Assembly: GCF_019880305.1 (NCBI RefSeq)
Contig: NZ_CP082301.1
Coordinates: 3,348,001-3,412,000 of the forward strand
DNA: 64,000 bases
Reading direction: 5' to 3'
Origin: Streptomyces decoyicus
Lineage (GTDB): Bacteria; Actinomycetota; Actinomycetes; Streptomycetales; Streptomycetaceae
The translations under genes were made by a program, and so were the position numbers. The notes beneath the pieces were generated by a model. The model did no database searches and was not told the DNA's origin. It was given only the letters and a program-made list of their open reading frames with translations. Positions 1 to 64,000 of this stretch are shown here, one piece after another. Position 1 is the stretch's first letter, and each line of letters opens with the position of its first letter.

Positions 1-388
1 GATCGGCTCCACGGACGCGACGGTGTGGTGGCGGCCCGGCGAGGGGCTGTTCGATCTGGGGGCCCAGCTGGAGCCCGGGGAGCTGACGATGCTGATGCGG
101 CGGCAGGTCGCCGATGCCGCGCTGTTCGTGCCCGTATCGCTGCTGCTGAGGTTCGCGGCGCCGCGCGCGTCGGCCGCCGTGGCGTTCCTGCTGGGCGTGG
201 GCCTGTGTCTGGTCACCGAGACGGCGCAGGTGCTGATGCGGGCCGGCCGGATCGCCGATATCGACGATGTGATCTGCGCGGCGGCCGGCACGGTCGTCGG
301 ATCGGGACTGGCGCTGCTCGGGCAGCTGGCGGTCGCCGCTATGCGTCGTCGAGGCCTTCCGCGGCGCGCCGTTCGCGCAGCTCCATGA
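1..388 (+). CDS. VanZ-family membrane protein, C-terminal part (5' end outside window)
   Basis: The frame is open from the first bases, so the start lies upstream. The visible 120 or so residues include hydrophobic segments and a VanZ-like signature: an E-T-A-Q motif followed by R, then I-A-D-I-D-D, then a small-residue helix. VanZ proteins are integral membrane proteins of uncertain function, named from a teicoplanin-resistance accessory gene. The 3' end overlaps the convergent thioesterase gene by 50 bp. Family assignment rests on the motif only. Confidence 0.7.
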   Translation, partial: IGSTDATVWWRPGEGLFDLGAQLEPGELTMLMRRQVADAALFVPVSLLLRFAAPRASAAVAFLLGVGLCLVTETAQVLMRAGRIADIDDVICAAAGTVVGSGLALLGQLAVAAMRRRGLPRRAVRAAP

Positions 389-893
389 TCGCGCGGCGCC
401 GGGCGAGGCGGTGCGTCCGGCGGATCTGCGCCTCCTGGTAGCGGCGCTTGTCCCGCTCGGTCTCGGGGAGCACCTGCGGCACCCGGCGCGGCTTGCCCTG
501 CTCGTCGACGGCGGCGAAGACGAGGTAGGCGGAACCGACCTGCTGGGGCGGGAGGGATTCGTTCCAGCGCTCGGCCAGGACTCGTACGCCGACCTCCATC
601 GAGGAGCGGCCGGTCCAGTTGACCTGGGCGCGTACATGCACGAGGTCGCCGATCCGGACGGGTTCGAGGAAGGCCATCTCGTCCATGGAGGCGGTCACGG
701 CGGGCCCGCCGGAGTGGCGTCCGGCCACGGCGCCCGCCGCATCGTCGACGAGCTTCATGATCACGCCGCCGTGCACCGTGCCCAGCAGGTTCGTGTCACC
801 GGCCGTCATGATGTGGCTGAGCGTGATGCGGGATACGGACGTGGGCTTGCCCACAACCTCGCCCTCGGGGTTGTCGGTGACGAGTTCGGTCAT
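339..893 (-). CDS. acyl-CoA thioesterase, hotdog fold (YciA/BFIT-like)
   Basis: A 184-residue protein. A single hotdog domain spans about residues 18-140, with the family pattern G-T-V-H-G-G near residue 40 and D-D at about 50 in the central helix. The family hydrolyses acyl-CoA thioesters in the cytoplasm. The charged C-terminal tail of about 45 residues (Arg/Glu-rich) is typical of the actinobacterial version. It is transcribed convergently with the VanZ-like gene and overlaps its end. The next gene upstream diverges, leaving about 270 bp of shared upstream region. Confidence 0.85.
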   Translation of the reverse strand: MTELVTDNPEGEVVGKPTSVSRITLSHIMTAGDTNLLGTVHGGVIMKLVDDAAGAVAGRHSGGPAVTASMDEMAFLEPVRIGDLVHVRAQVNWTGRSSMEVGVRVLAERWNESLPPQQVGSAYLVFAAVDEQGKPRRVPQVLPETERDKRRYQEAQIRRTHRLARRRAIMELRERRAAEGLDDA

Positions 894-1165
894 GCAGCCA
901 GCCTAAGTGTCGACCGAAGGGCACCGACCCGCGCCGATCGTGAAACTGGTCTCGCCGTTTGCGCAGGTCCGTGACACAGGTCTCACACCCCTCGCCGGAA
1001 ACCATCCGGAATGGTTGCTTCCATTCATGCAGGTCGGAATGGTCACGGCCGCTTGCGGTATGCGGCGGAAGGCCGCCGTAGCTTTGCATCAGCTCTGCAA
1101 CAGCCATGCCCCGATCCGGCACCCGCTCTATGGAGTATCCCTCTGCGGCATGCACACTTCCCCGT

Positions 1166-2458
1166 ATGAATGAGTGGCCCAATGGGTGGTCCGGCGACCA
1201 GAGCGGCAACCGGTACGGACACGGCAGCGGCAGTGCCGAGCCGGAGGGTGCGCGCGCGATGCCACGGGTGCAGCGCGACGCGGGCCCCGGCTATCAGCGG
1301 CACGAGCCTCCGCTGCCGCCGTCGATGTCCCCGCGCCGGGGCGCGACCGTGCCGCCGCAGCAGTCCCAGGGCTACGACGACGCATACGACGACGGTTACA
1401 ACACCGGCCAGGTCTACGGCGGCGGCCGTGGCGGCGGTGACGGCTACGGCGACGGTCCCGGCCGCGGCGGCCGGCCGCGCCCCCGCTGGGGCAAGCGCAT
1501 CAAGTGGACGGTCATCACCCTGGTCGCCGTGCTGGCGGTCACCTCGGTGGCCACCTACTTCTGGGCCGACGGCAAGCTCCGCCGCAAGGTGGACCTGAGC
1601 AAGGTCATCGACCGGCCCGTGACGGGCGACGGCACGAACTACCTGATCGTCGGCTCGGACAGCCGCGAGGGCATGTCCGCCGCGGACAAGCAGAAGCTGC
1701 ACACCGGCTCCGCCGAGGGCAAACGCACCGACTCGATGATGATCCTGCACGACGGCAGCAACGGCCCGACGCTGATATCCCTGCCGCGTGACTCGGACGT
1801 GGAAATACCCTCGTTCGTCGGCTCGGACTCCGGCAAGAAGTACCCGGGCACCGGGCGGCACACCAAGCTCAACGCGGCGTACGCCGAGGACGGCCCCGAG
1901 CTGCTGGTGCGCACCGTGGAGTTCAACACCAAGCTGCACATCGACCACTACGTCGAGATCGGCTTCGCCGGCTTCGCCAACATCGTGGACGCCATCGGCG
2001 GCGTCGAGATGGACATCCCCAAGGCGTTCAAGGACAAGAGCTCCGGCGCCGACTTCCCGGCCGGCAAGCAGACGCTCAACGGCCAGCAGGCGCTCGCCTT
2101 CGTCCGGACCCGGCACGCCTTCGCCGGACAGGACCTGGACCGGACGAAGAACCAGCAGAAGTTCCTGGCGACCCTGGCCAGCCAGACCGCCACCCCCGGC
2201 ACCGTCCTCAACCCGTTCAAGCTCTACCCGACGATGAGCGCCGGCCTGGACACCCTCATCGTCGACAAGGACATGGGCCTGTGGTCCCTGGGCAACATGT
2301 TCTTCGCGATGAAGGGCGTGACCGGCGGCGAGGGCAAGTCGATGAACATGCCGATCTCCGGCAGCACCGGCGGCAACCTGGTCTGGGACAAGGCCAAGCT
2401 CCGGCAGCTGGTCCAGCAGCTGAACAACGACGAGAAGGTCACGGTCTCCGGCAACTGA
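1166..2458 (+). CDS. LytR-CpsA-Psr (LCP) family cell-wall glycopolymer ligase
   Basis: A 430-residue membrane protein. The first 110 residues are cytoplasmic, rich in Gly, Asp and Tyr and basic near the end. One membrane helix follows at about 113-133, then the extracellular LCP domain with G-S-D-S-R-E near its start, an S-L-P-R-D-S catalytic-region motif and a later V-R-T-R-H-A. LCP proteins transfer lipid-linked glycopolymers to peptidoglycan. I chose the ATG at 1166 (M-N-E-W-P) because Streptomyces homologues I recall begin this way; an in-frame ATG at 1106 would add 20 residues with no better ribosome site. A strong terminator follows directly. Confidence 0.9.
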   Translation: MNEWPNGWSGDQSGNRYGHGSGSAEPEGARAMPRVQRDAGPGYQRHEPPLPPSMSPRRGATVPPQQSQGYDDAYDDGYNTGQVYGGGRGGGDGYGDGPGRGGRPRPRWGKRIKWTVITLVAVLAVTSVATYFWADGKLRRKVDLSKVIDRPVTGDGTNYLIVGSDSREGMSAADKQKLHTGSAEGKRTDSMMILHDGSNGPTLISLPRDSDVEIPSFVGSDSGKKYPGTGRHTKLNAAYAEDGPELLVRTVEFNTKLHIDHYVEIGFAGFANIVDAIGGVEMDIPKAFKDKSSGADFPAGKQTLNGQQALAFVRTRHAFAGQDLDRTKNQQKFLATLASQTATPGTVLNPFKLYPTMSAGLDTLIVDKDMGLWSLGNMFFAMKGVTGGEGKSMNMPISGSTGGNLVWDKAKLRQLVQQLNNDEKVTVSGN

Positions 2459-2477
2459 CCGGCGGCCCACCGCACCA

Positions 2478-2517
2478 AGAGGGGCCCCGGACCGCCACTG
2501 CGGTCCGGGGCCCCTCT
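2478..2517. terminator. Rho-independent-type terminator after the LCP gene
   Basis: A perfect 18-bp stem (2478-2495 pairing with 2500-2517) closes a CACT tetraloop. It lies 20 bp after the LCP stop and before the convergent acyl-CoA dehydrogenase end, so it can serve both strands. As is usual in Streptomyces, there is no U-tract. Confidence 0.85.
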
Positions 2518-2551
2518 GCTGTGCTCTTCCGTGCTCTTTCCGTGCCCGCGC

Positions 2552-2595
2552 CTGCTTACTGCGGCAGGTTGCGCTGCTTACTGCGGCAGGTTGCG
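2552..2595. repeat. perfect 22-bp tandem duplication across the acyl-CoA dehydrogenase stop codon
   Basis: The 22 bp at 2552-2573 are repeated exactly at 2574-2595. Copy two carries the last codons and stop of the dehydrogenase on the minus strand; copy one is the same sequence just past the stop. The unit is not a multiple of three. It looks like a slipped-strand duplication that left the reading frame intact. Confidence 0.9.
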
Positions 2596-3753
2596 CGCCA
2601 TCACGATCCGCTGCACCTGGTTGGTGCCCTCGTAGATCTGCGTGATCTTGGCGTCCCGCATCATCCGCTCGACCGGGTAGTCACGGGTGTAGCCGTAGCC
2701 GCCGAGCAGCTGGACGGCGTCCGTGGTGATCTCCATGGCGGCGTCCGAGGCGTAGCACTTGGCCGCGGCGCCGAAGAACGTCAGGTCCTCGCCCTTGCCG
2801 CCGGCGGAGATCCGCTCGGACTTGGCCGCCGCGGCGTAGGTGAGCTGCCGGGCCGCCTCCACCTTCATGGCCATGTCGGCGAGCATGAACTGGACGCCCT
2901 GGAAGTCACCGATCGGCTTGCCGAACTGCTTGCGCTCCTGGACATAGCCCTTGGCGTAGTCCAGGGCACCCTGGGCGATGCCGAGCGCCTGGGCCGCGAT
3001 GGTGATGCGGGTGTGGTCCAGGGTCTTCATGGCGGTGGCGAAGCCGGTGCCCTCCGCGCCGATCATGCGGTCGGCGGGGATCCGGACGTTGTCGAGGTAG
3101 ACCTCGCGGGTCGGGGACCCCTTGATGCCGAGCTTCTTCTCCGGGGCGCCGAAGGAGACGCCCTCGTCGCCCTTCTCGACGACGAAGGCCGAGATGCCCT
3201 TGGAGCGCTTCTCCGGGTCGGTGACGGCCATCACCGTGTAGGAGTCGCTGACGCCGGCGTTGGTGATCCAGCGCTTGACGCCGTTGAGGATGTAGTGGTC
3301 ACCGTCGCGGACGGCCTTGGTCTTCATGCCCGCCGCGTCGGATCCGGCGTCCGGCTCGCTCAGGCAGTACGAGAACATCGTGTCGCCCTTGGCCAGCGGG
3401 CCCAGGTACTTCGCCTTCAGCTCCTCGGAGCCGGAGAGGATCACCGGCAGCGAGCCGAGCTTGTTGACCGCCGGTATGAGAGAGGACGAGCCGCAGACGC
3501 GGGCGACCTCCTCGATGACGATGACGGTCGCCAGCGCATCGGCGCCGGCACCGCCGTAGGCCTCCGGTACGTGGACGGCGTGCAGGTCGTTGGCGACCAG
3601 CGCGTCGAGCGCCTCCTGGGGGAAGCGGGCCTCCTCGTCCACCGCGGCGGCGAACGGCGCGATTTTCGCCTCGGCGAGCGAGCGCACCGACTCGCGGAGC
3701 ATGTCGTGCTCCTCGGACGGCCGGTACAGATCGAAATCAGCGGTTCCCGCCAC
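2578..3753 (-). CDS. acyl-CoA dehydrogenase
   Basis: A 391-residue FAD enzyme of the usual length. The N-terminal helical domain precedes the flavin-binding middle region (Y-C-L-S-E-P-D-A-G-S-D near 148, then W-I-T-N-A). The C-terminal domain has the catalytic-base motif I-Y-E-G-T-N-Q near the end, so the active-site Glu is present. It oxidises acyl-CoA to enoyl-CoA in fatty- or branched-chain acyl catabolism; the substrate cannot be read from sequence. It starts at GTG with GGGGAG upstream. A palindrome-like operator lies in its promoter region. Confidence 0.92.
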   Translation of the reverse strand: MAGTADFDLYRPSEEHDMLRESVRSLAEAKIAPFAAAVDEEARFPQEALDALVANDLHAVHVPEAYGGAGADALATVIVIEEVARVCGSSSLIPAVNKLGSLPVILSGSEELKAKYLGPLAKGDTMFSYCLSEPDAGSDAAGMKTKAVRDGDHYILNGVKRWITNAGVSDSYTVMAVTDPEKRSKGISAFVVEKGDEGVSFGAPEKKLGIKGSPTREVYLDNVRIPADRMIGAEGTGFATAMKTLDHTRITIAAQALGIAQGALDYAKGYVQERKQFGKPIGDFQGVQFMLADMAMKVEAARQLTYAAAAKSERISAGGKGEDLTFFGAAAKCYASDAAMEITTDAVQLLGGYGYTRDYPVERMMRDAKITQIYEGTNQVQRIVMARNLPQ

Positions 3754-3786
3754 GCTTTCTCACTCCCCTGTGAGCTGTCGGCAGTG

Positions 3787-3805
3787 CTAACTACCGTTAA
3801 GTAAC
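3787..3805. promoter_or_regulatory. candidate TetR-type operator upstream of acyl-CoA dehydrogenase
   Basis: A 19-bp imperfect palindrome with ACT/AGT half-site cores, in an AT-rich patch 34 bp before the dehydrogenase start. TetR regulators of acyl-CoA dehydrogenases commonly bind sites of this form. No TetR gene is adjacent, so the regulator is unknown. Confidence 0.45.
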
Positions 3806-4008
3806 CCTTTACCTCTCCGGATTCTAGGGGCCTGACCGGGCCTGCGGATACGTGAGGTTGCCGACAGTTACAGAGCTGCCCGCCACGGCCCGGCGGAGCC
3901 CCTACCGGGCCCGACTATGCTCGGTCAGCGCCGTTTTCCCCCGTCCCGTCACCCGACCCCGCCCCTCGACGCCGGCGCCCCGCGCCGCACTGCCTGTTTG
4001 GAGCATCC

Positions 4009-5349
4009 ATGGCCCTCAAGATCACCGTGATCGGCACCGGCTACCTCGGCGCGACCCACGCCGCGGCCATGGCCGAGCTGGGGTTCGAGGTGCTGGGGCT
4101 GGACGTGGTCCCCGAGAAGATCGAGATGCTTCAGCGGGGCGAGGTCCCGATGTACGAGCCCGGCCTGGAGGAGCTGCTGCGCCGCCATGTCGACGGGATC
4201 GAGGGGTCGACCGGCCGGCTGCGCTTCACCACCTCCTACGAGGAGGCCGGGGCCTTCGGCGATGTCCACTTCGTCTGCGTGAACACTCCGCAGAAGCACG
4301 GCGAGTACGCCTGTGACATGTCGTACGTGGAGACCGCCTTCGACTCGCTGGCGCCGTATCTGACCCGGCCCGCGCTGGTGGTCGGCAAGTCGACGGTGCC
4401 GGTCGGCAGCGCGGCCCGGCTCGCCGAGCGGCTGGCCGCGGCCGCCCCGGCGGGCGCCGCCGCCGAGCTGGCCTGGAACCCGGAGTTCCTGCGCGAGGGG
4501 TTCGCCGTCAAGGACACCCTGCACCCGGACCGGATCGTCGTGGGCGTGGCCGGTGAGCGGGCCGAGGAGCTGCTGCGCGAGGTGTATGCCGCCCCGATCG
4601 CCGAGGGCTCGCCGTTCATCGTCATGGACTACCCGACGTCCGAGCTGGTGAAGACCTCCGCCAACTCCTTCCTGGCGACGAAGATCTCCTTCATCAACGC
4701 CATGGCGGAGGTCTGCGAGGCGGCCGACGGCGATGTGGTGAAGCTGGCCGAGGCCATCGGGCACGACGACCGGATCGGCAAGAAGTTCCTGCGGGCCGGG
4801 ATCGGCTTCGGCGGCGGCTGCCTGCCCAAGGACCTGCGGGCCTTCATGGCGCGCGCCGGTGAGCTGGGCGCCGACCAGGCGCTGACGTTCCTGCGCGAGA
4901 TCGACTCGATCAACATGCGGCGCCGCGGTCACATGGTCGAGCTGACCCGGGACGCGGTCGGCGGCGGCTTCCTCGGCAAGCGGGTCGCCGTTCTGGGAGC
5001 GACCTTCAAGCCGGACTCGGACGACGTCCGGGACTCCCCCGCGCTCAATGTCGCCGGCCAGATCCACCTCCAGGGCGGCCAGGTGACGGTGTACGACCCC
5101 AAGGGCATGGAGAACGCCCGGCGGCTCTTCCCGACGCTGGCGTACGCGGACAGCGCGCTGGAGGCGGTGCGTGGCGCGGACGTGGTGCTGCATCTGACGG
5201 AGTGGCGCGAGTTCCGCGAGCTGGACCCGGCCGCATTGGGCGACGTCGTCGCCGAACGCCGCATCCTGGACGGCCGCAACGCCCTCGACCCGGAGCTGTG
5301 GCGCAAGGCGGGCTGGACATATCGGGCGCTGGGGCGCCCGCGCGCCTAG
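4009..5349 (+). CDS. UDP-glucose/GDP-mannose dehydrogenase family protein
   Basis: A 446-residue NAD-dependent nucleotide-sugar dehydrogenase. The N-terminal Rossmann motif is G-T-G-Y-L-G (9-14). The central helix carries the substrate-binding pattern with K215 and N219, and the catalytic cysteine is C271 in G-F-G-G-G-C-L-P-K-D. The C-terminal UDP-binding domain has G-A-T-F-K-P. It performs the four-electron oxidation of a UDP- or GDP-sugar C6 hydroxyl to an acid, most likely making UDP-glucuronate for a cell-surface polymer. It is monocistronic; a long inverted repeat begins 15 bp after its stop. Confidence 0.92.
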   Translation: MALKITVIGTGYLGATHAAAMAELGFEVLGLDVVPEKIEMLQRGEVPMYEPGLEELLRRHVDGIEGSTGRLRFTTSYEEAGAFGDVHFVCVNTPQKHGEYACDMSYVETAFDSLAPYLTRPALVVGKSTVPVGSAARLAERLAAAAPAGAAAELAWNPEFLREGFAVKDTLHPDRIVVGVAGERAEELLREVYAAPIAEGSPFIVMDYPTSELVKTSANSFLATKISFINAMAEVCEAADGDVVKLAEAIGHDDRIGKKFLRAGIGFGGGCLPKDLRAFMARAGELGADQALTFLREIDSINMRRRGHMVELTRDAVGGGFLGKRVAVLGATFKPDSDDVRDSPALNVAGQIHLQGGQVTVYDPKGMENARRLFPTLAYADSALEAVRGADVVLHLTEWREFRELDPAALGDVVAERRILDGRNALDPELWRKAGWTYRALGRPRA

Positions 5350-5363
5350 TTCCCCACGTACCT

Positions 5364-5793
5364 GGCTTTCCCGCCACGGGGCTCGCCGTTGCGCGCTTTG
5401 CTTCCGGCCCACGTTTCCGGCTGCCCCGCCGTGGTGGTGGTTCGCCGTTGCGCCTGCGGCGGGCGTGGGTTTGCCGGGTGCGGTGACGGCCCTACGGACT
5501 TCGTCCTTCGGTCCGTCCCCTCCCGTGGGTGGGTGGAGAGGTGAGCGGGGGCGGGCGCCGTCTGTCCCGCTTCCCCGTTGATACGTCCACAGGGCGCGCC
5601 TGATCTTTCAACTTCGCCCCCACCGGCCCCTTCTCCTACCCACCCACGGGAGGGGCCGCGCCGCAGGACGAAGTCCGGAGGAGCGGCACCGCACCCGACA
5701 ACACCACGCCCGCCGCAGGCGCAACGGCGGGACGGACCACGGCGGGACAGCCAAAGACGTACGCGGCGCCGCAAGCCCCACGGCGGGAAAGCC
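5364..5793. repeat. long interrupted inverted repeat (about 430 bp) filling the 5350-5835 intergenic gap
   Basis: The left arm spans about 5364-5536 and the right arm about 5636-5793, around a spacer of roughly 100 bp. Exact or near-exact paired blocks include 5364-5386 with 5771-5793 (two mismatches), 5443-5467 with 5705-5729 (exact), and about 5516-5536 with 5636-5656. The arms carry unequal indels. Because the arms mirror each other, ORFs on both strands encode similar Pro/Arg-rich text, which argues against either being a gene. No transposase is present. Confidence 0.8.
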
Positions 5794-5835
5794 AAAAACG
5801 CGGGAAGCCACCCCAGGCGCAGCTATCGTGACGGC

Positions 5836-6204
5836 ATGAGCCTCATCACACTCGGCGTCGTCGCACTGGACTGTCCCGACCCGCATGCGCTCGCCGGTTT
5901 CTACGCCGGGGTGCTCGGCTGGCAGGTGACCGGAGGGGACGACGAATGGGTCGAGGTCGCCGGACCGGACGGCCGGGCCCTCGCCTTCCAGCGGGTGGCG
6001 GACTACCGGCCGCCGCAGTGGCCCGGCCAGGACGTGCCGCAGCAGCTGCACCTCGACTTCGACGTACCGCGAGCGAAGATCGACGAGGCCGAGCGCAAGA
6101 TCGTCGCGCTGGGCGCCAAGCTCGTCCAGCACGACGACGGGAAACGCGACTGGCGGGTCTATCTCGACCCGGCCGGGCACCCGTTCTGCCTCTGTCTGAG
6201 GTGA
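5836..6204 (+). CDS. VOC (glyoxalase/bleomycin-resistance fold) family protein
   Basis: A 122-residue single-repeat protein. It begins with the beta-strand pattern of the VOC superfamily (V-A-L-D-C-P-D near 10, then A-G-F-Y-A-G-V-L-G-W) and ends with Y-L-D-P-A-G-H-P-F-C-L. Proteins of this size usually dimerise to form a metal or ligand site. The substrate is unknown. The ATG lies 40 bp beyond the long inverted repeat and ends 18 bp before the convergent dipeptidase stop. Confidence 0.8.
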   Translation: MSLITLGVVALDCPDPHALAGFYAGVLGWQVTGGDDEWVEVAGPDGRALAFQRVADYRPPQWPGQDVPQQLHLDFDVPRAKIDEAERKIVALGAKLVQHDDGKRDWRVYLDPAGHPFCLCLR

Positions 6205-6222
6205 GGGCCCCGGCCCGGTGCG

Positions 6223-7410
6223 TCAGCCGTCCAGCTGCTCGATCGTCGCGTGGGACGGTCCGCGCCGCCGCTGCTCGGCGCGCGCCACGTCCTCGGCGGC
6301 GCGCAGCGTGCGGACGGCGTTCTGCCAGGTGAGCTTGGCCAGGTCGGCCTCGGACCACTTGCGGTCCAGCAGCTCGGCGATCAGGTTCGGGTAGCCGGCG
6401 ACATCGGCCAGATCGGCCGGGGTGAAGGCGGTGCCGTCGAAGTCGCCGCCGATACCGATGTGGTCGACACCGGCGACCTCACGCATGTGGTCGAGGTGAT
6501 CGGCGACCGTGGCCGCGGTGGCCATCGGGCGGGGGTGCGCGGCTTCGAAGTCCCGCTGGACCCGCATGCCCGCCTCGGTGGTGTCGAGGTGGTGCAGACC
6601 GTGGGCCCGCATGTTCTCGTCGGCGCGCAGCGTCCACTCGACGGCCGCGGGCAGCACGAACTTCGGCACGAAGGTGGCCATCGCGACACCCCCGTTGGCG
6701 GGCAGCTGCGCCAGCACGTCGTCGGGGATGTTGCGCGGGTGGTCGCAGACGGCCCGCGCGGAGGAGTGCGAGAAGATCACCGGCGCGGTGCTGACGCGCA
6801 GCGCGTCGCGCATGGTGTCGGCCGAGACATGCGAGAGGTCGACCAGCATCCCGCAGCGGTTCATCTCGCGGACGACCTCCTCACCGAAGGCCGACAGGCC
6901 GTGGTGGCGCGGCTCGTCGGTCGCGGAGTCCGCCCAGTCGAGGGTGTCGTTGTGGGTGAGCGTCATATAGCGCACGCCCAGCCGGTGCAGCGCACGCAGG
7001 GTGGCCAGCGAGTTGTGGATGGAGTGGCCGCCCTCGGCGCCCATGAGGGACGCGATCCGGCTCTCGTCCCGGGCCGCCTCCATGTCGTCGGCGGTGAACG
7101 CGAGGCGCAGCGCGTCGGGGTGGCGGGCGACCAGTTCCCGCACCACATCGATCTGTTCGAGGGTCGCGCTGACGGCCTTGTCGCCCGCGTAGTCGGCGCG
7201 TACGTACACCGACCAGAACTGCGCGCCCACGCCGCCGGCCCGCAGCCGCGGCAGGTCGGTGTGGAGGTGCGCGGACTGGTCGGCGGCGATATCGCGCCGG
7301 TCGAGGTCGTAGCGGACCTGCTCGCGCAGGGCCCACGGCAGGTCGTTGTGGCCGTCGACGACGGGCCAGCGGGCGAGCAGATCCCGGGCGGCGTCCCGGG
7401 AGGAGCTCAC
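6223..7410 (-). CDS. membrane-dipeptidase family (peptidase M19) protein
   Basis: A 395-residue TIM-barrel zinc hydrolase. The first metal motif is D-G-H-N-D-L-P-W (H21, D23). A bridging-glutamate region, M-G-A-E-G-G-H-S, lies at about 136, with later His ligands in V-D-L-S-H-V and F-S-H-S-S-A. The family hydrolyses dipeptides, and sometimes beta-lactams or N-acyl amino acids. No signal peptide is seen. It overlaps purE by 4 bp, so the order of transcription is purK, purE, dipeptidase. Nothing links it functionally to purine synthesis apart from co-transcription. Confidence 0.88.
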
Positions 7411-7982
7411 TTGCCGCCCCCGAAGCCGAAGCCGGCCGGGGAGGCGACCTTGTTGCGCAGCCGCTTGCCCTTCTCGGTGGCCTGGTCGTTCAGCTCCTGC
7501 TGGAACTCCCGCATCCGGCCGAGGAGTTCGGGGTCCTGGGTGGCGAGGATGCGGGCGGCCAGCAGCCCGGCGTTACGGGCTCCGCCGACGGAGACGGTGG
7601 CGACCGGAACCCCGGCCGGCATCTGCACGATGGACAGCAGCGAATCCATCCCGTCGAGGTACTTCAGCGGGACCGGGACACCGATGACCGGCAGCGGGGT
7701 GACCGAGGCGAGCATCCCGGGGAGGTGGGCCGCGCCGCCGGCGCCCGCGATGATCGCCTTCAGGCCGCGCCCGTCCGCTTCCTCTCCGTACGCGATCATC
7801 TCGCGCGGCATGCGGTGCGCCGAGACGACGTCGACCTCGTAGGGGATCTCGAACTCGGCGAGGGCCTGGGCGGCGGCCTCCATGACGGGCCAGTCGGAGT
7901 CGGAACCCATGACGATGCCGACCACGGGGGACGGAGCGGAGGAGGGGGCGTCGGCGTTCTCGGGCGACATGCTGGACGTCAT
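7407..7982 (-). CDS. purE: N5-carboxyaminoimidazole ribonucleotide mutase
   Basis: A 191-residue protein with the class I PurE fold. G-S-D-S-D-W starts the domain, S-A-H-R-M-P lies at about 75-80, and [11 protein letters not shown] forms the substrate loop. It converts N5-CAIR to CAIR in de novo purine synthesis, taking the product of the adjacent PurK. The start used overlaps the purK stop by 4 bp (ATGA); a second ATG 12 bp in is possible. The C-terminal tail is Gly/Phe/Lys-rich. Confidence 0.95.
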
Positions 7983-9118
7983 TCGGTGATCGTTCCTCGC
8001 AGATAGCCGGCGGCGTGCGCGGCGCGCTCGCGCACATCCGCCAGGTCGTCGCCGTAGGTGTTGACGTGGCCGACCTTACGGCCGGGCTTCACATCCTTGC
8101 CGTACATATGGATCTTCAACTGCGGGTCCCGCGCCATGCAATGGAGGTACGCGTAATACATGTCGGGGTAGTCGCCGCCGAGGACATTGGCCATGACCGT
8201 CCAGCGGGCGCGCGGGCGCGGATCGCCGAGCGGGAGGTCGAGCACGGCACGGACGTGGTTGGCGAACTGCGAGGTGATCGCGCCGTCCTGGGTCCAGTGG
8301 CCGGAGTTGTGCGGGCGCATGGCGAGCTCGTTGACCAGGATGCGGCCGTCGGCGGTCTCGAAGAGCTCGACGGCCAGATGACCGACCACGTCCAGCTCCT
8401 GGGCGATGCGCAGCGCCAGCTCCTGGGCCTGGCCCGCGAGCTCCGGGTCGAGGCCGGGTGCCGGCGCGATCACGGTGTCGCAGACGCCGTCGACCTGGAT
8501 GGACTCCACGACCGGGTAGGCGACGGCCTGGCCGTGCGGGGAACGGACGATGTTGGCGGCCAGTTCGCGGGCGAAATCGACCTTTTCCTCCGCAAGGACG
8601 GGCACCCCGGCGCGGAATGGCTCGGCGGCCTCCTTGGAGGATCGCACGACCCAGACGCCCTTGCCGTCATAGCCGCCGCGGACGGTCTTGAGGATCACGG
8701 GGAACCCCGCACCCTCCGCCGCGAACCGCTCGACATCGGCGGGATCGGACACGATGCGGTGCCGCGGACAGGGCACGCCGATCGCGTCCAGCTTCGCCCG
8801 CATCACCCCCTTGTCCTGGGCGTGCACCAGCGCATCGGGACCGGGCCGTACGGGGATCCCGTCGGCCTCCAGTGCCCGCAAATGCTCGGTGGGAACATGC
8901 TCGTGATCGAAGGTGATCACATCGCAGCCACGGGCGAAGGCGCGCAGCGTGTCCAGGTCGCGGTAGTCGCCAATGACGACATCACCGACCACCTGAGCCG
9001 CCGAATCCTGCGGGGTGTCGCTGAGGAGCTTGAATTTGATGCCGAGGGGGATACCCGCCTCGTGGGTCATACGGGCGAGCTGACCGCCGCCGACCATGCC
9101 GACTACCGGGAACGTCAC
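7979..9118 (-). CDS. purK: 5-(carboxyamino)imidazole ribonucleotide synthase
   Basis: A 379-residue ATP-grasp enzyme. The N-terminal [11 protein letters not shown] motif lies at residues 7-17. The ATP-grasp core includes [11 protein letters not shown], and the C-terminal [13 protein letters not shown] holds metal-binding residues. It makes N5-CAIR from AIR, ATP and bicarbonate. The frame stays open to 9391, but the GTG at 9118 matches the family start. It is coupled to purE by a 4-bp overlap and divergent from the inhibitor-like gene at 9282. Confidence 0.94.
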
Positions 9119-9281
9119 GCCCCCCAGGGTATCTGCATGCCGTCGCTGCCCCGACGCGGGCTTGGATGATCCTCTGAGTGCGCACGTTCGAAGATCGTCG
9201 GTTGAAGATCGAAACCGGCGGTTACTCTCGGGTCCGGGGCGGGACCGGTGCCCGGACCGGGCCCGGCAAAGGGGAGGCCGG

Positions 9282-9713
9282 ATGGAGAACAGCGGCATAT
9301 CGAGGGGCTCCAGGACGCTGGTGATCGCCGTCGCGATCGCCGCGCTGCTGATCGCCCTGTACTCCGTTTTCAGCCAGTTATCGGCGCCCAAGGTCTATGA
9401 CGCGGACGACACCGAGATCACCGTCTCCGCCGGCGACCGCTTCAGCGTGAAGGTCGCCGACGACCCCGCCGACGGTTACCACTGGATCATCGCCGAGCCC
9501 CGCCCCGACCCCTCGGTCCTCAAGGCCGCCGGCGGGCGCGTGGTCACCGGCGGCCCGCCCCCGACCGGCTCCGGCACCGCCCGCTACCTCTCCTTCGAGG
9601 CCGTCCACCCTGGCCGTACGGACTTACGGCTGCTGCGCTGCCGGCGCTGCGGCAGCGGCGCGGCCGACGAGAAGGGCACCCGCAGCCTCAACTTCCGTGT
9701 CACCGTCGGCTGA
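9282..9713 (+). CDS. membrane-anchored chagasin-like (inhibitor family I42) protein
   Basis: A 143-residue protein with one N-terminal membrane segment (about 12-30) and a beta domain. It carries the family-type loops: D-D-P-A-D-G-Y-H-W in place of the usual N-P-T-T-G-Y-x-W, a G-G-P-P-P-T-G loop, and a final strand with L-R-L-L-R-C-R. I42 proteins inhibit papain-type cysteine peptidases. Two cysteines (R-C-R-R-C) outside the family pattern lie near the C-terminus. GGGGAGG sits 5 bp before the ATG. An extracellular orientation is inferred. Confidence 0.65.
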   Translation: MENSGISRGSRTLVIAVAIAALLIALYSVFSQLSAPKVYDADDTEITVSAGDRFSVKVADDPADGYHWIIAEPRPDPSVLKAAGGRVVTGGPPPTGSGTARYLSFEAVHPGRTDLRLLRCRRCGSGAADEKGTRSLNFRVTVG

Positions 9714-9868
9714 TCGGCCGTCACTCTCGGCTGACCCGTTCGGACCGTGAGGCCTTGCGCACGGACAGGACAGATGGCAGGCACGGCTCTCCGCCCCTGG
9801 TTAGCATGAGGGAGCGGACCGGGTCGACGGCCGCGGACACCGCCCACGACGGGAGCTGAACGATCACC

Positions 9869-10378
9869 ATGAGTGAACGGAGCGCGCTGCGGTCGAGGCT
9901 GGAGGCGCTGGTTCGCGAAGTGGCGAAGTTCGGCGCGGTCGGCGGCGCGGGTGTCGTGGTGAACTTCGCGGTGTTCAACCTCGTGCGGCATCTGACCGAG
10001 GTACCCGTCGTCCGGGCCAGCATCATCGCGACGGTCGTGGCGACCGGCACCAACTATCTGGGCTACCGCTACTTCACCTACCGTGACCGCGACAAGCAGG
10101 GCCGGACGAAGGAGCTGACGCTCTTCCTGCTGTTCAGCGCGGTCGGCCTGGTGATCGAGAACGGACTGCTCTACGTCGCGACGTACGGGTTCCACTGGGA
10201 CAGCCCGCTCCAGAGCAACATCTTCAAGTTCCTCGGCATCGGCGTCGCCACGCTCTTCCGCTTCTGGTCCTACCGCACCTGGGTCTTCCGTGCGCTGCCC
10301 GCGCGGGAAGCCGTGGAGACCGCCGAGTCCTTCCTCGCCGACCGCGCACAGCGCCCGCGCAGCGCCTCCCGGAAGTAG
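9869..10378 (+). CDS. GtrA family membrane protein
   Basis: A 169-residue protein with four predicted membrane helices (about 20-42, 48-66, 88-108 and 118-140). The family signature includes K-F-G-A-V-G-G-A-G near 20, N-Y-L-G-Y-R-Y-F-T-Y at about 62-71 and F-W-S-Y-R-T-W-V-F near the end. GtrA proteins are thought to help move lipid-linked sugars across the membrane for surface-polysaccharide decoration. No glycosyltransferase is adjacent. It ends 62 bp before the convergent histidine kinase stop. Confidence 0.88.
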   Translation: MSERSALRSRLEALVREVAKFGAVGGAGVVVNFAVFNLVRHLTEVPVVRASIIATVVATGTNYLGYRYFTYRDRDKQGRTKELTLFLLFSAVGLVIENGLLYVATYGFHWDSPLQSNIFKFLGIGVATLFRFWSYRTWVFRALPAREAVETAESFLADRAQRPRSASRK

Positions 10379-10440
10379 CCAGTGGCACGCCGGGCCCCGC
10401 AGGGCAGCCGGGCCCCGCAGGGCGCACCGGTCCCGCGGGC

Positions 10441-11688
10441 TCACTCCTCGACTGAATCGGCTTCCCGGGCCAGGAACAGCGCAAAGATCGGCGGATGCTG
10501 CTGGAGCAGTTCCAGCCGCCCGCCGTCCGCCTCGGCCAGATCGCGCGCGACGGCCAGCCCGAGCCCGGTGGAGTTCCGGCCGGACACCGTCCGCTCGAAG
10601 ACCCGCGAGCCGAGGTCCGGCGGAACCCCCGGACCGGCGTCGGTGACCTCGACGACCGCCTGATTGCCGGTGACGCGGGTACGCAGCGCGACGGTCCCGT
10701 CTCCGTGCATCAGCGAGTTCTCGATGAGCGTGGCCAGCACCTGGGCGACCGCGCCCGGTGTGCCGACGGCCCGCAACCCCTTCTTGCCGGACCGCACGAT
10801 GGCCCGCCCCGCACTGCGGTAGGCCGGCCGCCACTCCTCGATCTGCTGCTTGACCACCTCGTCGAGGTCGAAGGCGACCGCGGAGCCGCTGCGCGGGTCC
10901 CGGGAATTGGTCAGCAGCCGCTGGACGACATCCGTCAGCCGCTCCACCTGCGCCAGCGCGATGGTGGCCTCTTCCTTCACGGTGTCCGGATCGTCGGTGA
11001 GGGTGATCTCCTCCAGCCGCATGGACAGCGCCGTCAGCGGCGTCCGCAGCTGGTGGGAGGCGTCCGCGGCCAGCCGCCGCTCGGCGGTCAGCATCCGCGC
11101 GATCCGCTCGGCACTGGCGTCCAGCACATCGGCGACCCGGTCCAGCTCCTGGACGCCGTAGCGGCGGTGGCGCGGGCGGGGGTCGCCGGAGCCGAGCCGC
11201 TCGGCGGTCTCGGCGAGGTCCGTGAGCGGCGCGGTCAGCCGGCGTCCCTGGCGGACGGCCAGAATGACGGCCGCAACGATCGCCAGCAGCGCCACGGCCA
11301 GAATGACCAGCAGCGTCCGGCCGATCTCCGCACTGACCATGGAGCGGGACGCCTTGACCGTGACGGACTCGCCGCGGTCGCCGCGCACCTGCGACTGGAT
11401 GACATCGCCCGTGGGCCGCTCGCCGATCTCGATCGGCTCCTTGCCGGGCACCTTGATCTTCGCGTACCGCTTGGCGGTGATCTGCTCGGAGAGGATGTCC
11501 GGGGTGATCTTCTCGCCGCTGCCCAGCCGGCTCTCCACTATCCCGACCAGCCGGACCGCCTCGGACGCCACACTCTCCTGGGCGCCGGCCTGGATGGTGC
11601 GGGTCTCGACGATGACGAGCGAGACGCCGAAGACGGCGATCACGACGAGCACCACGGCGAGCGTGGAGTTGATCAGGCGACGGCGCAC
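10441..11688 (-). CDS. sensor histidine kinase of a two-component system
   Basis: A 415-residue membrane kinase. Helix one lies at about 6-26, a sensor loop at 27-122 is presumably extracytoplasmic, and helix two lies at 123-146. A HAMP-like region precedes the H-box with H212 (S-H-Q-L-R-T-P-L). The C-terminal ATPase domain has an N-box with E-N-S near 330, then D-A-G-P-G-V and G-L-G-L. The response regulator lies 6 bp upstream in the same operon. The signal is unknown; the divergent POT transporter suggests a possible link to peptides. Confidence 0.92.
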   Translation of the reverse strand: MRRRLINSTLAVVLVVIAVFGVSLVIVETRTIQAGAQESVASEAVRLVGIVESRLGSGEKITPDILSEQITAKRYAKIKVPGKEPIEIGERPTGDVIQSQVRGDRGESVTVKASRSMVSAEIGRTLLVILAVALLAIVAAVILAVRQGRRLTAPLTDLAETAERLGSGDPRPRHRRYGVQELDRVADVLDASAERIARMLTAERRLAADASHQLRTPLTALSMRLEEITLTDDPDTVKEEATIALAQVERLTDVVQRLLTNSRDPRSGSAVAFDLDEVVKQQIEEWRPAYRSAGRAIVRSGKKGLRAVGTPGAVAQVLATLIENSLMHGDGTVALRTRVTGNQAVVEVTDAGPGVPPDLGSRVFERTVSGRNSTGLGLAVARDLAEADGGRLELLQQHPPIFALFLAREADSVEE

Positions 11689-11694
11689 GGGCCC

Positions 11695-12375
11695 CTAGCT
11701 CTTCTCGAAGCGGAAGCCGACTCCGCGGACGGTGGCGATGTAGCGGGGGTTGGCGGCGTCGTCCCCGAGCTTCTTGCGCAGCCAGGAGATGTGCATGTCG
11801 AGCGTCTTCGTGGAGGACCACCACGTGGTGTCCCAGACCTCGCGCATCAGCTGGTCACGGGTGACGACCCGGCCGGCGTCCCGCACCAGGACCCGCAGCA
11901 GGTCGAACTCCTTGGCCGTGAGCTGGAGTTCCTCGTCCCCCATCCATGCGCGGTGCGACTCGACGTCGATCCGTACGCCGTGGGTGGCGGGCGGCTGCTG
12001 GGGCTCGGCGGTGGAGCCGCGGCGCAGCAGGGCCCGTACGCGGGCGAGGAGTTCGGCGAGCCGGAAGGGCTTGGTGACGTAGTCATCGGCGCCGGCGTCC
12101 AGGCCGACGACGGTGTCCACCTCGTCGGCGCGGGCGGTCAGCACCAGAATGGGGAAGGAATGGCCTTCGTTGCGCAGCCGGCGGGCGACCTCCAAGCCGT
12201 CCATACCGGGCAGCCCCAGGTCCAGGACGACGAGGTCGATATTGCCCTGGAGACCGGCGTCGAGCGCCGTCGGGCCGTCCTCGCGCACCTCGACTTCGTA
12301 ACCCTCGCGGCGCAGTGCGCGGGCGAGCGGCTCCGAGATGGACGCGTCATCCTCGGCGAGCAGTACACGGGTCAT
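11695..12375 (-). CDS. OmpR/PhoB-type response regulator
   Basis: A 226-residue protein. The receiver domain has acidic E8-D9-D10, phospho-acceptor D52 (V-L-D-L-G-L-P-G) and a conserved Lys in T-K-P-F near 100. The C-terminal winged helix has L-T-A-K-E-F-D-L-L and the recognition-helix region T-L-D-M-H-I-S-W-L-R-K-K-L. The frame is open to 12597, but the ATG at 12375 gives the family start M-T-R-V-L-L-A-E-D-D. It precedes its kinase by 6 bp and diverges from the peptide transporter across a 503-bp gap. Confidence 0.93.
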   Translation of the reverse strand: MTRVLLAEDDASISEPLARALRREGYEVEVREDGPTALDAGLQGNIDLVVLDLGLPGMDGLEVARRLRNEGHSFPILVLTARADEVDTVVGLDAGADDYVTKPFRLAELLARVRALLRRGSTAEPQQPPATHGVRIDVESHRAWMGDEELQLTAKEFDLLRVLVRDAGRVVTRDQLMREVWDTTWWSSTKTLDMHISWLRKKLGDDAANPRYIATVRGVGFRFEKS

Positions 12376-12753
12376 GGCCCGATGGTAGTCCGATGCATCC
12401 GGGCCGAGGGGCGGACCAGCGCGGATGGCCGACGACGGACCGTTCCTGCACCCTGAGCTGCACAAGCGCCGGCGCGCGCGAGAGCGCGCGGTCGCACGGA
12501 GGGGCGCCTGTAGTTCCCCATCGCAGTGTGAGCGTTGTCTCACGCTGCCCAACGTCGGTGCGACGAGACGTATGGTGGCAGGACGTCCATCGCTCAACCT
12601 TCGGGACCTTTGACTCTCACTGACGTCAACGGTCCCTCGTTGTGTGCAGGGCTGGAATCACCAGTCCCGCTACGCAGTGATCGACCTGTCGACCGGTTCC
12701 ACCGCGCTTGTATCACGGGGGGCGTGGATCCCGGTGTACGACCGTCCTGCCGA

Positions 12754-12790
12754 CCCCCCACGGGGAGCCGAACCTCCCGGACGTGGGGGG
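12754..12790 (+). promoter_or_regulatory. nested hairpin in the leader of the peptide-transporter gene
   Basis: C6-A-C (12754-12761) pairs with G-T-G6 (12783-12790), and inside it GGGAG pairs with CTCCC. It lies about 90 bp before the transporter ATG, in the 503-bp divergent gap 12376-12878. It could be a leader structure or a processing site. A palindromic GC-rich run also occurs near 12474-12492. I see no gene in the gap. Confidence 0.4.
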
Positions 12791-12878
12791 CGGGCGGAGT
12801 TACGCCGGTACCGGTCACTCCCCCCAACCCGGGCGCGTACGGCGTGCGAACGCGTCCCGTAGCAGCAAGGAAGCATCC

Positions 12879-14384
12879 ATGGCGTCCAGCCTGACGAAGG
12901 ACGCGGCCCAGCAGGGGAACCCTGCGGACGGCGGCAAGACCTTCTTCGGCCACCCCCGCGGACTGGCCACGCTCTTCATGACCGAGATGTGGGAGCGCTA
13001 CAGCTTCTACGGCATGAAGGCTCTTCTCCCGCTGTACCTGATCGCGCCCGGCGGCATGCATATGCAGGCCACCACGGCCACGGCGATCTACTCCGTCTAC
13101 ATGGCGATGGTCTATCTGCTCGCCATGCCGGGCGGCTGGGTGGCCGACCGCTTCTGGGGACCGCGCAAGACGGTCGCCATCGGCGCCGGTGTCGTCATCG
13201 CCGGCCACATCACACTCGCCCTGCCGACCGCAGCGACCTTCTTCGCCGGTCTCGTGCTGGTCGCGCTCGGCTCCGGCCTGCTGAAGGCGAACATCTCCAC
13301 GATGGTCGGCCACCTCTACAACGGCCCGGAGGATCCGCGCCGTGACGGTGGCTTCACGCTCTTCTACATCGGCATCAACCTCGGCGCGTTCCTGGCCCCG
13401 TTGAGCATCGGCACCGTCGGCGAGTCCGTCAACTGGCACTTCGGGTTCACGCTCGCCGCCGTCGGCATGGCGCTCGGCCTGGTCCAGTTCCTGCTCGGTA
13501 CCCGCCACCTGAGCGCGGAGAGCAGCGTCGTCGCCCAGCCCGCGACGGCCCAGGAGAAGGCGTCCGTGCTGCGCAAGGGCCTGATCTGGCTGATCGTCGC
13601 GGCCGTGTTCTACACCCTGCTCGGCGTGACCGGTAACTTCGCCGACTGGGCGCTCATGCCGATCACCATCGCCGGCCTGGTCATCCCGATCGCCGTCCTG
13701 GTCCGCATGAAGCGCGACAAGGAGCTCACGGACCTCGAGCAGTCCAAGCTCTCGGGCTACGTCTGGTTCTTCGTGGTCGCCGCCGTCTTCTGGATGATCT
13801 ACGACCAGAACGGCTCGACCCTGTCGATCTTCGGCGAGCACTCCACGACGAACAACCTGCTGGGATTCCACTTCCCGACGTCCTGGTACCAGTCGCTGAA
13901 CCCGGTCTTCATCATGGCGCTCGCCCCGCTGGTCGCCTCGGCGTGGCTGTGGTTGAACAAGCGCGGCAAGGAGCCCAGCACCGCCGTCAAGTTCGCGTCC
14001 AGCCTCACCCTGATCGGCATCTCCTTCGTCGTCTTCCTCATGCCGCTGTTCGCCACCGCCGGCGACGGCGGCAAGGTCAGCCCGATGTGGCTGGTGTCGA
14101 TCTACTTCATCCAGACCGTCGGTGAGCTGTGCCTCTCCCCGGTCGGCCTGTCGGTCACCACGAAGATGGCGCCCGCCAAGTACAACTCCCAGATGATGGG
14201 TGTCTGGTTCCTCGCGGTCACCGCGGGTGACTCCGTGTCAGGTCTGCTGACGTCGCCGCAGCTGAACATCGACCTGAACACCTCGGGTGCGGTCACCGTC
14301 GAGGCCGCTTTCGCGGTCGTCGCCGGCCTCGGCATCTGGATGTACCGCAAGCGGATCAAGGAGCTGATGGGCAGCGTCAACTGA
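12879..14384 (+). CDS. POT/PTR family proton-dependent oligopeptide transporter
   Basis: A 501-residue protein with about 14 hydrophobic helices. The POT signatures are present: an E-x-x-E-R motif in helix one (M-T-E-M-W-E-R-Y-S-F-Y-G-M) and the conserved F-Y-I-G-I-N-L-G-A. It imports di- and tripeptides with protons. The true start is the ATG at 12879 after AAGGAA; the open frame begins further upstream. It is divergent from the two-component system and followed by a strong bidirectional terminator. Confidence 0.92.
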   Translation: MASSLTKDAAQQGNPADGGKTFFGHPRGLATLFMTEMWERYSFYGMKALLPLYLIAPGGMHMQATTATAIYSVYMAMVYLLAMPGGWVADRFWGPRKTVAIGAGVVIAGHITLALPTAATFFAGLVLVALGSGLLKANISTMVGHLYNGPEDPRRDGGFTLFYIGINLGAFLAPLSIGTVGESVNWHFGFTLAAVGMALGLVQFLLGTRHLSAESSVVAQPATAQEKASVLRKGLIWLIVAAVFYTLLGVTGNFADWALMPITIAGLVIPIAVLVRMKRDKELTDLEQSKLSGYVWFFVVAAVFWMIYDQNGSTLSIFGEHSTTNNLLGFHFPTSWYQSLNPVFIMALAPLVASAWLWLNKRGKEPSTAVKFASSLTLIGISFVVFLMPLFATAGDGGKVSPMWLVSIYFIQTVGELCLSPVGLSVTTKMAPAKYNSQMMGVWFLAVTAGDSVSGLLTSPQLNIDLNTSGAVTVEAAFAVVAGLGIWMYRKRIKELMGSVN

Positions 14385-14407
14385 CGTCTGCCGGCCCCGG
14401 ACAACGA

Positions 14408-14443
14408 AAGGGGGCGTCGCACCGCCGGGTGCGACGCCCCCTT
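14408..14443. terminator. bidirectional terminator between the peptide transporter and the LAETG surface protein
   Basis: A perfect 16-bp stem (14408-14423 with 14428-14443) closes a GCCG loop. It is flanked by A-rich and T-containing ends and sits between convergent stops. Confidence 0.88.
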
Positions 14444-14467
14444 CGTGCGTCCCGTGGACGTGCCGCG

Positions 14468-15901
14468 TCAGCGGACCCGTGCCCGGAAGCGCGGGAGGAA
14501 CGTGAAGACCGCGCCGCCCAGCAGGATGACCGTGCCGGCGAGGAGACCGAGCGCGGTCAGCGCGCCGTGGTCACTCGCACCGGTCTCGGCGAGCCCGCCG
14601 CCGCTGCCGCCCGACACACTGGCAGGTCCCGCCGCGCTGCCCCCGGAGGCTGCCGCGCCGCCCGTCGTGCCGCCGGAGGTACCGCCCTGCTGCGCCGAGG
14701 TGTCCAGCGCGAGCGAGACTCCCGGGTCCTTCTCCGGGGTACAGGTGGTGGTCGTCCCGAGGGCGTTGACGGTGAGCACGCCCGGGGTGAGCGTGGCCTT
14801 GCCGGTGGCGCCCGGCTTGTAGGTGCCCTTCAGGTCGGGGATCGCGATCGGCTGGCCCGACTTGATCGGCTCGGCGTTCGTCGGGCCCTCGACCTTCACC
14901 GAGCCCTTGTCCGCACCGCCGACCTTGACGTCCATCGACGGCTTGACCGAGTCCTTGGGGATGTCCGCCGGGCTGTCCATGACGGACTTCGCGAACTTCA
15001 CCGTCAGGTCGTAACTGCCGCCCTTCTTCACGGCGTTGATCTGGACCGGGGAGGTCGCCTTCTTGTCCCCGATGGGCGTCTTGCAGGCGTACGGGACCTG
15101 CACCTGCTTGCCCTGGTACGCGGTGCCGTCGGGGTCGCCGCCGGAGCCGCCGGTGGTCGTGCCGCCGGACGAGCCGGCGCTCGTACCGCCGTCGGTGCTG
15201 CCGCCGGTGGTGCCGCTGGTCGTCCCCGACGTGGTCCCGCCGGTCGTTCCGGTGGTGGTGCCGCCGGATGTCCCGGTAGTCGTGCCGGTGGTGGTCCCGC
15301 TGGTCGTGCCGGTAGTGGTCCCGCTCGTGGTGCCGCCGGAACTGCCCCCGCCGTCGGTCACCTTGATGGTGACCGCGGGCTGCACGGCCTCCTTGGGAGA
15401 GCACTTGGTGTCCGTCGAGATCGGCTTGTTGACGTTGATGTTGTAGAAGCCGGGCGCCAGGGTGACCTCACCCGGTTTGTCCAGCTTCAGCTTGCCCTTC
15501 ATGTCGGACAGCTTCATCGGACTGCCCTTGGGGATCGGCGGGTTCTGGCGCGGTCCCTGCATCGCCAGATCGCCGGTCTGCGCACCGGCCACCTTGATCG
15601 TGCCGGTCGGCTGGACGGTGTTCTCCCCCAGATCGAGGATGTCGGGGTTCTTGGAGGCCCCCTCGATGGTCTTCCAGACCACCTCGATCTCGTCGCCGAC
15701 CTTCGCGGTCGCGGGCGCGCTGACCGCCACCTTCGTGGTGCCCTGGATCGGCGGCAGCCCCGATATCGGCGGCGGCAGACACTCCGTCTTGTACGACACC
15801 TCCGCTGCCTGGGCGGTCCCGGCCGCTGCCACGATGCCCGCACCCGCGAGCACCAGCGCGGCCGCCGAGGCCACCGCAGCTCTCCTCCGTTGCCTCATCA
15901 C
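14468..15901 (-). CDS. secreted, sortase-anchored surface protein with LAETG signal and Gly/Thr-rich linker
   Basis: A protein of about 477 residues. A basic N-terminus and hydrophobic stretch ending in A-Q-A-A form a signal peptide. Two related extracellular domains follow, joined by a linker of about 70 residues made almost only of Gly, Thr and Ser. The C-terminus has LAETG, a hydrophobic helix and an R-F-R-A-R-V-R tail, a sortase signal of the LAxTG class common in Streptomyces. Domain two is closely related to the LPQTG protein at 18242 and resembles the DUF6801 type. The GTG at 15901 overlaps the upstream stop as GTGA with GAAAGG 6 bp before it; the ATG at 15898 is equally possible. No sortase gene is in the window. 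Confidence 0.85.
   Translation of the reverse strand: MMRQRRRAAVASAAALVLAGAGIVAAAGTAQAAEVSYKTECLPPPISGLPPIQGTTKVAVSAPATAKVGDEIEVVWKTIEGASKNPDILDLGENTVQPTGTIKVAGAQTGDLAMQGPRQNPPIPKGSPMKLSDMKGKLKLDKPGEVTLAPGFYNINVNKPISTDTKCSPKEAVQPAVTIKVTDGGGSSGGTTSGTTTGTTSGTTTGTTTGTSGGTTTGTTGGTTSGTTSGTTGGSTDGGTSAGSSGGTTTGGSGGDPDGTAYQGKQVQVPYACKTPIGDKKATSPVQINAVKKGGSYDLTVKFAKSVMDSPADIPKDSVKPSMDVKVGGADKGSVKVEGPTNAEPIKSGQPIAIPDLKGTYKPGATGKATLTPGVLTVNALGTTTTCTPEKDPGVSLALDTSAQQGGTSGGTTGGAAASGGSAAGPASVSGGSGGGLAETGASDHGALTALGLLAGTVILLGGAVFTFLPRFRARVR
15130..15352. repeat. degenerate repeats encoding the Gly/Thr-rich linker
   Basis: The plus strand here is a run of variants of GTGGTGCCGCTGGTCGT-like units. On the coding strand these give repeated G-T-T-S / G-T-T-T-G peptides in the LAETG protein. 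Such tracts often vary in length between strains. Confidence 0.8.
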
Positions 15902-17136
15902 GCTGAACCTTTCGACGTCGGTCGTTCGGTTGATGTGGTGGTGGACGGTGCGGTGTCCGGGGTGAACCACGGCAGCGCGGCGGAGTCACCCGGCGTACCG
16001 GGGCCGGCCGTCGAGCTCTCGCCCGCGGTTCGGTTTCTGATGCGTGATCCGATGCCGGCCTCGCCGGGCCACCGGCCGGCGGCGCGGGTGCCTCCGGCCG
16101 GATGCGTACGTCCTGCGGTGCGCCTGCGGGTCCCGCCCGCCCGGCGCGGGCGCATCCGGTCCACGAGGGCCATCCCGATGCGGAACACCGCCGTCGGGAC
16201 GACTACGCAGAGCAGCACCCAGAAGAGCGTCACGCCCCATGGCCTGCCGACGCCCCAGGGCTGCTCGGCCAGCACCTTGCCGCCGTATTTGAGGGAGACC
16301 AGATAGTCCCCGTGCGCGCCGGCCGGCAGTTCGACCGGCAGCCTGACCTCGGCCTTCTTCCCGGCGGGTACGGTCCCCCGCCACTGCTGCTCCTCCCATT
16401 CGGTCGCGAAGACCCCGTGCGACGTGCCGACCTGGAAGACCGGGTTCCGGGCCGGTTCCGAGCCGAGGTTGCCGATCGTGAGGGTCAACTCGCGCTGTGC
16501 GGGGGCACCGAACCAGGTCAGCAGGCCGCTGCTGCCGGCCAGCCGCGGCTGGGCGAGCACCGTCAGCCGGCCGCCGGCGCCCTCCTGGGGCAGCGGGGCC
16601 ACCGGGTGGCCGGCCACCTTGAACGCGGCATCGGCGTCCGGGGCCTCACCGGTCACGGTCGCCACATGCACCACACAGGGGCAGGGCTTGGGCGGCTCGG
16701 CGACCGGGAGCCTCTTGTGGAACGCACCGTGCGCGTCGGTGGTGACCGCCCGCCCGTCGCCGTTGGCACAGGCATTGGTGCCGCCGATCATGTTCTGTCC
16801 ACAGATCAGCAGCGTGAGCAGCGCCTCGGGCCGCCAGCCGCGGCCGGTCACGGTGAGGCTGCCGCCCTTGCCGGCTTCCTTCTGGGACAGGTGGACGGTG
16901 GGCTCGCCCTCGGCCGCCGGGGCGTACGGGGCGGCAGGCACCGCGACGGCACCCGCAAGGGGGGCCGAAGCGAGCGCCGCGCACAGCACGAGCACGGCCA
17001 CCACCCGCCGCCGCACACGACGCCCGGCGCGGGCCGCCGGGCCTGCCGCCCCGCCCGCCCCCGTCGCCACACCCGTCTCCGTACCCGCCCCTGTGGCCGT
17101 ACCCGTCCCCGTCCCCGCCCCCGTCTCGCCGTTCAC
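15898..17136 (-). CDS. membrane-anchored protein with neocarzinostatin-like domain
   Basis: A 412-residue protein starting at GTG (4-bp GTGA overlap with the upstream gene). The N-terminus has a degenerate G-T-G-T-A-T-G-type repeat, then a basic stretch and hydrophobic helix (about 48-65). Next is an immunoglobulin-like domain resembling the neocarzinostatin fold (L-T-V-T-G-R-G-W, C-G-Q-N, C-A-N-G-D-G-R-A, P-C-P-C). After another beta-rich region comes a C-terminal membrane helix (V-T-L-F-W-V-L-L-C) and a long basic Arg/Gly/Thr-rich tail, presumably cytoplasmic. The chromophore-binding role of true neocarzinostatin is not implied. It is coupled to the genes on both sides. Confidence 0.7.
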   Translation of the reverse strand: MNGETGAGTGTGTATGAGTETGVATGAGGAAGPAARAGRRVRRRVVAVLVLCAALASAPLAGAVAVPAAPYAPAAEGEPTVHLSQKEAGKGGSLTVTGRGWRPEALLTLLICGQNMIGGTNACANGDGRAVTTDAHGAFHKRLPVAEPPKPCPCVVHVATVTGEAPDADAAFKVAGHPVAPLPQEGAGGRLTVLAQPRLAGSSGLLTWFGAPAQRELTLTIGNLGSEPARNPVFQVGTSHGVFATEWEEQQWRGTVPAGKKAEVRLPVELPAGAHGDYLVSLKYGGKVLAEQPWGVGRPWGVTLFWVLLCVVVPTAVFRIGMALVDRMRPRRAGGTRRRTAGRTHPAGGTRAAGRWPGEAGIGSRIRNRTAGESSTAGPGTPGDSAALPWFTPDTAPSTTTSTERPTSKGSA

Positions 17137-18137
17137 GACCGCGCTCCTGATCCGGTGCTCGCCAACTGGTCCGCCGCGTCCGGCCTTCCGCCCTCGCACG
17201 GCCGCGCCTCCTCGGCCGCAGTCCGCGCGGTGTCCGCACCCGGTACCCCGCTCACGGCCTGGGCGCGGCGTCGCCGGCGGACGACCGCCAGGCGGCCCGC
17301 GCCCGCGCCCACCGCCAGGAGGAGCGCTGTTCCGGCCACGGCACCCCAGGGGGCCGCGGTGTACGTGGCAGTGGCGGTCCCGTGGGCACCGCCGCCCGCC
17401 GTCACCGTGAGCCGCACGTCCACCCGGTCCAGATCGGGCGGATCGGGCCATGTCTCCGTCAGATCGATGCCCTGGCCGGGCCGTAGCCCGACCGGGAGGG
17501 TGCGGGCGGCCCGGCGCAGCACCGGGCCGAAGAGCCCGTCGGCGCGGACCGCGAGCCGCGGCGCGAGCACCGTGTTGCCGCGGTTGACCAGCGTGTACCG
17601 GATGACCGCCGTACCGTCCCGTCCGCTCACCGACACGTCCTCGACGGTCAGCGCGGACAACGTCGGCCCGGTCACCCGCAGATGGACCGGTACGGCGTCC
17701 CGTCCGCCCGCCCCGCCCCCCTTGCCACCGCCGGTGGCGACCAGCGCTCCGGAATGGTCGCCGGGGGCCGCGCCCCGCGGCACGGTCACCGTGAACGGAA
17801 CGCTCGCCCGGGTGCGCGGCGGCACCTTCACCTCCGTCGAGGCGAGCGTGAGCCACGAGCCGGGCAGGGAGCTGCGCAGCCGTACGGTGACGGCGCGGCC
17901 GGTGGGGTTGCTCAGGGACAGCCGGTCGTTCATGACGGTGCCCGGCGCGCCCGCCAGGTAGAAGTACGGGCGGTCCTGGGCGCGCGGCTCGGCGCCGTTG
18001 CCGGGTGCGGGCGCCGCGGACCAGCCCGGTGGTGCCGGCGCGGCGGCCGGCCGGGCCACGGCCACGGTGGGGCACAGCAGCACGGCGGCGGTGGCGAGGA
18101 TCGCACCGCTGACCGCTGTGCGGGTACGGAACGGCAT
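17133..18137 (-). CDS. secreted membrane-anchored protein with WxL/DUF916-like domain
   Basis: A 334-residue protein. The signal peptide (M-P-F-R-T-R then a hydrophobic stretch) ends near A-V-A. A beta-sandwich region with N-P-T-G-R-A-V-T-V and P-G-D-H-S-G-A-L-V-A follows, resembling the DUF916 domain of WxL-associated proteins that bind peptidoglycan. A second beta domain, a membrane helix at about 272-292 (W-G-A-V-A-G-T-A-L-L-L) and a basic cytoplasmic tail come after. The ATG at 18137 is chosen over the longer frame because it gives a proper signal peptide. Its stop overlaps the next start (GTGA). Confidence 0.72.
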   Translation of the reverse strand: MPFRTRTAVSGAILATAAVLLCPTVAVARPAAAPAPPGWSAAPAPGNGAEPRAQDRPYFYLAGAPGTVMNDRLSLSNPTGRAVTVRLRSSLPGSWLTLASTEVKVPPRTRASVPFTVTVPRGAAPGDHSGALVATGGGKGGGAGGRDAVPVHLRVTGPTLSALTVEDVSVSGRDGTAVIRYTLVNRGNTVLAPRLAVRADGLFGPVLRRAARTLPVGLRPGQGIDLTETWPDPPDLDRVDVRLTVTAGGGAHGTATATYTAAPWGAVAGTALLLAVGAGAGRLAVVRRRRRAQAVSGVPGADTARTAAEEARPCEGGRPDAADQLASTGSGARS

Positions 18138-18241
18138 CGGCGGCTCCTGCTGCAGGCGGGTACCTCCCCGTGCCGGCCGGGCAAGGGGTCGGGCGGGGAT
18201 CGGGGGTGCGCGCCGCGGGTCCTGGCGCCCCGCGCGGCGCG

Positions 18242-18964
18242 TCACACCCGCTGGTGGCGGCGGGTCAGCCAGAGCGCACCGGCCGCACCGGCCAGCAGCA
18301 CGGTGCCGCCGAGGGTGCCCAGCGCGATCGCGGAGTCCGCGGGTCCGGTCTGCGGCAGCTGCCCGCCGGACGAACCACCGCCCGTGGCGGAGGCACCGGC
18401 GCTTGCGGAGGCGCCGCCCGAGCCGCCGGAGCCCTTCACATCGAGGGTCAGCGAGGGCTTGGGATGATTGCTCGGGGTACAGGTGGTGGTGGTGCCCAGC
18501 GCCTTGATGGTGAGCGTGGCGGCCGTGAAGGTGACCTTGCCGCTGCCCTTGGGGGTGTACGTACCGCTCAAGTCACTGATCTTGATGGGGGTGTTGGCCG
18601 GTATCGCCTTGTCGTTCGGCGGTCCGGCGACCGGCACCGTACCGCTCTCCGCGCCGCCCAGCCTGATCAGCGCGCTCGGCTTCATGGCGCCCTTGCCCAG
18701 CTCGACGGGGCTGGAGGAGACGCCCTTCTGGAAGGACATGACGAGCTTGTACGCACCACCGTCGGCGGTGCTCCTGATGTCGATGGGCGAGACCGCGCCC
18801 TTGTTGCCGATCGGCGTTTTGCACTGGTAGTTGACGTCGACGACCTCGGCGTGGGCAGCCGGTGCGGTGAGCATCACCGCGGATCCCGCCGCCATCGCCA
18901 CGGCCGCGGCGAGGCCGGCCGTCCGCCCCGGGCGCCTGCCGTGCTGTTCGTAGAAGCGGGCCAC
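18242..18964 (-). CDS. secreted sortase-anchored protein with LPQTG signal
   Basis: A 240-residue protein. The N-terminus is Arg-rich, with a hydrophobic signal sequence ending A-A-H-A. The extracellular domain begins V-N-Y-Q-C-K-T-P-I-G and ends G-T-T-T-T-C-T-P, so two cysteines frame it and probably pair. The domain is clearly homologous to domain two of the LAETG protein. A short Ser/Gly/Ala linker leads to LPQTG, a hydrophobic helix and a W-L-T-R-R-H-Q-R tail. The GTG start at 18964 has GAAGGGG 8 bp upstream. It lies 104 bp before the three-gene overlapping set and probably heads the same transcription unit. Confidence 0.82.
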   Translation of the reverse strand: MARFYEQHGRRPGRTAGLAAAVAMAAGSAVMLTAPAAHAEVVDVNYQCKTPIGNKGAVSPIDIRSTADGGAYKLVMSFQKGVSSSPVELGKGAMKPSALIRLGGAESGTVPVAGPPNDKAIPANTPIKISDLSGTYTPKGSGKVTFTAATLTIKALGTTTTCTPSNHPKPSLTLDVKGSGGSGGASASAGASATGGGSSGGQLPQTGPADSAIALGTLGGTVLLAGAAGALWLTRRHQRV

Positions 18965-19218
18965 CTCGGATTCCCCTTCTCCCGGTGAGCGCACCGCCGG
19001 ATGTTACTGACGGCACATCAGATTGGCCGCTCAAGGTACGCCGGGGACCTTGCCGAGGGAAGGCAATGCGCAGCCCCGATCGGCCCGCGGCCCGTGCGGC
19101 GGGGAAATCCGGCCGTGTGCGCGGCGGCCCGGGGGCGCCGTGCGGCAGGGTCCGCACACGACGAAGCGCGGGCCCACAGGCCCGCGCCCAGCTCTTCTCC
19201 GACCCCTCCGCCCGCCGT

Positions 19219-19719
19219 TCAGGACGGCGCGGCGAGTTCCGCCCAGACGGTCTTGCCCGTGCCGTCGGGGTGACGCACCACGCCCCAGTCCAGGCACAGG
19301 CGCTGCACGATGAACATGCCGTGACCGCCGGGGCGGCCCGGACGGTGCGGGCTGCGCGGCGCCGGCGAGCCCGCACCGAGGTCGCTGACCTCCAGGCGCA
19401 GCACTTTGGAGGTGCAGCGCAGCCGCAGCTCCTCGGGCCCTTCGGCATGCAGACAGGCGTTGGTGACCAGTTCCGAGACGACGAGCAGCACATCCTCGGC
19501 CGCGGCACGCCGGTCGGCACTGGCGGCCGGCAGCCAGCCCCAGTCGTGCAGGGCCTGCCGGGCGAAGTCACGGCCACGCGCCACGGCGCCTCGGGTGCCC
19601 GCCAGGCGCAGCCGGCGGATCTGGCCCACCGGGGTGGCGCCAGCCGGGGCGGCGGAAGCGCCCGCGCCGCCCGACTCCGGGCCGAGATCGCCCGGCGGAT
19701 ACGGCCGGGTGGTGCTCAT
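19219..19719 (-). CDS. anti-sigma factor, GHKL serine/threonine kinase type
   Basis: A 166-residue protein. After a Gly/Ala/Pro-rich N-terminus of about 35 residues comes a histidine-kinase-like ATPase domain with N-box E-L-V-T-N-A-C-L-H-A, D-L-G-A-G and G-H-G-M-F-I-V. This is the RsbW/SpoIIAB-like class that binds a sigma factor and phosphorylates a STAS antagonist. The next genes are exactly such an antagonist and a SigB/SigF-class sigma factor. The arrangement resembles the sigma-I locus (arsI, prsI, sigI) described in S. coelicolor; that identity is inferred from recall. Confidence 0.85.
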   Translation of the reverse strand: MSTTRPYPPGDLGPESGGAGASAAPAGATPVGQIRRLRLAGTRGAVARGRDFARQALHDWGWLPAASADRRAAAEDVLLVVSELVTNACLHAEGPEELRLRCTSKVLRLEVSDLGAGSPAPRSPHRPGRPGGHGMFIVQRLCLDWGVVRHPDGTGKTVWAELAAPS

Positions 19720-19890
19720 CAGCGCTTCACCTCACCGATTCGCCTGTTCACGGAAAACAGATACTGACTGATTCAACGGATTCAGATGTCTCCTGCCCGA
19801 CCGGACCGTGAGAACACCCACTTCTTGGGTACGGAAGTTGTGACACGGACTACGTGCCCGGAATGCAACGTTCCGGACACCGCCGCCATG

Positions 19891-20259
19891 TCACTCGGCC
19901 AGGGCCGCGTCGAGCGAGTCGTGCACCGTGAAGACCGCCTCCGCGCCAGTGATCTCGAAGACGCGGGCGACCACCGGCTGCATCCCGGCCAAATGAACTC
20001 CGCCCCCCTCGGCCTCCGCCTTCAGGCGCGCGCCGAGCAACACATTGAGGCCGGTGGAGTCCATGAACTCAAGGGGTGAGCAGTCCACCACCAGGCGTGC
20101 ATATCCATCGTCCACGCAGCCCTCGAGTGACTCACGCAACAGGTCTGCGGTGTGGTGATCCAACTCACCCGAAACCGTCACGACCGCGCTGGCGCCGTGA
20201 TGGCGGATCTCGACATGAAGCCGGCCCCGGCTTGCACTGCCGACCGTCCCGCGGTCCAT
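19891..20259 (-). CDS. STAS-domain anti-sigma factor antagonist
   Basis: A 122-residue protein with a single STAS domain. The phosphorylatable serine lies in F-M-D-S-T-G-L-N-V-L, the SpoIIAA signature. It is expected to bind the kinase-type anti-sigma factor encoded downstream and release sigma. The start at 20259 is preceded by AAGAGGGG at 7 bp. It diverges from the sigma gene across about 260 bp that probably hold promoters for both. A 6-bp inverted repeat with a 2-bp centre lies at 20360-20373. Confidence 0.9.
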   Translation of the reverse strand: MDRGTVGSASRGRLHVEIRHHGASAVVTVSGELDHHTADLLRESLEGCVDDGYARLVVDCSPLEFMDSTGLNVLLGARLKAEAEGGGVHLAGMQPVVARVFEITGAEAVFTVHDSLDAALAE

Positions 20260-20518
20260 GCGCGCGCACCCCTCTTGCTGTCTAGACAACTGTTTGCTTA
20301 CGACTGCGCTCGTCGAACCCTACGCCCTCCTGACGCCTCCCGGTAGCTGAACAATCCGCATATTGCTCAATATACGGACAACACGCACTTGCCATCTTCA
20401 GGCAAAGCCAGGTAGGCGTAGAAGCACACATTCGAAACGGCCGGCTTTGGAGGCGCCGCACACCGCAGCTTCACGTAGAGGCATCGGCAGCCATATGCCG
20501 AGAACGATGGAGGAGACC

Positions 20519-21457
20519 ATGTCACCCCGGCTCGACGAACTGCGCACCGACGACACCCGGCAGCCCGCATCGTCGACACCCCCGTCCGACCCGACCGGGC
20601 ACATCCCTTCCCAGTCGCTCCCTGCCGAATCAGATCTGGCAGAAATGACTGAGATCGAGGCTCTGCCCGAGATCCCGCCGTTCGACGAGGTGGGCCCGGT
20701 GGACGCGAGGGCTCTGTCCAAGACCCTCTTCGAGCGGCTCGAAACGCTCGAGGAAGGCACCCACGAATTCGCGTACGTCCGCAACACTCTGGTCGAGCTC
20801 AACCTCGCGCTGGTGAAGTTCGCGGCCTCCCGGTTCCGCTCCCGCAGCGAGCCCATGGAGGACATCGTCCAGGTCGGCACGATCGGCCTGATCAAGGCGA
20901 TCGACCGCTTCGAAATCAGCCGTGGCGTCGAGTTCCCGACGTTTGCGATGCCGACCATCGTCGGCGAGATCAAGCGCTTCTTCCGTGACACCAGCTGGTC
21001 GGTGCGGGTACCGCGGCGCCTTCAGGAGCTGCGCCTGGACCTCGCCAAGGCCGGCGACGAGCTAGCGCAGAAGCTGGACCGCGCCCCCACCGTGCTCGAA
21101 CTCGCCGAACGCCTCAGCATCACCCGTGACGAGGTCGTCGAGGGCATGGCCGCGAGCAACGCCTACACGGCGAGCTCGCTGGACGCCCAGCCCGAGGAGG
21201 ACGACAACGAAGGCGCGCTGGCGGACCGCATCGGCTACGAGGACCACGGACTCGAGGGCATCGAGTACGTCGAGTCCCTCAAGCCGCTGATCGCCGAACT
21301 CCCGCCGCGCGACCGCAAGATCCTCTCGCTGCGTTTCGTCGCCAACCTGACGCAGTCCGAGATCGGCGAGGAGCTGGGCATCTCCCAGATGCACGTCTCC
21401 CGTCTGCTCTCCCGCACTCTCGTGCGGCTCCGCAAGGGCCTGATGGTCGAGGAGTGA
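20519..21457 (+). CDS. RNA polymerase sigma factor, SigB/SigF/SigG group
   Basis: A 312-residue sigma-70 factor without region 1.1. Region 2 contains D-I-V-Q-V-G-T-I-G-L-I-K-A-I-D-R-F, followed by F-P-T-F-A-M-P-T-I-V-G-E-I-K-R. Region 3 has R-V-P-R-R-L-Q-E-L, and region 4 ends with a helix-turn-helix in L-T-Q-S-E-I-G-E-E-L-G-I-S-Q-M-H-V-S-R. I chose the ATG at 20519 because GGAGGA lies 5 bp before it; earlier in-frame starts exist at 20495 and 20363. It would be controlled by the adjacent kinase/antagonist pair, probably in stress response or development. Confidence 0.92.
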   Translation: MSPRLDELRTDDTRQPASSTPPSDPTGHIPSQSLPAESDLAEMTEIEALPEIPPFDEVGPVDARALSKTLFERLETLEEGTHEFAYVRNTLVELNLALVKFAASRFRSRSEPMEDIVQVGTIGLIKAIDRFEISRGVEFPTFAMPTIVGEIKRFFRDTSWSVRVPRRLQELRLDLAKAGDELAQKLDRAPTVLELAERLSITRDEVVEGMAASNAYTASSLDAQPEEDDNEGALADRIGYEDHGLEGIEYVESLKPLIAELPPRDRKILSLRFVANLTQSEIGEELGISQMHVSRLLSRTLVRLRKGLMVEE

Positions 21458-21507
21458 GGGACCGCGGTCCCTGCCGGCCCACGTGGCCGGCAGCCGCCCG
21501 CGCAAAA

Positions 21508-21543
21508 GAGGGCCTGCCCCGGGACTGCTCGGGACGGGCCCTC
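21508..21543. terminator. terminator after the sigma-factor gene
   Basis: A stem of 15 positions (21508-21522 with 21529-21543) with one G-T pair and two mismatches around a short loop, followed by TTTGC. Confidence 0.7.
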
Positions 21544-21619
21544 CTTTGCTGTACTGCCGCAGAGCGCCCGCGCCCGGCTCCGTGAGGCCGGGGCGGACGT
21601 CACCCTGCGCGCGTGACCA

Positions 21620-22804
21620 TCAGACGCGAACTCCCTTGTGCCACACGGCCGAGACGAGCGGGACGCCCGGCCGGTAGGCGAGATGGACGTGCGAGGGCGC
21701 GTCCAGGAGGGCGAGGTCGGCGCGGGCTCCGGGGGCGATCCGGCCGACGTCCGTGCGGCGCAGGGCACGGGCGCCGCCCGCGGTCGCCGACCACACGGCC
21801 TCGTCGGGCGTCATCCCCATGTCGCGGACCGCCAGCGCGATGCAGAACCCCATGGAACTCGTGAAGGACGAGCCGGGGTTGCAGTCGGTGGACAGGGCGA
21901 CGGTGGCCCCCGCGTCGAGCAGCGGACGCGCGTCGGGCCACTGGGCGCGGGTGGAGAACTCGGCGCCCGGCAGGAGCGTGGCGACGGTGTCGGAGTGCGC
22001 GAGGGCGTCGATGTCGGCTCGGCTGAGGTGGGTGCAGTGGTCGGCGGAGGCGGCACCGACCTCGACGGCGAGCTGGACGCCGGGGCCGTGGCCGAGCTGG
22101 TTGGCGTGCACCCGCGGCACCAGGCCCCTGGCCTTGCCCGCGGTGAGGACGGCGCGGGCCTGGTCGCCGTCGAAAGCGCCCTTCTCGCAGAAGACGTCGA
22201 CCCAACGGGCGTGCGGGGCGCAGGCGTCCAGCATCGGGCCGGTGACCAGGTCGACATAGCCGGCCGGGTCGTCGGCGTAGTCGGGCGAGACGATGTGCGC
22301 GCCGAGGAAGGTGACCTCGTCGGTGTGCTCGGCGGCGATGCGCAGTGCGCGGGCCTCGTCCTCGACGGTGAGTCCGTAGCCGGACTTGGTCTCCTGGGTG
22401 GTGGTGCCCTGCCGGAGCGCCTCCGCGAGATAGCGCGCGACGTTGGCGTGCAGCGCCTCGTCGGTGGCGGCGCGGGTGGCCGCGACGGTGGTGCGGATGC
22501 CGCCGGCGGAGTACGGGCGGCCGGACATCCGGGCGTTGAACTCCGCGGTGCGGTCGCCGGCGAAGACCAGGTGGGAGTGGGAGTCGACGAAGCCGGGAAT
22601 GCCCGCCCGGCCGCCCGCGTCGACGGCGTTGTCGGTGGCAGGTGCTTTGCTGGTGGCACCGACCCAGGCGATGCGGTCGCCGTCGATGACGACCGCGGCG
22701 TCCTGGATCAGGCCGAGGGGGCCTTCACCGAGGGAGGGGTCGTTGGTGACGAGCTGGGAGATGTGGGTGATGGCGGTGGTGGTCGGCGTGGAAGTCGTCG
22801 TCAT
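21620..22804 (-). CDS. hutI: imidazolonepropionase
   Basis: A 394-residue amidohydrolase-superfamily enzyme. The metal-binding H-S-H motif (D-S-H-S-H-L) follows the first barrel strand. Q-E-T-K-S-G-Y-G-L is the family signature, and later metal and active-site motifs are V-H-A-N-Q-L-G, S-A-D-H-C-T-H and S-T-D-C-N-P-G. It opens the imidazolone ring to formiminoglutamate, the third step of histidine degradation. The start at 22804 gives M-T-T-T-S-T-P; the frame continues upstream through hutF. It is the last gene of the overlapping hut operon. Confidence 0.94.
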
Positions 22805-22821
22805 CGCGGGGGTGTTCTCCT

Positions 22822-24177
22822 TCAGCCGCGTACCGCGGCGATGGACTCTGCGAGGGCGGTGGGTACGTCGGGGACGAGGGTGTGCACCCCGTCCCGGACG
22901 ATCTGCCGGCCGCCGACGATGGTGTGCCGTACGTCCGCCGCGGAGGCGGCAAATACGGCCGTTTCGGCGGCCAGCCGGGGCAGTGGTCCGGCGGTGCGTA
23001 CGGAGTCCAGTGCGATCGTGGTGAGGTCGGCGAGCGCGCCGGCCTCCAGGGCGCCGGCGTCGTCCCAGCCCAGGGCGGCATGACCGTCGGCGGTCGCGGC
23101 GCGCAGCAGGGCGGCGGCCGTCCAGTGCCCGCGGGTGCGGGTGCGCAGCCGTTCGTCGAGCTCCATGGCACGGGCCTCTTCGAGCAGGTCGATGACGGCG
23201 TGGCTGTCGCTGCCGAGGGACAGCGGGCTGCCGCGGCCCTGGAGCCGGGCGGCCGGGCCGATGCCGTCGGCGAGGTCGCGTTCGGTGGTGGGACACATGC
23301 ACACGCCCGTGTGGGAGTCACCGAGCAGCTCGATGTCCTCCGTGGTGAGGTGCGTGGCGTGCACGGCCGTGGTGCGCCGGCCCAGCGCGCCGTGGTCGGC
23401 CAGCAGTTGTGCGGGGGTGCGGCCGTGGGCGTCGCGGCAGGCGTCGTTCTCGGCGGTCTGCTCCGAGAGGTGGACGTGCAGGGGTGCCTGCCGTTCGCGG
23501 GCCCAGTCCGCGACGGTGCCGAGCTGCCCGGCGGGGACGGCGCGTACGGAGTGGATGGCGGCGCCGATGCGGGCGTGGGCGCGCTCCTTGAGTGCGTCGG
23601 CGCGCTGGGCCCAGCGCTCGGCGGTGCCGTCGGAGAAGCGCAGCTGGTGGTGGTTGGGCGCGGCTCCGAAGCCGGCCGAGAGATAGGCGGTGTCGAGCAG
23701 GGTGATGCGGATACCGGCGTCTTCGGCGGCGGAGACCAGCGCCTCGCCCATGGCGTTGGGGTCGTCGTAGCGGGTGCCGCCCGGCGCGTGGTGGAGGTAG
23801 TGGAACTCGCCGACGCAGGTGATGCCGGCCAGCGCCATCTCGGCGTAGACGGCGCGGGCGAGAGCGTAATAGGTCTCCGGGGTGAGCCGGTCGGCGACGC
23901 TGTACATGATCTCGCGCCAGGTCCAGAAGGTGCCGGTGCCGACCTGGACCGTGCCGCGCAAGGCGCGGTGGAAGGCGTGCGAGTGGGCGTTGGCGAGGCC
24001 GGGGAGGGTCAGACCGCGCAGCGCGGTGGCGCCGGGCGGCGGGGTGTCCGCCCCGGTGCGGACGGCCGTGATCCGCCCGTCCGCGACGTCCAGGGTGACG
24101 CCCGGCTCGACGTGGGTGCCGAGCCAGGCGTGTTCGAGCCAGTACGTCGTCGGTGTTGCCTGCGTGGTCAGTGGCAC
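22822..24177 (-). CDS. hutF: formimidoylglutamate deiminase
   Basis: A 451-residue amidohydrolase. N-A-H-S-H-A-F-H is the first metal motif, H-V-H-L-S-E-Q lies mid-barrel, A-V-H-A-T-H-L follows, and L-G-S-D-S-H is the final Asp motif. It converts formimidoyl-glutamate to N-formylglutamate and ammonia, the five-step hut branch. It begins at GTG 24177, overlapping the M20 hydrolase by 10 bp, and ends 17 bp before hutI. The pathway then needs a formylglutamate deformylase; the only candidate here is the M20 protein. Confidence 0.9.
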
Positions 24178-25406
24178 GCCAGCCCTTCCAGTACGTCGGC
24201 GAGTGCGGTGACCCCGGCGGCGCAGTCGTCCTCCCCCGCTGCTTCGGCGGGCGAGTGCGACACCCCTGTGGGGTTGCGGACGAACAGCATCGCGGTGGGG
24301 ACGGTTCCGGACAAAATACCGGCATCGTGCCCGGCTCCGGTGCCCAGGACGGGCACCGGCCGCTCCCCCGACTTGCCGAGGATCGCGCTCAGCTCGTCCC
24401 GCAGGGCGTGCTGGAACTCCACGACGGGGGTGAAGGATTCGCGGACCACGGTCAGGTCCACACCGTCGCGGGCGGCGCGCTCGGCTGCGGCCTGCTCGAT
24501 CCCGGCGATCACGGTGTCCAGGGTGTCCTGGTCGGCGGCGCGGGAGTCCAGCCAGCCGCGGACGAGCGAGGGGATGGCGTTGACCCCGTTCGGCTCCACG
24601 CTGATCTTCCCGAAGGTGGCCAGGGCGCCGGCCAGCCGGGCCTGCTCGCGGGCGGCGAGCACGGTCGCGGCGTAGCTGAGCATCGGGTCGCGGCGGTCGT
24701 CGAGGCGAGTGGTGCCGGCGTGGTTGGCCTCGCCGTGGAAGTCGAACCGCCAGCGGCCGTGCGGCCAGATGGCGGAGGCGATGCCGACCGGATCGCCGGA
24801 CAGGTCCAGGGCCCGGCCCTGCTCGACGTGGAGTTCGACGAACGCGCCGATCCTGGCGAGCCGTTCGGGGTCCGGGCCGATCGCCTCGGGGTCGTATCCG
24901 GAGCGCTCCATGGCCTGCGGGAGGGTGACGCCGTCGCCGTCGCGCAGCCGGTGCGCGGCCTCGGTGGTCAGCGCACCGGCGGCGAGCCGGGAGCCGACGC
25001 AGGCCAGACCGAAGCGGGCGCCTTCCTCGTCGCCGAAGTTGACGATCGCCAGCGGCTTGCCGAATTCCGCTCCCCTCCGGCGCAGTTCGTCCAGCGCGGC
25101 GAAGGAGGAGACGACGCCCAGCGGGCCGTCGAAGGCGCCGCCGTCCGGTACGGAGTCCAGGTGCGAGCCGGTGACGACGGCGTCGCCGGGGGCCACGTCC
25201 TGGTAGCCGGTGGCGCCGAGCCAGGCCCACTGGTTGCCGTTGCGGTCGAGTTCGTAGGCGAGCCCGCGGGCCTCGGCCTGGGCCCGGAACCACGCGCGGC
25301 AGTCGGCGTCGGCGCCGGTCCAGGCGTAGCGGCGGTAGCCCCCGGAGGAGGAGTCGCGGCCGAGGGGCCGCAGCTCCTCCCACATCTCGTGGAACGAGGC
25401 GGTCAC
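24168..25406 (-). CDS. M20-family amidohydrolase annotated as allantoate amidohydrolase-like, in the hut operon
   Basis: A 412-residue metallopeptidase-fold hydrolase of the allantoate amidohydrolase / N-carbamoyl-amino-acid hydrolase group. Metal-site motifs are G-S-H-L-D-S-V at about 80, [16 protein letters not shown] and V-E-L-H-V-E-Q-G. The dimerisation domain has G-E-A-N-H-A-G-T-T, and G-A-G-H-D-A carries the last ligand. It overlaps hutU (4 bp) and hutF (10 bp). Its place between hutU and hutF suggests it removes formate from N-formylglutamate, replacing HutG. That substrate is an inference from context. Confidence 0.85.
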
Positions 25407-27073
25407 GCGCCCCCGCCTTCGCCCTCGCGCATCGGGATGCGGACGCCGCGCTCGGCGGCCACCTCGTCGGCGCGCTCGTAGCCCGCGTCGACATGCCGGA
25501 TGACGCCCATACCGGGGTCGTTGGTGAGCACCCGACGGATCTTCTCGCCGGCCAGCGGGGTGCCGTCGGCGACGGTGACCTGTCCGGCGTGGATCGAGCG
25601 GCCCATGCCGACGCCGCCGCCGTGGTGCAGCGAGACCCAGGAGGCGCCGGAGGCGACGTTGACCATGGCGTTGAGCAGCGGCCAGTCGGCGATCGCGTCG
25701 GAGCCGTCCTTCATGGCCTCGGTCTCGCGGTAGGGCGAGGCGACGGAGCCGCAGTCGAGGTGGTCGCGGCCGATGGCCAGCGGGGCGCGCAGGGTGCCGT
25801 CGGCGACCATCTCGTTGAAGCGCTCACCGGCCTTGTCGCGTTCGCCGTAGCCGAGCCAGCAGATCCGGGCGGGCAGGCCCTGGAAGTGCACCCGCTCGCC
25901 GGCCAGCTTGATCCAGCGGGCCAGCGACTCGTTCTCCGGGAAGAGGTCGAGGATCGCCTTGTCGGTGGCGGCGATGTCCCGGGCATCGCCGGACAGCGCG
26001 GCCCAGCGGAAAGGCCCCTTGCCCTCGGCGAACAGTGGCCGGATATAGGCGGGGACGAAGCCGGGGAAGGCAAAGGCCCGCTCGTATCCGGCGAGTTGGG
26101 CCTCGCCGCGGATCGAGTTGCCGTAGTCGAAGACCTCGGCGCCGGCGTCCATGAAGCCGACCATGGCCTCGACGTGCTTGGCCATCGACTCGCGCGCCCG
26201 CTGGGTGAAGTCGGCGGGCTTTTCCGCCGCGTAGGCGGCCATGTCGTCGAAGTCGATGCCGACGGGCAGGTAGGCCAGCGGGTCGTGGGCGCTGGTCTGG
26301 TCGGTGACGATGTCGATCGGCGCGCCCTCGGCGAGCATCTGCGGCAGCAGCTCGGCGGCGTTGCCGAGCAGGCCGATGGAGAGCGGCTTGCGCTGGTCAC
26401 GGGCCTCGACGGCGAGCTGGAGCGCGTGCTGGAGGCTATCGGCCTTCACGTCGAGGTAGCGGTGCTCGATCCGGCGCTCGATGGCCCGCGGGTCGACGTC
26501 GATACAGATGGCGACGCCGTCGTTCATGGTGACGGCGAGCGGCTGGGCGCCGCCCATGCCGCCGAGGCCGGCGGTGAGCGTGATCGTCCCGGCGAGCGTG
26601 CCGTGGAACTTCTTCGCCGCGACGGCCGCGAAGGTCTCGTAGGTGCCCTGGAGGATGCCCTGGGTGCCGATGTAGATCCACGAACCGGCGGTCATCTGCC
26701 CGTACATGGTCAGGCCGAGGGCCTCCAGGCGGCGGAACTCCTCCCAGTTGGCCCAGTCGCCGACGAGGTTGGAGTTGGCGATGAGCACCCGCGGCGCCCA
26801 TTCGTGCGTCTGCATCACGCCGACCGGCCGGCCGGACTGGACGAGCATCGTCTCGTCCTGCTTGAGCGTGGTGAGCGTGCGCACCATCGCGTCGAAGGAG
26901 CGCCAGTCACGGGCGGCCTTGCCCGTGCCGCCGTAGACGACGAGCTGGTCCGGGTGTTCGGCCACCTCCGGATCGAGGTTGTTCTGCAGCATGCGCAGCG
27001 CGGCTTCCTGCTGCCATCCCCGAGCACTGAGCTCCGTACCGCGCGGTGCCCGCACGGGTCGCGGTCCCGACAT
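25403..27073 (-). CDS. hutU: urocanate hydratase
   Basis: A 556-residue NAD-dependent hydratase of full family length. It begins [14 protein letters not shown] near residue 10, with Y-G-G-T-G-K-A-A at about 49. [12 protein letters not shown] is the NAD-binding region, and [10 protein letters not shown] includes the conserved active-site region. It adds water to urocanate in histidine degradation. GGGAGG lies 8 bp before the ATG. It is the first gene of the hut operon and is preceded by a plausible sigma-70 promoter. The canonical histidine ammonia-lyase is not beside it. Confidence 0.96.
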
Positions 27074-27114
27074 GGGCCGTGCCTCCCTGACGTCGAATGG
27101 ATTGAGCTATTCAC

Positions 27115-27144
27115 ATATTGGCGCCGCTGAATACTGCTAGTCAA
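27115..27144 (-). promoter_or_regulatory. candidate promoter of the hut operon
   Basis: On the minus strand TTGACT (27139-27144) and CAATAT (27115-27120) are 18 bp apart, about 42 bp before the hutU start. The surrounding sequence is locally AT-rich. No clear operator is assigned. Confidence 0.5.
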
Positions 27145-27229
27145 CAGGCTCCGGCGAGCCGCTCGCCGCGAGCCGCATGAACCGGCGGCCGACTCCGGAA
27201 CCGACCGCGCGACCGGCTCCGGAATTTTT

Positions 27230-27275
27230 ACTTGCCCACTGGGAAAGTCTGCGCTAGCTTTCCTAGTAGGCAAGT
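27230..27275 (+). promoter_or_regulatory. promoter embedded in an inverted repeat, upstream of the regulator/ABC operon
   Basis: TTGCCC (27232-27237) and TAGCTT (27255-27260) lie 17 bp apart. They are framed by an 11-bp inverted repeat with one mismatch (27230-27240 and 27265-27275), and an inner 6-bp repeat GGAAAG/CTTTCC lies inside. The repeat overlaps both promoter boxes, so a dimeric regulator bound there would block transcription. The second gene of the operon encodes a winged-helix protein that is the obvious candidate. Confidence 0.65.
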
Positions 27276-27315
27276 CAACGGAGAATGTCCGGACCGCCTT
27301 GGGGAGGCGATGGCC

Positions 27316-27822
27316 ATGAGCACATCGGTGGATGCCGAACAGGCCTGGCAGGATCTGCAGCGCATTCGGGTACCGCAGGAGCGGGTGTACGACGAGATCG
27401 AGAGATGCGCCCATAGCGACGCCGGGGCGACGTACACCACGGCCGGAATCATGTGGGTGTTCCTCGCCGTATCGGGCCTCGATCTGCCCCGGTGGGCGTT
27501 CTGGCTGGTGCTGACCGCGTACGTCACCCTGCTCGGCTCGCTGGCCGTGATCTACAACCGCCGGACCCGGATGCGGCTGCACCGCTCGCGTCACAGCTGG
27601 CGGTCGTTCGCCACCTTCCTCGCGGGCATGGCGGTGACCGGCGTGACCATCGTGGCCTCCGGCGCACTGGTCGACTGGCTGGCGCTGCCGTTCGGCAGCC
27701 TGATCCAGGCCACCGTCTCCGCGGGCGCCTTCCTGCTCTTCGTCGGCCCCGCGAACCGCTGGGCGGTCAGCTCGCTGCGCGACCGCGCCGCGAGAGCGAG
27801 CCTCAAGGAGACGAACCGATGA
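27316..27822 (+). CDS. small integral membrane protein with four hydrophobic helices
   Basis: A 168-residue protein. About 40 soluble N-terminal residues (possible short coiled coil around V-Y-D-E-I-E-R) precede helices near 46-64, 68-86, 106-126 and 132-150. I do not recognise the family. GGGGAGG lies 8 bp before the ATG at 27316; an ATG 6 bp earlier is too close to it. It is the first gene of a four-gene operon with 4-bp ATGA overlaps, together with a winged-helix regulator and an ABC exporter. It may be an accessory membrane part or sensor for that unit. Confidence 0.75.
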   Translation: MSTSVDAEQAWQDLQRIRVPQERVYDEIERCAHSDAGATYTTAGIMWVFLAVSGLDLPRWAFWLVLTAYVTLLGSLAVIYNRRTRMRLHRSRHSWRSFATFLAGMAVTGVTIVASGALVDWLALPFGSLIQATVSAGAFLLFVGPANRWAVSSLRDRAARASLKETNR

Positions 27823-28202
27823 GCACCCCGAGCGGGTTCGACGAACTGATCCACCCCTCCACCCGGCTGTCCGTGGTGGCGCTGCTCGCCGCCACGGAAT
27901 GGGCCGACTTCCCGTTCATCCGCGACAGCCTCTCGCTCAGCGACTCCGCGCTCTCCAAGCAGCTGCACACCCTGGAAGAGGCCGGGTATCTGGAGATCCG
28001 CAAGGAGGGCGGCGGCCGCAAACGGCGCACCAAAGTACGGCTGACGAGCCGCGGCCGCACCGCCTTCGAGGGCCATGTGGCCGCACTCCGCGCCATCGTC
28101 GAGGGCGCGGGGCCCGCGGCGGCGGCCGCACCGGCGACGGAGTCCGCCGCGGCGGCAGCAGGGACAGGACCACAGCAACAGCGCGCGGAGGCGGGCCGAT
28201 GA
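27819..28202 (+). CDS. winged-helix transcriptional regulator (MarR/ArsR-like, HTH_34 type)
   Basis: A 127-residue protein. The winged helix occupies about 8-85, with S-D-S-A-L-S-K-Q-L-H-T-L-E as recognition helix and a wing rich in K/R (K-E-G-G-G-R-K-R-R-T-K). The C-terminal 35 residues are Ala/Gly/Gln-rich and low complexity. It overlaps the genes on both sides as ATGA. It probably autoregulates through the inverted repeat at 27230-27275 and controls the exporter. Confidence 0.85.
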   Translation: MSTPSGFDELIHPSTRLSVVALLAATEWADFPFIRDSLSLSDSALSKQLHTLEEAGYLEIRKEGGGRKRRTKVRLTSRGRTAFEGHVAALRAIVEGAGPAAAAAPATESAAAAAGTGPQQQRAEAGR

Positions 28203-29200
28203 CGACCACCGGGCAACTGCCCCTCCCCCCGGCCACGGCGGCTTCGGCAGCCACGGCCTCCGCCGGATCCGCCCCACCGGTCATCCGGGTGCGCGACTTG
28301 AGGATGTCGTACGGCAGCACCCACGTCCTGCACGGCATCGATCTGGACATCCGCCGCGGCGAGATCTTCGCGCTGCTCGGCCCCAACGGCGCGGGGAAGA
28401 CCACCACCGTCGAGATCCTGGAAGGCTTCCGGCGGCGCTCCGGCGGGGAGGTCTCCGTGCTGGGGACGGACCCGGCGCACGGCGACGACGCCTGGCGCGG
28501 CCGGATCGGCCTGGTCCTCCAGTCCTGGCGCGACCACCGCCGCTGGCGGGTGGCCGAGCTGCTGACGCACTTCGCCCTCTATTACCCGGCCCCCCGCGAC
28601 CCCGCCGGGCTGCTGGCCCTGGTCGGCCTCACGGAGCAGGCCGGACAGCAGGTCGACCGGCTGTCCGGCGGCCAGCGCCGCCGCCTGGACGTGGCACTCG
28701 CGATCATCGGCCGCCCCGAGCTCCTCTTCCTGGACGAGCCGACCACCGGCTTCGACCCCGAGGCCCGGCGCGACTTCCACGACCTGGTCGAACGGCTCGC
28801 GCGCGACGAGGGCGTCACGATCCTGCTCACCACCCATGACCTGGCGGAGGCCGAGCGGCTGGCCGACCGGATAGCGGTGCTGGTCAACGGCCGGATCCGG
28901 GCCGACGGCACCCCGGCGGAACTGGCCCGGCGGGCCGCCGCACAGGCCGAGGTCCGCTGGACGGCGGCCGACGGCACGGCCCGCCGGGAACGTACCGAGG
29001 ACCCCTCCCGGCTGGTCTGGGAGCTGCATCAGGAGACGGAGGGACCGGTCGCCGACCTGGAGGTGCGCCGCCCGACGCTGGAGGACACCTACCTGCACAT
29101 GGTGCACCAGGGCGAGGGGGCCGGGGCCGGTACCGGGAGCACGGGCGGGACCACCGCGTCGGACGGGACAACGGCCTCGGACGGGGAGAAGCAAGCATGA
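28199..29200 (+). CDS. ABC transporter ATP-binding protein (exporter, DrrA-like)
   Basis: A 333-residue ATPase. After a Thr/Ala-rich N-terminus, Walker A is G-P-N-G-A-G-K-T-T at about 61-69, the signature is L-S-G-G-Q-R-R-R-L-D, and Walker B is L-L-F-L-D-E-P-T-T-G followed by T-H-D-L-A-E-A. A C-terminal extension ends in a repeated T-T-A-S-D-G element. It pairs with the ABC-2 permease that starts 4 bp before its stop. The substrate is unknown; drug, lipid or peptide export is typical for the family. Confidence 0.92.
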   Translation: MTTTGQLPLPPATAASAATASAGSAPPVIRVRDLRMSYGSTHVLHGIDLDIRRGEIFALLGPNGAGKTTTVEILEGFRRRSGGEVSVLGTDPAHGDDAWRGRIGLVLQSWRDHRRWRVAELLTHFALYYPAPRDPAGLLALVGLTEQAGQQVDRLSGGQRRRLDVALAIIGRPELLFLDEPTTGFDPEARRDFHDLVERLARDEGVTILLTTHDLAEAERLADRIAVLVNGRIRADGTPAELARRAAAQAEVRWTAADGTARRERTEDPSRLVWELHQETEGPVADLEVRRPTLEDTYLHMVHQGEGAGAGTGSTGGTTASDGTTASDGEKQA

Positions 29201-30207
29201 GGGGGAGTGAAGTGACGGCCGTGACGGAAGCGACAGCGGCGACGGGCAGCGACCAGGGGGCCGATGTGGCGGGGAGGCCGGAGACGGCGGGAAGGCCGGA
29301 CACAGTGGGGAGGCCGGACACGGCCGCTGCGAGCGCGAGGGCGACCGCCTCGGGCCACCGCCGCCGCTACTGGCGGGCCGGTCTCCTGCGCGGGGGCATC
29401 GAACTCCGCCACCTCGTCCGCAATCCCAAGGAGATGAGCGGCCATCTGGTCAATGTCGTCGTCGCGCTGCTGCTCGCCGGCTATATCAGCTCCAAGGTGC
29501 CCGGTACCCAGGTCCCGCTGGCACATCTGACGCTCGCGGGCTTCGCCGCCTATCTGCTGTTCCAGATCGGGCTGGTCAATCTCCCGCAGATCCTGGTGAC
29601 CGAGCGCGAGGAGGGCGCCCTGCTGCGGCTGCGCGCCACCCCAGGCGGCATACCCGCGTATCTCGTCGCCAAGTCGCTGCTGGTGGTCGCCATGGCGTTC
29701 GGGACCCTGGTCGTCCTGCTGGGAGCCGCCGCCCTGCTGGTGGACGGCCCGCTGCCGCACGGGCCCGGTGGCTGGCTGACGCTGCTGTGGGTCAGCGCGC
29801 TCGGGTTGCTCGCGGTCGTACCGCTGGGCGCGGCCCTCGGCGCCGTGCTGCCGAATCCGCGGGAGGCGCTGGCGCTGATCATGCTGCCCGTGATGGGGCT
29901 GCTGGTCACCTCGGGGGCGATGTTCCCGCTCAGCTCGCTGCCCGCGGTGGTCCAGAAGATCGCCTCCGTCTTCCCCCTCAAGTGGATGGCGCAGGGCCTG
30001 CGCTCGGCCCTCCTGCCGGACGCCGCGCGCGCCGCGGAACCGGCCGGCTCCTGGGAGCTGCCGACCGTGGCCCTGATACTCACCGCCTGGGCCGTCCTCG
30101 GCTTCCTGCTGGCCGTCCCGCTCCTGCGCCGCGCCGCCCGCCGCGAGTCCGGCTCCCGCCTCACCGAACGCCACCGCAAGGCAGGGTACGGCGGCGGAAC
30201 GGCCTGA
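29197..30207 (+). CDS. ABC-2 type transporter permease
   Basis: A 336-residue membrane protein. The N-terminal 55 residues are low complexity with a G-R-P-x-T repeat. Six hydrophobic helices follow, including one with L-V-N-V-V-V-A-L-L-L, and an E-R-E-E-G motif between helices 2 and 3 is typical of ABC-2 permeases. The C-terminal tail is basic. It overlaps the ATPase gene by ATGA and is last in the operon. A 527-bp repeat-rich gap without a gene follows. Confidence 0.88.
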   Translation: MRGSEVTAVTEATAATGSDQGADVAGRPETAGRPDTVGRPDTAAASARATASGHRRRYWRAGLLRGGIELRHLVRNPKEMSGHLVNVVVALLLAGYISSKVPGTQVPLAHLTLAGFAAYLLFQIGLVNLPQILVTEREEGALLRLRATPGGIPAYLVAKSLLVVAMAFGTLVVLLGAAALLVDGPLPHGPGGWLTLLWVSALGLLAVVPLGAALGAVLPNPREALALIMLPVMGLLVTSGAMFPLSSLPAVVQKIASVFPLKWMAQGLRSALLPDAARAAEPAGSWELPTVALILTAWAVLGFLLAVPLLRRAARRESGSRLTERHRKAGYGGGTA

Positions 30208-30307
30208 GCCGGGAGCCGCCGGGGAGCCAGCCGCCGGCGGGGAGTCGGTCGGCGCCGGGGAGTCGGTCGGCCCGGGCGGTGCGGGCGAAGGTCGGACGGT
30301 CCGGGCA

Positions 30308-30389
30308 GGGGTTGGACGGTCCGGGGTCGGGGTCGGATGGCCTGGGCAGGGGTTGGACGGTCCGGGGTCGGGGTCGGATGGCCTGGGCA
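30308..30389. repeat. two perfect tandem copies of a 41-bp unit
   Basis: Copies lie at 30308-30348 and 30349-30389, and a partial copy precedes them. They sit in the gap 30208-30734, which otherwise holds G-rich degenerate repeats and no convincing gene. Confidence 0.85.
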
Positions 30390-30560
30390 GATGAAGCGGG
30401 GGGCGAGGGGGGCGGGGGCAGACGGGCTGCCGGGCGCAGATGGCCAGGCGGCCCCGGCGGGGGCAGACGGCCCAGGCGGGGCGGGCGGGGCGGACAGTCC
30501 GGGCGGGGCGGACAGTCCGGGCGGCAGACGGCAAGACGGCCCGGGCAGGGGCAGACGGCC

Positions 30561-30660
30561 CCGGACGGGGATCGGACAGCCCACGCGGGGATCGCACAGC
30601 CCGGACGGGGCTCGGACAGCCCGGACGGGGATCGCACAGTCCGGGCAGGGATCGCACAGC
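30561..30660. repeat. five tandem copies of a degenerate 20-bp unit
   Basis: Units start at 30561, 30581, 30601, 30621 and 30641, each of the form CCGGACGGGGATCGCACAGC with one to four changes. Related but out-of-register units extend upstream to about 30440. The array ends 70 bp before the decarboxylase-like gene. Confidence 0.85.
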
Positions 30661-30734
30661 CCGCGCGGCGGGCAGGCTGCCGGGGCACCGGTCCCGGTTG
30701 GCGTGACACCCCCACCCAATGATGGAGTTGAGGC

Positions 30735-32069
30735 ATGAACTTCACGGAGCGAGACCGTGCCGTAGAGGCAGCCGTAGCGCGCGGGCTGGTGGGGCCCGGC
30801 GAGCCCGTCGCCGGGTTGCTCGACATCGCCGGGATCCGCCGGTCGGCGGCCGAACTCCGTGCGGCTTTCGAGGAGTTCACCGCCCCCGGCACCCCGGTCC
30901 TGCACGCTTTCGCCGTGAAGGCCGCCTCGCTCGTCCCCGTATTGCGGCTGCTTGCGCAAGAGGGGCTCGGGTGCGAGGTGGCCAGCCCCGGCGAGCTGGC
31001 GCTGGCCCGTGCCGCCGGGGTGCCGGTCGGGCGGACCGTCCTGGACTCGCCCGCAAAGACCCTCCCCGAACTCCGTGAGGCGCTGGCTCTCGGGATCGCC
31101 GTGAACGCCGACAACCCCGAGGAACTGACGCGTATCGACGCGCTGATGGCGTCGGCGCCGAGCAGCGCACCCATCGGTCTGCGGGTCAACCCCCAGATCG
31201 GCGGCGGCAGCATCGGGGCGATGAGCACAGCCACGGACACCTCGAAGTTCGGTGTCGGGCTGCGTGACGAGGGCGCCCGCGACTGGGTCGTAGAGGCCTT
31301 CCTCGCCCGCCCGTGGCTGACCCGGCTGCATGCCCATGTCGGTTCCCAGGGCATGCCGCTGGAGCTGATGGCCGCGGGCGTACGCGCCCTGTACCACCTC
31401 GCCGAGGAGATCAACGAGAAGGCCGGCCGACGCCAGATCGACACCCTCGACATCGGCGGCGGTCTGCCGGTGAACTTCTCCTCGGACGCCACCACCCCGA
31501 CCTACCGCGAGTACGCCGCGCTGCTGCACGCGACCGTCCCCGGCCTGCTGTCCGGACGCTACGGAATCGTCACCGAGTTCGGCCGCTCGCTGCTGGCCAA
31601 GAACGGCACGGTCCTCGCCCGCGTCGAGTACGCCAAGTCGGCCGGCGGCCGGCCCATCGCGGTCACCCACGCCGGCGCCCAGGTCGCCACCCGCACGGTC
31701 TTCGTCCCCGAGGCCTGGCCGCTCCGGGTCGCGGCCTACGACGCCGAGGGGCGCCCCAAGACCGGCGCTCCGGTTGCCCAGGACATCGCGGGACCCTGCT
31801 GCTTCGCGGGTGACCTGGTCGCCGAGAACCGCCCACTCCCCCTCCTGGAGTCCGGCGACCACGCCGCCCTCCTGGACACCGGCGCCTACTACTTCTCCAC
31901 CCACTTCGCCTACAACTCCCTCCCACGTCCCGGGATTTACGGCTATGCGACGGACGCGGACGGCACCATCCGCTTCGCCGCCGTCCGCCCCCCGCAGACC
32001 TTGGAGGACCTCACCGCGGAGAGCGGCGGCGCACACGCGAAGTCACTGAGCGACCTCGGGAAGCAGTAG
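30735..32069 (+). CDS. diaminopimelate-decarboxylase-like PLP enzyme (fold type III)
   Basis: A 444-residue protein. The PLP lysine is in H-A-F-A-V-K-A near residue 60. The barrel has C-E-V-A-S-P-G-E and H-V-G-S-Q-G, the phosphate-binding loop is D-I-G-G-G-L-P, and the C-terminal domain has C-F-A-G-D and a Y-Y-F-S-T-H-F-A-Y-N-S region. Unlike standard LysA, the G-P-x-C-E-S-x-D motif reads G-P-C-C-F-A-G-D, and N-terminal motifs differ. The substrate is therefore uncertain: it could be an amino-acid decarboxylase or another alanine-racemase-fold enzyme. It lies downstream of the repeat arrays and alone on this strand. Confidence 0.82.
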   Translation: MNFTERDRAVEAAVARGLVGPGEPVAGLLDIAGIRRSAAELRAAFEEFTAPGTPVLHAFAVKAASLVPVLRLLAQEGLGCEVASPGELALARAAGVPVGRTVLDSPAKTLPELREALALGIAVNADNPEELTRIDALMASAPSSAPIGLRVNPQIGGGSIGAMSTATDTSKFGVGLRDEGARDWVVEAFLARPWLTRLHAHVGSQGMPLELMAAGVRALYHLAEEINEKAGRRQIDTLDIGGGLPVNFSSDATTPTYREYAALLHATVPGLLSGRYGIVTEFGRSLLAKNGTVLARVEYAKSAGGRPIAVTHAGAQVATRTVFVPEAWPLRVAAYDAEGRPKTGAPVAQDIAGPCCFAGDLVAENRPLPLLESGDHAALLDTGAYYFSTHFAYNSLPRPGIYGYATDADGTIRFAAVRPPQTLEDLTAESGGAHAKSLSDLGKQ

Positions 32070-32217
32070 GCACGGCGGGGGTAGGCAGTAGGCACGTTGG
32101 CGGCCGGCACGTAGGCGGCAGACCCGTGGGCCCGAAGGCCCGTAAGCGGCAGGCCCATGGGCCGGAGGGCCGTAGGCACGAGGCCCGTAGCCGGCAGGCC
32201 CGTAGGCAGCAGACCCG

Positions 32218-32688
32218 TCACCTGCCGGGTACGCGCCGGCCAGCGAACGGCCCACGCTCCCCGCTCCGCGGCCGGTCCTCGCTCCAGGTCAGCGGCCGGC
32301 CCGCGCTCCCGGTCAGCGAGCGGCCCGCGCTCCCCGCTCCGCGGCCGGCCCGCGCTCTCCCGGCCCGCGGCCCGCCGGCCTGTGCTCCCCCGGCCCGTGC
32401 CCCGCCGGGCCGCGCGTCCCCGGCGGCTGTACCGGTCAGGAGGTACCCACGCACCTCCTTGCCGGCCGCGCCGCCCCGCCCGGCCGCCTCCGTACGCACC
32501 CACAGCAGGGCCTCGTGCTCCCGCTCCCAGCGCCCCAGCCACAGCGCCTTGGCCCACAGCCCGCGCGCGGACCCGGCCATCAGCAGCCCGCCGGCCGCCG
32601 GCAGCACGAACGATGAGCCGACCGCCGCCAGGAAGGCGAGCAGCAGCCACCAGCGGTGCGCCCGCCGCCAGATCCGGAGGGTGACCAA
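32218..32688 (-). CDS. hypothetical membrane protein with low-complexity C-terminus
   Basis: A 156-residue frame starting at TTG. Residues 12-40 are hydrophobic (W-W-L-L-L-A-F-L-A-A-V-G, then V-L-P-A-A-G-G-L-L). A region with W-E-R-E-H-E-A-L-L-W-V-R follows, then 70 residues rich in Arg, Gly, Ala and Pro encoded by degenerate DNA repeats. It is in the same frame as, and 57 bp after, the small gene at 32746. The start is uncertain. I do not recognise a family, and the C-terminal tail may be repeat expansion. Confidence 0.45.
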   Translation of the reverse strand: MVTLRIWRRAHRWWLLLAFLAAVGSSFVLPAAGGLLMAGSARGLWAKALWLGRWEREHEALLWVRTEAAGRGGAAGKEVRGYLLTGTAAGDARPGGARAGGAQAGGPRAGRARAGRGAGSAGRSLTGSAGRPLTWSEDRPRSGERGPFAGRRVPGR

Positions 32689-32745
32689 ACGATCCTGCAG
32701 AATGACGGCCTTCCCGGCGCGCGACGCGTCGCGCGCCGGCGCCGC

Positions 32746-32949
32746 TTACCGTCCGCGCCGTGCCACGCACCGCACGCACCCGGCGATCACGAACAGCGCC
32801 GCCCCTGCCGACAGCCCGGCCGTCCGCCCGGTCAGCCCCGGCACCAGCGCCCCGATCCCCGCGGCCAGCAGCCCCGGCCACCAGAGCAGGCCCGCCGGGG
32901 CCCGCACCACCACTGCCACCCGTGCCAGCGCATACACCCCGTGCCCCAC
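32746..32949 (-). CDS. small membrane protein (67 residues)
   Basis: GTG start at 32949 with GGAGG 6 bp upstream. Two hydrophobic helices (about 19-35 and 44-58) are separated by a short P-G-L-T-G-R turn; the N-terminus is Y-A-L-A-R-V-A-V-V-V-R and the C-terminus basic (C-V-R-C-V-A-R-R-G-R). Unrecognised. It is followed on the same strand by the 156-residue frame, and the pair may form a small operon between the decarboxylase-like and RpiR genes. Confidence 0.5.
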   Translation of the reverse strand: MGHGVYALARVAVVVRAPAGLLWWPGLLAAGIGALVPGLTGRTAGLSAGAALFVIAGCVRCVARRGR

Positions 32950-33187
32950 GACAGACCTCCTCGCCCTGCGACCGCTCCGTCCCACCTGTCCGGCACACCT
33001 GTGCCGGCGGCGGATCGTAGCCAGCCCGGATGAGGATTCCCTGAGACGGCGCGCGGGAGTTGAGCCGAGGCGGTGGCGGGGAACCGGCGGGCAGGCCGGG
33101 ACGTGCGGCGGACATCCTGACGGCACCTCCCCCCACCACGGCACCGCCGCCCGCCGCTTCGCTCCCCGCCGCTTCGCTCCCCGCGGC

Positions 33188-34294
33188 TCACTCCACGAAC
33201 AACCCCCGCGCCGCCGCGCCCGCGTCGAACTCCTCCAGGCGGGCCTGGGCGTCCGGCAGGGCGTCGCACATCGCTTCCAGCAGGACGCGGCCCAGGAGCA
33301 TGGGGGCGCAGGCGGTGTCGAAGGCCAGGCCGGTGCCGACGGGGGCCGGGAGGAGCAGGTCGGTGTGGTGGGCGACGGGGGCGAAGGCGCTGTCGGCGAC
33401 GGTGACGACGGTCAGCCCGGCCGTGCGGGCGTAGTCGAGGGCGTCGACGACCTCACGGGGGTGACGGGGCAGGGCGAAGCAGAGCAGGGCGCTTGCGCCG
33501 GCCCGGACGGCGGCGTCGATGCGGTCGGCGAGCATCGTGCCGCCCTCGTCCAGGAGGCGGACGTCGGGGTGGACCTTGCGGGCGAAGTAGCTGAAGCCGG
33601 CGGCCTGGGCGGTGGCGGCGCGCAGGCCGAGGACGGGGAGCGGCCGGGAAGCGGCGAGGAGGCGGCCCGCCTCGCTCACCGGCGACGGGTCGGCGAGGAC
33701 GGCGGCGAGCCGGCGGAGGTTGTCGATCTCCGCCTGGACGGCCTGCTGGTACTCGTTGTAGGAGCCGGTGTCGCCGGGCTTGTCGGTGGGTGCGACCTCG
33801 CGCAGATGGCGGCGCAGCGCCGGGTAGCCGTCGAAGCCGAGGGCGACGGCGAAGCGGGTGACGGACGGCTGGCTGACGCCGGCCAGTTCGGCGAGTTCGA
33901 CGCTGGAGAGGAAGGGGGCATCGGCGGCCCGGCGCACCATGCAGTGGGCGATCCGGCGCTGGGTGGGCGTCAGCCGGTGGCCCTCGAAGAGCTTCTGGAG
34001 GCGGGCGGCGGTGCCGGTCTCCGCGGCGGTGGTGCCGGTCTCCGCGGCAGCGGCGCCCCTCTCCGCGGCAGCGGCAGCCTCCGGGCCGGTCTGCACGCCC
34101 CGTGCCGCGCCAACCCTGCCCTGGGCCTCCTCGTCCGCCACGTCTCCGTCCGTCACACCGCCGCCCGTCACACCACCGTCGTGCCCGCCACCGCCATCGT
34201 GCGGACCACCGATGCCGTGCCCGCCGCCGATGTCCCTCGGCTCGTCGCCGGCCGTGCCGCCGGCGTCGTTGCCGTTGTCCCCGTCCCCGCTCAT
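33188..34294 (-). CDS. RpiR/MurR family transcriptional regulator
   Basis: A 368-residue protein. The first 95 residues are low complexity (Gly/Asp/His, then an A-A-E-T-G-T repeat). The RpiR helix-turn-helix lies at about 98-160, with L-T-P-T-Q-R-R-I-A and A-G-V-S-Q-P-S-V-T-R-F. A SIS domain follows (about 200-340), normally binding a phosphosugar or other small effector. It is encoded 258 bp downstream of the atypical HAL-family lyase on the same strand and may regulate it and the divergent ABC importer. Confidence 0.88.
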   Translation of the reverse strand: MSGDGDNGNDAGGTAGDEPRDIGGGHGIGGPHDGGGGHDGGVTGGGVTDGDVADEEAQGRVGAARGVQTGPEAAAAAERGAAAAETGTTAAETGTAARLQKLFEGHRLTPTQRRIAHCMVRRAADAPFLSSVELAELAGVSQPSVTRFAVALGFDGYPALRRHLREVAPTDKPGDTGSYNEYQQAVQAEIDNLRRLAAVLADPSPVSEAGRLLAASRPLPVLGLRAATAQAAGFSYFARKVHPDVRLLDEGGTMLADRIDAAVRAGASALLCFALPRHPREVVDALDYARTAGLTVVTVADSAFAPVAHHTDLLLPAPVGTGLAFDTACAPMLLGRVLLEAMCDALPDAQARLEEFDAGAAARGLFVE

Positions 34295-34552
34295 CGCCTC
34301 TTCTTCCCGGCCCGGTCGGGGGCCTTGTCCTGTGTCGACCGACTGTACGGAATTCCTGGCCCGGTCCGGCCCGGGATACGCGCCACGATCCGGCCGTACG
34401 CGATCACCCCGCCCCCCGCCCCCGCGACCACGCGGGAACGCCCCGCCGCCCGGAGCCGGAGCCGGAGCCGGAGCCGCACAGCATCACCCCGCCGCCCGAA
34501 ACCGCACAGCATCGCCCTGCCTCCCGGCCGCCGTACGCGAACAACCCGCCCC

Positions 34553-36058
34553 TCACAGCTCCGCCAGCCCGTCCAGCAGCCCCGATGCCACCGCCACGTC
34601 GTCGGTCAGCGGGCGGTCCTCCATCCGCGGGTCGAGGGCGTCGGCGGCGAGGGCGTAGGCGGTGGCGAGGGGGAGGCCGGGGTCGGGTTCCAGGGAGCGC
34701 ATCCGCAACGCCCGTATGGCGGCGACCAGTTCGCAGGCGAGGATCTGGCGGTAGTACGTGCAGGACCGCAGGGTCTGGCGGGCGCCGAGGGAGGCGAAGC
34801 TGGCCTGTTCCTCGACCCCGCGGGAGAGCACGGCGTGGCCGAGCGAGGCCGGGTGGGAGACCGCGCGCATCTCGCCGAGCGCCGCACCGGCCGCGTATTC
34901 GAGGATCATCACGCCGGAGCTGGCGGGCGCCGCGTCGCCGAGGAAGGGCCGCAGCCGGGTGAAGTCGGGCTCGGAGAGCGCGGCGAGCCGGGCGGTGGAC
35001 AGCCGGGCGGTCTGGAGCACCGCCAGCCGGAAGGTGTCCAGGGCGAGCACGGCATGCGCGGCGTAGAAGTTGCCGTGGTGGTAGGCGGCCTGGTCCTCGA
35101 TGCTGATCAGGGGGTTCTCGGCGGCGGCGTTCACCTCGACCGTCAGCACCTCGTCGAGGGTGTCGGCGGCGTCCAGTGCCGGGCCGTGGATCTGCGGGAT
35201 GCAGCGGAAGCCGTACGGGTCCTGGATGCGGCCGAGGGGCGGGGCCGGTCGGGGCGGGACGCCGGAGAGGGTGCGCAGCCGGGTGGCGGCGGCCGCGGAG
35301 CCGGGGTGCGGGCGGGCGAGCATCACCGGCTCGGCGAAGGGCTCGTACGAACCGCCGACCGCGAGGAGGGAGAGCGCGGCGACGGGGAGGGAGGCGGCCA
35401 GGAGCCGGCGCAGTTCGTCGAGGGCGAGCGCGGACTGTCCGAGGGTGAGGGCGTTGCTGCTGATCAGGGCGAGGGCGTCGTTGTTGTCGAGGGCGATGGG
35501 GGCGGGGGCCCGGCCGCCCGGCGCACAGTGCCAGGGGTGTTCGCCGGCCAGCGCGAGGCCGGTCTGGGCGAGGGCGGCCAGGTCTCCGGTGCCGACGGCG
35601 CCGTGTTCGTTGACGACGGGGTGGGCGCCGGCGTCCAGCGCTTCGAGGAGGGAGGTGATGACGGCGGGGTTGAGGCCGGCGCCGCCGGCCAGCAGCTGGT
35701 TGGCGCGTACGGCGAGCATGGCGCGGACCTCGCGGGCGGGCAGCGGGTCGCCGATCGCGCCGGCGTGGCTGCGCAGCAGCCGCAGTCCGTGGTCGGCGTC
35801 GGCGGCCCCGACGTCCTCCGTACGGTTGGCGCCGACGCCGGTGCTGCGCCCGTAGACCCGGCCGGTGGCGGCGAGGCGGCGGGCGGTCTCCCAGGATTCC
35901 TCGGCGCGGGCGAAGGCCTTGGGGTCGGGGGCCGTGGGGTGGGCGGTGCGCTCCGCGAGGGCGGCGATGCCGTCGGTGTGCAGACCGGTGCCGTCGAGTG
36001 TGATGCGCCGGCCGGTGCGGGGACCGTTGTCCAGCATGTGAGAAACCAAGGGGCTCAA
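34553..36058 (-). CDS. HAL/PAL/TAL-superfamily lyase with a non-canonical cofactor tripeptide
   Basis: A 501-residue protein with the aromatic amino-acid lyase fold. The catalytic-Tyr region is V-Y-G-R-S-T-G-V-G (Y69), and Q-D-P-Y-G-F-R-C-I-P-Q lies at 279-289. E-N-P-L at 314-317 and a G-N-F region at 329-331 also match. The tripeptide that forms the MIO electrophile, normally Ala-Ser-Gly in G-S-x-G-A-S-G-D-L-A-P-L, here reads G-A-V-G-T-G-D-L-A-A-L (153-163): one residue shorter, with Thr in place of Ser. HutH of the region's pathway should carry ASG or CSG, so this is probably not HutH. The DNA is clear at 35585-35593. Substrate and activity are unknown. Confidence 0.85.
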   Translation of the reverse strand: MSPLVSHMLDNGPRTGRRITLDGTGLHTDGIAALAERTAHPTAPDPKAFARAEESWETARRLAATGRVYGRSTGVGANRTEDVGAADADHGLRLLRSHAGAIGDPLPAREVRAMLAVRANQLLAGGAGLNPAVITSLLEALDAGAHPVVNEHGAVGTGDLAALAQTGLALAGEHPWHCAPGGRAPAPIALDNNDALALISSNALTLGQSALALDELRRLLAASLPVAALSLLAVGGSYEPFAEPVMLARPHPGSAAAATRLRTLSGVPPRPAPPLGRIQDPYGFRCIPQIHGPALDAADTLDEVLTVEVNAAAENPLISIEDQAAYHHGNFYAAHAVLALDTFRLAVLQTARLSTARLAALSEPDFTRLRPFLGDAAPASSGVMILEYAAGAALGEMRAVSHPASLGHAVLSRGVEEQASFASLGARQTLRSCTYYRQILACELVAAIRALRMRSLEPDPGLPLATAYALAADALDPRMEDRPLTDDVAVASGLLDGLAEL

Positions 36059-36151
36059 CTCCCTCTTATAACGCGCTTTGTGGACGGAAGTCCGACACCT
36101 CGTTCCGTACGGTGAGCCGAAGTAACAGGCGATGTAACGGACGATTTACTT

Positions 36152-36203
36152 CTGCCTATTGACTTCTATTCACGTGCCTAAGACTCTGCATGACACTATG
36201 CAG
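36152..36203 (+). promoter_or_regulatory. promoter/operator shared with the NCS1 permease gene (copy 1)
   Basis: Contains CTGCCTATTGAC, then TTCTATTCAC, then a perfect palindrome CTGCAT-N6-ATGCAG (36186-36203), ending 19 bp before the ABC ATPase start. TTGACT with GACTCT 17 bp on could be the promoter boxes, putting the palindrome over the start site. A near-identical element with the same 34-bp offset lies at 45227-45278. It is between divergent genes, so it could act on both. Confidence 0.7.
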
Positions 36204-36222
36204 GCCGGGCAAGGGGCAGCGG

Positions 36223-37509
36223 ATGATCAAGTTCGACGCAGTCAGCAAGCGATACCCGAATGGCACCACCGCCGTGGACGAGCTGTCCCTTGACCTCCCT
36301 GAGGGCGGTGTCACCGTCCTCGTCGGCTCGTCGGGCTGCGGCAAGACCACCACCCTGCGGATGGTCAACCGCATGGTCGAGCCGACGTCCGGCACGATCA
36401 GCGTCGGCGGCCACGACATCCTGGAGGCGGACGCCGCAGAGCTGCGCCGCGGTATCGGTTATGTGATCCAGCAGTCCGGTCTCTTCCCTCACCGTACGAT
36501 CCTGGACAACATCGCGACGGTCCCCCTGCTCCTGGGCTGGGGCAAGCGCAAGGCCCGCGCCCGCGCCGCCGAGCTGCTGGAGCTGGTCGGCCTGCCCGCC
36601 GACTCGGGCAAGCGCTATCCGCACCAGCTCTCCGGCGGCCAGCAGCAGCGCGTCGGCGTCGCCCGCGCACTCGCCGCCGACCCGCCCGTCCTGCTGATGG
36701 ACGAGCCCTTCGGCGCGGTCGACCCGGTCGTCCGCGCCCAGCTCCAGAACGAGCTGCTGCGGCTCCAGGAGGAACTGCGCAAGACCGTCGTCTTCGTGAC
36801 CCACGACATCGACGAGGCGGTCCGGCTGGGCGACCGGATCGCGGTCTTCCGCACCGGCGGCCGGCTCGTCCAGTGCGCCGAGCCCGCCGAGCTGCTGGCC
36901 CGCCCCGCCGATGACTTCGTCGCCGACTTCCTGGGCGCCGAGCGCGGGCTCAAGCTGCTCTCGCTCACCACCCTGGCGGACGTTCCGTACGCGCCCGGCC
37001 AGGTGATACGCGCGGACGAGCCGGTCGGCAAGATATCCCGCAACGGCGACCGCTGGCGCCTGGTGACCTCCCCGCGCGGGGAGCCGCTGGGGTGGCTGGA
37101 CACCGATGCGCTGCCCGCCGGCGGGACGGCCGGCGAGGCACCCCTGGAGGCCGTACGGCCGCTGCGCGACACCGATTCGCTGCTCTCGGCGCTCAACGAG
37201 GCGGTCTCCTCCCCCGCCGCCGCCATCGCCCGCGTCACCGCGGACGGGCTGCTGGCGGGCCTCACCTCCCGTGACGCCATCCACGACCGGGCGGGCCGCA
37301 GCCATGCGGAGGCGGGCCGGGCGGCGGCCGCCGGGGACACCGACCCCGAGACGCCCGGTTCCGAGACGCCCGGTTCCGAGACGCCCGGTTCCGAGACGCC
37401 CGGTTCCGAGACGCCCGGTTCCGAGGACGCAAACGGGGACGCAAACGGGGACGCCGCCGGGGGCCCCGCGCCCCGTAAGACCGCCTCCGCGACGGAGCGC
37501 CCCGCATGA
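36223..37509 (+). CDS. glycine betaine/choline-type ABC importer, ATP-binding protein
   Basis: A 428-residue ATPase of the OpuA/ProV/OpuC group. Walker A is G-S-S-G-C-G-K-T-T-T, the signature is L-S-G-G-Q-Q-Q-R-V, Walker B is L-L-M-D-E-P-F-G-A-V-D, and T-H-D-I-D-E-A-V-R follows. The C-terminal region (about 255-360) resembles a weak CBS-like regulatory module, then five E-T-P-G-S repeats and an Asn/Gly/Asp tail. The ATG at 36223 follows AAGGGG; an ATG at 36190 would sit inside the palindrome. Substrates of the family are quaternary amines. The operon continues with two permeases and a binding lipoprotein. Confidence 0.92.
   Translation: MIKFDAVSKRYPNGTTAVDELSLDLPEGGVTVLVGSSGCGKTTTLRMVNRMVEPTSGTISVGGHDILEADAAELRRGIGYVIQQSGLFPHRTILDNIATVPLLLGWGKRKARARAAELLELVGLPADSGKRYPHQLSGGQQQRVGVARALAADPPVLLMDEPFGAVDPVVRAQLQNELLRLQEELRKTVVFVTHDIDEAVRLGDRIAVFRTGGRLVQCAEPAELLARPADDFVADFLGAERGLKLLSLTTLADVPYAPGQVIRADEPVGKISRNGDRWRLVTSPRGEPLGWLDTDALPAGGTAGEAPLEAVRPLRDTDSLLSALNEAVSSPAAAIARVTADGLLAGLTSRDAIHDRAGRSHAEAGRAAAAGDTDPETPGSETPGSETPGSETPGSETPGSEDANGDANGDAAGGPAPRKTASATERPA
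37348..37422. repeat. five perfect 15-bp tandem repeats encoding E-T-P-G-S
   Basis: Units start at 37348, 37363, 37378, 37393 and 37408, in frame near the C-terminus of the ABC ATPase. Two copies of a 12-bp unit (D-A-N-G) follow directly. Copy number is likely to vary between strains. Confidence 0.92.
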
Positions 37510-38180
37510 CCGTCGAATGGGGCTGGTTCCCCGACCACGCCGATCAGATGGCCCGGCTGACCGCGGACCACCTCGCCACCGCCGTGCCCGCCGTCCTCCT
37601 CGGGCTGCTGATCGCGCTGCCGCTGGCGGTCCTCGCCCACCGGGTACGGCCGCTGCGCGGCTTCATCCTCGGCGCGTCCAACATCCTCTACACCATCCCC
37701 TCCCTCGCCTTCTTCGTCCTCCTCCTGCCGGTCACCGGTCTCACCCGCACCACGGCGATCGTCGGTCTGACCGCATACACGCTGGTCGTGCTGGTGCGGA
37801 ACACCGTCGAGGGCCTGGACGCGGTCCCGGTCAAGGCCCGTGAGGCGTCGAAGGCGATGGGGACCAAGCCGCTGCGGACCCTGCTCACCGTCGAGCTGCC
37901 GCTCGCCCTCCCGGTGATCATGGCGGGCATACGGGTCGCCACCGTCATGTCCATCTCCCTGGTCAGTGTGGCGAGTTACATCGGATACGGCGGCCTCGGC
38001 CAGCTCTTCACCGACGGCTTCCAGCGCAACTTCCCCACCCCGGTCATCGCCGGTGTGGCCCTGACCCTGCTGCTCGCCCTGGTCGCCGACGCGCTGCTGG
38101 TGACCGTTCAGTGGCTGTGCACCCCCTGGCGGCGCGGTACCCCCCGGCAGCGCACCTCTCTGTGGCGGAAGGCAGCGTGA
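37506..38180 (+). CDS. glycine betaine-type ABC transporter permease 1
   Basis: A 224-residue membrane protein with five to six helices and the binding-protein-dependent transport signature around E-A-S-K-A-M-G (residues about 115-121) for contact with the ATPase. It starts within the ATPase stop (ATGA overlap) and is followed 7 bp later by the paralogous permease. Confidence 0.9.
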   Translation: MTVEWGWFPDHADQMARLTADHLATAVPAVLLGLLIALPLAVLAHRVRPLRGFILGASNILYTIPSLAFFVLLLPVTGLTRTTAIVGLTAYTLVVLVRNTVEGLDAVPVKAREASKAMGTKPLRTLLTVELPLALPVIMAGIRVATVMSISLVSVASYIGYGGLGQLFTDGFQRNFPTPVIAGVALTLLLALVADALLVTVQWLCTPWRRGTPRQRTSLWRKAA

Positions 38181-38187
38181 CGCGCCG

Positions 38188-38859
38188 ATGCTCGAACTCC
38201 TGAAGAACCTCCTCTCCTGGCTGACCAGCCCGGCCCAGTGGTCCGGTCCCGAGGGCATCGCCGCCCGCGTCCTGGAGCACCTGGAGTACTCGGTGCTCGC
38301 CACCCTCGCCGCGGCCGTGATCGCGCTGCCCATCGGCCTGCTCATCGGGCACACCGGCCGCGGCGCCTTCCTCGCCGTCAACCTCTCCTCCTTCGGCCGG
38401 GCGCTGCCCACCGTCGGCCTGGTGACCCTGGTGTTCCTCGCGGGCGGGCTGAGCGTGTGGCCGGTGTATGTGTCGCTGGTGGCGCTCGCCGTGCCCGTGA
38501 TCATCACCAATACGTACGCGGGGATGGCCGCCGTCGACCCCGAGGTCAAGGACGCCGCCAAGGGCGTGGGGCTGCGCGGCCGGCAGGTCCTCTGGCAGGT
38601 CGAACTGCCGCTCGCGCTCCCGCTGATCATGACCGGCGTACGGCTGGCGACCGTGCAGGTCGTTGCCACCGCCACCATCGCCGCCTATGTCAGCTTCGGC
38701 GGGCTGGGCCGCTATGTCTTCGACGGGCTGGCGCAGCGCGACCTGGTGCAGGTCCTCGGCGGTGCGGCCCTGGTCGCCGTGCTCGCCGTCGCCGCCGACC
38801 TGGCCCTGGGCGGCCTCACCCGGCTGCTGTTCCGCGGCCGCCCGGCCACCGCCCGCTGA
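38188..38859 (+). CDS. glycine betaine-type ABC transporter permease 2
   Basis: A 223-residue permease homologous to the preceding one. It has the conserved loop D-A-A-K-G-V-G-L-R-G-R and similar helices. Heterodimeric permeases of this kind belong to OpuB/OpuC/OsmU-type importers. The ATG lies 7 bp after the previous stop. Confidence 0.9.
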   Translation: MLELLKNLLSWLTSPAQWSGPEGIAARVLEHLEYSVLATLAAAVIALPIGLLIGHTGRGAFLAVNLSSFGRALPTVGLVTLVFLAGGLSVWPVYVSLVALAVPVIITNTYAGMAAVDPEVKDAAKGVGLRGRQVLWQVELPLALPLIMTGVRLATVQVVATATIAAYVSFGGLGRYVFDGLAQRDLVQVLGGAALVAVLAVAADLALGGLTRLLFRGRPATAR

Positions 38860-38906
38860 GCACCTGCCGCCCCCGCCCTCTCCGTACGTCCCTAGGAGCC
38901 CCGCCC

Positions 38907-39833
38907 ATGAACCGTCGTACCGCCTTGACCACTCTGCTCGCCGGCGCCTCGGCCCCGCTGCTGGCCGCCTGTTCCTCCGGCATCACCTCCCTCAAGGGGG
39001 ACGGCGCCGGCGGCGACAGCGGCAGCAGTAGCGGCGGACTGGTCATCGGCACCGCCAACTTCACCGAGAACCAGATCCTCGGCTACCTCTACGCGGGCGT
39101 GCTGAACGCCGCCGGGGTCAAGACCACCGTCAAGCCGAACCTCGGCTCCCGCGAGATCGTGGTCCCCGCACTGCGCTCCGGCGATATCGACCTGCTCCCC
39201 GAGTACCAGGGCAGCCTGCTGCTCTACCTCGACAAGAAGGCCACCGAGACCGAGGCGGGCGCGATGCAGAACGCGCTGGCCACGGTCCTCCCCGACGGCC
39301 TCGAAGTCCTCCCGTACGCGGCCGCCGAGGACCGCGACAGCTTCGCCGTGACCCGCGCGACCGCCGACCGCTACGGCCTCAAGACGCTCTCCGACCTGCG
39401 CAAGGCCAACGGGAAGCTGGTGTTCGGCGCGGCCGCCGAGATGAAGAAGCGGGTCGTCGGGGTCGTCGGTCTCAAGGACCAGTACGGCGTGGAATTCAAG
39501 GAGTTCAAGGCGCTGGACTCGTCCGGGCCGCTGGTCAAGGGCGCGCTGAAGAAGGGCGACATCGATATCGCCAATGTCTTCACCACCGACGTCGACACCG
39601 CGGAGAACGGCTGGATCCTGCTCCAGGACCCCCAGCACCTCATCCCCGCCCAGCACATCGTGCCGCTGATCGCCGCCCGCAAGGCCGACTCCAAGGTCCG
39701 CAAGGCCCTCGCCCGTCTGGGCAACACCCTCACCACCTCCCACCTCACCGAGCTCAACCGCCTCGTGGACAAGGAGAAGCAGGACCCGGACCGGGTGGCC
39801 GACGCCTGGCTGAAGAAGCACAAGCTGGGCTGA
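38907..39833 (+). CDS. glycine betaine-type substrate-binding lipoprotein (OpuAC/OsmX class)
   Basis: A 308-residue protein. The lipoprotein signal ends in L-L-A-A-C-S, so the Cys at about 22 would be lipidated. The mature domain begins I-G-T-A-N-F-T-E-N-Q and contains P-E-Y-Q-G-S near the hinge, as in quaternary-amine binding proteins. TAGGAG lies 9 bp before the ATG. It completes the importer operon 36223-39833. Confidence 0.92.
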   Translation: MNRRTALTTLLAGASAPLLAACSSGITSLKGDGAGGDSGSSSGGLVIGTANFTENQILGYLYAGVLNAAGVKTTVKPNLGSREIVVPALRSGDIDLLPEYQGSLLLYLDKKATETEAGAMQNALATVLPDGLEVLPYAAAEDRDSFAVTRATADRYGLKTLSDLRKANGKLVFGAAAEMKKRVVGVVGLKDQYGVEFKEFKALDSSGPLVKGALKKGDIDIANVFTTDVDTAENGWILLQDPQHLIPAQHIVPLIAARKADSKVRKALARLGNTLTTSHLTELNRLVDKEKQDPDRVADAWLKKHKLG

Positions 39834-39849
39834 GACGGGGGCAGGAGCG

Positions 39850-40062
39850 GTGCGACGTACGGGCCTCGACGCCCCCGGCCTCACCACCGTCGAGGCCCTG
39901 CTCCGCCTCCAGCTCACCGCCCGGCGGCTGGGGCACGGCATCCGGTTGTGTCACGTACCGGAGGGGCTGGGCCTGCTGCTCACGGTGACGGGGCTGGCCG
40001 AGATCCTGCCGGCCGCCCCTCCCCCGGGGACGCCACCGCCCCGTCCGTCGCCCCCTCCATGA
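39850..40062 (+). CDS. short STAS-like protein overlapping the ECF sigma gene
   Basis: A 70-residue frame from GTG. Residues about 10-55 resemble the C-terminal half of a STAS domain (V-E-A-L-L-R-L-Q-L-T-A-R-R-L-G-H then L-L-L-T-V-T-G-L-A-E-I-L), as in small Streptomyces STAS proteins. The last 15 residues are Pro-rich and lie in the 83-bp overlap with the convergent sigma gene. AGGAG is only 2 bp from the GTG. It may be a truncated gene or a real short protein. Confidence 0.5.
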   Translation: MRRTGLDAPGLTTVEALLRLQLTARRLGHGIRLCHVPEGLGLLLTVTGLAEILPAAPPPGTPPPRPSPPP

Positions 40063-41119
40063 CCGGTCCTCCGTAGCGGAGCGGCAGTCCGAACAGCGGG
40101 AACAGCCGCTCGGTGTCCAGGAACGACTGGAGCGCGGTGATCCGGCCGTCCGCCGTCTCGATGACCTGGACCGCCCAGGGCTCACCGTCGGCGCGGTACT
40201 GCCCGAACGCCGGCCGGCCGTTCGCCGTGACCGGCACCAGATGCGACCCCTCACAGCCGCAGCCCGGCCCCAACAGCCACTTCAGGATGTCGTCGCGGCC
40301 GCGCAGCCACAGCTCGTACGGCGGCATGGACAGCGTGGAGTCCTCGTGCAGCAGGGCCGTGAGCGCGTCCATGTCGAACCGTTCGAAGGCCTCGACATAG
40401 CGCTGGAGCAGCGCCTGCTGTGCGTCGTCCAGGGGCCGCGGCGGTTCGTCGGCGGTCTCGCCGGACGCGGCGAGGGTGGCGCGGGCCCGCTGGAGCGCGC
40501 TGTTGACCGAGGCGACCGAGCTCCCCAGCAGCTCGGCGACCTCGCTCGCCGACCAGCTGAGCACCTCCCGCAGGATCAGCACCGCCCGCTGCCGGGGCGC
40601 CAGCCGCTGGAGCGCGGCGATGAACGCGAGCCGGATCGACTCCCGGGCGACGGCGGTCTCCGCCGGGTCCTCCGCGGACGCCAGCACCCGCTGGTCCGGT
40701 ACGGGCCCGATCCAGGTCGCCTCGGGCAGTCCCGTGCCGACCGGGGTGTCCACGCTCGACGGAGAGGCGAGATCCATCGGCCGGGCCCGGCGCCGGCTGC
40801 CCTTGAGCAGGTCCAGACAGACATTCGTGGCGATCCGGTACAGCCAGGACCGCAGGGACGCCCGCCCCTCGAACCGGTCGTAGCTCCGCCAGGCCCGCAC
40901 CATCGTCTCCTGCACGGCGTCCTCGGCTTCGAAGGCCGAGCCCAGCATCCGGTAGCAGTAGCCGGTCAGCTCGGTACGGTGGGCCTCCAGCCGGTCCGCC
41001 GGCTCCCCCTGCGGGGCGCCCCGCCCGGCACCGTCCGCCGCCGTGCTTTCGTCCACCGCCGCGGTTTCGCCCGTCGAGGGCCGTTTCGTCGAGGACCGTT
41101 TCATCGAGGACCCGCCCAT
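39980..41119 (-). CDS. ECF-type RNA polymerase sigma factor with SnoaL-like C-terminal domain (SigG/ECF56-like)
   Basis: A 379-residue protein. The N-terminal 45 residues are low complexity (short S-S-T-K-R repeats). Sigma region 2 is around Y-C-Y-R-M-L-G-S-A-F-E-A-E-D-A-V-Q-E and W-L-Y-R-I-A-T-N-V-C-L-D-L-L. Region 4 is around L-A-P-R-Q-R-A-V-L-I-L-R-E-V-L and S-A-S-E-V-A-E-L-L-G. A SnoaL-type domain follows (Y-V-E-A-F-E-R-F-D-M-D-A-L-T-A-L-L, then S-M-P-P). Such fused domains modulate sigma activity in place of a separate anti-sigma factor. The start is uncertain (41119 or 41104). Confidence 0.88.
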   Translation of the reverse strand: MGGSSMKRSSTKRPSTGETAAVDESTAADGAGRGAPQGEPADRLEAHRTELTGYCYRMLGSAFEAEDAVQETMVRAWRSYDRFEGRASLRSWLYRIATNVCLDLLKGSRRRARPMDLASPSSVDTPVGTGLPEATWIGPVPDQRVLASAEDPAETAVARESIRLAFIAALQRLAPRQRAVLILREVLSWSASEVAELLGSSVASVNSALQRARATLAASGETADEPPRPLDDAQQALLQRYVEAFERFDMDALTALLHEDSTLSMPPYELWLRGRDDILKWLLGPGCGCEGSHLVPVTANGRPAFGQYRADGEPWAVQVIETADGRITALQSFLDTERLFPLFGLPLRYGGPVMEGATDGAVASPGEGRPAGSRPAPSP

Positions 41120-41238
41120 CCGCCCGTCGGCCGACCACCGTCACACGCGCCCGACGCTACCGGAGCATCCGGCACCCAGTCTGCTCCTCGGCACGGGGCT
41201 TTGCAGCCGGGGACCGGGGCCGGGAAACGGCACACGGC

Positions 41239-41282
41239 ACGTGGGACGGGCCGGGGCTCCGCCGCCCCGGCCCGTCCCACGT
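41239..41282. terminator. strong terminator after the small membrane-protein operon
   Basis: A perfect 19-bp stem (41239-41257 with 41264-41282) with a 6-base loop, beginning 7 bp beyond the stop of the 53-residue gene. It separates that operon from the ECF sigma gene. Confidence 0.88.
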
Positions 41283-41288
41283 CTCAGG

Positions 41289-41450
41289 TCATCTGCGCAG
41301 CTGCACGCCGCGCAGCGCTCCTCCGACGACCGCACCGGCCAGGGCACTCACCAGGAGCCGGACGGGTTCCGTCAAACCGGAGAACACGGTGTGCGTGAGC
41401 GCAAAGACGACCACGACCGCGAGAATTCCGGCGATCATTGCCTTTCTCAT
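41289..41450 (-). CDS. 53-residue two-helix membrane protein
   Basis: ATG 41450 to TGA 41289. The N-terminus is M-R-K-A-M, a hydrophobic helix runs I-A-G-I-L-A-V-V-V-V-F-A-L, a short loop has S-G-L-T-E-P-V-R, and a second helix runs L-L-V-S-A-L-A-G-A-V-V-G-G-A, ending basic (L-R-G-V-Q-L-R-R). The start overlaps the stop of a 37-codon frame as ATGA. It lies downstream of the Gly/Cys-rich secreted protein gene and upstream of a strong terminator. It could be an immunity-like or accessory protein for the secreted product; this is inference. Confidence 0.6.
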   Translation of the reverse strand: MRKAMIAGILAVVVVFALTHTVFSGLTEPVRLLVSALAGAVVGGALRGVQLRR

Positions 41451-41560
41451 TTCCTGCCCATCATTTCCCGCCCATCACTGCTTCCTCGCCACTGCTTCCT
41501 CGCCATTGGTTCCTCGTCATTGCTTTCTCGCCGCGCGTCCTGCTCATGCGTCTTCGTCAT
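41447..41560 (-). CDS. possible 37-residue coupled leader ORF
   Basis: ATG 41560 with GGGAAAG 2 bp upstream; the stop TGA overlaps the ATG of the 53-residue membrane protein. The peptide is polar and charged (D/E/R/K/Q-rich) and is largely encoded by the 14-bp tandem repeats, so its sequence is unlikely to matter in itself. It may serve to couple translation. It starts 26 bp after the stop of the secreted protein gene. Confidence 0.3.
   Translation of the reverse strand: MTKTHEQDARRESNDEEPMARKQWRGSSDGREMMGRK
41476..41531 (-). repeat. four tandem 14-bp repeats, each with a Shine-Dalgarno-like GAGGAA and ATG/GTG
   Basis: Units lie at 41476-41489, 41490-41503, 41504-41517 and 41518-41531. On the coding (minus) strand each reads GCGAGGAAGCAGTG or a close variant, so every unit carries a ribosome-site-like purine tract followed by a start-like triplet. 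The array ends 25 bp before the start of the 53-residue gene. Confidence 0.8.
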
Positions 41561-41586
41561 CGCTTTCCCGCGTCGCCCGGCCACCG

Positions 41587-42141
41587 TCAGCAATCGGAGA
41601 GCGAGAGCACCGCACCGGAGACCAGGCCTCCGAAAGCCCCGGCCGTGGCACCCGGGGCACACCCGGTCTCGGCGCCGGCGATACATCCGCCTATCCCGCC
41701 GGAGACCACATAGTCCCGGATTTTGTCGTTGGCGCACTGCGAGTAACTCTCGGCCGCCATGCCCCGCGCGGAGACACCGAGCTGCCGGAAACTACGGGTC
41801 GCCCGCACGGTGACCGTGGCGCCCTTGGCGCGGTAGCTGACGTGCGCCGTTTTGCCGTTCTTGAGTTTGACCGCGGTGCCCAGCCGGCCCACCGTCCGAT
41901 GGCCGGGCCCGACCAGCGTCAGCTTCTTGCCCGCGACGGTGAAGTGGTAACCGGCGGGCACGGACAGCGTGGCCTTCAGCGTTTTGCCGTCCGGCGAGTG
42001 GAGCGACTTCAGCTTGACGCCTTTCGCGGCGCTCACCGGCTTCGCGGAATGCAGCGCACTGTCCGCGGAGGCGGGCCCTGCCACCCCCGCAAAAGCCAGC
42101 GCGGTCAACGCGGTCGCGGCGGTCTTCCGGAACTTCATCAT
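41587..42141 (-). CDS. secreted protein with Gly- and Cys-rich hydrophobic C-terminus (bacteriocin-like)
   Basis: A 184-residue protein. A signal peptide (M-M-K-F-R-K then hydrophobic) ends near A-S-A. A lysine-rich beta-type region follows (about 30-125), containing T-V-A-G-K-K-L-T-L and a V-T-V-R-A strand. The last 52 residues carry four cysteines and a glycine-zipper-like stretch (S-G-G-I-G-G-C-I-A-G-A, then A-G-A-F-G-G-L-V-S-G-A), ending in Cys. This end resembles hydrophobic bacteriocin or pore-forming peptides in style only; I cannot name a family. GGGGA precedes the start. A small membrane protein gene follows on the same strand. Confidence 0.7.
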   Translation of the reverse strand: MMKFRKTAATALTALAFAGVAGPASADSALHSAKPVSAAKGVKLKSLHSPDGKTLKATLSVPAGYHFTVAGKKLTLVGPGHRTVGRLGTAVKLKNGKTAHVSYRAKGATVTVRATRSFRQLGVSARGMAAESYSQCANDKIRDYVVSGGIGGCIAGAETGCAPGATAGAFGGLVSGAVLSLSDC

Positions 42142-42378
42142 TCCCCGTTCCCCGTGTGGATCAAGTTCATGATCAGCCTAGGAGGCACGTCGCAAATGCA
42201 AGATCCATGGCGGGCAATTTCCCGGTAAACGGTGCCGTTTTCGGGGAAGTTGAACGGGCCGCTGATCTGACGGCCCGCCACGAGCGCCGCGCACAAAGGC
42301 CATCGGGCCGCCGGCGCCGCTCCCACAGCGCCGCTCCCACGACGTCACTCCCGTGGCGCCGACGCCGCCCCCGCCGCC

Positions 42379-43416
42379 TCACTCCCGCGGGGCCACCGCC
42401 GACCCGCGCTCCGAGAGGCGCGGGGCGCACAGGATGCGTTTGCGGCGGACCCGGCGGCCCTCGATGGCGGCGACGGCGAGGCGGGCGGCTTCCTTGGCGA
42501 TGGCCGCCAGGCCCCAGTCGACGGAGGTCAGGGGCGGGGTGAGGACCCGGGAGACGGGGTGGTCGTCGAAGCCGACGACGGAGAGGTCACGGCCGACGGT
42601 GAGGGAGGCCTCGGCGGCTGCCGCGTAAACGCCGTAGGCGATGGAGTCGGAGAAGCAGAAGACGGCGGTGGGCGGGGCGAGCCCGGCCGGACGGCGGCCG
42701 TCCGGGCTGTTGGCCAGGACCCGGCGGGCCATCGCGGTCGCCGCGTCCAACTCCTGCGGGCAAGGCAGGACTTCGACCTCGATACCGAGCCGGTCGGCGG
42801 CCTCGCGGACATAGACGTCGGCGGGGCGGTCGGGGGTGGAGGGGCCGGTGGGGGTCAGCACGGTGACCCGGCGGTGGCCCAGCCCGCGGAGGTAGTCCAG
42901 GACGGCGTCGATGCCGGCCCGGTTGTCGAAGAGCACCTCGCCCGCCGTACGGGCCCGGCTCAGGGCGTCGCCGATGGAGACCACCGGCACGGCATCGGCG
43001 ATCTTCGACCAGCCCTCGGCGGACGGATCGACGGGTGAGACCAGGAGGCCGTCCACGCGCTGGTCGCGCAGTTGCTTGGCGAGGGACAGCTCGCGTTCGG
43101 GGTCGCCGCCCGCGTCGAGGATCAGCGCATAGCGGTCGCCGGCCAGCAGCTCGCGCCCTATCGCCGCCATCAGCTGCTGCTGCCACAGGTCCTGGAGATC
43201 ACCGGCGAGCACCCCGACGGTGCTCGTACGGCCGCTGGCGAGGGCGCGGGCAATCGGGTCGGCCTCGTAGCCGAGGTCGGCGGCGGCCTTGCGCACCCGC
43301 TCCTCGGTTTCCTTGGAGACGTGCTTGCCGCGCAACGCGTAGGAGACGGCTGCAGTGGAGAGGCCGGTGGCCTCGGCCACCTCGCGGAGGGTGGTGCGCT
43401 TATTGGGCCTGGCCAT
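42379..43416 (-). CDS. LacI family transcriptional regulator
   Basis: A 345-residue protein. The N-terminal helix-turn-helix is T-L-R-E-V-A-E-A-T-G-L-S-T-A-A-V-S-Y-A-L-R-G, then the hinge L-A-S-G-R-T-S-T-V-G-V. The periplasmic-binding-like effector domain follows, with V-V-G-F-D-D near 295. It diverges from the amidohydrolase/CDO operon across a region with a 15-bp inverted repeat, its likely operator. The effector is unknown; LacI members usually sense sugars or nucleosides. Confidence 0.92.
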   Translation of the reverse strand: MARPNKRTTLREVAEATGLSTAAVSYALRGKHVSKETEERVRKAAADLGYEADPIARALASGRTSTVGVLAGDLQDLWQQQLMAAIGRELLAGDRYALILDAGGDPERELSLAKQLRDQRVDGLLVSPVDPSAEGWSKIADAVPVVSIGDALSRARTAGEVLFDNRAGIDAVLDYLRGLGHRRVTVLTPTGPSTPDRPADVYVREAADRLGIEVEVLPCPQELDAATAMARRVLANSPDGRRPAGLAPPTAVFCFSDSIAYGVYAAAAEASLTVGRDLSVVGFDDHPVSRVLTPPLTSVDWGLAAIAKEAARLAVAAIEGRRVRRKRILCAPRLSERGSAVAPRE

Positions 43417-43536
43417 GCCGGAAGCCTACCCAAGGAGGGGGCGGCGCCCGGCCACGATGCGGAGGTCCCGAGGCGGCGCTCCCGGTGGGGGCAATGGCCC
43501 GGCAGCTCCGGCACGGCCTTGACAGCACCTGCTGTT

Positions 43537-43583
43537 AACCGCTTCACTTAAACGCATCAGTTAAGCGGTTAAGTGAAGCGGTT
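43537..43583. promoter_or_regulatory. LacI-type operator between the regulator and the amidohydrolase operon
   Basis: A perfect 15-bp inverted repeat: 43537-43551 (AACCGCTTCACTTAA) and 43569-43583, with 17 bp between. A further AAGCGGTTAA half-site lies inside at 43563-43572. This is an AT-rich island between the divergent genes and is well placed to repress both. Confidence 0.78.
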
Positions 43584-43659
43584 CAAGGTGTCGGACCCCG
43601 CGGTCCGCGTGCTGTCCGTGTGCCGTCCGCACCACCGCCCCGCGCCCCGAGGGAGGCCC

Positions 43660-44577
43660 GTGCCCACCGACGTCCACCAGCACATCTGGCCGCCCGAGTT
43701 CGTCGCGCTGCTGCGGTCGCGCAGTGCGCCGCCGCGGCTGGACGGCTGGACGCTGCACCTGCCGGGCGAGCCCCCGTACGCCGTCGACCCCGCCGACCAC
43801 GACATCGCGGCCCGCGCCCGGCTCGCGCGCGCCGACGGCCTCGATCTGGCCCTGGTGTCGCTCTCCAGCCCGCTCGGCATCGAATATCTGCCGCCCGCCC
43901 AGGCCGCCCCCCTGCTCGCCGCGTTCCACGACGGCGCACTGGACCTGCCCGCCCCCTTCGGCGTCTGGGCCTCGGTCTGCCTCTCCGCACCCGAGCCGGA
44001 CGCCGAGGCGCTGCGGCGCGAGCTGGCCCGCGGCTGCGTGGGGCTCCAGCTCCCCGCCACCGCGCTGCTCGACGCCGCCGGGTGGGCGCGCTGCGCCCCG
44101 CTGCTGGACGCGGCCGCCGAGCAGGACGCACCGCTGTTCATCCACCCCGGCCCGGCGCCGTCCGCCGACGGGGACGCGCCCGCCTGGTGGCCCGCCCTGG
44201 TCCCCTACCTCCAGCAGCTGCACGCCTCCTGGTTCGCCTTCCGCGCCTTCGGCCGGCCGCGCCACCCGGATCTGCGGGTCTGCTTCGCGGCCCTGGCCGG
44301 ACTGGCGCCACTGCACGGCGAGCGGCTGGTCGCCCGCGGCGGCGGCCGGGACCGGGGCCGGGTGGACTGCAAGGCGTTCTACGAGACGTCCTCCTACGGG
44401 ACCCGTGCGGTCGATGCGCTCGTCCGGGCCACCGGCATCGATGTCGTCGTCAGCGGCAGCGACCGCCCCTATGCCGACCCCGTCATCCCCGACCTCGGCG
44501 CGCAGGCCGCCGTCCACGCCCTGCGTACCGCCAACCCGGCCCGCCTGCTGGGCCCGACGAAAGGAGCCCGCCCATGA
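43660..44577 (+). CDS. amidohydrolase (TIM-barrel, decarboxylase-like group)
   Basis: A 305-residue protein of the amidohydrolase_2 family. It opens with the metal motif D-V-H-Q-H-I-W, has F-I-H-P-G-P mid-barrel, and ends with V-S-G-S-D-R-P carrying the conserved Asp. Family members decarboxylate or hydrolyse aromatic or ring compounds. The frame opens at 43573 inside the operator, so I place the start at GTG 43660, where GGGAGG precedes it. It overlaps the cysteine-dioxygenase-like gene by 4 bp (ATGA), suggesting a joint pathway. Confidence 0.8.
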   Translation: MPTDVHQHIWPPEFVALLRSRSAPPRLDGWTLHLPGEPPYAVDPADHDIAARARLARADGLDLALVSLSSPLGIEYLPPAQAAPLLAAFHDGALDLPAPFGVWASVCLSAPEPDAEALRRELARGCVGLQLPATALLDAAGWARCAPLLDAAAEQDAPLFIHPGPAPSADGDAPAWWPALVPYLQQLHASWFAFRAFGRPRHPDLRVCFAALAGLAPLHGERLVARGGGRDRGRVDCKAFYETSSYGTRAVDALVRATGIDVVVSGSDRPYADPVIPDLGAQAAVHALRTANPARLLGPTKGARP

Positions 44578-45131
44578 CGTACCGCACCTCCCTGGCCGAC
44601 ACCGCCCGCGAGGTCCCCGACGGCGAGGAGCCGTTCACCGCACTGCCCGAGCGCAACCTCGACAAGCGCGAGCTCCAGGCGCTGGTCGACCAGCTCGCCA
44701 TCCGCCCGGACCTCTGGCGCGAACAGGTCGCGTTCTCCGACACCGAGCGCCACTACGCCTCCCTGCACCGCGACGAGTTCGTCGATGTCTGGCTGCTGTG
44801 CTGGACCCGGCAGAACGACACCGGCTGGCACGATCACGACATCTCCTCCGGAGCGGTCCATGTCGTCCAGGGCGTCCTGACCGAGTCCAACCCCCGCATC
44901 GGCGGCGAGCACCTGGCCACCGCGGTCGGCAAGGGCTCCTCCTTCTCCTTCGGCCCGGACCACATCCACCGGCTCACCGGCGCGAGTGACGATGCGGTGT
45001 CGGTGCATGCGTACTCACCGCCGCTGTGGCGGCTGGGCCAGTACGACATCACCGGGGACGGGCTGATGCGGCGGGTCTCGGTCTCGTACGCGGATGAGCT
45101 GCGGCCGATGGACGGGGCGACCGCGGCCTGA
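44574..45131 (+). CDS. cysteine dioxygenase type I family protein
   Basis: A 185-residue cupin. The iron-binding H-x-H motif is in W-H-D-H-D-I-S-S-G near 83-91, with the third His in H-I-H-R-L-T. These match the CDO family, which oxidises thiols such as cysteine to sulfinates. Bacterial relatives also act on other thiols, so the substrate is open. It is co-transcribed with the amidohydrolase and followed by a GC-rich terminator. Confidence 0.85.
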   Translation: MTYRTSLADTAREVPDGEEPFTALPERNLDKRELQALVDQLAIRPDLWREQVAFSDTERHYASLHRDEFVDVWLLCWTRQNDTGWHDHDISSGAVHVVQGVLTESNPRIGGEHLATAVGKGSSFSFGPDHIHRLTGASDDAVSVHAYSPPLWRLGQYDITGDGLMRRVSVSYADELRPMDGATAA

Positions 45132-45139
45132 ACGGCCGT

Positions 45140-45168
45140 GCGGCCCGGGACCGCGGGCCCCGGGCCGC
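45140..45168. terminator. terminator after the CDO-like gene
   Basis: A perfect 10-bp stem (45140-45149 with 45159-45168) with a 9-base loop, 8 bp after the stop. Confidence 0.65.
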
Positions 45169-45226
45169 TTCACCACTGGGGGCGCGGCCGTCCGCGGCCG
45201 GGCACCCGTGACCACGAATTTCACCC

Positions 45227-45278
45227 CTGCCTATTGACCTTCCATTCACCGCCATCGATCCTGCATGAATCCATACAG
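45227..45278 (+). promoter_or_regulatory. promoter/operator shared with the ABC importer operon (copy 2)
   Basis: CTGCCTATTGAC (45227-45238) is identical to the sequence at 36152. It is followed by CTTCCATTCAC and, at the same 34-bp offset, CTGCAT-N6-ATACAG (45261-45278), an imperfect form of the palindrome. It ends 20 bp before the permease ATG, almost the same distance as copy 1. Confidence 0.7.
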
Positions 45279-45298
45279 GCGCGACGCGAGGCGGACTC

Positions 45299-46711
45299 AT
45301 GGCAGGTGTGGTCGAACGGCGCTCCATCGACGTCGTCCCCGACGACGAACGGCACGGCAGCGCGGTCAGCCAGTTCACGCTCTGGCTGGGCGCCAACCTC
45401 CAGATCACCGCCGTCATCACCGGCGCGCTGGCCGTCGTCTTCGGGGCGAACGCCTTCTGGTCGCTGATCGGGCTGCTGCTCGGCAACCTGCTGGGCGGTG
45501 CGGTGATGGCACTGCACTCCGCCCAGGGGCCGCGGCTCGGCCTGCCGCAGATGATCACCTCGCGGGCGCAGTTCGGGGTGCGCGGCGCGGTGGTCCCGCT
45601 GGCGCTGGTCATCGTGATGTACATCGGGTTCTTCGCCAGCGGCAGCGTGCTGGCCGGGCAGGCGGTCGGGGAGCTGACGCACCTCGGCGAGACCCCCGGG
45701 ATCGTCCTCTTCGCCGCGGTCACCGCGGTCGCCGCGGCCGTCGGCTACCGCCTGATCCACACCCTCGGCAAGATCGCCGGCCTGGTCTGCGCACTGGCCT
45801 TCGTCTACCTCGGCTTCCGGCTGCTGGAGCGCGCCGACCTCGGCACGCTCCTGGCCGACCACCGCTTCGGGCTGCCGGTCTTCCTGCTCGCCGTCTCGCT
45901 CTCCGCCTCCTGGCAGCTGGCGTTCGGCCCGTACGTCGCCGACTACTCGCGCTACCTCCCGCGGCACACCTCGGCGCGCGCCACGTTCTGGTGGACGCTG
46001 TCCGGTTCGGTGCTCGGCTCGCAATGGTCGATGACGTTCGGCGCGCTGGCGGCCGCCGCGGCGCCCGCCGCGTTCGTGGGGCACGAGGTCAGCTATATCG
46101 TCGGCCTCGGCGGCGCCGGGGTGATCGCCTCGTTCCTCTACTTCGCCATCGCCCTCGGCAAGCTCACCATCAACATCCTCAACACCTATGGCGGGTTCAT
46201 GTCGCTGGTCACCAGCGTCAGCGGGTTCCGGGGGCAGCGCACCCTCAGCCCGCGCGGCCGCTCCGCGTACATCGCCGGAATCATGCTGGCCGGCACCGCC
46301 GTCGCCCTCCTGGGCAAGGACTCCTTCCTGACGTCCTTCAAGGACTTCCTGCTGTTCCTGCTGACCTTCTTCACGCCCTGGTCGGCGATCAACCTCGTCG
46401 ACTACTACCTGATCTCCAAGGAGCGCTACGACATCCCGGCGCTGAGCGACCCCGCCGGCCGCTACGGCGCCTGGAACGTGCGGGCACTGACGGTCTACGT
46501 CCTCGGGGTGCTCGCCCAGCTCCCGTTCCTGGCCACGCACTTCTTCACCGGCCCGCTGGTGGCACCGCTCGGCGGCGCCGACATCTCCTGGCTCGTCGGG
46601 CTCGCCGTGCCGGCCGTCCTGTACTGGGTGACCGCCCGCCGCGACACCGCGCGCACGGCGGAGCCGGCAGCGCCCCACGAGGACCAGGCGCCCGCCGAAT
46701 TGGGGGGCTAG
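45299..46711 (+). CDS. NCS1 family cytosine/purine/allantoin-type permease
   Basis: A 470-residue transporter with about 12 hydrophobic helices. The NCS1 pattern is visible early (W-L-G-A-N-L-Q-I-T), then G-L-P-Q-M-I-T-S-R-A-Q-F-G in helix 3 and F-G-P-Y-V-A-D-Y-S-R-Y-L-P mid-protein. Members import nucleobases, hydantoins or related cations with Na+ or H+. It follows the amidohydrolase/CDO operon after a terminator and has its own promoter, shared in design with the betaine-type importer. Confidence 0.9.
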   Translation: MAGVVERRSIDVVPDDERHGSAVSQFTLWLGANLQITAVITGALAVVFGANAFWSLIGLLLGNLLGGAVMALHSAQGPRLGLPQMITSRAQFGVRGAVVPLALVIVMYIGFFASGSVLAGQAVGELTHLGETPGIVLFAAVTAVAAAVGYRLIHTLGKIAGLVCALAFVYLGFRLLERADLGTLLADHRFGLPVFLLAVSLSASWQLAFGPYVADYSRYLPRHTSARATFWWTLSGSVLGSQWSMTFGALAAAAAPAAFVGHEVSYIVGLGGAGVIASFLYFAIALGKLTINILNTYGGFMSLVTSVSGFRGQRTLSPRGRSAYIAGIMLAGTAVALLGKDSFLTSFKDFLLFLLTFFTPWSAINLVDYYLISKERYDIPALSDPAGRYGAWNVRALTVYVLGVLAQLPFLATHFFTGPLVAPLGGADISWLVGLAVPAVLYWVTARRDTARTAEPAAPHEDQAPAELGG

Positions 46712-46752
46712 CCCTACCGCGCCGCCCGCCCGGCGGCCGTACGCTCGGCCGC

Positions 46753-47175
46753 ATGGCGACGCACGACCCCGACCTGCGCAAAGAACTCGACGCGACCCTC
46801 CAGACGCGCAAAGAGCTGGGCCCGGAGTACGAGTCGGAGCTCCTGGAGTCCTTCCTGGAGAAGCTGGACCGGAGCGTCGACCAGCGGGTACGGCGGCAAC
46901 TCGCCGAGCAGCAGCTCCAGGTGGCCCGCGGCGCCCGGCCGCCGCGCCCCGGGGGCGGCGGCAAGGAGGTCTGGGAACGGTTCGGGCTCGCCGCTCTCTC
47001 GCTGGTGCTGGCCGTCCCGCTGTCCGCGATCGCGGTGAGCCAGGCGGGGCAGCCGGGGCTGCTGATGTGCTGGGCCGGGATCGTCGGCGTCAACGCCGTA
47101 CAGGCCAGGGGCCCGCACAAGCTGCTGCGCCCGCGCACGGAGCGCCGCGACGGCGCAGCGGACTCAGGGGACTGA
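46753..47175 (+). CDS. small membrane protein with N-terminal coiled coil
   Basis: A 140-residue protein. The charged N-terminal 60 residues likely form a coiled coil (E-S-F-L-E-K-L-D-R-S-V-D-Q-R-V-R-R-Q-L). A Gly/Pro linker and two hydrophobic segments follow (about 76-92 and 98-113), then a basic tail. A conserved hypothetical in Streptomyces by recall; function unknown. It lies 41 bp after the permease. Confidence 0.75.
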   Translation: MATHDPDLRKELDATLQTRKELGPEYESELLESFLEKLDRSVDQRVRRQLAEQQLQVARGARPPRPGGGGKEVWERFGLAALSLVLAVPLSAIAVSQAGQPGLLMCWAGIVGVNAVQARGPHKLLRPRTERRDGAADSGD

Positions 47176-47484
47176 CAAGGGACCGGCAGGGACTGAAGGC
47201 GCCGGCGGGAGCCGGATGTGCGGGGACCGCCGCACCCCGGCCGTAGCCAGGGGCGGGACGACGGCGGTCCCCGCAAGGGACGCGTACCGGGTCAGAGCCG
47301 GTCGTCGCATCCGGTGGCGATCGTGGAGGTCCGGGAGCCGCTCCGGAGGTCCTTATCGCCGTGACAACACTGTGCCCGCCGCGTGTTAAGCCCGTGCTGC
47401 GCGCACATGACGCATACGTACACCTTGCGTCGACGGGCCGTTTCCTGACGGCCACTTGACGCCCCGAAGGGTGCGGAAACGGGC
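47176..47484. other. intergenic region with one hairpin and a doubtful small Cys-rich frame
   Basis: A perfect 13-bp stem (47219-47231 with 47263-47275) with a 31-base loop probably ends the upstream unit. On the minus strand a 43-codon frame (GTG 47423 to TGA 47292) encodes C-V-M-C, C-C and one further Cys, but it has only a weak ribosome site. I do not call it a gene. Confidence 0.4.
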
Positions 47485-47526
47485 GGCGGCCGGGGCGGGG
47501 CAGCGGCTGCCCCTGCCCCGGCCGCC
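47485..47526. terminator. terminator after cystathionine beta-synthase
   Basis: A stem of about 20 bp with one bulge, symmetric about 47503-47508, located just beyond the gene stop on the minus strand. Confidence 0.7.
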
Positions 47527-47536
47527 GGGGCCGTTG

Positions 47537-48925
47537 CTACTTGCCGGCCTCGCGCGCCAGGTAGGCCAGCAGGTCCTGTCGGCTCACCACGCCCTTCGGC
47601 TTGCCCTCGACGAGGACGATCGCCGCGTCCGCGTTCTCCAGGACCGCCATCAGGTCGGCGACCGGCTCGCCCGAGCCCACCTGCGGCAGCGGCGGGCACA
47701 TGTGCTTCTCCAGCGGGTCGGTCAGCGAGGCCCGCTGGGTGAACAGCGCATCGAGCAGTTCGCGCTCGACGACCGAGCCGACGACCTCCGCGGCCATCAC
47801 GTCCGGGTGCCCGGCGCCCGGCTTGACGATCGGCATCTGCGAGACGCCGTACTCGCGCAGCACGTCGATCGCCTCGCCGACGGTCTCCTCCGGGTGCATG
47901 TGCACCAGCGAGGGCAGCGCGCCCTCCTTGTGCTGGAGCACCTCGCCGACGCGGGCCGCCGGGCCGCCCTCCTCGAGGAAGCCGTAGTCGGCCATCCACT
48001 CGTCGTTGAAGATCTTGGACAGATAGCCACGGCCGCTGTCCGGCAGCAGCACGACGACCACATCGTCCGGCCCGAGCTTCGAGGCGACCTCCAGCGCACC
48101 CACCACGGCCATTCCGCAGGAGCCGCCGACCAGCAGGCCCTCCTCCTTGGCGAGCCGCCGGGTCATCTGGAAGGCGTCCTTGTCCGAGACCGCCACGATC
48201 TCGTCCGCGACGGTGCGGTCGTAGGCCGTCGGCCAGAAGTCCTCACCGACGCCCTCGATCAGATACGGGCGCCCGGAGCCGCCGCTGTAGACGGAGCCCT
48301 CCGGGTCGGCGCCGATGACCCTGACCTTGCCGTCACTGGCGTCCTTCAGATAGCGGCCGGTGCCGCTGATCGTGCCGCCGGTGCCGACGCCCGTCACGAA
48401 GTGGGTGATCCGCCCGTCCGTCTGCGCCCACAGCTCGGGACCGGTCGTCTCGTAGTGGGAGCGCGGATTGTTCGGGTTGCTGTACTGGTCCGGCTTCCAC
48501 GCACCGGGCGTCTCGCGCACCAGGCGGTCCGAGACGTTGTAGTAGGAGTCCGGGTGCTCGGGATCCACGGCGGTCGGGCAGACCACCACCTCGGCGCCGT
48601 AGGCCCGCAGCACATTGATCTTGTCCGTGGACACCTTGTCCGGGCAGACGAAGATGCACTTGTAACCCTTTTGCTGGGCCACGATCGCCAGGCCCACACC
48701 GGTGTTGCCGGATGTCGGCTCGACGATGGTGCCGCCCGGCTGGAGCTCACCCGACTGCTCGGCGGCCTCGATCATCCGCACGGCGATCCGGTCCTTGACC
48801 GATCCGCCGGGGTTGAAGTACTCGACCTTCGCCAGGACGGTGGCCTGGATTCCTCGAGTGACGTTGTTGAGCCGCACGAGCGGGGTGTTGCCGACTAGCT
48901 CAATCATCGAATCGTAAAACTGCAC
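47537..48925 (-). CDS. cystathionine beta-synthase
   Basis: A 462-residue PLP enzyme. The PLP lysine is K44 in G-G-S-V-K-D-R, the substrate loop is T-S-G-N-T-G, and the phosphate loop is G-T-G-G-T-I-S-G-T-G. A C-terminal pair of CBS domains (about 335-460) may bind a nucleotide or SAM-like effector. It condenses serine and homocysteine to cystathionine in reverse transsulfuration. The GTG at 48925 has GGAG 6 bp upstream; the open frame extends far upstream as an artefact. An O-acetylserine-dependent variant cannot be excluded. Confidence 0.92.
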   Translation of the reverse strand: MQFYDSMIELVGNTPLVRLNNVTRGIQATVLAKVEYFNPGGSVKDRIAVRMIEAAEQSGELQPGGTIVEPTSGNTGVGLAIVAQQKGYKCIFVCPDKVSTDKINVLRAYGAEVVVCPTAVDPEHPDSYYNVSDRLVRETPGAWKPDQYSNPNNPRSHYETTGPELWAQTDGRITHFVTGVGTGGTISGTGRYLKDASDGKVRVIGADPEGSVYSGGSGRPYLIEGVGEDFWPTAYDRTVADEIVAVSDKDAFQMTRRLAKEEGLLVGGSCGMAVVGALEVASKLGPDDVVVVLLPDSGRGYLSKIFNDEWMADYGFLEEGGPAARVGEVLQHKEGALPSLVHMHPEETVGEAIDVLREYGVSQMPIVKPGAGHPDVMAAEVVGSVVERELLDALFTQRASLTDPLEKHMCPPLPQVGSGEPVADLMAVLENADAAIVLVEGKPKGVVSRQDLLAYLAREAGK

Positions 48926-49128
48926 GGTGATCTCCGCGGTAGGGGGCGGCACGCTCTCCTGCGCCCGTGCGGCCAGCCTATTGCCCGGGTCCGTTAGAGG
49001 AGGGATGAGTTGCGTTCCGTGCAGGAACGGGCAACACCCTGTTGTAGGAGTTCTTGCCGATTCACGAGCGCGTCCGGCCCGCAGCGGGCCCAGGGCGCGC
49101 CCGCACTGCGCGGGGAGGAGCCCGGCCC

Positions 49129-50142
49129 ATGCCGATGACGATGTCCAGGGCCAGAGTGGCGCGGCGGATCGCGACCGCCGCCGCTTTCGGCGGCGGCGGG
49201 ATCGGACTGCTCGGTGTGGCCACGGTCGGGGTACTGCTGACCGAGGTCCGGCTGGCACGCCGCACGGTCGGCGGCTCCAGCGACATTCCGCCGTGCGCCG
49301 ACGGCCGCTACGGCGCCGCCTTCGATCACCGCACCGACCGACCGCCGCTGCGGCTCGGCTTCCTCGGCGACTCCACCGCGGCGGGCCAGGGCGTCCACCG
49401 CGCCCGCCAGACCCCCGGCGCGCTGCTCGCCTCCGGCCTGGCCGCGCTCTCCGAGCTGCCCGTCGACTTCCGCAATGTGGCACTGCCCGGCGCACAGTCG
49501 GACGACCTGGAGCGCCAGGTGGAGCTGATACTCGCGGACGGCAGCCAGACCCCGGACGTGTGCGTCATCATGATCGGCGCGAACGATGTCACCCACCGGA
49601 TGCCGCCGGCCCAGTCCGTGCGCCATCTCTCCGAGGCGGTGCGCAGACTGCGCGCGGCAGGCTGCGAGGTGGTCGTCGGCACCTGCCCGGATCTGGGCAC
49701 CATCGAGCCGGTCTACCAGCCGCTGCGCTGGGTGGCCCGGCGGCTCTCCCGGCAGCTCGCCGCCGCCCAGACCATCGGGGTGGTCGAGAGCGGCGGCCGT
49801 ACGGTCTCGCTCGGCGATCTGCTCGGCCCCGAATTCGAGGCACATCCCCGGGAGCTGTTCGGGCCGGACAACTACCACCCGTCGGCCGAGGGCTACGCCA
49901 CCGCCGCGATGGCCGTCCTGCCGACGCTGTGCGCCTCGCTCGGCCTGTGGCCGGAGAAGGAGCAGCCGGAGCCCGCCCGCGGCGAGGGACTGCTGCCGGT
50001 CGAGCAGGCGGCCGCCGAGGCGGCCTCCGAGGGCGGCACGGAGGTCACCGCCTCCCGGGCGCCCTGGGCGCTGCTCAAGCACCGCAGGCGCCGCCAGCTG
50101 CCGGCGCCGGAGCCGACGGACCCCTCGTCGGTCACGCGCTGA
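49129..50142 (+). CDS. SGNH/GDSL hydrolase, membrane-anchored or secreted
   Basis: A 337-residue protein. A signal-anchor helix lies at about 18-40. The hydrolase blocks follow: G-D-S-T (nucleophile Ser) near 84, a Gly in block II, G-A-N-D near 149, and D-N-Y-H-P-S with the catalytic Asp/His near 255. It is likely an extracytoplasmic esterase acting on acyl or acetyl groups. GGGGAGGAG lies 8 bp before the ATG at 49129. The C-terminal 60 residues are Glu/Ala/Arg-rich and probably disordered. Confidence 0.87.
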   Translation: MPMTMSRARVARRIATAAAFGGGGIGLLGVATVGVLLTEVRLARRTVGGSSDIPPCADGRYGAAFDHRTDRPPLRLGFLGDSTAAGQGVHRARQTPGALLASGLAALSELPVDFRNVALPGAQSDDLERQVELILADGSQTPDVCVIMIGANDVTHRMPPAQSVRHLSEAVRRLRAAGCEVVVGTCPDLGTIEPVYQPLRWVARRLSRQLAAAQTIGVVESGGRTVSLGDLLGPEFEAHPRELFGPDNYHPSAEGYATAAMAVLPTLCASLGLWPEKEQPEPARGEGLLPVEQAAAEAASEGGTEVTASRAPWALLKHRRRRQLPAPEPTDPSSVTR

Positions 50143-50180
50143 CGGGCGGCCACCGGGCGTGCCCCGGGCGGCACGGAACG

Positions 50181-50225
50181 AACGGGGAGGAGCCGTACGG
50201 GAATACCGTGCGGCTCCTGCCCGTT
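50181..50225. terminator. terminator after the SGNH hydrolase gene
   Basis: A 20-position stem (50181-50200 with 50206-50225) with one G-T pair and one mismatch around a GAATA loop. Confidence 0.82.
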
Positions 50226-50345
50226 CCCATAAGCGCCCGCTTAGAAAAGAGGCCCGCATCACAGCGCGGACCCCGTGACCTCAGCACTACGTGCAGGTAA
50301 CTTCCCTCACAGTCCGCCGTTTTCCCGCGCACTTGGAGCCGTGTG

Positions 50346-51566
50346 ATGCCCGAAGCCGTGATCGTCTCAGCCGCCCGCTCCCCGATCGGCCGCGCCTTCA
50401 AGGGCTCGCTCAAGGATCTGCGACCGGACGACCTGACCGCGAAGATCATCGAGACCGCCCTCGCCAAGGTCCCCGAGCTGGACCCCAGGGACATCGACGA
50501 CCTGATGCTGGGCTGCGGCCTCCCCGGTGGCGAGCAGGGCCACAACCTCGGCCGCATCGTGGCCGTCCAGATGGGGATGGACCACCTCCCGGGCTGCACC
50601 ATCACCCGTTACTGTTCCTCCTCGCTCCAGACGACCCGGATGGCGCTGCACGCCATCAAGGCCGGTGAGGGCGACGTCTTCATCTCGGCCGGCGTCGAGA
50701 CCGTCTCCCGCAGCGTCAAGGGCAGCTCCGACGGCCTGCCGGACACCCACAACCCGCTCTTCGCCGACGCCGAGGCCCGTACCGCGGCGCGCGCCGAGCA
50801 GGAGGGCGCCGACTGGCACGACCCGCGCGAGGACGGCCTGATCCCGGACGCGTACATCTCCATGGGCCAGACCGCGGAGAACCTCGCCCGCCTCAAGGGC
50901 GTCACCCGCCAGGACATGGACGAGTTCGGCGTGCGGTCCCAGAACCTCGCCGAGAAGGCGATCAACGACGGTTTCTGGGAGCGGGAGATCACCCCGGTCA
51001 CGCTGCCCGACGGCACGGTCGTCTCCAAGGACGACGGCCCGCGCGCCGGCGTCACCGTCGAGGGCGTCTCCGGCCTCAAGCCGGTCTTCCGCCCCGACGG
51101 CCTGGTGACCGCCGGCAACTGCTGCCCGCTGAACGACGGCGCCGCGGCGCTGGTCATCATGTCCGACACCAAGGCGCGCGAGCTGGGCCTGACCCCGCTG
51201 GCCCGGATCGTCTCCACCGGCGTCTCCGGCCTGTCGCCCGAGATCATGGGCTACGGCCCGGTCGAGGCCAGCAAGCAGGCGCTGCGGCGGGCCGGCCTCT
51301 CGGTCTCCGACATCGACCTGGTCGAGATCAACGAGGCGTTCGCCGCCCAGGTGATCCCGTCCTACCGCGACTTGGGCATCGACCTGGACCGCCTGAACGT
51401 CAACGGCGGCGCCATCGCCGTCGGCCACCCCTTCGGCATGACCGGCGCCCGCATCACCACCACCCTCATCAACTCCCTCCAGTGGCACGACAAGCAGTTC
51501 GGCCTGGAGACGATGTGCGTGGGTGGCGGCCAGGGCATGGCGATGGTCATCGAGCGGCTGAGCTGA
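50346..51566 (+). CDS. acetyl-CoA acetyltransferase (thiolase)
   Basis: A 406-residue thiolase. The nucleophile C90 lies in R-Y-C-S-S-S-L-Q, the C-terminal N-E-A-F-A-A-Q and [12 protein letters not shown] carry the His residues, and [10 protein letters not shown] near the end has the second catalytic Cys. It condenses or cleaves acyl-CoA. The first ATG of a GTG-ATG pair is used. A duplicated copy of its 3' end and terminator region follows. Confidence 0.93.
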
Positions 51567-51695
51567 GCTGGAGCGGAGGGTAGGGGTCGGGTGCGAGGTA
51601 CGAGTGCCCGGCACCTGCCCGCAGCGGAAGCGAAGCCCAGCGCGACCACAAGCACGAGCGGCTGAGCTGAGCTGAGCCGCGACGTAGCGGAGAGT

Positions 51696-51731
51696 AGGGG
51701 CCGGGGCTCGAGAATGAGCGCCCCGGCCCCT
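51696..51731. terminator. terminator in the duplicated 3' region after the thiolase gene
   Basis: A perfect 12-bp stem (51696-51707 with 51720-51731) with a 12-base loop. Sequence around 51656-51734 partly repeats the thiolase 3' end and following sequence at about 51550-51625. Confidence 0.8.
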
Positions 51732-51867
51732 GCCGTGTCCCCCACCGGGGGCGAAGCTCAGCCCGTCCGCCACCCTCCGGTGGCTCGAAGGGGAGCGCGA
51801 CAAAACGGACCAACTCCCGCCGGGCGCACACCCTTCGCTGTCGTGCGGATACCGGCGGCGACACGGC

Positions 51868-51881
51868 GTGACCTGCGTCAC
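51868..51881. promoter_or_regulatory. candidate Crp (cAMP receptor protein) site
   Basis: GTGACCTGCGTCAC matches the Streptomyces Crp pattern GTG-N6-GNCAC as I recall it. It is followed by AT-richer sequence and lies about 220 bp before the first mini-ORF of the leader chain. The rest of the gap 51567-52089 shows no gene. Confidence 0.5.
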
Positions 51882-52089
51882 TCGTTAACGAGATCGCGAC
51901 CCAATCTCCCCCAGGATTGTGACCAACGCCCTGAGGGAGAGGCGTTCTTGCAGGTCAGCATGGGGTCACACGAACGCACGGGGCCCTGCACCCCCTCCTT
52001 TTCGGGACATAGCGCACCGGGAGCGGTCGCCGAGGACCGGCAGGCTGATGTAGGAAGTCGGAGAACATTCTGCTAACGGGAGTACGCCG

Positions 52090-52122
52090 GTGAGTGAGCC
52101 GCTACCAGGAGTGATCCCGTGA
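52090..52122 (+). CDS. coupled mini-ORF 1 (10 codons)
   Basis: GTG start with GGGAG 7 bp upstream; product M-S-E-P-L-P-G-V-I-P. Its stop overlaps the GTG of mini-ORF 2 (GTGA, 52119-52122). It is first in a chain of three mini-ORFs leading to the gene at 52330. Confidence 0.4.
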   Translation: MSEPLPGVIP

Positions 52123-52229
52123 GTGAGTGCGTCAGGGGGGTCGCCCCGCCCGAAGGCCGGGGGAAGTCCGCGTACCTGTGCGCGGCCCGCGCGAAGAGGG
52201 CCGCCGAGCGAAGTGGGGAGGACGCATGA
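52119..52229 (+). CDS. coupled mini-ORF 2 (36 codons)
   Basis: GTG start with AGGAG 7 bp upstream. The product begins M-S-E-C-V-R-G-V-A-P-P-E-G-R-G-K and continues Ala/Arg-rich. It shares M-S-E and the G-V-x-P-x-E-x-R-G core with mini-ORF 3. Its DNA contains a GC-rich repeat (52134-52166) related to 52241-52274. The stop overlaps the next ATG (ATGA, 52226-52229). Confidence 0.45.
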   Translation: MSECVRGVAPPEGRGKSAYLCAARAKRAAERSGEDA

Positions 52230-52333
52230 GCGAGCGCCGCATGGGGGTGCCCCCGGCCGAAAGCCGGGGGAGGGTCATCGAGCAGCGCGCGTCTCGCGCA
52301 TGCGAGACCGAACGAAGAGAGGTTTCGGCATGA
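52226..52333 (+). CDS. coupled mini-ORF 3 (35 codons)
   Basis: ATG start with GGGGAGG 4 bp upstream. The product begins M-S-E-R-R-M-G-V-P-P-A-E-S-R-G-R and is Arg/Glu/Ser-rich after that. The stop overlaps the ATG of the 317-residue protein (ATGA, 52330-52333). Each member of the chain has its own good ribosome site, which is what makes translation likely. Confidence 0.45.
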   Translation: MSERRMGVPPAESRGRVIEQRASRACETERREVSA

Positions 52334-53283
52334 GCGTCACCACTGTCGTCCTGCTGAGTGCCGCGGCCGTCGCCGTGGCACTGGGCGTCGCCGCCCTGCA
52401 CACCGCCCGCGCTCTGCGCCGCCAGATCGCCGAGCTGCACGCCGAGCTCACCGCTGCCCGTCAGGACGCCGTCGCGGACGCCGAGGCGGTGCACCCGGCC
52501 CTCGCGACCATCCCGGCCGCCCGCCCCACCCCGGCCGCCGAGACCCCGCTCGCCGATATACGCGCCGCCGTCGCCGACGCCCTGGCCGAGGAGCGGGAGC
52601 GCGAACTGGCCGAGGCCCGCGCCTTCTGGGCCGCGCAGGAGGCCAGGGACGCCGCAGACGCCCCGTCGCTGCTGGGCGGCCTGGTCGGCCTCGGCGACGA
52701 GGGCCTGCTGGACGCCCGTGCCGACCGCGAGCTGCCCGAGCGCCAGGAGCCCGACCGGCTCGACATCCAGCCGTTCCTGCCCCGTCAGGCCGACCTGGCC
52801 GGACTGGAGCCGCTGCTCGGCTCGGACGCCATGGAGGCGATGGACGCGCTGGAGTCCATGGACGCCCTGGACGCGCCGGAGTTGGAGCCCGTCGAGGAGA
52901 CCGAGTCCGCCGAACTGGCCGCCGCGCGCCGGCGCCACCCCTCGCACCCCGACTTCTCCCCGCCCCCGGTGATCAGTGATCACGAGCGCACCGTGGCGCG
53001 CCTGGAGGAGCTGGCGCAGCAGGCGACCCCGCTCGCGGACGTACGCCCCGGCCCGCTGGGCACGCTCGACGTCTATGTCTTCACCGACGGCACCACGCTC
53101 TGCCTGACCCCCGGGCAGCGCGAGACCGCGGAGCGCGTGGCCGGCGCACTGCACGCGGGGCACGCCCCCGTGCTGCTGGGCGGCTCCGGTATCTCCGGTG
53201 CGTATGCGCTGACCTTCGCCTGGGGTGAGAGCCGCGAGGAGAGCGTCTACATCCTCGCCGACCGCGTGATCGCCTCGCTCTGA
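52330..53283 (+). CDS. membrane-anchored coiled-coil protein, function unknown
   Basis: A 317-residue protein. One N-terminal helix (about 4-24, V-V-L-L-S-A-A-A-V-A-V-A-L-G) is followed by an Ala/Glu/Arg-rich coiled coil (about 25-110). An acidic region with repeated M-D-A-L-E-S-M-D-A-L comes next, then a C-terminal globular domain (about 215-317) with L-D-V-Y-V-F-T-D-G-T-T-L-C. GAGAGG lies 7 bp before the ATG. The ATG also overlaps the stop of mini-ORF 3. Conserved in Streptomyces by recall, without known role. Confidence 0.8.
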   Translation: MSVTTVVLLSAAAVAVALGVAALHTARALRRQIAELHAELTAARQDAVADAEAVHPALATIPAARPTPAAETPLADIRAAVADALAEERERELAEARAFWAAQEARDAADAPSLLGGLVGLGDEGLLDARADRELPERQEPDRLDIQPFLPRQADLAGLEPLLGSDAMEAMDALESMDALDAPELEPVEETESAELAAARRRHPSHPDFSPPPVISDHERTVARLEELAQQATPLADVRPGPLGTLDVYVFTDGTTLCLTPGQRETAERVAGALHAGHAPVLLGGSGISGAYALTFAWGESREESVYILADRVIASL

Positions 53284-53347
53284 CCCGGCGCGGCGGCAAG
53301 CCCCCAGGGCTGTCCCGTAACCCCTGACGGGCGCACGACGACAGGCT

Positions 53348-53707
53348 CTAGCAGCGCGCCGCCACCGCCCCGACGCATCGCACGGCCTCCGCCAGTTCTT
53401 CGGCGGGGGCCACTTTCGCGTCAGAATCCCCCGCTCCGTCGGCCATCCGCACCGCCGCGGCCCGCAGCGCCTCGACGAGATCGTGTCCGGCCACCGCGAG
53501 CTGGTCACCGGCCGCGAACATTCCGGCGTCCGGTAGCTCGTACGGGGGCTCCTGTGGCCGCTCGATCAGCTGCGCCCGGGTCGCCAACTGCCGCGCCAGC
53601 GCGAGTGCTTCCGCTGCGGCACCTTGGTCGAGCCTGCTCTGCGGCAGCGATCGGAGGCGGTCGGCGAGGGCGTCAACGGCGGTCTGCAAGGGGGTCACGT
53701 CAAGCAC
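53348..53707 (-). CDS. conserved hypothetical protein (119 residues)
   Basis: An Ala/Leu-rich, probably all-helical protein: V-D-A-L-A-D-R-L-R-S-L-P-Q-S-R, then A-L-A-L-A-R-Q-L-A, a P-Q-E-P-P-Y-E-L-P loop, and two further helices ending C-V-G-A-V-A-A-R-C. No recognised domain. It resembles short proteins found beside DUF4287 genes in Streptomyces by recall. It is divergent from the DUF4287 gene. Confidence 0.75.
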   Translation of the reverse strand: MLDVTPLQTAVDALADRLRSLPQSRLDQGAAAEALALARQLATRAQLIERPQEPPYELPDAGMFAAGDQLAVAGHDLVEALRAAAVRMADGAGDSDAKVAPAEELAEAVRCVGAVAARC

Positions 53708-53805
53708 GCCGTGAGCCTATGCGCCACCCCGGGGTGGTTGCCAACGCCCGAACGCTCAGGCACGGTGGGCTGAAGTACCAGCATCGACCGCGTCCGGAGG
53801 CGCCG

Positions 53806-54033
53806 ATGTCTCAGCTCTTCTCCGAAGAGACCCACCGGAACATGCTCTCCCGTATCCCGCACTGCACCGGCCGGGAAATCTCCGACTGGCTCCGCACCGT
53901 TGAGGAAGGCCCCGCTCTCTTCCGCTTCGACGAAAAGGTCAGCTGGCTCCGCGGCGAGCACAACCTCGCCTACGGGCACGCCAAGGCAATCGTCCATGAA
54001 CACGATCTCAGGCGCGCCGCGCGCAAGTTCTGA
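53806..54033 (+). CDS. DUF4287 domain protein
   Basis: A 75-residue protein with the DUF4287 pattern: R-I-P-H-C-T-G-R-E-I-S-D-W-L-R-T-V near the start and W-L-R-G-E-H-N-L-A-Y-G-H-A-K-A-I-V-H-E toward the end. GGAGG lies 5 bp before the ATG. Function unknown; small cytoplasmic protein. Confidence 0.85.
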   Translation: MSQLFSEETHRNMLSRIPHCTGREISDWLRTVEEGPALFRFDEKVSWLRGEHNLAYGHAKAIVHEHDLRRAARKF

Positions 54034-54090
54034 TCCCGGGTGACGGGCTCCGCCCCGGTCCGGCTCAGGACTCTCACCGTTCCTCACGCC

Positions 54091-54125
54091 GAAGGGCCCG
54101 CAGGCAGGATGCCGGCGGGCCCTTC
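54091..54125. terminator. bidirectional terminator between the DUF4287 and Bax-inhibitor-like genes
   Basis: A perfect 11-bp outer stem (54091-54101 with 54115-54125) with a short inner stem, between convergent stops. Confidence 0.82.
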
Positions 54126-54165
54126 GTACGGCGCGTGGGCGCTTCGGCGCCCGTGTCCTGCGGGG

Positions 54166-55026
54166 TCAGTCGCCCCGGAGGATCGAGATCAGCCGCAGCA
54201 TCTCCATGTAGATCCACACCAGCGTCAGCGTGAGGCCGAACGCGGCCAGCCAGGACTCCTCGCGCGGAGCGCCGTAGGCGATGCCGTCCTCGACCTGCTT
54301 GAAGTCCAGGGCCAGGAACAGCGCGCCGAGGACCACGCCCACGATGCCGAAGACGATGCCCAGGCCACCGCTGCGGAAGCCGAGGCCCTCACCGCCGCCG
54401 AACACCATGAACATCACGTTGACCAGCGACAGCAGGACGAAGCCCATGGCCGCGATCATCACGAAGCGGGTGAAGCGGGCGGTGACCCGCACGATCCGCG
54501 TCTTGTAGGCGACCAGCATGGCGACGAACACCGCCATCGTGCCCAGCACCGCCTGCATGGGGGCGCCGTTCATGTTCGGCAGGCCGTTGATGAAGCCGCT
54601 GAGCGCGCCGAGGAAGACGCCCTCCAGCGCCGCGTACGCCAGGATCAGCGTGGGCGACGGCTTGCGCTTGAAGGACTGGACGAGCGCCAGCACCATCGCG
54701 ACCAGGCCGGCGCCGATGGCGAAGCCGAGGCTCTGGGTCAGGAAGAGCCAGCCGACGGTGGCGCCCGCGATGACCGTGCCGAGCGTCATGCCCGTGCGCG
54801 CGACGACATCGTCCATCGTCATCGGGCGGGTCTGCGGTGTGTACTGCGGCGGTGCCTGGGTGATGTCCTGCTGGCCCTGGGCGTACGGGTTGCCGCCCTG
54901 CGCGTAGGGGTTTGCTCCGGCGTACGGGTTCGCGGCGCCCCCGGCCTGCGGCGGCGCGTTGAAGCCCGCGTAGCCGGTGTCGCGGCTGAACCCCCGTCGC
55001 GAGAAGACCGGGTTGCTGCTCCTCAT
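54166..55026 (-). CDS. Bax inhibitor-1/YccA family membrane protein
   Basis: A 286-residue protein. The N-terminal 70 residues are soluble with N-P-Y-A-G/N-P-Y-A-Q repeats. Seven hydrophobic helices follow with family features (M-T-L-G near the first, D-F-K-Q-V-E-D-G toward the end). It belongs to the BI-1/YccA group, proposed calcium leak or stress-related membrane proteins. The ATG at 55026 follows GGAGGA; the annotated frame opens 57 bp earlier. Confidence 0.9.
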   Translation of the reverse strand: MRSSNPVFSRRGFSRDTGYAGFNAPPQAGGAANPYAGANPYAQGGNPYAQGQQDITQAPPQYTPQTRPMTMDDVVARTGMTLGTVIAGATVGWLFLTQSLGFAIGAGLVAMVLALVQSFKRKPSPTLILAYAALEGVFLGALSGFINGLPNMNGAPMQAVLGTMAVFVAMLVAYKTRIVRVTARFTRFVMIAAMGFVLLSLVNVMFMVFGGGEGLGFRSGGLGIVFGIVGVVLGALFLALDFKQVEDGIAYGAPREESWLAAFGLTLTLVWIYMEMLRLISILRGD

Positions 55027-55731
55027 CTCACTCCTCCATGGCCGCCGTGCGCGGCCTTGACGGCAAGCGTAATGGCTTGGCAAAGGCGCGTCGCTAGTTC
55101 TTGAGCAGGATCTTTCCCTGAACTCGCGAGGACACCTCCTCCATGGGGAGGACGTATGAGCGGGCGCGGAGGTGCCCGGAGCGTGGTCCGGGCGCCCGGC
55201 ACGTGAGGGCGGCCGGCGGTGCGGCCGTTACACCGGCGCGTCGCCCCGTCCCCGGCATTCCGGGAATTCGATCTCTTGTTGTGCTCTTGTCGTTGCCTCG
55301 CCGCGCTCTTGCCGTCCTCTTGTCGCCGCCTTGTCGTCGTCTGTCGTCGTCTGCCGTCGTCGGTTGTCGCCTGTTGTCGTCCCGTGCGGACGCCGTGCGC
55401 GGACTGCCATTTCCGACCGCTCCGCTCCGGGTCCCTTCCCGCTGCTTCCCACTGCGCTTCGCACGGAATCCGATAAATGTCTGATCGCAACGGACGTCAC
55501 ATGGCACGACAGGCAACCGATTCGCGGGGGCACCCGTCTTCCTTCCCGGCCGGAGCCTGCCGCGGCGGGTGGATCTACAGGGCTGACGCATGGTCAAGAT
55601 CCGAACGCCGGAGTACGCCTTCCCGACGCTCCCGTGGCTCACCGTCCGTAGCGCTATGGGCGCGATCGGTTGTAATCCGAGGGGGCAGATAGGGCTATTC
55701 TGGCGGGAAACAGTATCGAAAGAGGGTTGAG
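55027..55731. other. 705-bp gap with a TGTCGTCGTC-type low-complexity tract; no gene seen
   Basis: A pyrimidine/G-rich degenerate repeat occupies about 55268-55385. A 16-codon frame at 55156-55206 has GGGGAGGACG before its ATG, like mini-ORF 3, but no gene follows it. The last 100 bp hold the promoter region for the glycosyltransferase operon. Confidence 0.55.
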
Positions 55732-58584
55732 GTGCCTGTGCCTGACGTCTCAGTAGTCGTCATCGTCTACAACGACGCCGACCGGTTGCCGACCGCGGTC
55801 CAGTCCGTGCTGGACCAAACGCTCCGGGACGTCGAGGTGGTGATCGTCGACGACTGCAGCACCGACCGTTCTTTCGAAGTGGCGCAGCAACTCGCGGCCG
55901 GTCATCCCGGGCGGGTCAGAGCCTTCCAGCTGCCGGAGAACAGCGGTGCGGGAGGCGAGCCGCGGAACGTCGGCATCCAGCACACCCAGGGCCGGTACGT
56001 CATGTTCCTGGACAGCGACGACGTCCTGGAACTCAATGCGTGCAGAAATATGCTGGAGGCGGCGGAGGAAACCGGGTCGGATATCGTTTCCGGGCTGACC
56101 GTCCGGCTGCACAAGGACACCCGGAACCAGAAGCGCGACGAGTGGTACGCCTGGCTGTATTCCACCACCCGCACGCTGGAATCCGTCACAGAATTGCCGG
56201 ACCTGTTCGTCTGGGACACTCTGTGCACCAATAAGTGCTATCGCCGGGAATTCCTCGTCGAGAACAATCTCCTCTTTCCCAAGGGAATGTTCTACGAGGA
56301 CCTGGTCTTTATCGCCGAGGCCTATCTTGCGGCCCAGCGCATCACGCTGATCCCCAATCAGGTCTACTTCTGGCACGTCCACGAGCAGGCCGCCGTGAAG
56401 TCGGTGACGAACCGGCGGCACGAAATGAGTAACTACTCCCACCGGCTGGAAATCCACCGGCGTATCGACGCCATGCTGGCGGAGCGCGGGCTGGCCGAGA
56501 TGAAGCTCGCCAAGGACGTCAAATTCCTCAAGCACGACCTCGTGCTGCATCTGCGCGATCTGCCGTTCCGCGACGAGTCCTACCGCCAGGAGTTCGCCGA
56601 GCTCTCCCGGGAGTACCTCGCGAGCATCGCCCCCGAGGCGTACGAGCGCGTGCAGCCGATACAGGCCATCTGTGCGTATCTGCTCCAGCAGGGTGACTGG
56701 GACCACCTGATCCCGGCGGTCGACACGCTCATCAACCGCGACAAGGTCTCCTCGCCGCTCGCCGAGCACGACGGCCGGATCTACTGGTGCGACGGCTACA
56801 CCGACGATCCGTTCGGACGCGATGTGCTGGACGTGACCGACATCGGCTACCACGAGAAGCCGGTCAACCAGCTGTTCCTGCGCAATCAGCTCACCCGCTT
56901 CGCCGAGTCCGGCAGGTCCGTCTCGCTGACCGGCCGGATCAACAATCCGCTCGGCATCATCCCGCCCGGCGCGCAGCTCAAGGGCGAGCTGGAGTTCAGC
57001 GCCCGGCGGCGCAGTCTCCAGACCTTCCACTTCCCGGTGCGGGTGCTGCGCCACGAAGGTGACGCCATCCACTGGGAGACCGTCGCCGACCTCACCGCGA
57101 AGCTGCGCCCGCTGGGCATCGTCGACACCATCTGGGACGTCCGGCTGCGCCTGGACGTGGACGGGGTGCGCACCACGAGCCGGCTCACCGTCGCCGACAC
57201 CGGGCTCTCCGGTGGGCTGCCGGTACGGCCCCGGCTGTCGCGGATGGTCGCCGACCGTCTCGAACCGCATGTCTCGGCCAAGGGGCATCTGGCGTTCCGC
57301 CTGGTCAGCGAGAACCGTAACGCCGAGCGTGTACAGGAACTGATCACCCGCGGGGTGCGCGGCAGGCCCGGGACACTGGCCAAGACCGGCTACCGCAAGG
57401 CGAAGGAGCTGCGCAAGAAGGTCACCTCCGGCGACAACAAGCTCCGCGCCTACCACGAGGTCTTCAGCCGGCTGCCGGTCAAGAAGCGCACGGTGGTCTT
57501 CGAGAGCCACCTGGGCAAGCAGTTCAGCGACAGCCCGCGGGCGATCTACGAGGAGATGCGCCGGCAGGGCCTGGAGTTCGAGGCGATCTGGTCCTACGCC
57601 GGGTCCCCGAAGGACTTCCCGAAGGGCGTCACGCTCGTCAAGCGCTGGTCGCTGCCCTATCTCAAGGCGCTGGCGCAGGCCGAGTTCTGGGTGGACAACC
57701 AGAGCTACCCGCTCAAGCTCACCAAGCGTCCCGAGACCACCTACATCCAGACCTGGCACGGCTCGGCGCTGAAGAACATGGGCTTCGACCAGCCGTCGCT
57801 GAAGGCGCAGACCCGGCAGCAGCAGGCGGAGCAGCAGCGTTCACTGGACCGCTTCGACCGGTTCCTGATCCGCTCCGAGCACGACGTGCACACCCTGGCC
57901 AAGGCGTTCCGGCTCAAGGAGAAGACCCTGCTGCGGGTGGGTTACCCCCGCAACGACGCTCTGGTCCGGGCCCGGCAGCGGGAAGCGGCACTGGGTGCGC
58001 GTGAACGCGGGCCGCTGGCCGCGGAGTTGGGCATTGCCGAGGACAAGACCGTGCTGCTTTACGCGCCGACGTTCCGCAAGGCGGGCGGGCGGCACGGGCG
58101 CTTCGAATTGCCCTTCGACGTGGAGCGTTTCGCCGATCAGTTCGGCGACCGCTATGTGCTCCTGGTGCGCTCGCACTACCTCAATCATGTGGTGCTGCCG
58201 CCGACCGTGCAGGGCCGGGTCATCGACGTTTCGGCGCGCCACGATGTGACGCCGCTGCTGGAGCTGGCCGACGGGCTGATCACGGACTATTCCTCGGTGA
58301 TGTTCGACTATGCGCTGCTCGACCGGCCGCTGGTGTTCTTCACCTACGACTACGACGAGTATGTGCACGAGGGCCGTGGCACCTACTTCGATCTGCTGGA
58401 GCACGCACCGGGCCCGGTGGTCCGCACCGAGGACGCTTTCCACGAGGCGATCAAGTCGTTCGAGTCGCAGGCTCTGGAATACGCGAAGAGCCGCAAGGAA
58501 TTCGTCGCCAAGTTCGGAGAATACGACCAGGGCAACGCCGCCCAGAGCATCGTCGATCAGTTTTTCGCGCAGTGGAGCCGTTGA
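55732..58584 (+). CDS. GT2 glycosyltransferase fused to CDP-glycerol glycerophosphotransferase (TagF-like)
   Basis: A 950-residue two-domain protein. Residues 1-330 are a GT2 domain with V-V-I-V-Y-N-D-A-D, V-D-D-C-S-T-D and the D-x-D site F-L-D-S-D-D. A middle beta-rich region (about 370-520) follows. Residues about 570-945 are a CDP-glycerol transferase domain with W-H-G-S-A-L-K, Y-A-P-T-F-R and L-I-T-D-Y-S-S-V-M-F-D-Y. It probably builds a teichoic-acid-like or other phosphodiester cell-surface polymer. It starts at GTG after AGGG, and its stop overlaps the next start (TGATG). Confidence 0.9.
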   Translation: MPVPDVSVVVIVYNDADRLPTAVQSVLDQTLRDVEVVIVDDCSTDRSFEVAQQLAAGHPGRVRAFQLPENSGAGGEPRNVGIQHTQGRYVMFLDSDDVLELNACRNMLEAAEETGSDIVSGLTVRLHKDTRNQKRDEWYAWLYSTTRTLESVTELPDLFVWDTLCTNKCYRREFLVENNLLFPKGMFYEDLVFIAEAYLAAQRITLIPNQVYFWHVHEQAAVKSVTNRRHEMSNYSHRLEIHRRIDAMLAERGLAEMKLAKDVKFLKHDLVLHLRDLPFRDESYRQEFAELSREYLASIAPEAYERVQPIQAICAYLLQQGDWDHLIPAVDTLINRDKVSSPLAEHDGRIYWCDGYTDDPFGRDVLDVTDIGYHEKPVNQLFLRNQLTRFAESGRSVSLTGRINNPLGIIPPGAQLKGELEFSARRRSLQTFHFPVRVLRHEGDAIHWETVADLTAKLRPLGIVDTIWDVRLRLDVDGVRTTSRLTVADTGLSGGLPVRPRLSRMVADRLEPHVSAKGHLAFRLVSENRNAERVQELITRGVRGRPGTLAKTGYRKAKELRKKVTSGDNKLRAYHEVFSRLPVKKRTVVFESHLGKQFSDSPRAIYEEMRRQGLEFEAIWSYAGSPKDFPKGVTLVKRWSLPYLKALAQAEFWVDNQSYPLKLTKRPETTYIQTWHGSALKNMGFDQPSLKAQTRQQQAEQQRSLDRFDRFLIRSEHDVHTLAKAFRLKEKTLLRVGYPRNDALVRARQREAALGARERGPLAAELGIAEDKTVLLYAPTFRKAGGRHGRFELPFDVERFADQFGDRYVLLVRSHYLNHVVLPPTVQGRVIDVSARHDVTPLLELADGLITDYSSVMFDYALLDRPLVFFTYDYDEYVHEGRGTYFDLLEHAPGPVVRTEDAFHEAIKSFESQALEYAKSRKEFVAKFGEYDQGNAAQSIVDQFFAQWSR

Positions 58585-59753
58585 TGACCAAGTCGTACGC
58601 AGCCGAGCCGCGGGACATCTTCTTCGTCTCCAACAGCGTCAACGAGATGGGCGGCATCACCAGCTGGTCGCACCAGATGGCGCGTCTGTTCAGCGAGCGG
58701 GGCCACCGGGTGCACCTCGTCGGCGTGGTGCCGCCCCCCGAGGGACGGGTCCATGAGCTGGCGGCCGACCTGCCGTTCAAGACCACCACGCTCTACGCCG
58801 CGCACCCGCCGTCCGTCCGCCCCGTGCGCGGCCTCAAGGACAAGCTCAACCTCGCCGAGCAGCGCCGCCGGGCCGCCCGCGAGGCGGGGATGCAGGAGCA
58901 GGCGGCCAAGATGAGCGCGCTGTTCCGGGCGGCGAAGCCGGGCGGGGTGGTGATCGTCACGCAGGTGTGGGCGATGGAGTGGGTCGCGCTGGCCGACACC
59001 GCGGGGCTGACGGTGATCGGGATGAGCCACGAATCGTTCGACACCTGCCGCAAGTCGTCCCGCTTCGGCCGGGTCAAGCGGTTCTACCAGGACGTCGACC
59101 GGATGCTGACGCTCACCCGGGAGGACGCCGACCGCTGGATCCGGCAGCGGATGGACAATGTCGGCTTCATGCCGAACCCGCTGCCGTTCTTCCCTGAAGT
59201 CCCCTCGGACCGCTCCCACAAGTGTGTGGTCAGCATCGGCCGGCTCCACGAGGAGAAGGGCGTGGACCTGCTGCTGGAGGCCTGGGCGAAGGTCGCGCCG
59301 CAGCACCCCGACTGGACGCTGCGGATCTACGGCTCCGGCGAGGAGGAAGAGGCGCTGCGCAAGCAGGCCGCGGAGCTGGGGATCACCGCCACGGTCGCCT
59401 GGATGGGCCGGACGAGCGATGTCCCGGGCGCGCTGCGGGAGAGCGCGGTCTTCGCGCTCAGCTCGCGCGGCGAGGGCTTCCCGCTGGCGCCCATGGAGGC
59501 GATGGCGACCGCGGTGCCGTGTGTGGCGTTCGATGTGGCGCCGGGCGTCCACGAGATCATCTCGGACGGTGTGGACGGGCTCCTCGCGCCCCCCGGCAAT
59601 GTCACCGAATTCGCCCGGCATCTCGACGCCCTGATGTCGGACAAGGACCTGCGGGACACGATGGGCGAAACGGCCCGCGAGAACATCCAGCGGTTCTCCA
59701 CGGAGGAGATCGTCGGCCGCTGGGAGAGCCTGTTCACGCTGGTGGAGCGCTGA
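58584..59753 (+). CDS. GT4-type glycosyltransferase
   Basis: A 389-residue GT-B enzyme. The N-terminal domain has a Gly-rich acceptor loop (N-E-M-G-G-I). The C-terminal domain has S-I-G-R-L-H-E-E-K-G-V-D and the nucleotide-sugar site S-S-R-G-E-G-F-P-L-A-P-M-E-A-M-A. It is translationally coupled to the TagF-like fusion and likely decorates or primes the same cell-wall polymer. Confidence 0.9.
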   Translation: MTKSYAAEPRDIFFVSNSVNEMGGITSWSHQMARLFSERGHRVHLVGVVPPPEGRVHELAADLPFKTTTLYAAHPPSVRPVRGLKDKLNLAEQRRRAAREAGMQEQAAKMSALFRAAKPGGVVIVTQVWAMEWVALADTAGLTVIGMSHESFDTCRKSSRFGRVKRFYQDVDRMLTLTREDADRWIRQRMDNVGFMPNPLPFFPEVPSDRSHKCVVSIGRLHEEKGVDLLLEAWAKVAPQHPDWTLRIYGSGEEEEALRKQAAELGITATVAWMGRTSDVPGALRESAVFALSSRGEGFPLAPMEAMATAVPCVAFDVAPGVHEIISDGVDGLLAPPGNVTEFARHLDALMSDKDLRDTMGETARENIQRFSTEEIVGRWESLFTLVER

Positions 59754-59763
59754 CGTTCCAGAA

Positions 59764-59824
59764 GCGCTGAGCCGGCTTCGCTCAGCGCGCGAGAAGGGCC
59801 GCCGGCTTTCCCCGGCGGCCCTTC
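59764..59824. terminator. two consecutive hairpins ending the glycosyltransferase operon
   Basis: Hairpin one pairs 59764-59772 with 59780-59788 (9 bp). Hairpin two pairs 59793-59805 with 59812-59824 (13 bp, perfect) and is followed by GTCGTG. They lie between convergent genes. Confidence 0.85.
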
Positions 59825-59882
59825 GTCGTGCTGCGGCTCCTGGCGCGTCCCCGGCCCGGCGGGCCGGAGCGGGCGGAGCGCG

Positions 59883-60218
59883 TTATTCGCCCGCGGCTTT
59901 GGCCGTACGGACCGGCTGCTCCGCGACCACGGGGTGGTCGCGGTCGATCAGGCCGAGCCGGGCGGCGCCGCCCGGCGAGCCGAGCTCGTCGAAGAACTCC
60001 ACATTGGCCTTGTAGTAGTCCTTCCACTCCTCCGGGGTGTCGTCCTCGTAGAAGATCGCCTCGACCGGGCAGACCGGCTCACAGGCACCGCAGTCGACGC
60101 ATTCGTCCGGGTGGATGTACAAGGACCGCTTGCCCTCGTAGATGCAGTCGACCGGGCACTCCTCGATGCAGGCCTTGTCCTTGAGGTCGACACAGGGCTG
60201 CGCAATTACGTACGTCAT
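59883..60218 (-). CDS. seven-iron ferredoxin
   Basis: A 111-residue protein. Cluster motifs are C-V-D-L-K-D-K-A-C-I-E-E-C-P near 9-22 (three Cys, typical of a 3Fe-4S site plus a distal Cys) and C-V-D-C-G-A-C-E-P-V-C-P for 4Fe-4S. The C-terminal extension is typical of actinobacterial FdxA-type ferredoxins. It lies 23 bp after the exporter stop on the same strand, so it may share its transcript. Confidence 0.93.
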   Translation of the reverse strand: MTYVIAQPCVDLKDKACIEECPVDCIYEGKRSLYIHPDECVDCGACEPVCPVEAIFYEDDTPEEWKDYYKANVEFFDELGSPGGAARLGLIDRDHPVVAEQPVRTAKAAGE

Positions 60219-60241
60219 CACTCACTCCAGGATGTTTTCCG

Positions 60242-61864
60242 CTACTTGCCGGGCTGCCGGGTACGGACGAGCAGTCCGGCGACCGCCGCGCACAGCGCCA
60301 CCAGACAGGTGACCGTGAGGGCGGTCCCCATGCCGGACCGGAATGCCGCACGGCTGACCTGTTCGAACACCGAGGACGGCAGCCCCGACAGCTGCGCGGA
60401 ATGCCCGTGCAGACCGACGGACACCGACTGCACGGTGTGATCGAACTGCGCCGCGGACAGGCGGGTGCCGTCCGCGGCCAGCCGGCGGGAGAGGACGTCC
60501 CTGACGCCGGAGGCCATCAGGGCGCCGAGGACGGCCACTCCGAGACTGCCGCCCACCTGCATGGCGGTCTGCTGGATGCCGCTGGCGACTCCGGAGAACC
60601 CCTGCGGCGCATTGCCCAGGACGAGCTTCGTCGCCCCGACCATGATGGGGCTGAACCCCAGGCCCATCACGAAGAGCCAGAACCCGAGCTGCCCGCTTCC
60701 CTCGTGGCCGTCCAGCCGGGAGATGCCGAACAGCGCGACCGCGTTCATCAGCATGCCGAGCGCCGCGGGGATCCGCGGGCCCGCCTTGCCGATCCACAGG
60801 GCGACGAACGGGGCGCCGACCACCATCATCACCGTGAGCGGCAGGACTTGCAGACCGCTTTCCATCGGCGTCAGACCGCGGACGTGCTGGAGGTAGAAGG
60901 CGAGGAAGAACGAGGTACCGAACAAGCTGAACGCATTGACGATCAACAGCAGCACGCCGACGGACAGCAGCGGGGACCGGAAGAGCGGCATCGGGATCAC
61001 CGGGTTCGCAGCCCGCCGCTCCCACCCGACGAAGCAGCAGGCCAGCGCGGCCGCGCCGGCCAGCGGGGCCCACACCGCCGGGTCGCCCCAGGCGCGGCCG
61101 GACACCGCGGTGAGCCCCCAGACCAGGGCGCTCAGTGTGGCGCTCAGCAGCAGCAGTCCCGGTACGTCCAGCCCGCGGGCGGCGCCCTCCTCCTTCGCGT
61201 CGCGGAGTACGACCAGCCCCAGCAGGACGGTGAGCGCCCCGAGCGGCACATTGATGAAGAAGGCCAGCTGCCAGCTCGCGTAGTGGACGATCAGTCCGCC
61301 CGCGATGGGGCCGAGCGCCATGGAGACGGCGATGACACTGCTGCGTACGGCGATCGGCAGGTTCATCCGGTCCGCGGGGAACGCCGTCATGATCAGTGCC
61401 AGGGTCGCCGGCTGCATCAGCGCGCCGAACACGCCTTGCAGCACCCGGAAGCAGATCACCGCACCGACGTCCGTCGACAGCCCGATGGCCGCGGAGGCGA
61501 GGGTGAACCCCAGCGTGCCGGCCAGGAACACCTGCCGGTGGCCGAAGAGATCGCCCACCCGGCCGGCCACGATGAGCAGTACGGCGACGGCGAGCAGATA
61601 GCCGTTCGTCACCCACTGCATCTCGGTGAGCGAGGCATGCAGCCGCTGCTGCATGACGGGCTGCGCCACGGCGACGATGGTGCCGTCGAGCGAGACCATC
61701 ATCGCGGCGAGGGAGAGGGTGAAGACGGTCAGCCAGGGCCGCCCCCGCCATCCGCCCGCCGGGCGGGCGGCCGTCTTCCGGTCCCCGGACCTGCCCCCGT
61801 GCGGTTCCACCGTTGTGCCCGCCGGCCCCGCCGTGTGCGCGGCATCGGCACCGTCCACCGTCAT
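60242..61864 (-). CDS. MFS exporter, DHA2 (EmrB/QacA) family, 14-helix type
   Basis: A 540-residue transporter. The hydrophilic N-terminus (about 50 residues) is followed by 14 hydrophobic helices. Motif A is G-R-V-G-D-L-F-G-H-R-Q near helix 2-3; L-D-G-T-I-V-A-V-A in helix 1 is typical of DHA2 drug exporters. The start at 61864 follows purine-rich GGGGGAG. It sits downstream of a ketosynthase and an acyl ligase, so it may export their product. Confidence 0.9.
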   Translation of the reverse strand: MTVDGADAAHTAGPAGTTVEPHGGRSGDRKTAARPAGGWRGRPWLTVFTLSLAAMMVSLDGTIVAVAQPVMQQRLHASLTEMQWVTNGYLLAVAVLLIVAGRVGDLFGHRQVFLAGTLGFTLASAAIGLSTDVGAVICFRVLQGVFGALMQPATLALIMTAFPADRMNLPIAVRSSVIAVSMALGPIAGGLIVHYASWQLAFFINVPLGALTVLLGLVVLRDAKEEGAARGLDVPGLLLLSATLSALVWGLTAVSGRAWGDPAVWAPLAGAAALACCFVGWERRAANPVIPMPLFRSPLLSVGVLLLIVNAFSLFGTSFFLAFYLQHVRGLTPMESGLQVLPLTVMMVVGAPFVALWIGKAGPRIPAALGMLMNAVALFGISRLDGHEGSGQLGFWLFVMGLGFSPIMVGATKLVLGNAPQGFSGVASGIQQTAMQVGGSLGVAVLGALMASGVRDVLSRRLAADGTRLSAAQFDHTVQSVSVGLHGHSAQLSGLPSSVFEQVSRAAFRSGMGTALTVTCLVALCAAVAGLLVRTRQPGK

Positions 61865-61981
61865 CTCCCCCGTATCCCCCTCTGTTGTGTCACGTCCTGC
61901 GGTGCGGCAAGGAGCCCCATCGGGCACCGGGCGGGCCCCCAGGGCCCTGCCGCCGCGGGACGACCGGCCAGGCGGCCGTGG

Positions 61982-63196
61982 TCACTTGGTGAACACCAGG
62001 CTCACGTTGTGTCCGCCGAACCCGAAGGAGTTGGCCAGCGCGGCCTTCCACTCCCCGGTCCGGTTCTCGCCCTGCACCACGTCCAGGTCGATCCTCGGGT
62101 CGAGTGCGTCGAGGTTGCGGATGGCGGGCGCCACGCCGTCCTTGAGCGCCAGCAGCGCCGCCATCGCGCCCACCGCTCCGGAGGCACCCAGCATGTGACC
62201 GGTCATCGACTTCGTGGCCGTGACCGAGGCATGGGTGCCCACGGCCCGGCCGATCGCCTCGGCCTCCGCCAGGTCACCGGACTCGGTGGAGGTGGCGTGG
62301 GCGTGCACATGGCCGATGTCCTGCGGGGTCAGGTCCGCATCCCGCAGGGCCAGCTCGATGGCGTGGACCTGGCCCGCCGCGTCGGACGCCGTGATGTGGT
62401 TCGCGCTGGAGCTCACGGCGCTGCCGGCCAGCGTGCCGTACGTCGTGGCGCCGCGGGCCCGCGCGAACTCGGCGCGCTCCAGGACCATGATTCCCGCGCC
62501 CTCGCCCATGACGAAGCCGCTGCGGGCCACATCGAACGGGCGGGACACCGACTCCGGGTTCTCGAACTGCGTCGAGAGCGCCTTCATCTGGGCGAAGGCG
62601 GCGATGGTGAACGGGTGCAGACAGGCCTCGACGCCGCCGGCGACCACCACGTCCACCCGCCCGGCGCGGAGCAGGTCGAGGCCCATCGCGAGCGCCTCGG
62701 CACCGGACGCACAGGCGCTGACGGGCGTCCTGGCGCCGCCCTTGGCGCCCAGGTCCATGCTCACCCAGGCGGCCGGTCCGTTGGGCATGAGCATGGGGAC
62801 CGCGAACGGAGAGAGCCGGCGCGCCCCGGACTCCTCGAAGATGTCGTCCTGCCCGAGGGTGGTGAGCACCCCGCCGGTGCCCGTGCCGATGACCACGGCC
62901 AGTCGCTCGGGCTCGACCTCGGGCGCGCCGGCGTCCTGCCAGGCCTCCCGGGAGGCGAGCATCGCGAGCTGCTCACCGCGGTCCAGCTTCCGGGCCTGTG
63001 TACGGGGCAGCGCGGCGGCCGGGTCCTCGGTGAGCCCGGCCGCGATGCCCACCGGGAGGTCGGCGGCCCACTCCTCCACCAGCGCGCGGACCCCGGACTT
63101 TCCCGCCAGCAGCCCCGACCAGGACGAGGACGCATCGGCGCCGACCGGCGTCATCGCTCCGATACCCGTCACCAGCACCTGACCGTTCTCGGCCAT
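61982..63196 (-). CDS. beta-ketoacyl-ACP synthase, FabF-like (KAS II)
   Basis: A 404-residue condensing enzyme. The nucleophile is C162 in V-S-A-C-A-S-G; catalytic histidines are H300 (A-H-A-T-S-T, with Ala after the His as in Streptomyces FabF) and H334 (M-T-G-H-M-L-G). K329 precedes the second His. It elongates acyl-ACP with malonyl-ACP. A stand-alone FabF beside an acyl-adenylate ligase and exporter points to secondary metabolism rather than the main fab operon, but an ACP is not visible here. A good ribosome site (GAGGAGACGGAG) precedes the ATG. Confidence 0.92.
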   Translation of the reverse strand: MAENGQVLVTGIGAMTPVGADASSSWSGLLAGKSGVRALVEEWAADLPVGIAAGLTEDPAAALPRTQARKLDRGEQLAMLASREAWQDAGAPEVEPERLAVVIGTGTGGVLTTLGQDDIFEESGARRLSPFAVPMLMPNGPAAWVSMDLGAKGGARTPVSACASGAEALAMGLDLLRAGRVDVVVAGGVEACLHPFTIAAFAQMKALSTQFENPESVSRPFDVARSGFVMGEGAGIMVLERAEFARARGATTYGTLAGSAVSSSANHITASDAAGQVHAIELALRDADLTPQDIGHVHAHATSTESGDLAEAEAIGRAVGTHASVTATKSMTGHMLGASGAVGAMAALLALKDGVAPAIRNLDALDPRIDLDVVQGENRTGEWKAALANSFGFGGHNVSLVFTK

Positions 63197-63363
63197 CTCC
63201 GTCTCCTCTGATCTCGTAGGAACCGCACAAGATCTCTGCCGATCTCACAGCGATCATGCCAGCAATCAGCTTGCCAAACAGGCCGGAAGCAGACCGATTC
63301 GGCGCCGGTAAGTTGTGCCCCTCCCACAACCGCGCGCCCGCTCCTGGCGGGCCTGGCCCTACG

Positions 63364-64000
63364 TCAGCCGGCGGGTGCCGCCGCGCTTCCGGGCTCCATC
63401 AGCCGCAGCGCCGCCCGGTCCACCTTGCCTATCTTCGTGCGGGGCACACCGTCCACCACCCACAGCGCGTCCGGCAGCTTGTGCCGCGCGAGGGAATGCC
63501 GCAGCCGCGCCCGCAGTTCCTCCAGTCCGAGTTCGTCCTGCGGGTCCGCCAGGACGACACAGGCGCCGATGGCCTCTCCCAGAATCCGGTCCGGCACCGG
63601 GAAGATCCCGGCGTCGACGATGCCCGGAAGCGCGGTGAGAGCGGACTCGACTTCGCTGCACGAGACCTTCAGCCCGCCGCGGTTCACCAGTTCCTTCATA
63701 CGGCCCTTGACGTGGAGCCGCCCCTCGTCGTCGATCAGCCCGAGGTCACCGGTGTGGTACCAGCCGTCCTGCGCCACACTGTCCTGTCCCCAGTAGCGGA
63801 CGGGGCGGGACGCACCGAAGACGATTTCGCCCACGACACCGCGTCCCAGGATCTCGGCGCCGTCCCTGGCGAAGATCTCCAGACGGCCGTCGGGAGCCGT
63901 GTCGGCGGGCCCCTCGAACACCCGGTGGCCCACCGAACCCGTTTCGATCTCGGCCCGGTCGGTGGTGTAGCAGAGGAATCCTTCGCTGCAACCGTAGATA
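63364..64000 (-). CDS. acyl-adenylate ligase (AMP-binding enzyme), C-terminal part
   Basis: The frame is open to the window end, so the N-terminus is missing. Visible motifs run from the Y-G-C-S-E-G loop near the edge, through Y-H-T-G-D-L-G and the hinge G-R-M-K-E-L-V-N-R-G-G, to the C-terminal lysine motif R-T-K-I-G-K-V-D. It activates a carboxylic acid as acyl-AMP, then usually passes it to CoA or a carrier protein. The neighbouring FabF-like enzyme and exporter suggest it loads a starter acid. It ends 167 bp before the ketosynthase start on the same strand. Confidence 0.9.
   Translation of the reverse strand, partial: IYGCSEGFLCYTTDRAEIETGSVGHRVFEGPADTAPDGRLEIFARDGAEILGRGVVGEIVFGASRPVRYWGQDSVAQDGWYHTGDLGLIDDEGRLHVKGRMKELVNRGGLKVSCSEVESALTALPGIVDAGIFPVPDRILGEAIGACVVLADPQDELGLEELRARLRHSLARHKLPDALWVVDGVPRTKIGKVDRAALRLMEPGSAAAPAG

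Follow-up and report, generated by a model that had tools for sequence, protein, structure and literature searches.

The start codon of a 317-residue gene in the window (the whole 64,000-nucleotide stretch of DNA analysed) has very probably accumulated copies of a dispersed repeat that targets start codons and appears to be tolerated through translational coupling; mini-ORFs 2 and 3, the two longer of the three small frames preceding this gene, would be such copies. Units of the repeat mostly have DTGA motifs at their ends, are inserted exactly at the two sites checked, largely retain their four-base stop/start overlaps and can be stacked in tandem. Judged by nucleotide similarity, mini-ORF 3 is a copy of a repeat with a 77-bp basic unit (104–107 bp with a palindromic insert), as is, less clearly, mini-ORF 2. 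A gene would normally be expected to fall silent when DNA is inserted at its start codon. In the mechanism proposed here, the unit would insert, pointing the same way as the gene, at DTGA gene starts (a start codon with A as the next base), such that the old start codon opens the small frame of the unit and the TGA of this frame overlaps the new start of the host gene. We infer that ribosomes starting at the old site would read the small frame, stop at its TGA and restart on the overlapping ATG, that host expression would thereby be largely passed through and that the unit would be tolerated for this reason. A hairpin over the start region may additionally make the next start depend on a ribosome reading the small frame.

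The initial annotation had described mini-ORFs of 10, 36 and 35 codons chained to the 317-codon gene through GTGA, ATGA and ATGA overlaps, and this chain is exact to the base (Table 1). SD-like motifs are found 7, 7, 4 and 7 nt before the four starts, in line with the Shine-Dalgarno spacing of 4–7 bp claimed for each frame, and the GVxPxExRG peptide motif and two related GC palindromes are likewise both present, the inverted-repeat arms of the latter lying at 52144-52163 and 52250-52269. Mini-ORF 1 is contained in a 27-nt direct repeat of the RBS/start region (52072-52098 vs 52101-52127, 78%) and is probably a tandem duplication of that region. The 317-aa host protein has no Pfam match above the cut-off and no NCBIfam match; an Rfam search of window positions 51700-52500 returned nothing with E up to 5, and a sigma-70 promoter scan of 51560-52500 found none.

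Table 1 Small frames, ribosome-binding motifs and repeat features upstream of the host gene (window coordinates).
Feature	Position	Strand	Remarks
Ancestral RBS/start region	52072-52098	+	SD GGGAG 52078-52082, start 52090; first copy of 27-nt direct repeat
SD-like motif, mini-ORF 1	52078-52082	+	GGGAG, 7 nt before start
Mini-ORF 1	52090-52122	+	GTG start, 10 aa, VSEPLPGVIP*; closes in GTGA overlap
SD-like motif, mini-ORF 2	52107-52111	+	AGGAG, 7 nt before start
Mini-ORF 2	52119-52229	+	GTG start, 36 aa, VSECVRGVAPPEGRGKSAYLCAARAKRAAERSGEDA*; closes in ATGA overlap; palindrome-bearing unit, start-to-start 107 bp, diverged
GC-rich palindromic insert, unit 2	52134-52166	+	
SD-like motif, mini-ORF 3	52217-52221	+	GGAGG, 4 nt before start
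Mini-ORF 3	52226-52333	+	ATG start, 35 aa, MSERRMGVPPAESRGRVIEQRASRACETERREVSA*; palindrome-bearing unit, start-to-start 104 bp; closes in ATGA overlap with main gene
GC-rich palindromic insert, unit 3	52241-52274	+	
Place of the family's conserved hairpin	52302-52329	+	predicted stem in the window reaches further out, 52296-52335, taking in the start codon and half of SD GAGG 52319-52322
SD-like motif, main gene	52319-52322	+	GAGG, 7 nt before start
Host (main) gene	52330-53283	+	ATG start, 317 aa; units accumulated at its start codon
Overlaps	52119-52122; 52226-52229; 52330-52333	+	GTGA; ATGA; ATGA

Taken alone, the chain is not significant in GC-rich DNA. We counted clusters in which three or more short ORFs are linked by overlaps and run into an ORF of 150 codons or longer. 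Counted per downstream ORF, the window has three (one on the plus strand, two on the minus strand), and 20 first-order randomised windows contained 0–5, or 0–14 when counted per start codon. The case is carried by the comparative evidence. The minus-strand chains of overlapping short ORFs at 1585-1996 and 29089-29092 of the window (reverse-complement coordinates) were taken as chance.

Seeds for the repeat family came from the source genome, through a 110-nt search with the unit of mini-ORF 3 (unit 3) and a pattern taken from the 3' end of that unit. A profile, R1, was built from nine copies aligned without their ATG flanks; the pattern by which these copies had been picked up contained GCATGAGC. 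Unit 3 clearly belongs to the family (36.3 bits, match 52268-52329). Unit 2 is a weak match (7.4 bits), yet it fits the 3' pattern without a mismatch and repeats unit 3 in a 73-nt direct repeat of 71% identity. The source genome holds 13 R1 matches at E ≤1e-6 and 15 at E ≤0.01. Of 20 named relatives, 16 together gave 118 matches at E ≤1e-4, S. natalensis accounting for 36 and S. chattanoogensis for 17, whereas NRRL F-5122, S. meridianus, S. exfoliatus and S. hygroscopicus had none. Broader sampling gave a match at E ≤1e-6 in at least 13 of 295 Streptomyces genomes, the source genome included, and, in a 61-genome sample, in at least 17 at E ≤0.01 and at least four (the source genome, G005, G034 and G046) at E ≤1e-5; these counts, those given for the source genome and that of the 393-genome search below are lower bounds because the stricter filters lose weak matches. 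A tblastn search of the 26-aa unit peptide against plasmids gave no match up to E 10. A weak profile match on the minus strand of the window (18641-18703, E 0.14) has no DTGA ends and was taken as chance, as were two candidate loci elsewhere (L271 and L349).

The unit also occurs in tandem arrays. Three matches follow one another at 77-bp spacing in L189 and two in L191, and a four-unit array at G591:C49:32598-32884 (L433) contains two full-length units at 77-bp spacing and two shorter ones. The build seen in the window recurs in the source genome at G000:C1:5360590-5360755 (L124/L148), where a palindrome-bearing unit and a 77-bp unit precede an IclR gene; units also precede the start sequence of this IclR gene in other genomes (L170, L180, L228, L269 and L272).

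The ends of the unit fall on start codons with high precision. Ratios were taken over 130 distinct matches, which are the 134 HMM matches in 140 loci less duplicates, loci of weak matches lacking an HMM match being left out. DTGA stands at the 5' end in 89/90 matches with a complete 5' end (model start ≤4) and exactly at the 3' end in 116/130, and without the nine model-building copies the corresponding values are 80/81 and 108/121. As a control, the short 5' motif alone was preceded by DTGA in 1/35 viral-contig matches. A second, partly overlapping match set showed DTGA at the 5' end in 42/44 and at the 3' end in 47/50; among these 47, the frame counted for L432 does not belong to the unit itself, and the set is not fully independent, since some of its genomes repeat named ones (G492 and G654 have the same coordinates as G074 and G073).

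Most units keep a small frame that closes in the overlap. DTGA flanks 83 matches on both sides; the length of 81 of these is 2 mod 3, and 80 carry a frame that meets no stop before the overlap (the exceptions being L196, L222 and L253). A small frame closing in the overlap was found directly in 109/130 matches, and reading through longer units adds seven (L199, L200, L209, L221, L251, L258 and L266) for 116/130, which is a different count from the DTGA 3' ends and equal to it by coincidence. Five of the 130 units are fused in frame to the downstream gene (L201, L208, L222, L245 and L246) and may give its protein an N-terminal extension; nine (L151, L166, L196, L218, L242, L247, L253, L255 and L259) have neither an overlap-closing frame nor a fusion by the tests used. 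Matches from G063 and G070, taken up apart, both have the overlap. Six of nine further Streptomyces regions end in ATGA (L353, L354, L355, L357 and L358, together with L359, which was judged by eye and for the 3' ATGA only), L356 continues in frame and meets no stop, and the test applied here found no DTGA-to-DTGA frame in L360 or L361.

Most units lead into what appear to be genes. Where DTGA lies within 6 nt of the end of the match (118 matches), 106 are followed by an ORF that has 100 or more codons or runs off the locus, seven by another 26-aa unit and five by shorter ORFs. As long open frames are common in such DNA, gene identity was checked at 11 sites of the source genome, and 10 of the 11 downstream ORFs tested have a Pfam family. 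Genes preceded by units include those for DUF742, M20 peptidase, RNase_T, IclR, permeases, DUF456 and MraW methylase.

Comparison of filled with empty sites locates the insertions to the base. In the source genome, a 77-bp unit lies between the genes for an ABC ATPase and its permease as an exact insertion into the native ATGA overlap. All 17 other loci of this gene pair (≥77% identity) are without the 77 bp and have the direct ATGA overlap, the source genome being the only filled case among the loci compared. A second site is a BPD_transp_1 permease pair, which we take to be pstC/pstA-like. Here 17/20 genomes are empty, with a direct ATGA or GTGA overlap, and 3/20 (the source genome, G447 and S. 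chattanoogensis) are filled with an exact 77-bp unit. In a tree of 34 loci, the source genome and S. chattanoogensis do not stand side by side, and closer relatives are empty at this pair, so the unit must have undergone repeated gain, loss or transfer.

The history of the window locus was followed in the best 80 of 437 main-gene relatives, all titled Streptomyces, which together with the window give 81 loci. In 76 of these we were able to locate a conserved RBS/start motif (unplaced: L045, L051, L052, L057 and L079). In 63/76 placed loci the main gene starts directly at the ancestral motif, without units, at the position equivalent to the one where mini-ORF 1 begins in the window. The remaining 13/76, the window included, have one to three short frames between the ancestral start and the gene, and the stop/start chain is unbroken in all 13, the chain reading of L014, L015 and the window resting on the motif-placement survey. 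In a tree of 34 of the 81 loci, the 13 unit-bearing loci form one clade (support 99/93), and the sister group (L016-L019) is without units at this locus. Compensated -1/+1 frameshift pairs separate L011 from L012 and L006/L008 from five relatives, in each case with the peptide scrambled and the overlap restored. The original RBS/start of the window gene was probably duplicated in tandem, giving mini-ORF 1, with two units then accumulating behind it.

The system probably reaches beyond Streptomyces into two further families, each represented by a single genome. A class-wide sample of 393 genomes contains at least three outside the genus with an R1 match at E ≤1e-4. In a laxer search, G087 (family f8), an assembly of 970 contigs with 6% contamination, gave eight matches, and G233 (family f22) gave 19. 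We inspected five matches from each genome, mostly full-length, and a DTGA-to-DTGA small frame is present in 4/5 from G087, the fifth running to the contig end, and in 4/5 from G233, the fifth of which looks like chance. The E-values are individually weak (5.6e-6 to 0.08 in G087; 6.2e-5 to 0.016 for the four in G233), so support comes from the architecture. The four G233 copies keep the overlap although their conserved GGAGCGAAGCGAG nucleotides fall in a different reading frame from that used in Streptomyces. In family f4, a search of 15 genomes with R1 gave no match below E 0.008; these genomes were taken as mycobacteria from their PE proteins in a search that also matched in the E. coli control.

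In addition to the overlap, the 77-bp units share a predicted hairpin next to the following start codon. Alignment A2 holds 65 of 70 distinct 77-bp units (the five omissions are unrelated to content). Columns 50-61/65-77 are paired in 93.5% of cells over the 65 units, compared with ≤43% when the pairing is slid, and contain 24 double-change cells, a number that 0/500 shuffles reach and that is at most 9 when slid; this count is favoured by the hairpin having been predicted on the same alignment of related copies. The stem stops just before the start codon and covers half of the SD. Single-sequence folds of four typical units gave z values of 0.36, -1.73, -1.14 and 0.41, none below -2 against shuffles, and the RNAalifold covariation terms are small (-0.14 and -0.24). 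Unit 2 folds with a z of -0.55 and unit 3 with a z of -2.89, the latter over the whole stretch 52226-52339, palindrome included. A hairpin A at columns 39-45/50-56 (84.6% of cells paired, ≤47% when slid) is less strongly supported; it shares columns with the hairpin at 50-61/65-77, which makes the two mutually exclusive, and no switch is claimed. By eye, the ends of the 65-unit consensus are not inverse complements, and we found no terminal inverted repeats in it.

Several other explanations of the small frames were weighed against these observations. The initial annotation had offered, as one reading, duplicated leader-peptide modules that set or gate translation of the main gene. Such leader-peptide or uORF modules, selected to regulate the window's membrane protein gene, would agree with an SD-like sequence for every frame and with the retention of the overlaps at every one of the 13 orthologous loci with small frames. 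The units, however, also precede unrelated genes, are missing from the large majority of placed orthologous loci (63/76), vary in number from one to three among close relatives and have their peptides scrambled by compensated frameshifts. With units in front of unrelated genes, most orthologous loci lacking them and a largely expendable peptide, the leader-module reading is not supported and we consider it improbable. Slightly less credit still is given to functional micropeptides (for example MSERSERIIKRCAPRECGAERSEVSA in L157), with the repeat spreading as a gene. Some peptide constraint is indicated by an index of 0.60 in frame 0 against 1.05 and 0.97 in the other frames, a partly purifying signal, and similar peptides recur across many copies. 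Set against this are the two compensated frameshifts, the intact overlap of the four G233 copies despite their shifted GGAGCGAAGCGAG reading, a frame length that spans 17 to 58 codons, and the lack of any Pfam or NCBIfam match for the peptides tried; the peptide sequence appears to be largely expendable.

That the chain consists of chance overlaps in GC-rich DNA with unrelated palindromes is scarcely credible. Such chains do arise in randomised sequence, but homologous copies dispersed with precise ends, and a distribution confined to one clade at the window locus, are left without an explanation, and the empty sites contradict it. The dispersed copies, the empty sites, the single clade and the compensated frameshifts instead fit a start-codon-targeting repeat, and the second reading in the initial annotation, in which a mobile element persists by bringing along a start and a stop in register, was essentially right. 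A more ambitious form of this proposal, namely a widespread class of actinobacterial 'translation-transparent' mobile DNA with an origin distinct from that of MIRUs, which recognises the start-codon/RBS context and whose hairpin makes the host gene depend on the element's frame being read first, is speculative and on present evidence rather unlikely.

Small dispersed repeats with no evident protein of their own and with potential hairpins include REP/RAYT palindromic repeats and MITEs. The Streptomyces unit resembles them in being small, dispersed, without an evident protein of its own and potentially able to form a hairpin; it differs in having no terminal inverted repeats (by eye), in lying at start codons and in carrying an open frame in register. 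The closer parallel is with the mycobacterial MIRUs. The 1997 study by Supply reportedly gives a MIRU unit length of 77 bp and uses the wording 'DTGA sites'. The statement in the initial annotation that no system of this form had been described was too strong: PMC12548453, citing Supply 1997, describes MIRUs as apparently mobile repeats that enter genes at the start codon and contain an ORF with a spacing of -4 nt to the gene, a coupling that likely lessens the effect of the insertion. PMC2734929 gives a size of 40-100 bp and 41 locations in M. tuberculosis H37Rv. Measured against these descriptions, the Streptomyces unit is also short (77 bp; 104–107 bp with the insert), dispersed and multi-copy, also lies at start codons and points the same way as the gene that follows, and also joins its ORF to the neighbour by a 4-nt overlap (80/83), through which the two may be coupled. 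Its tandem arrays likewise recall MIRU-VNTR. It differs in its hosts, which are Streptomyces and one genome in each of two other families. A further difference may be that the Streptomyces units can contain a GC palindrome and have in common a hairpin at the following start. By analogy with the published description of MIRUs, as distinct from MIRU sequence, the Streptomyces element appears to work like them.

Coupling between a short upstream ORF and the gene behind it (termination-reinitiation) is described in PMC12548453. The small frames here could similarly deliver ribosomes to an overlapping downstream start, with the difference that the short ORF arrives by insertion, carried on a repeat. 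Among the matches listed in the literature surveyed, represented mostly by titles and abstract openings, no such element is described for Streptomyces. The mycobacterial system would thereby be extended to Streptomyces and probably to two further families. The pairs of empty and filled operons and the arrays of up to four units provide ready-made tests of ribosome passage over stop/start overlaps and of the conditions under which inserted DNA is tolerated.

The initial annotation had spoken of a mobile palindromic element. The mobile unit stands, but it is not identical with the GC palindrome, which only some units carry, as an insert. GC palindromes like the insert also occur outside recognised units, at G000:C1:3064637 (L091) and G000:C1:2208743 (L092), each shortly before a GTGA, and palindromes of this type are possibly a separate repeat nested in the unit. 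A further unit lies ~0.8 kb before the first base of the window (G000:C1:3347161-3347231), between a LytR_cpsA_psr gene and a 169-aa ORF without a Pfam family.
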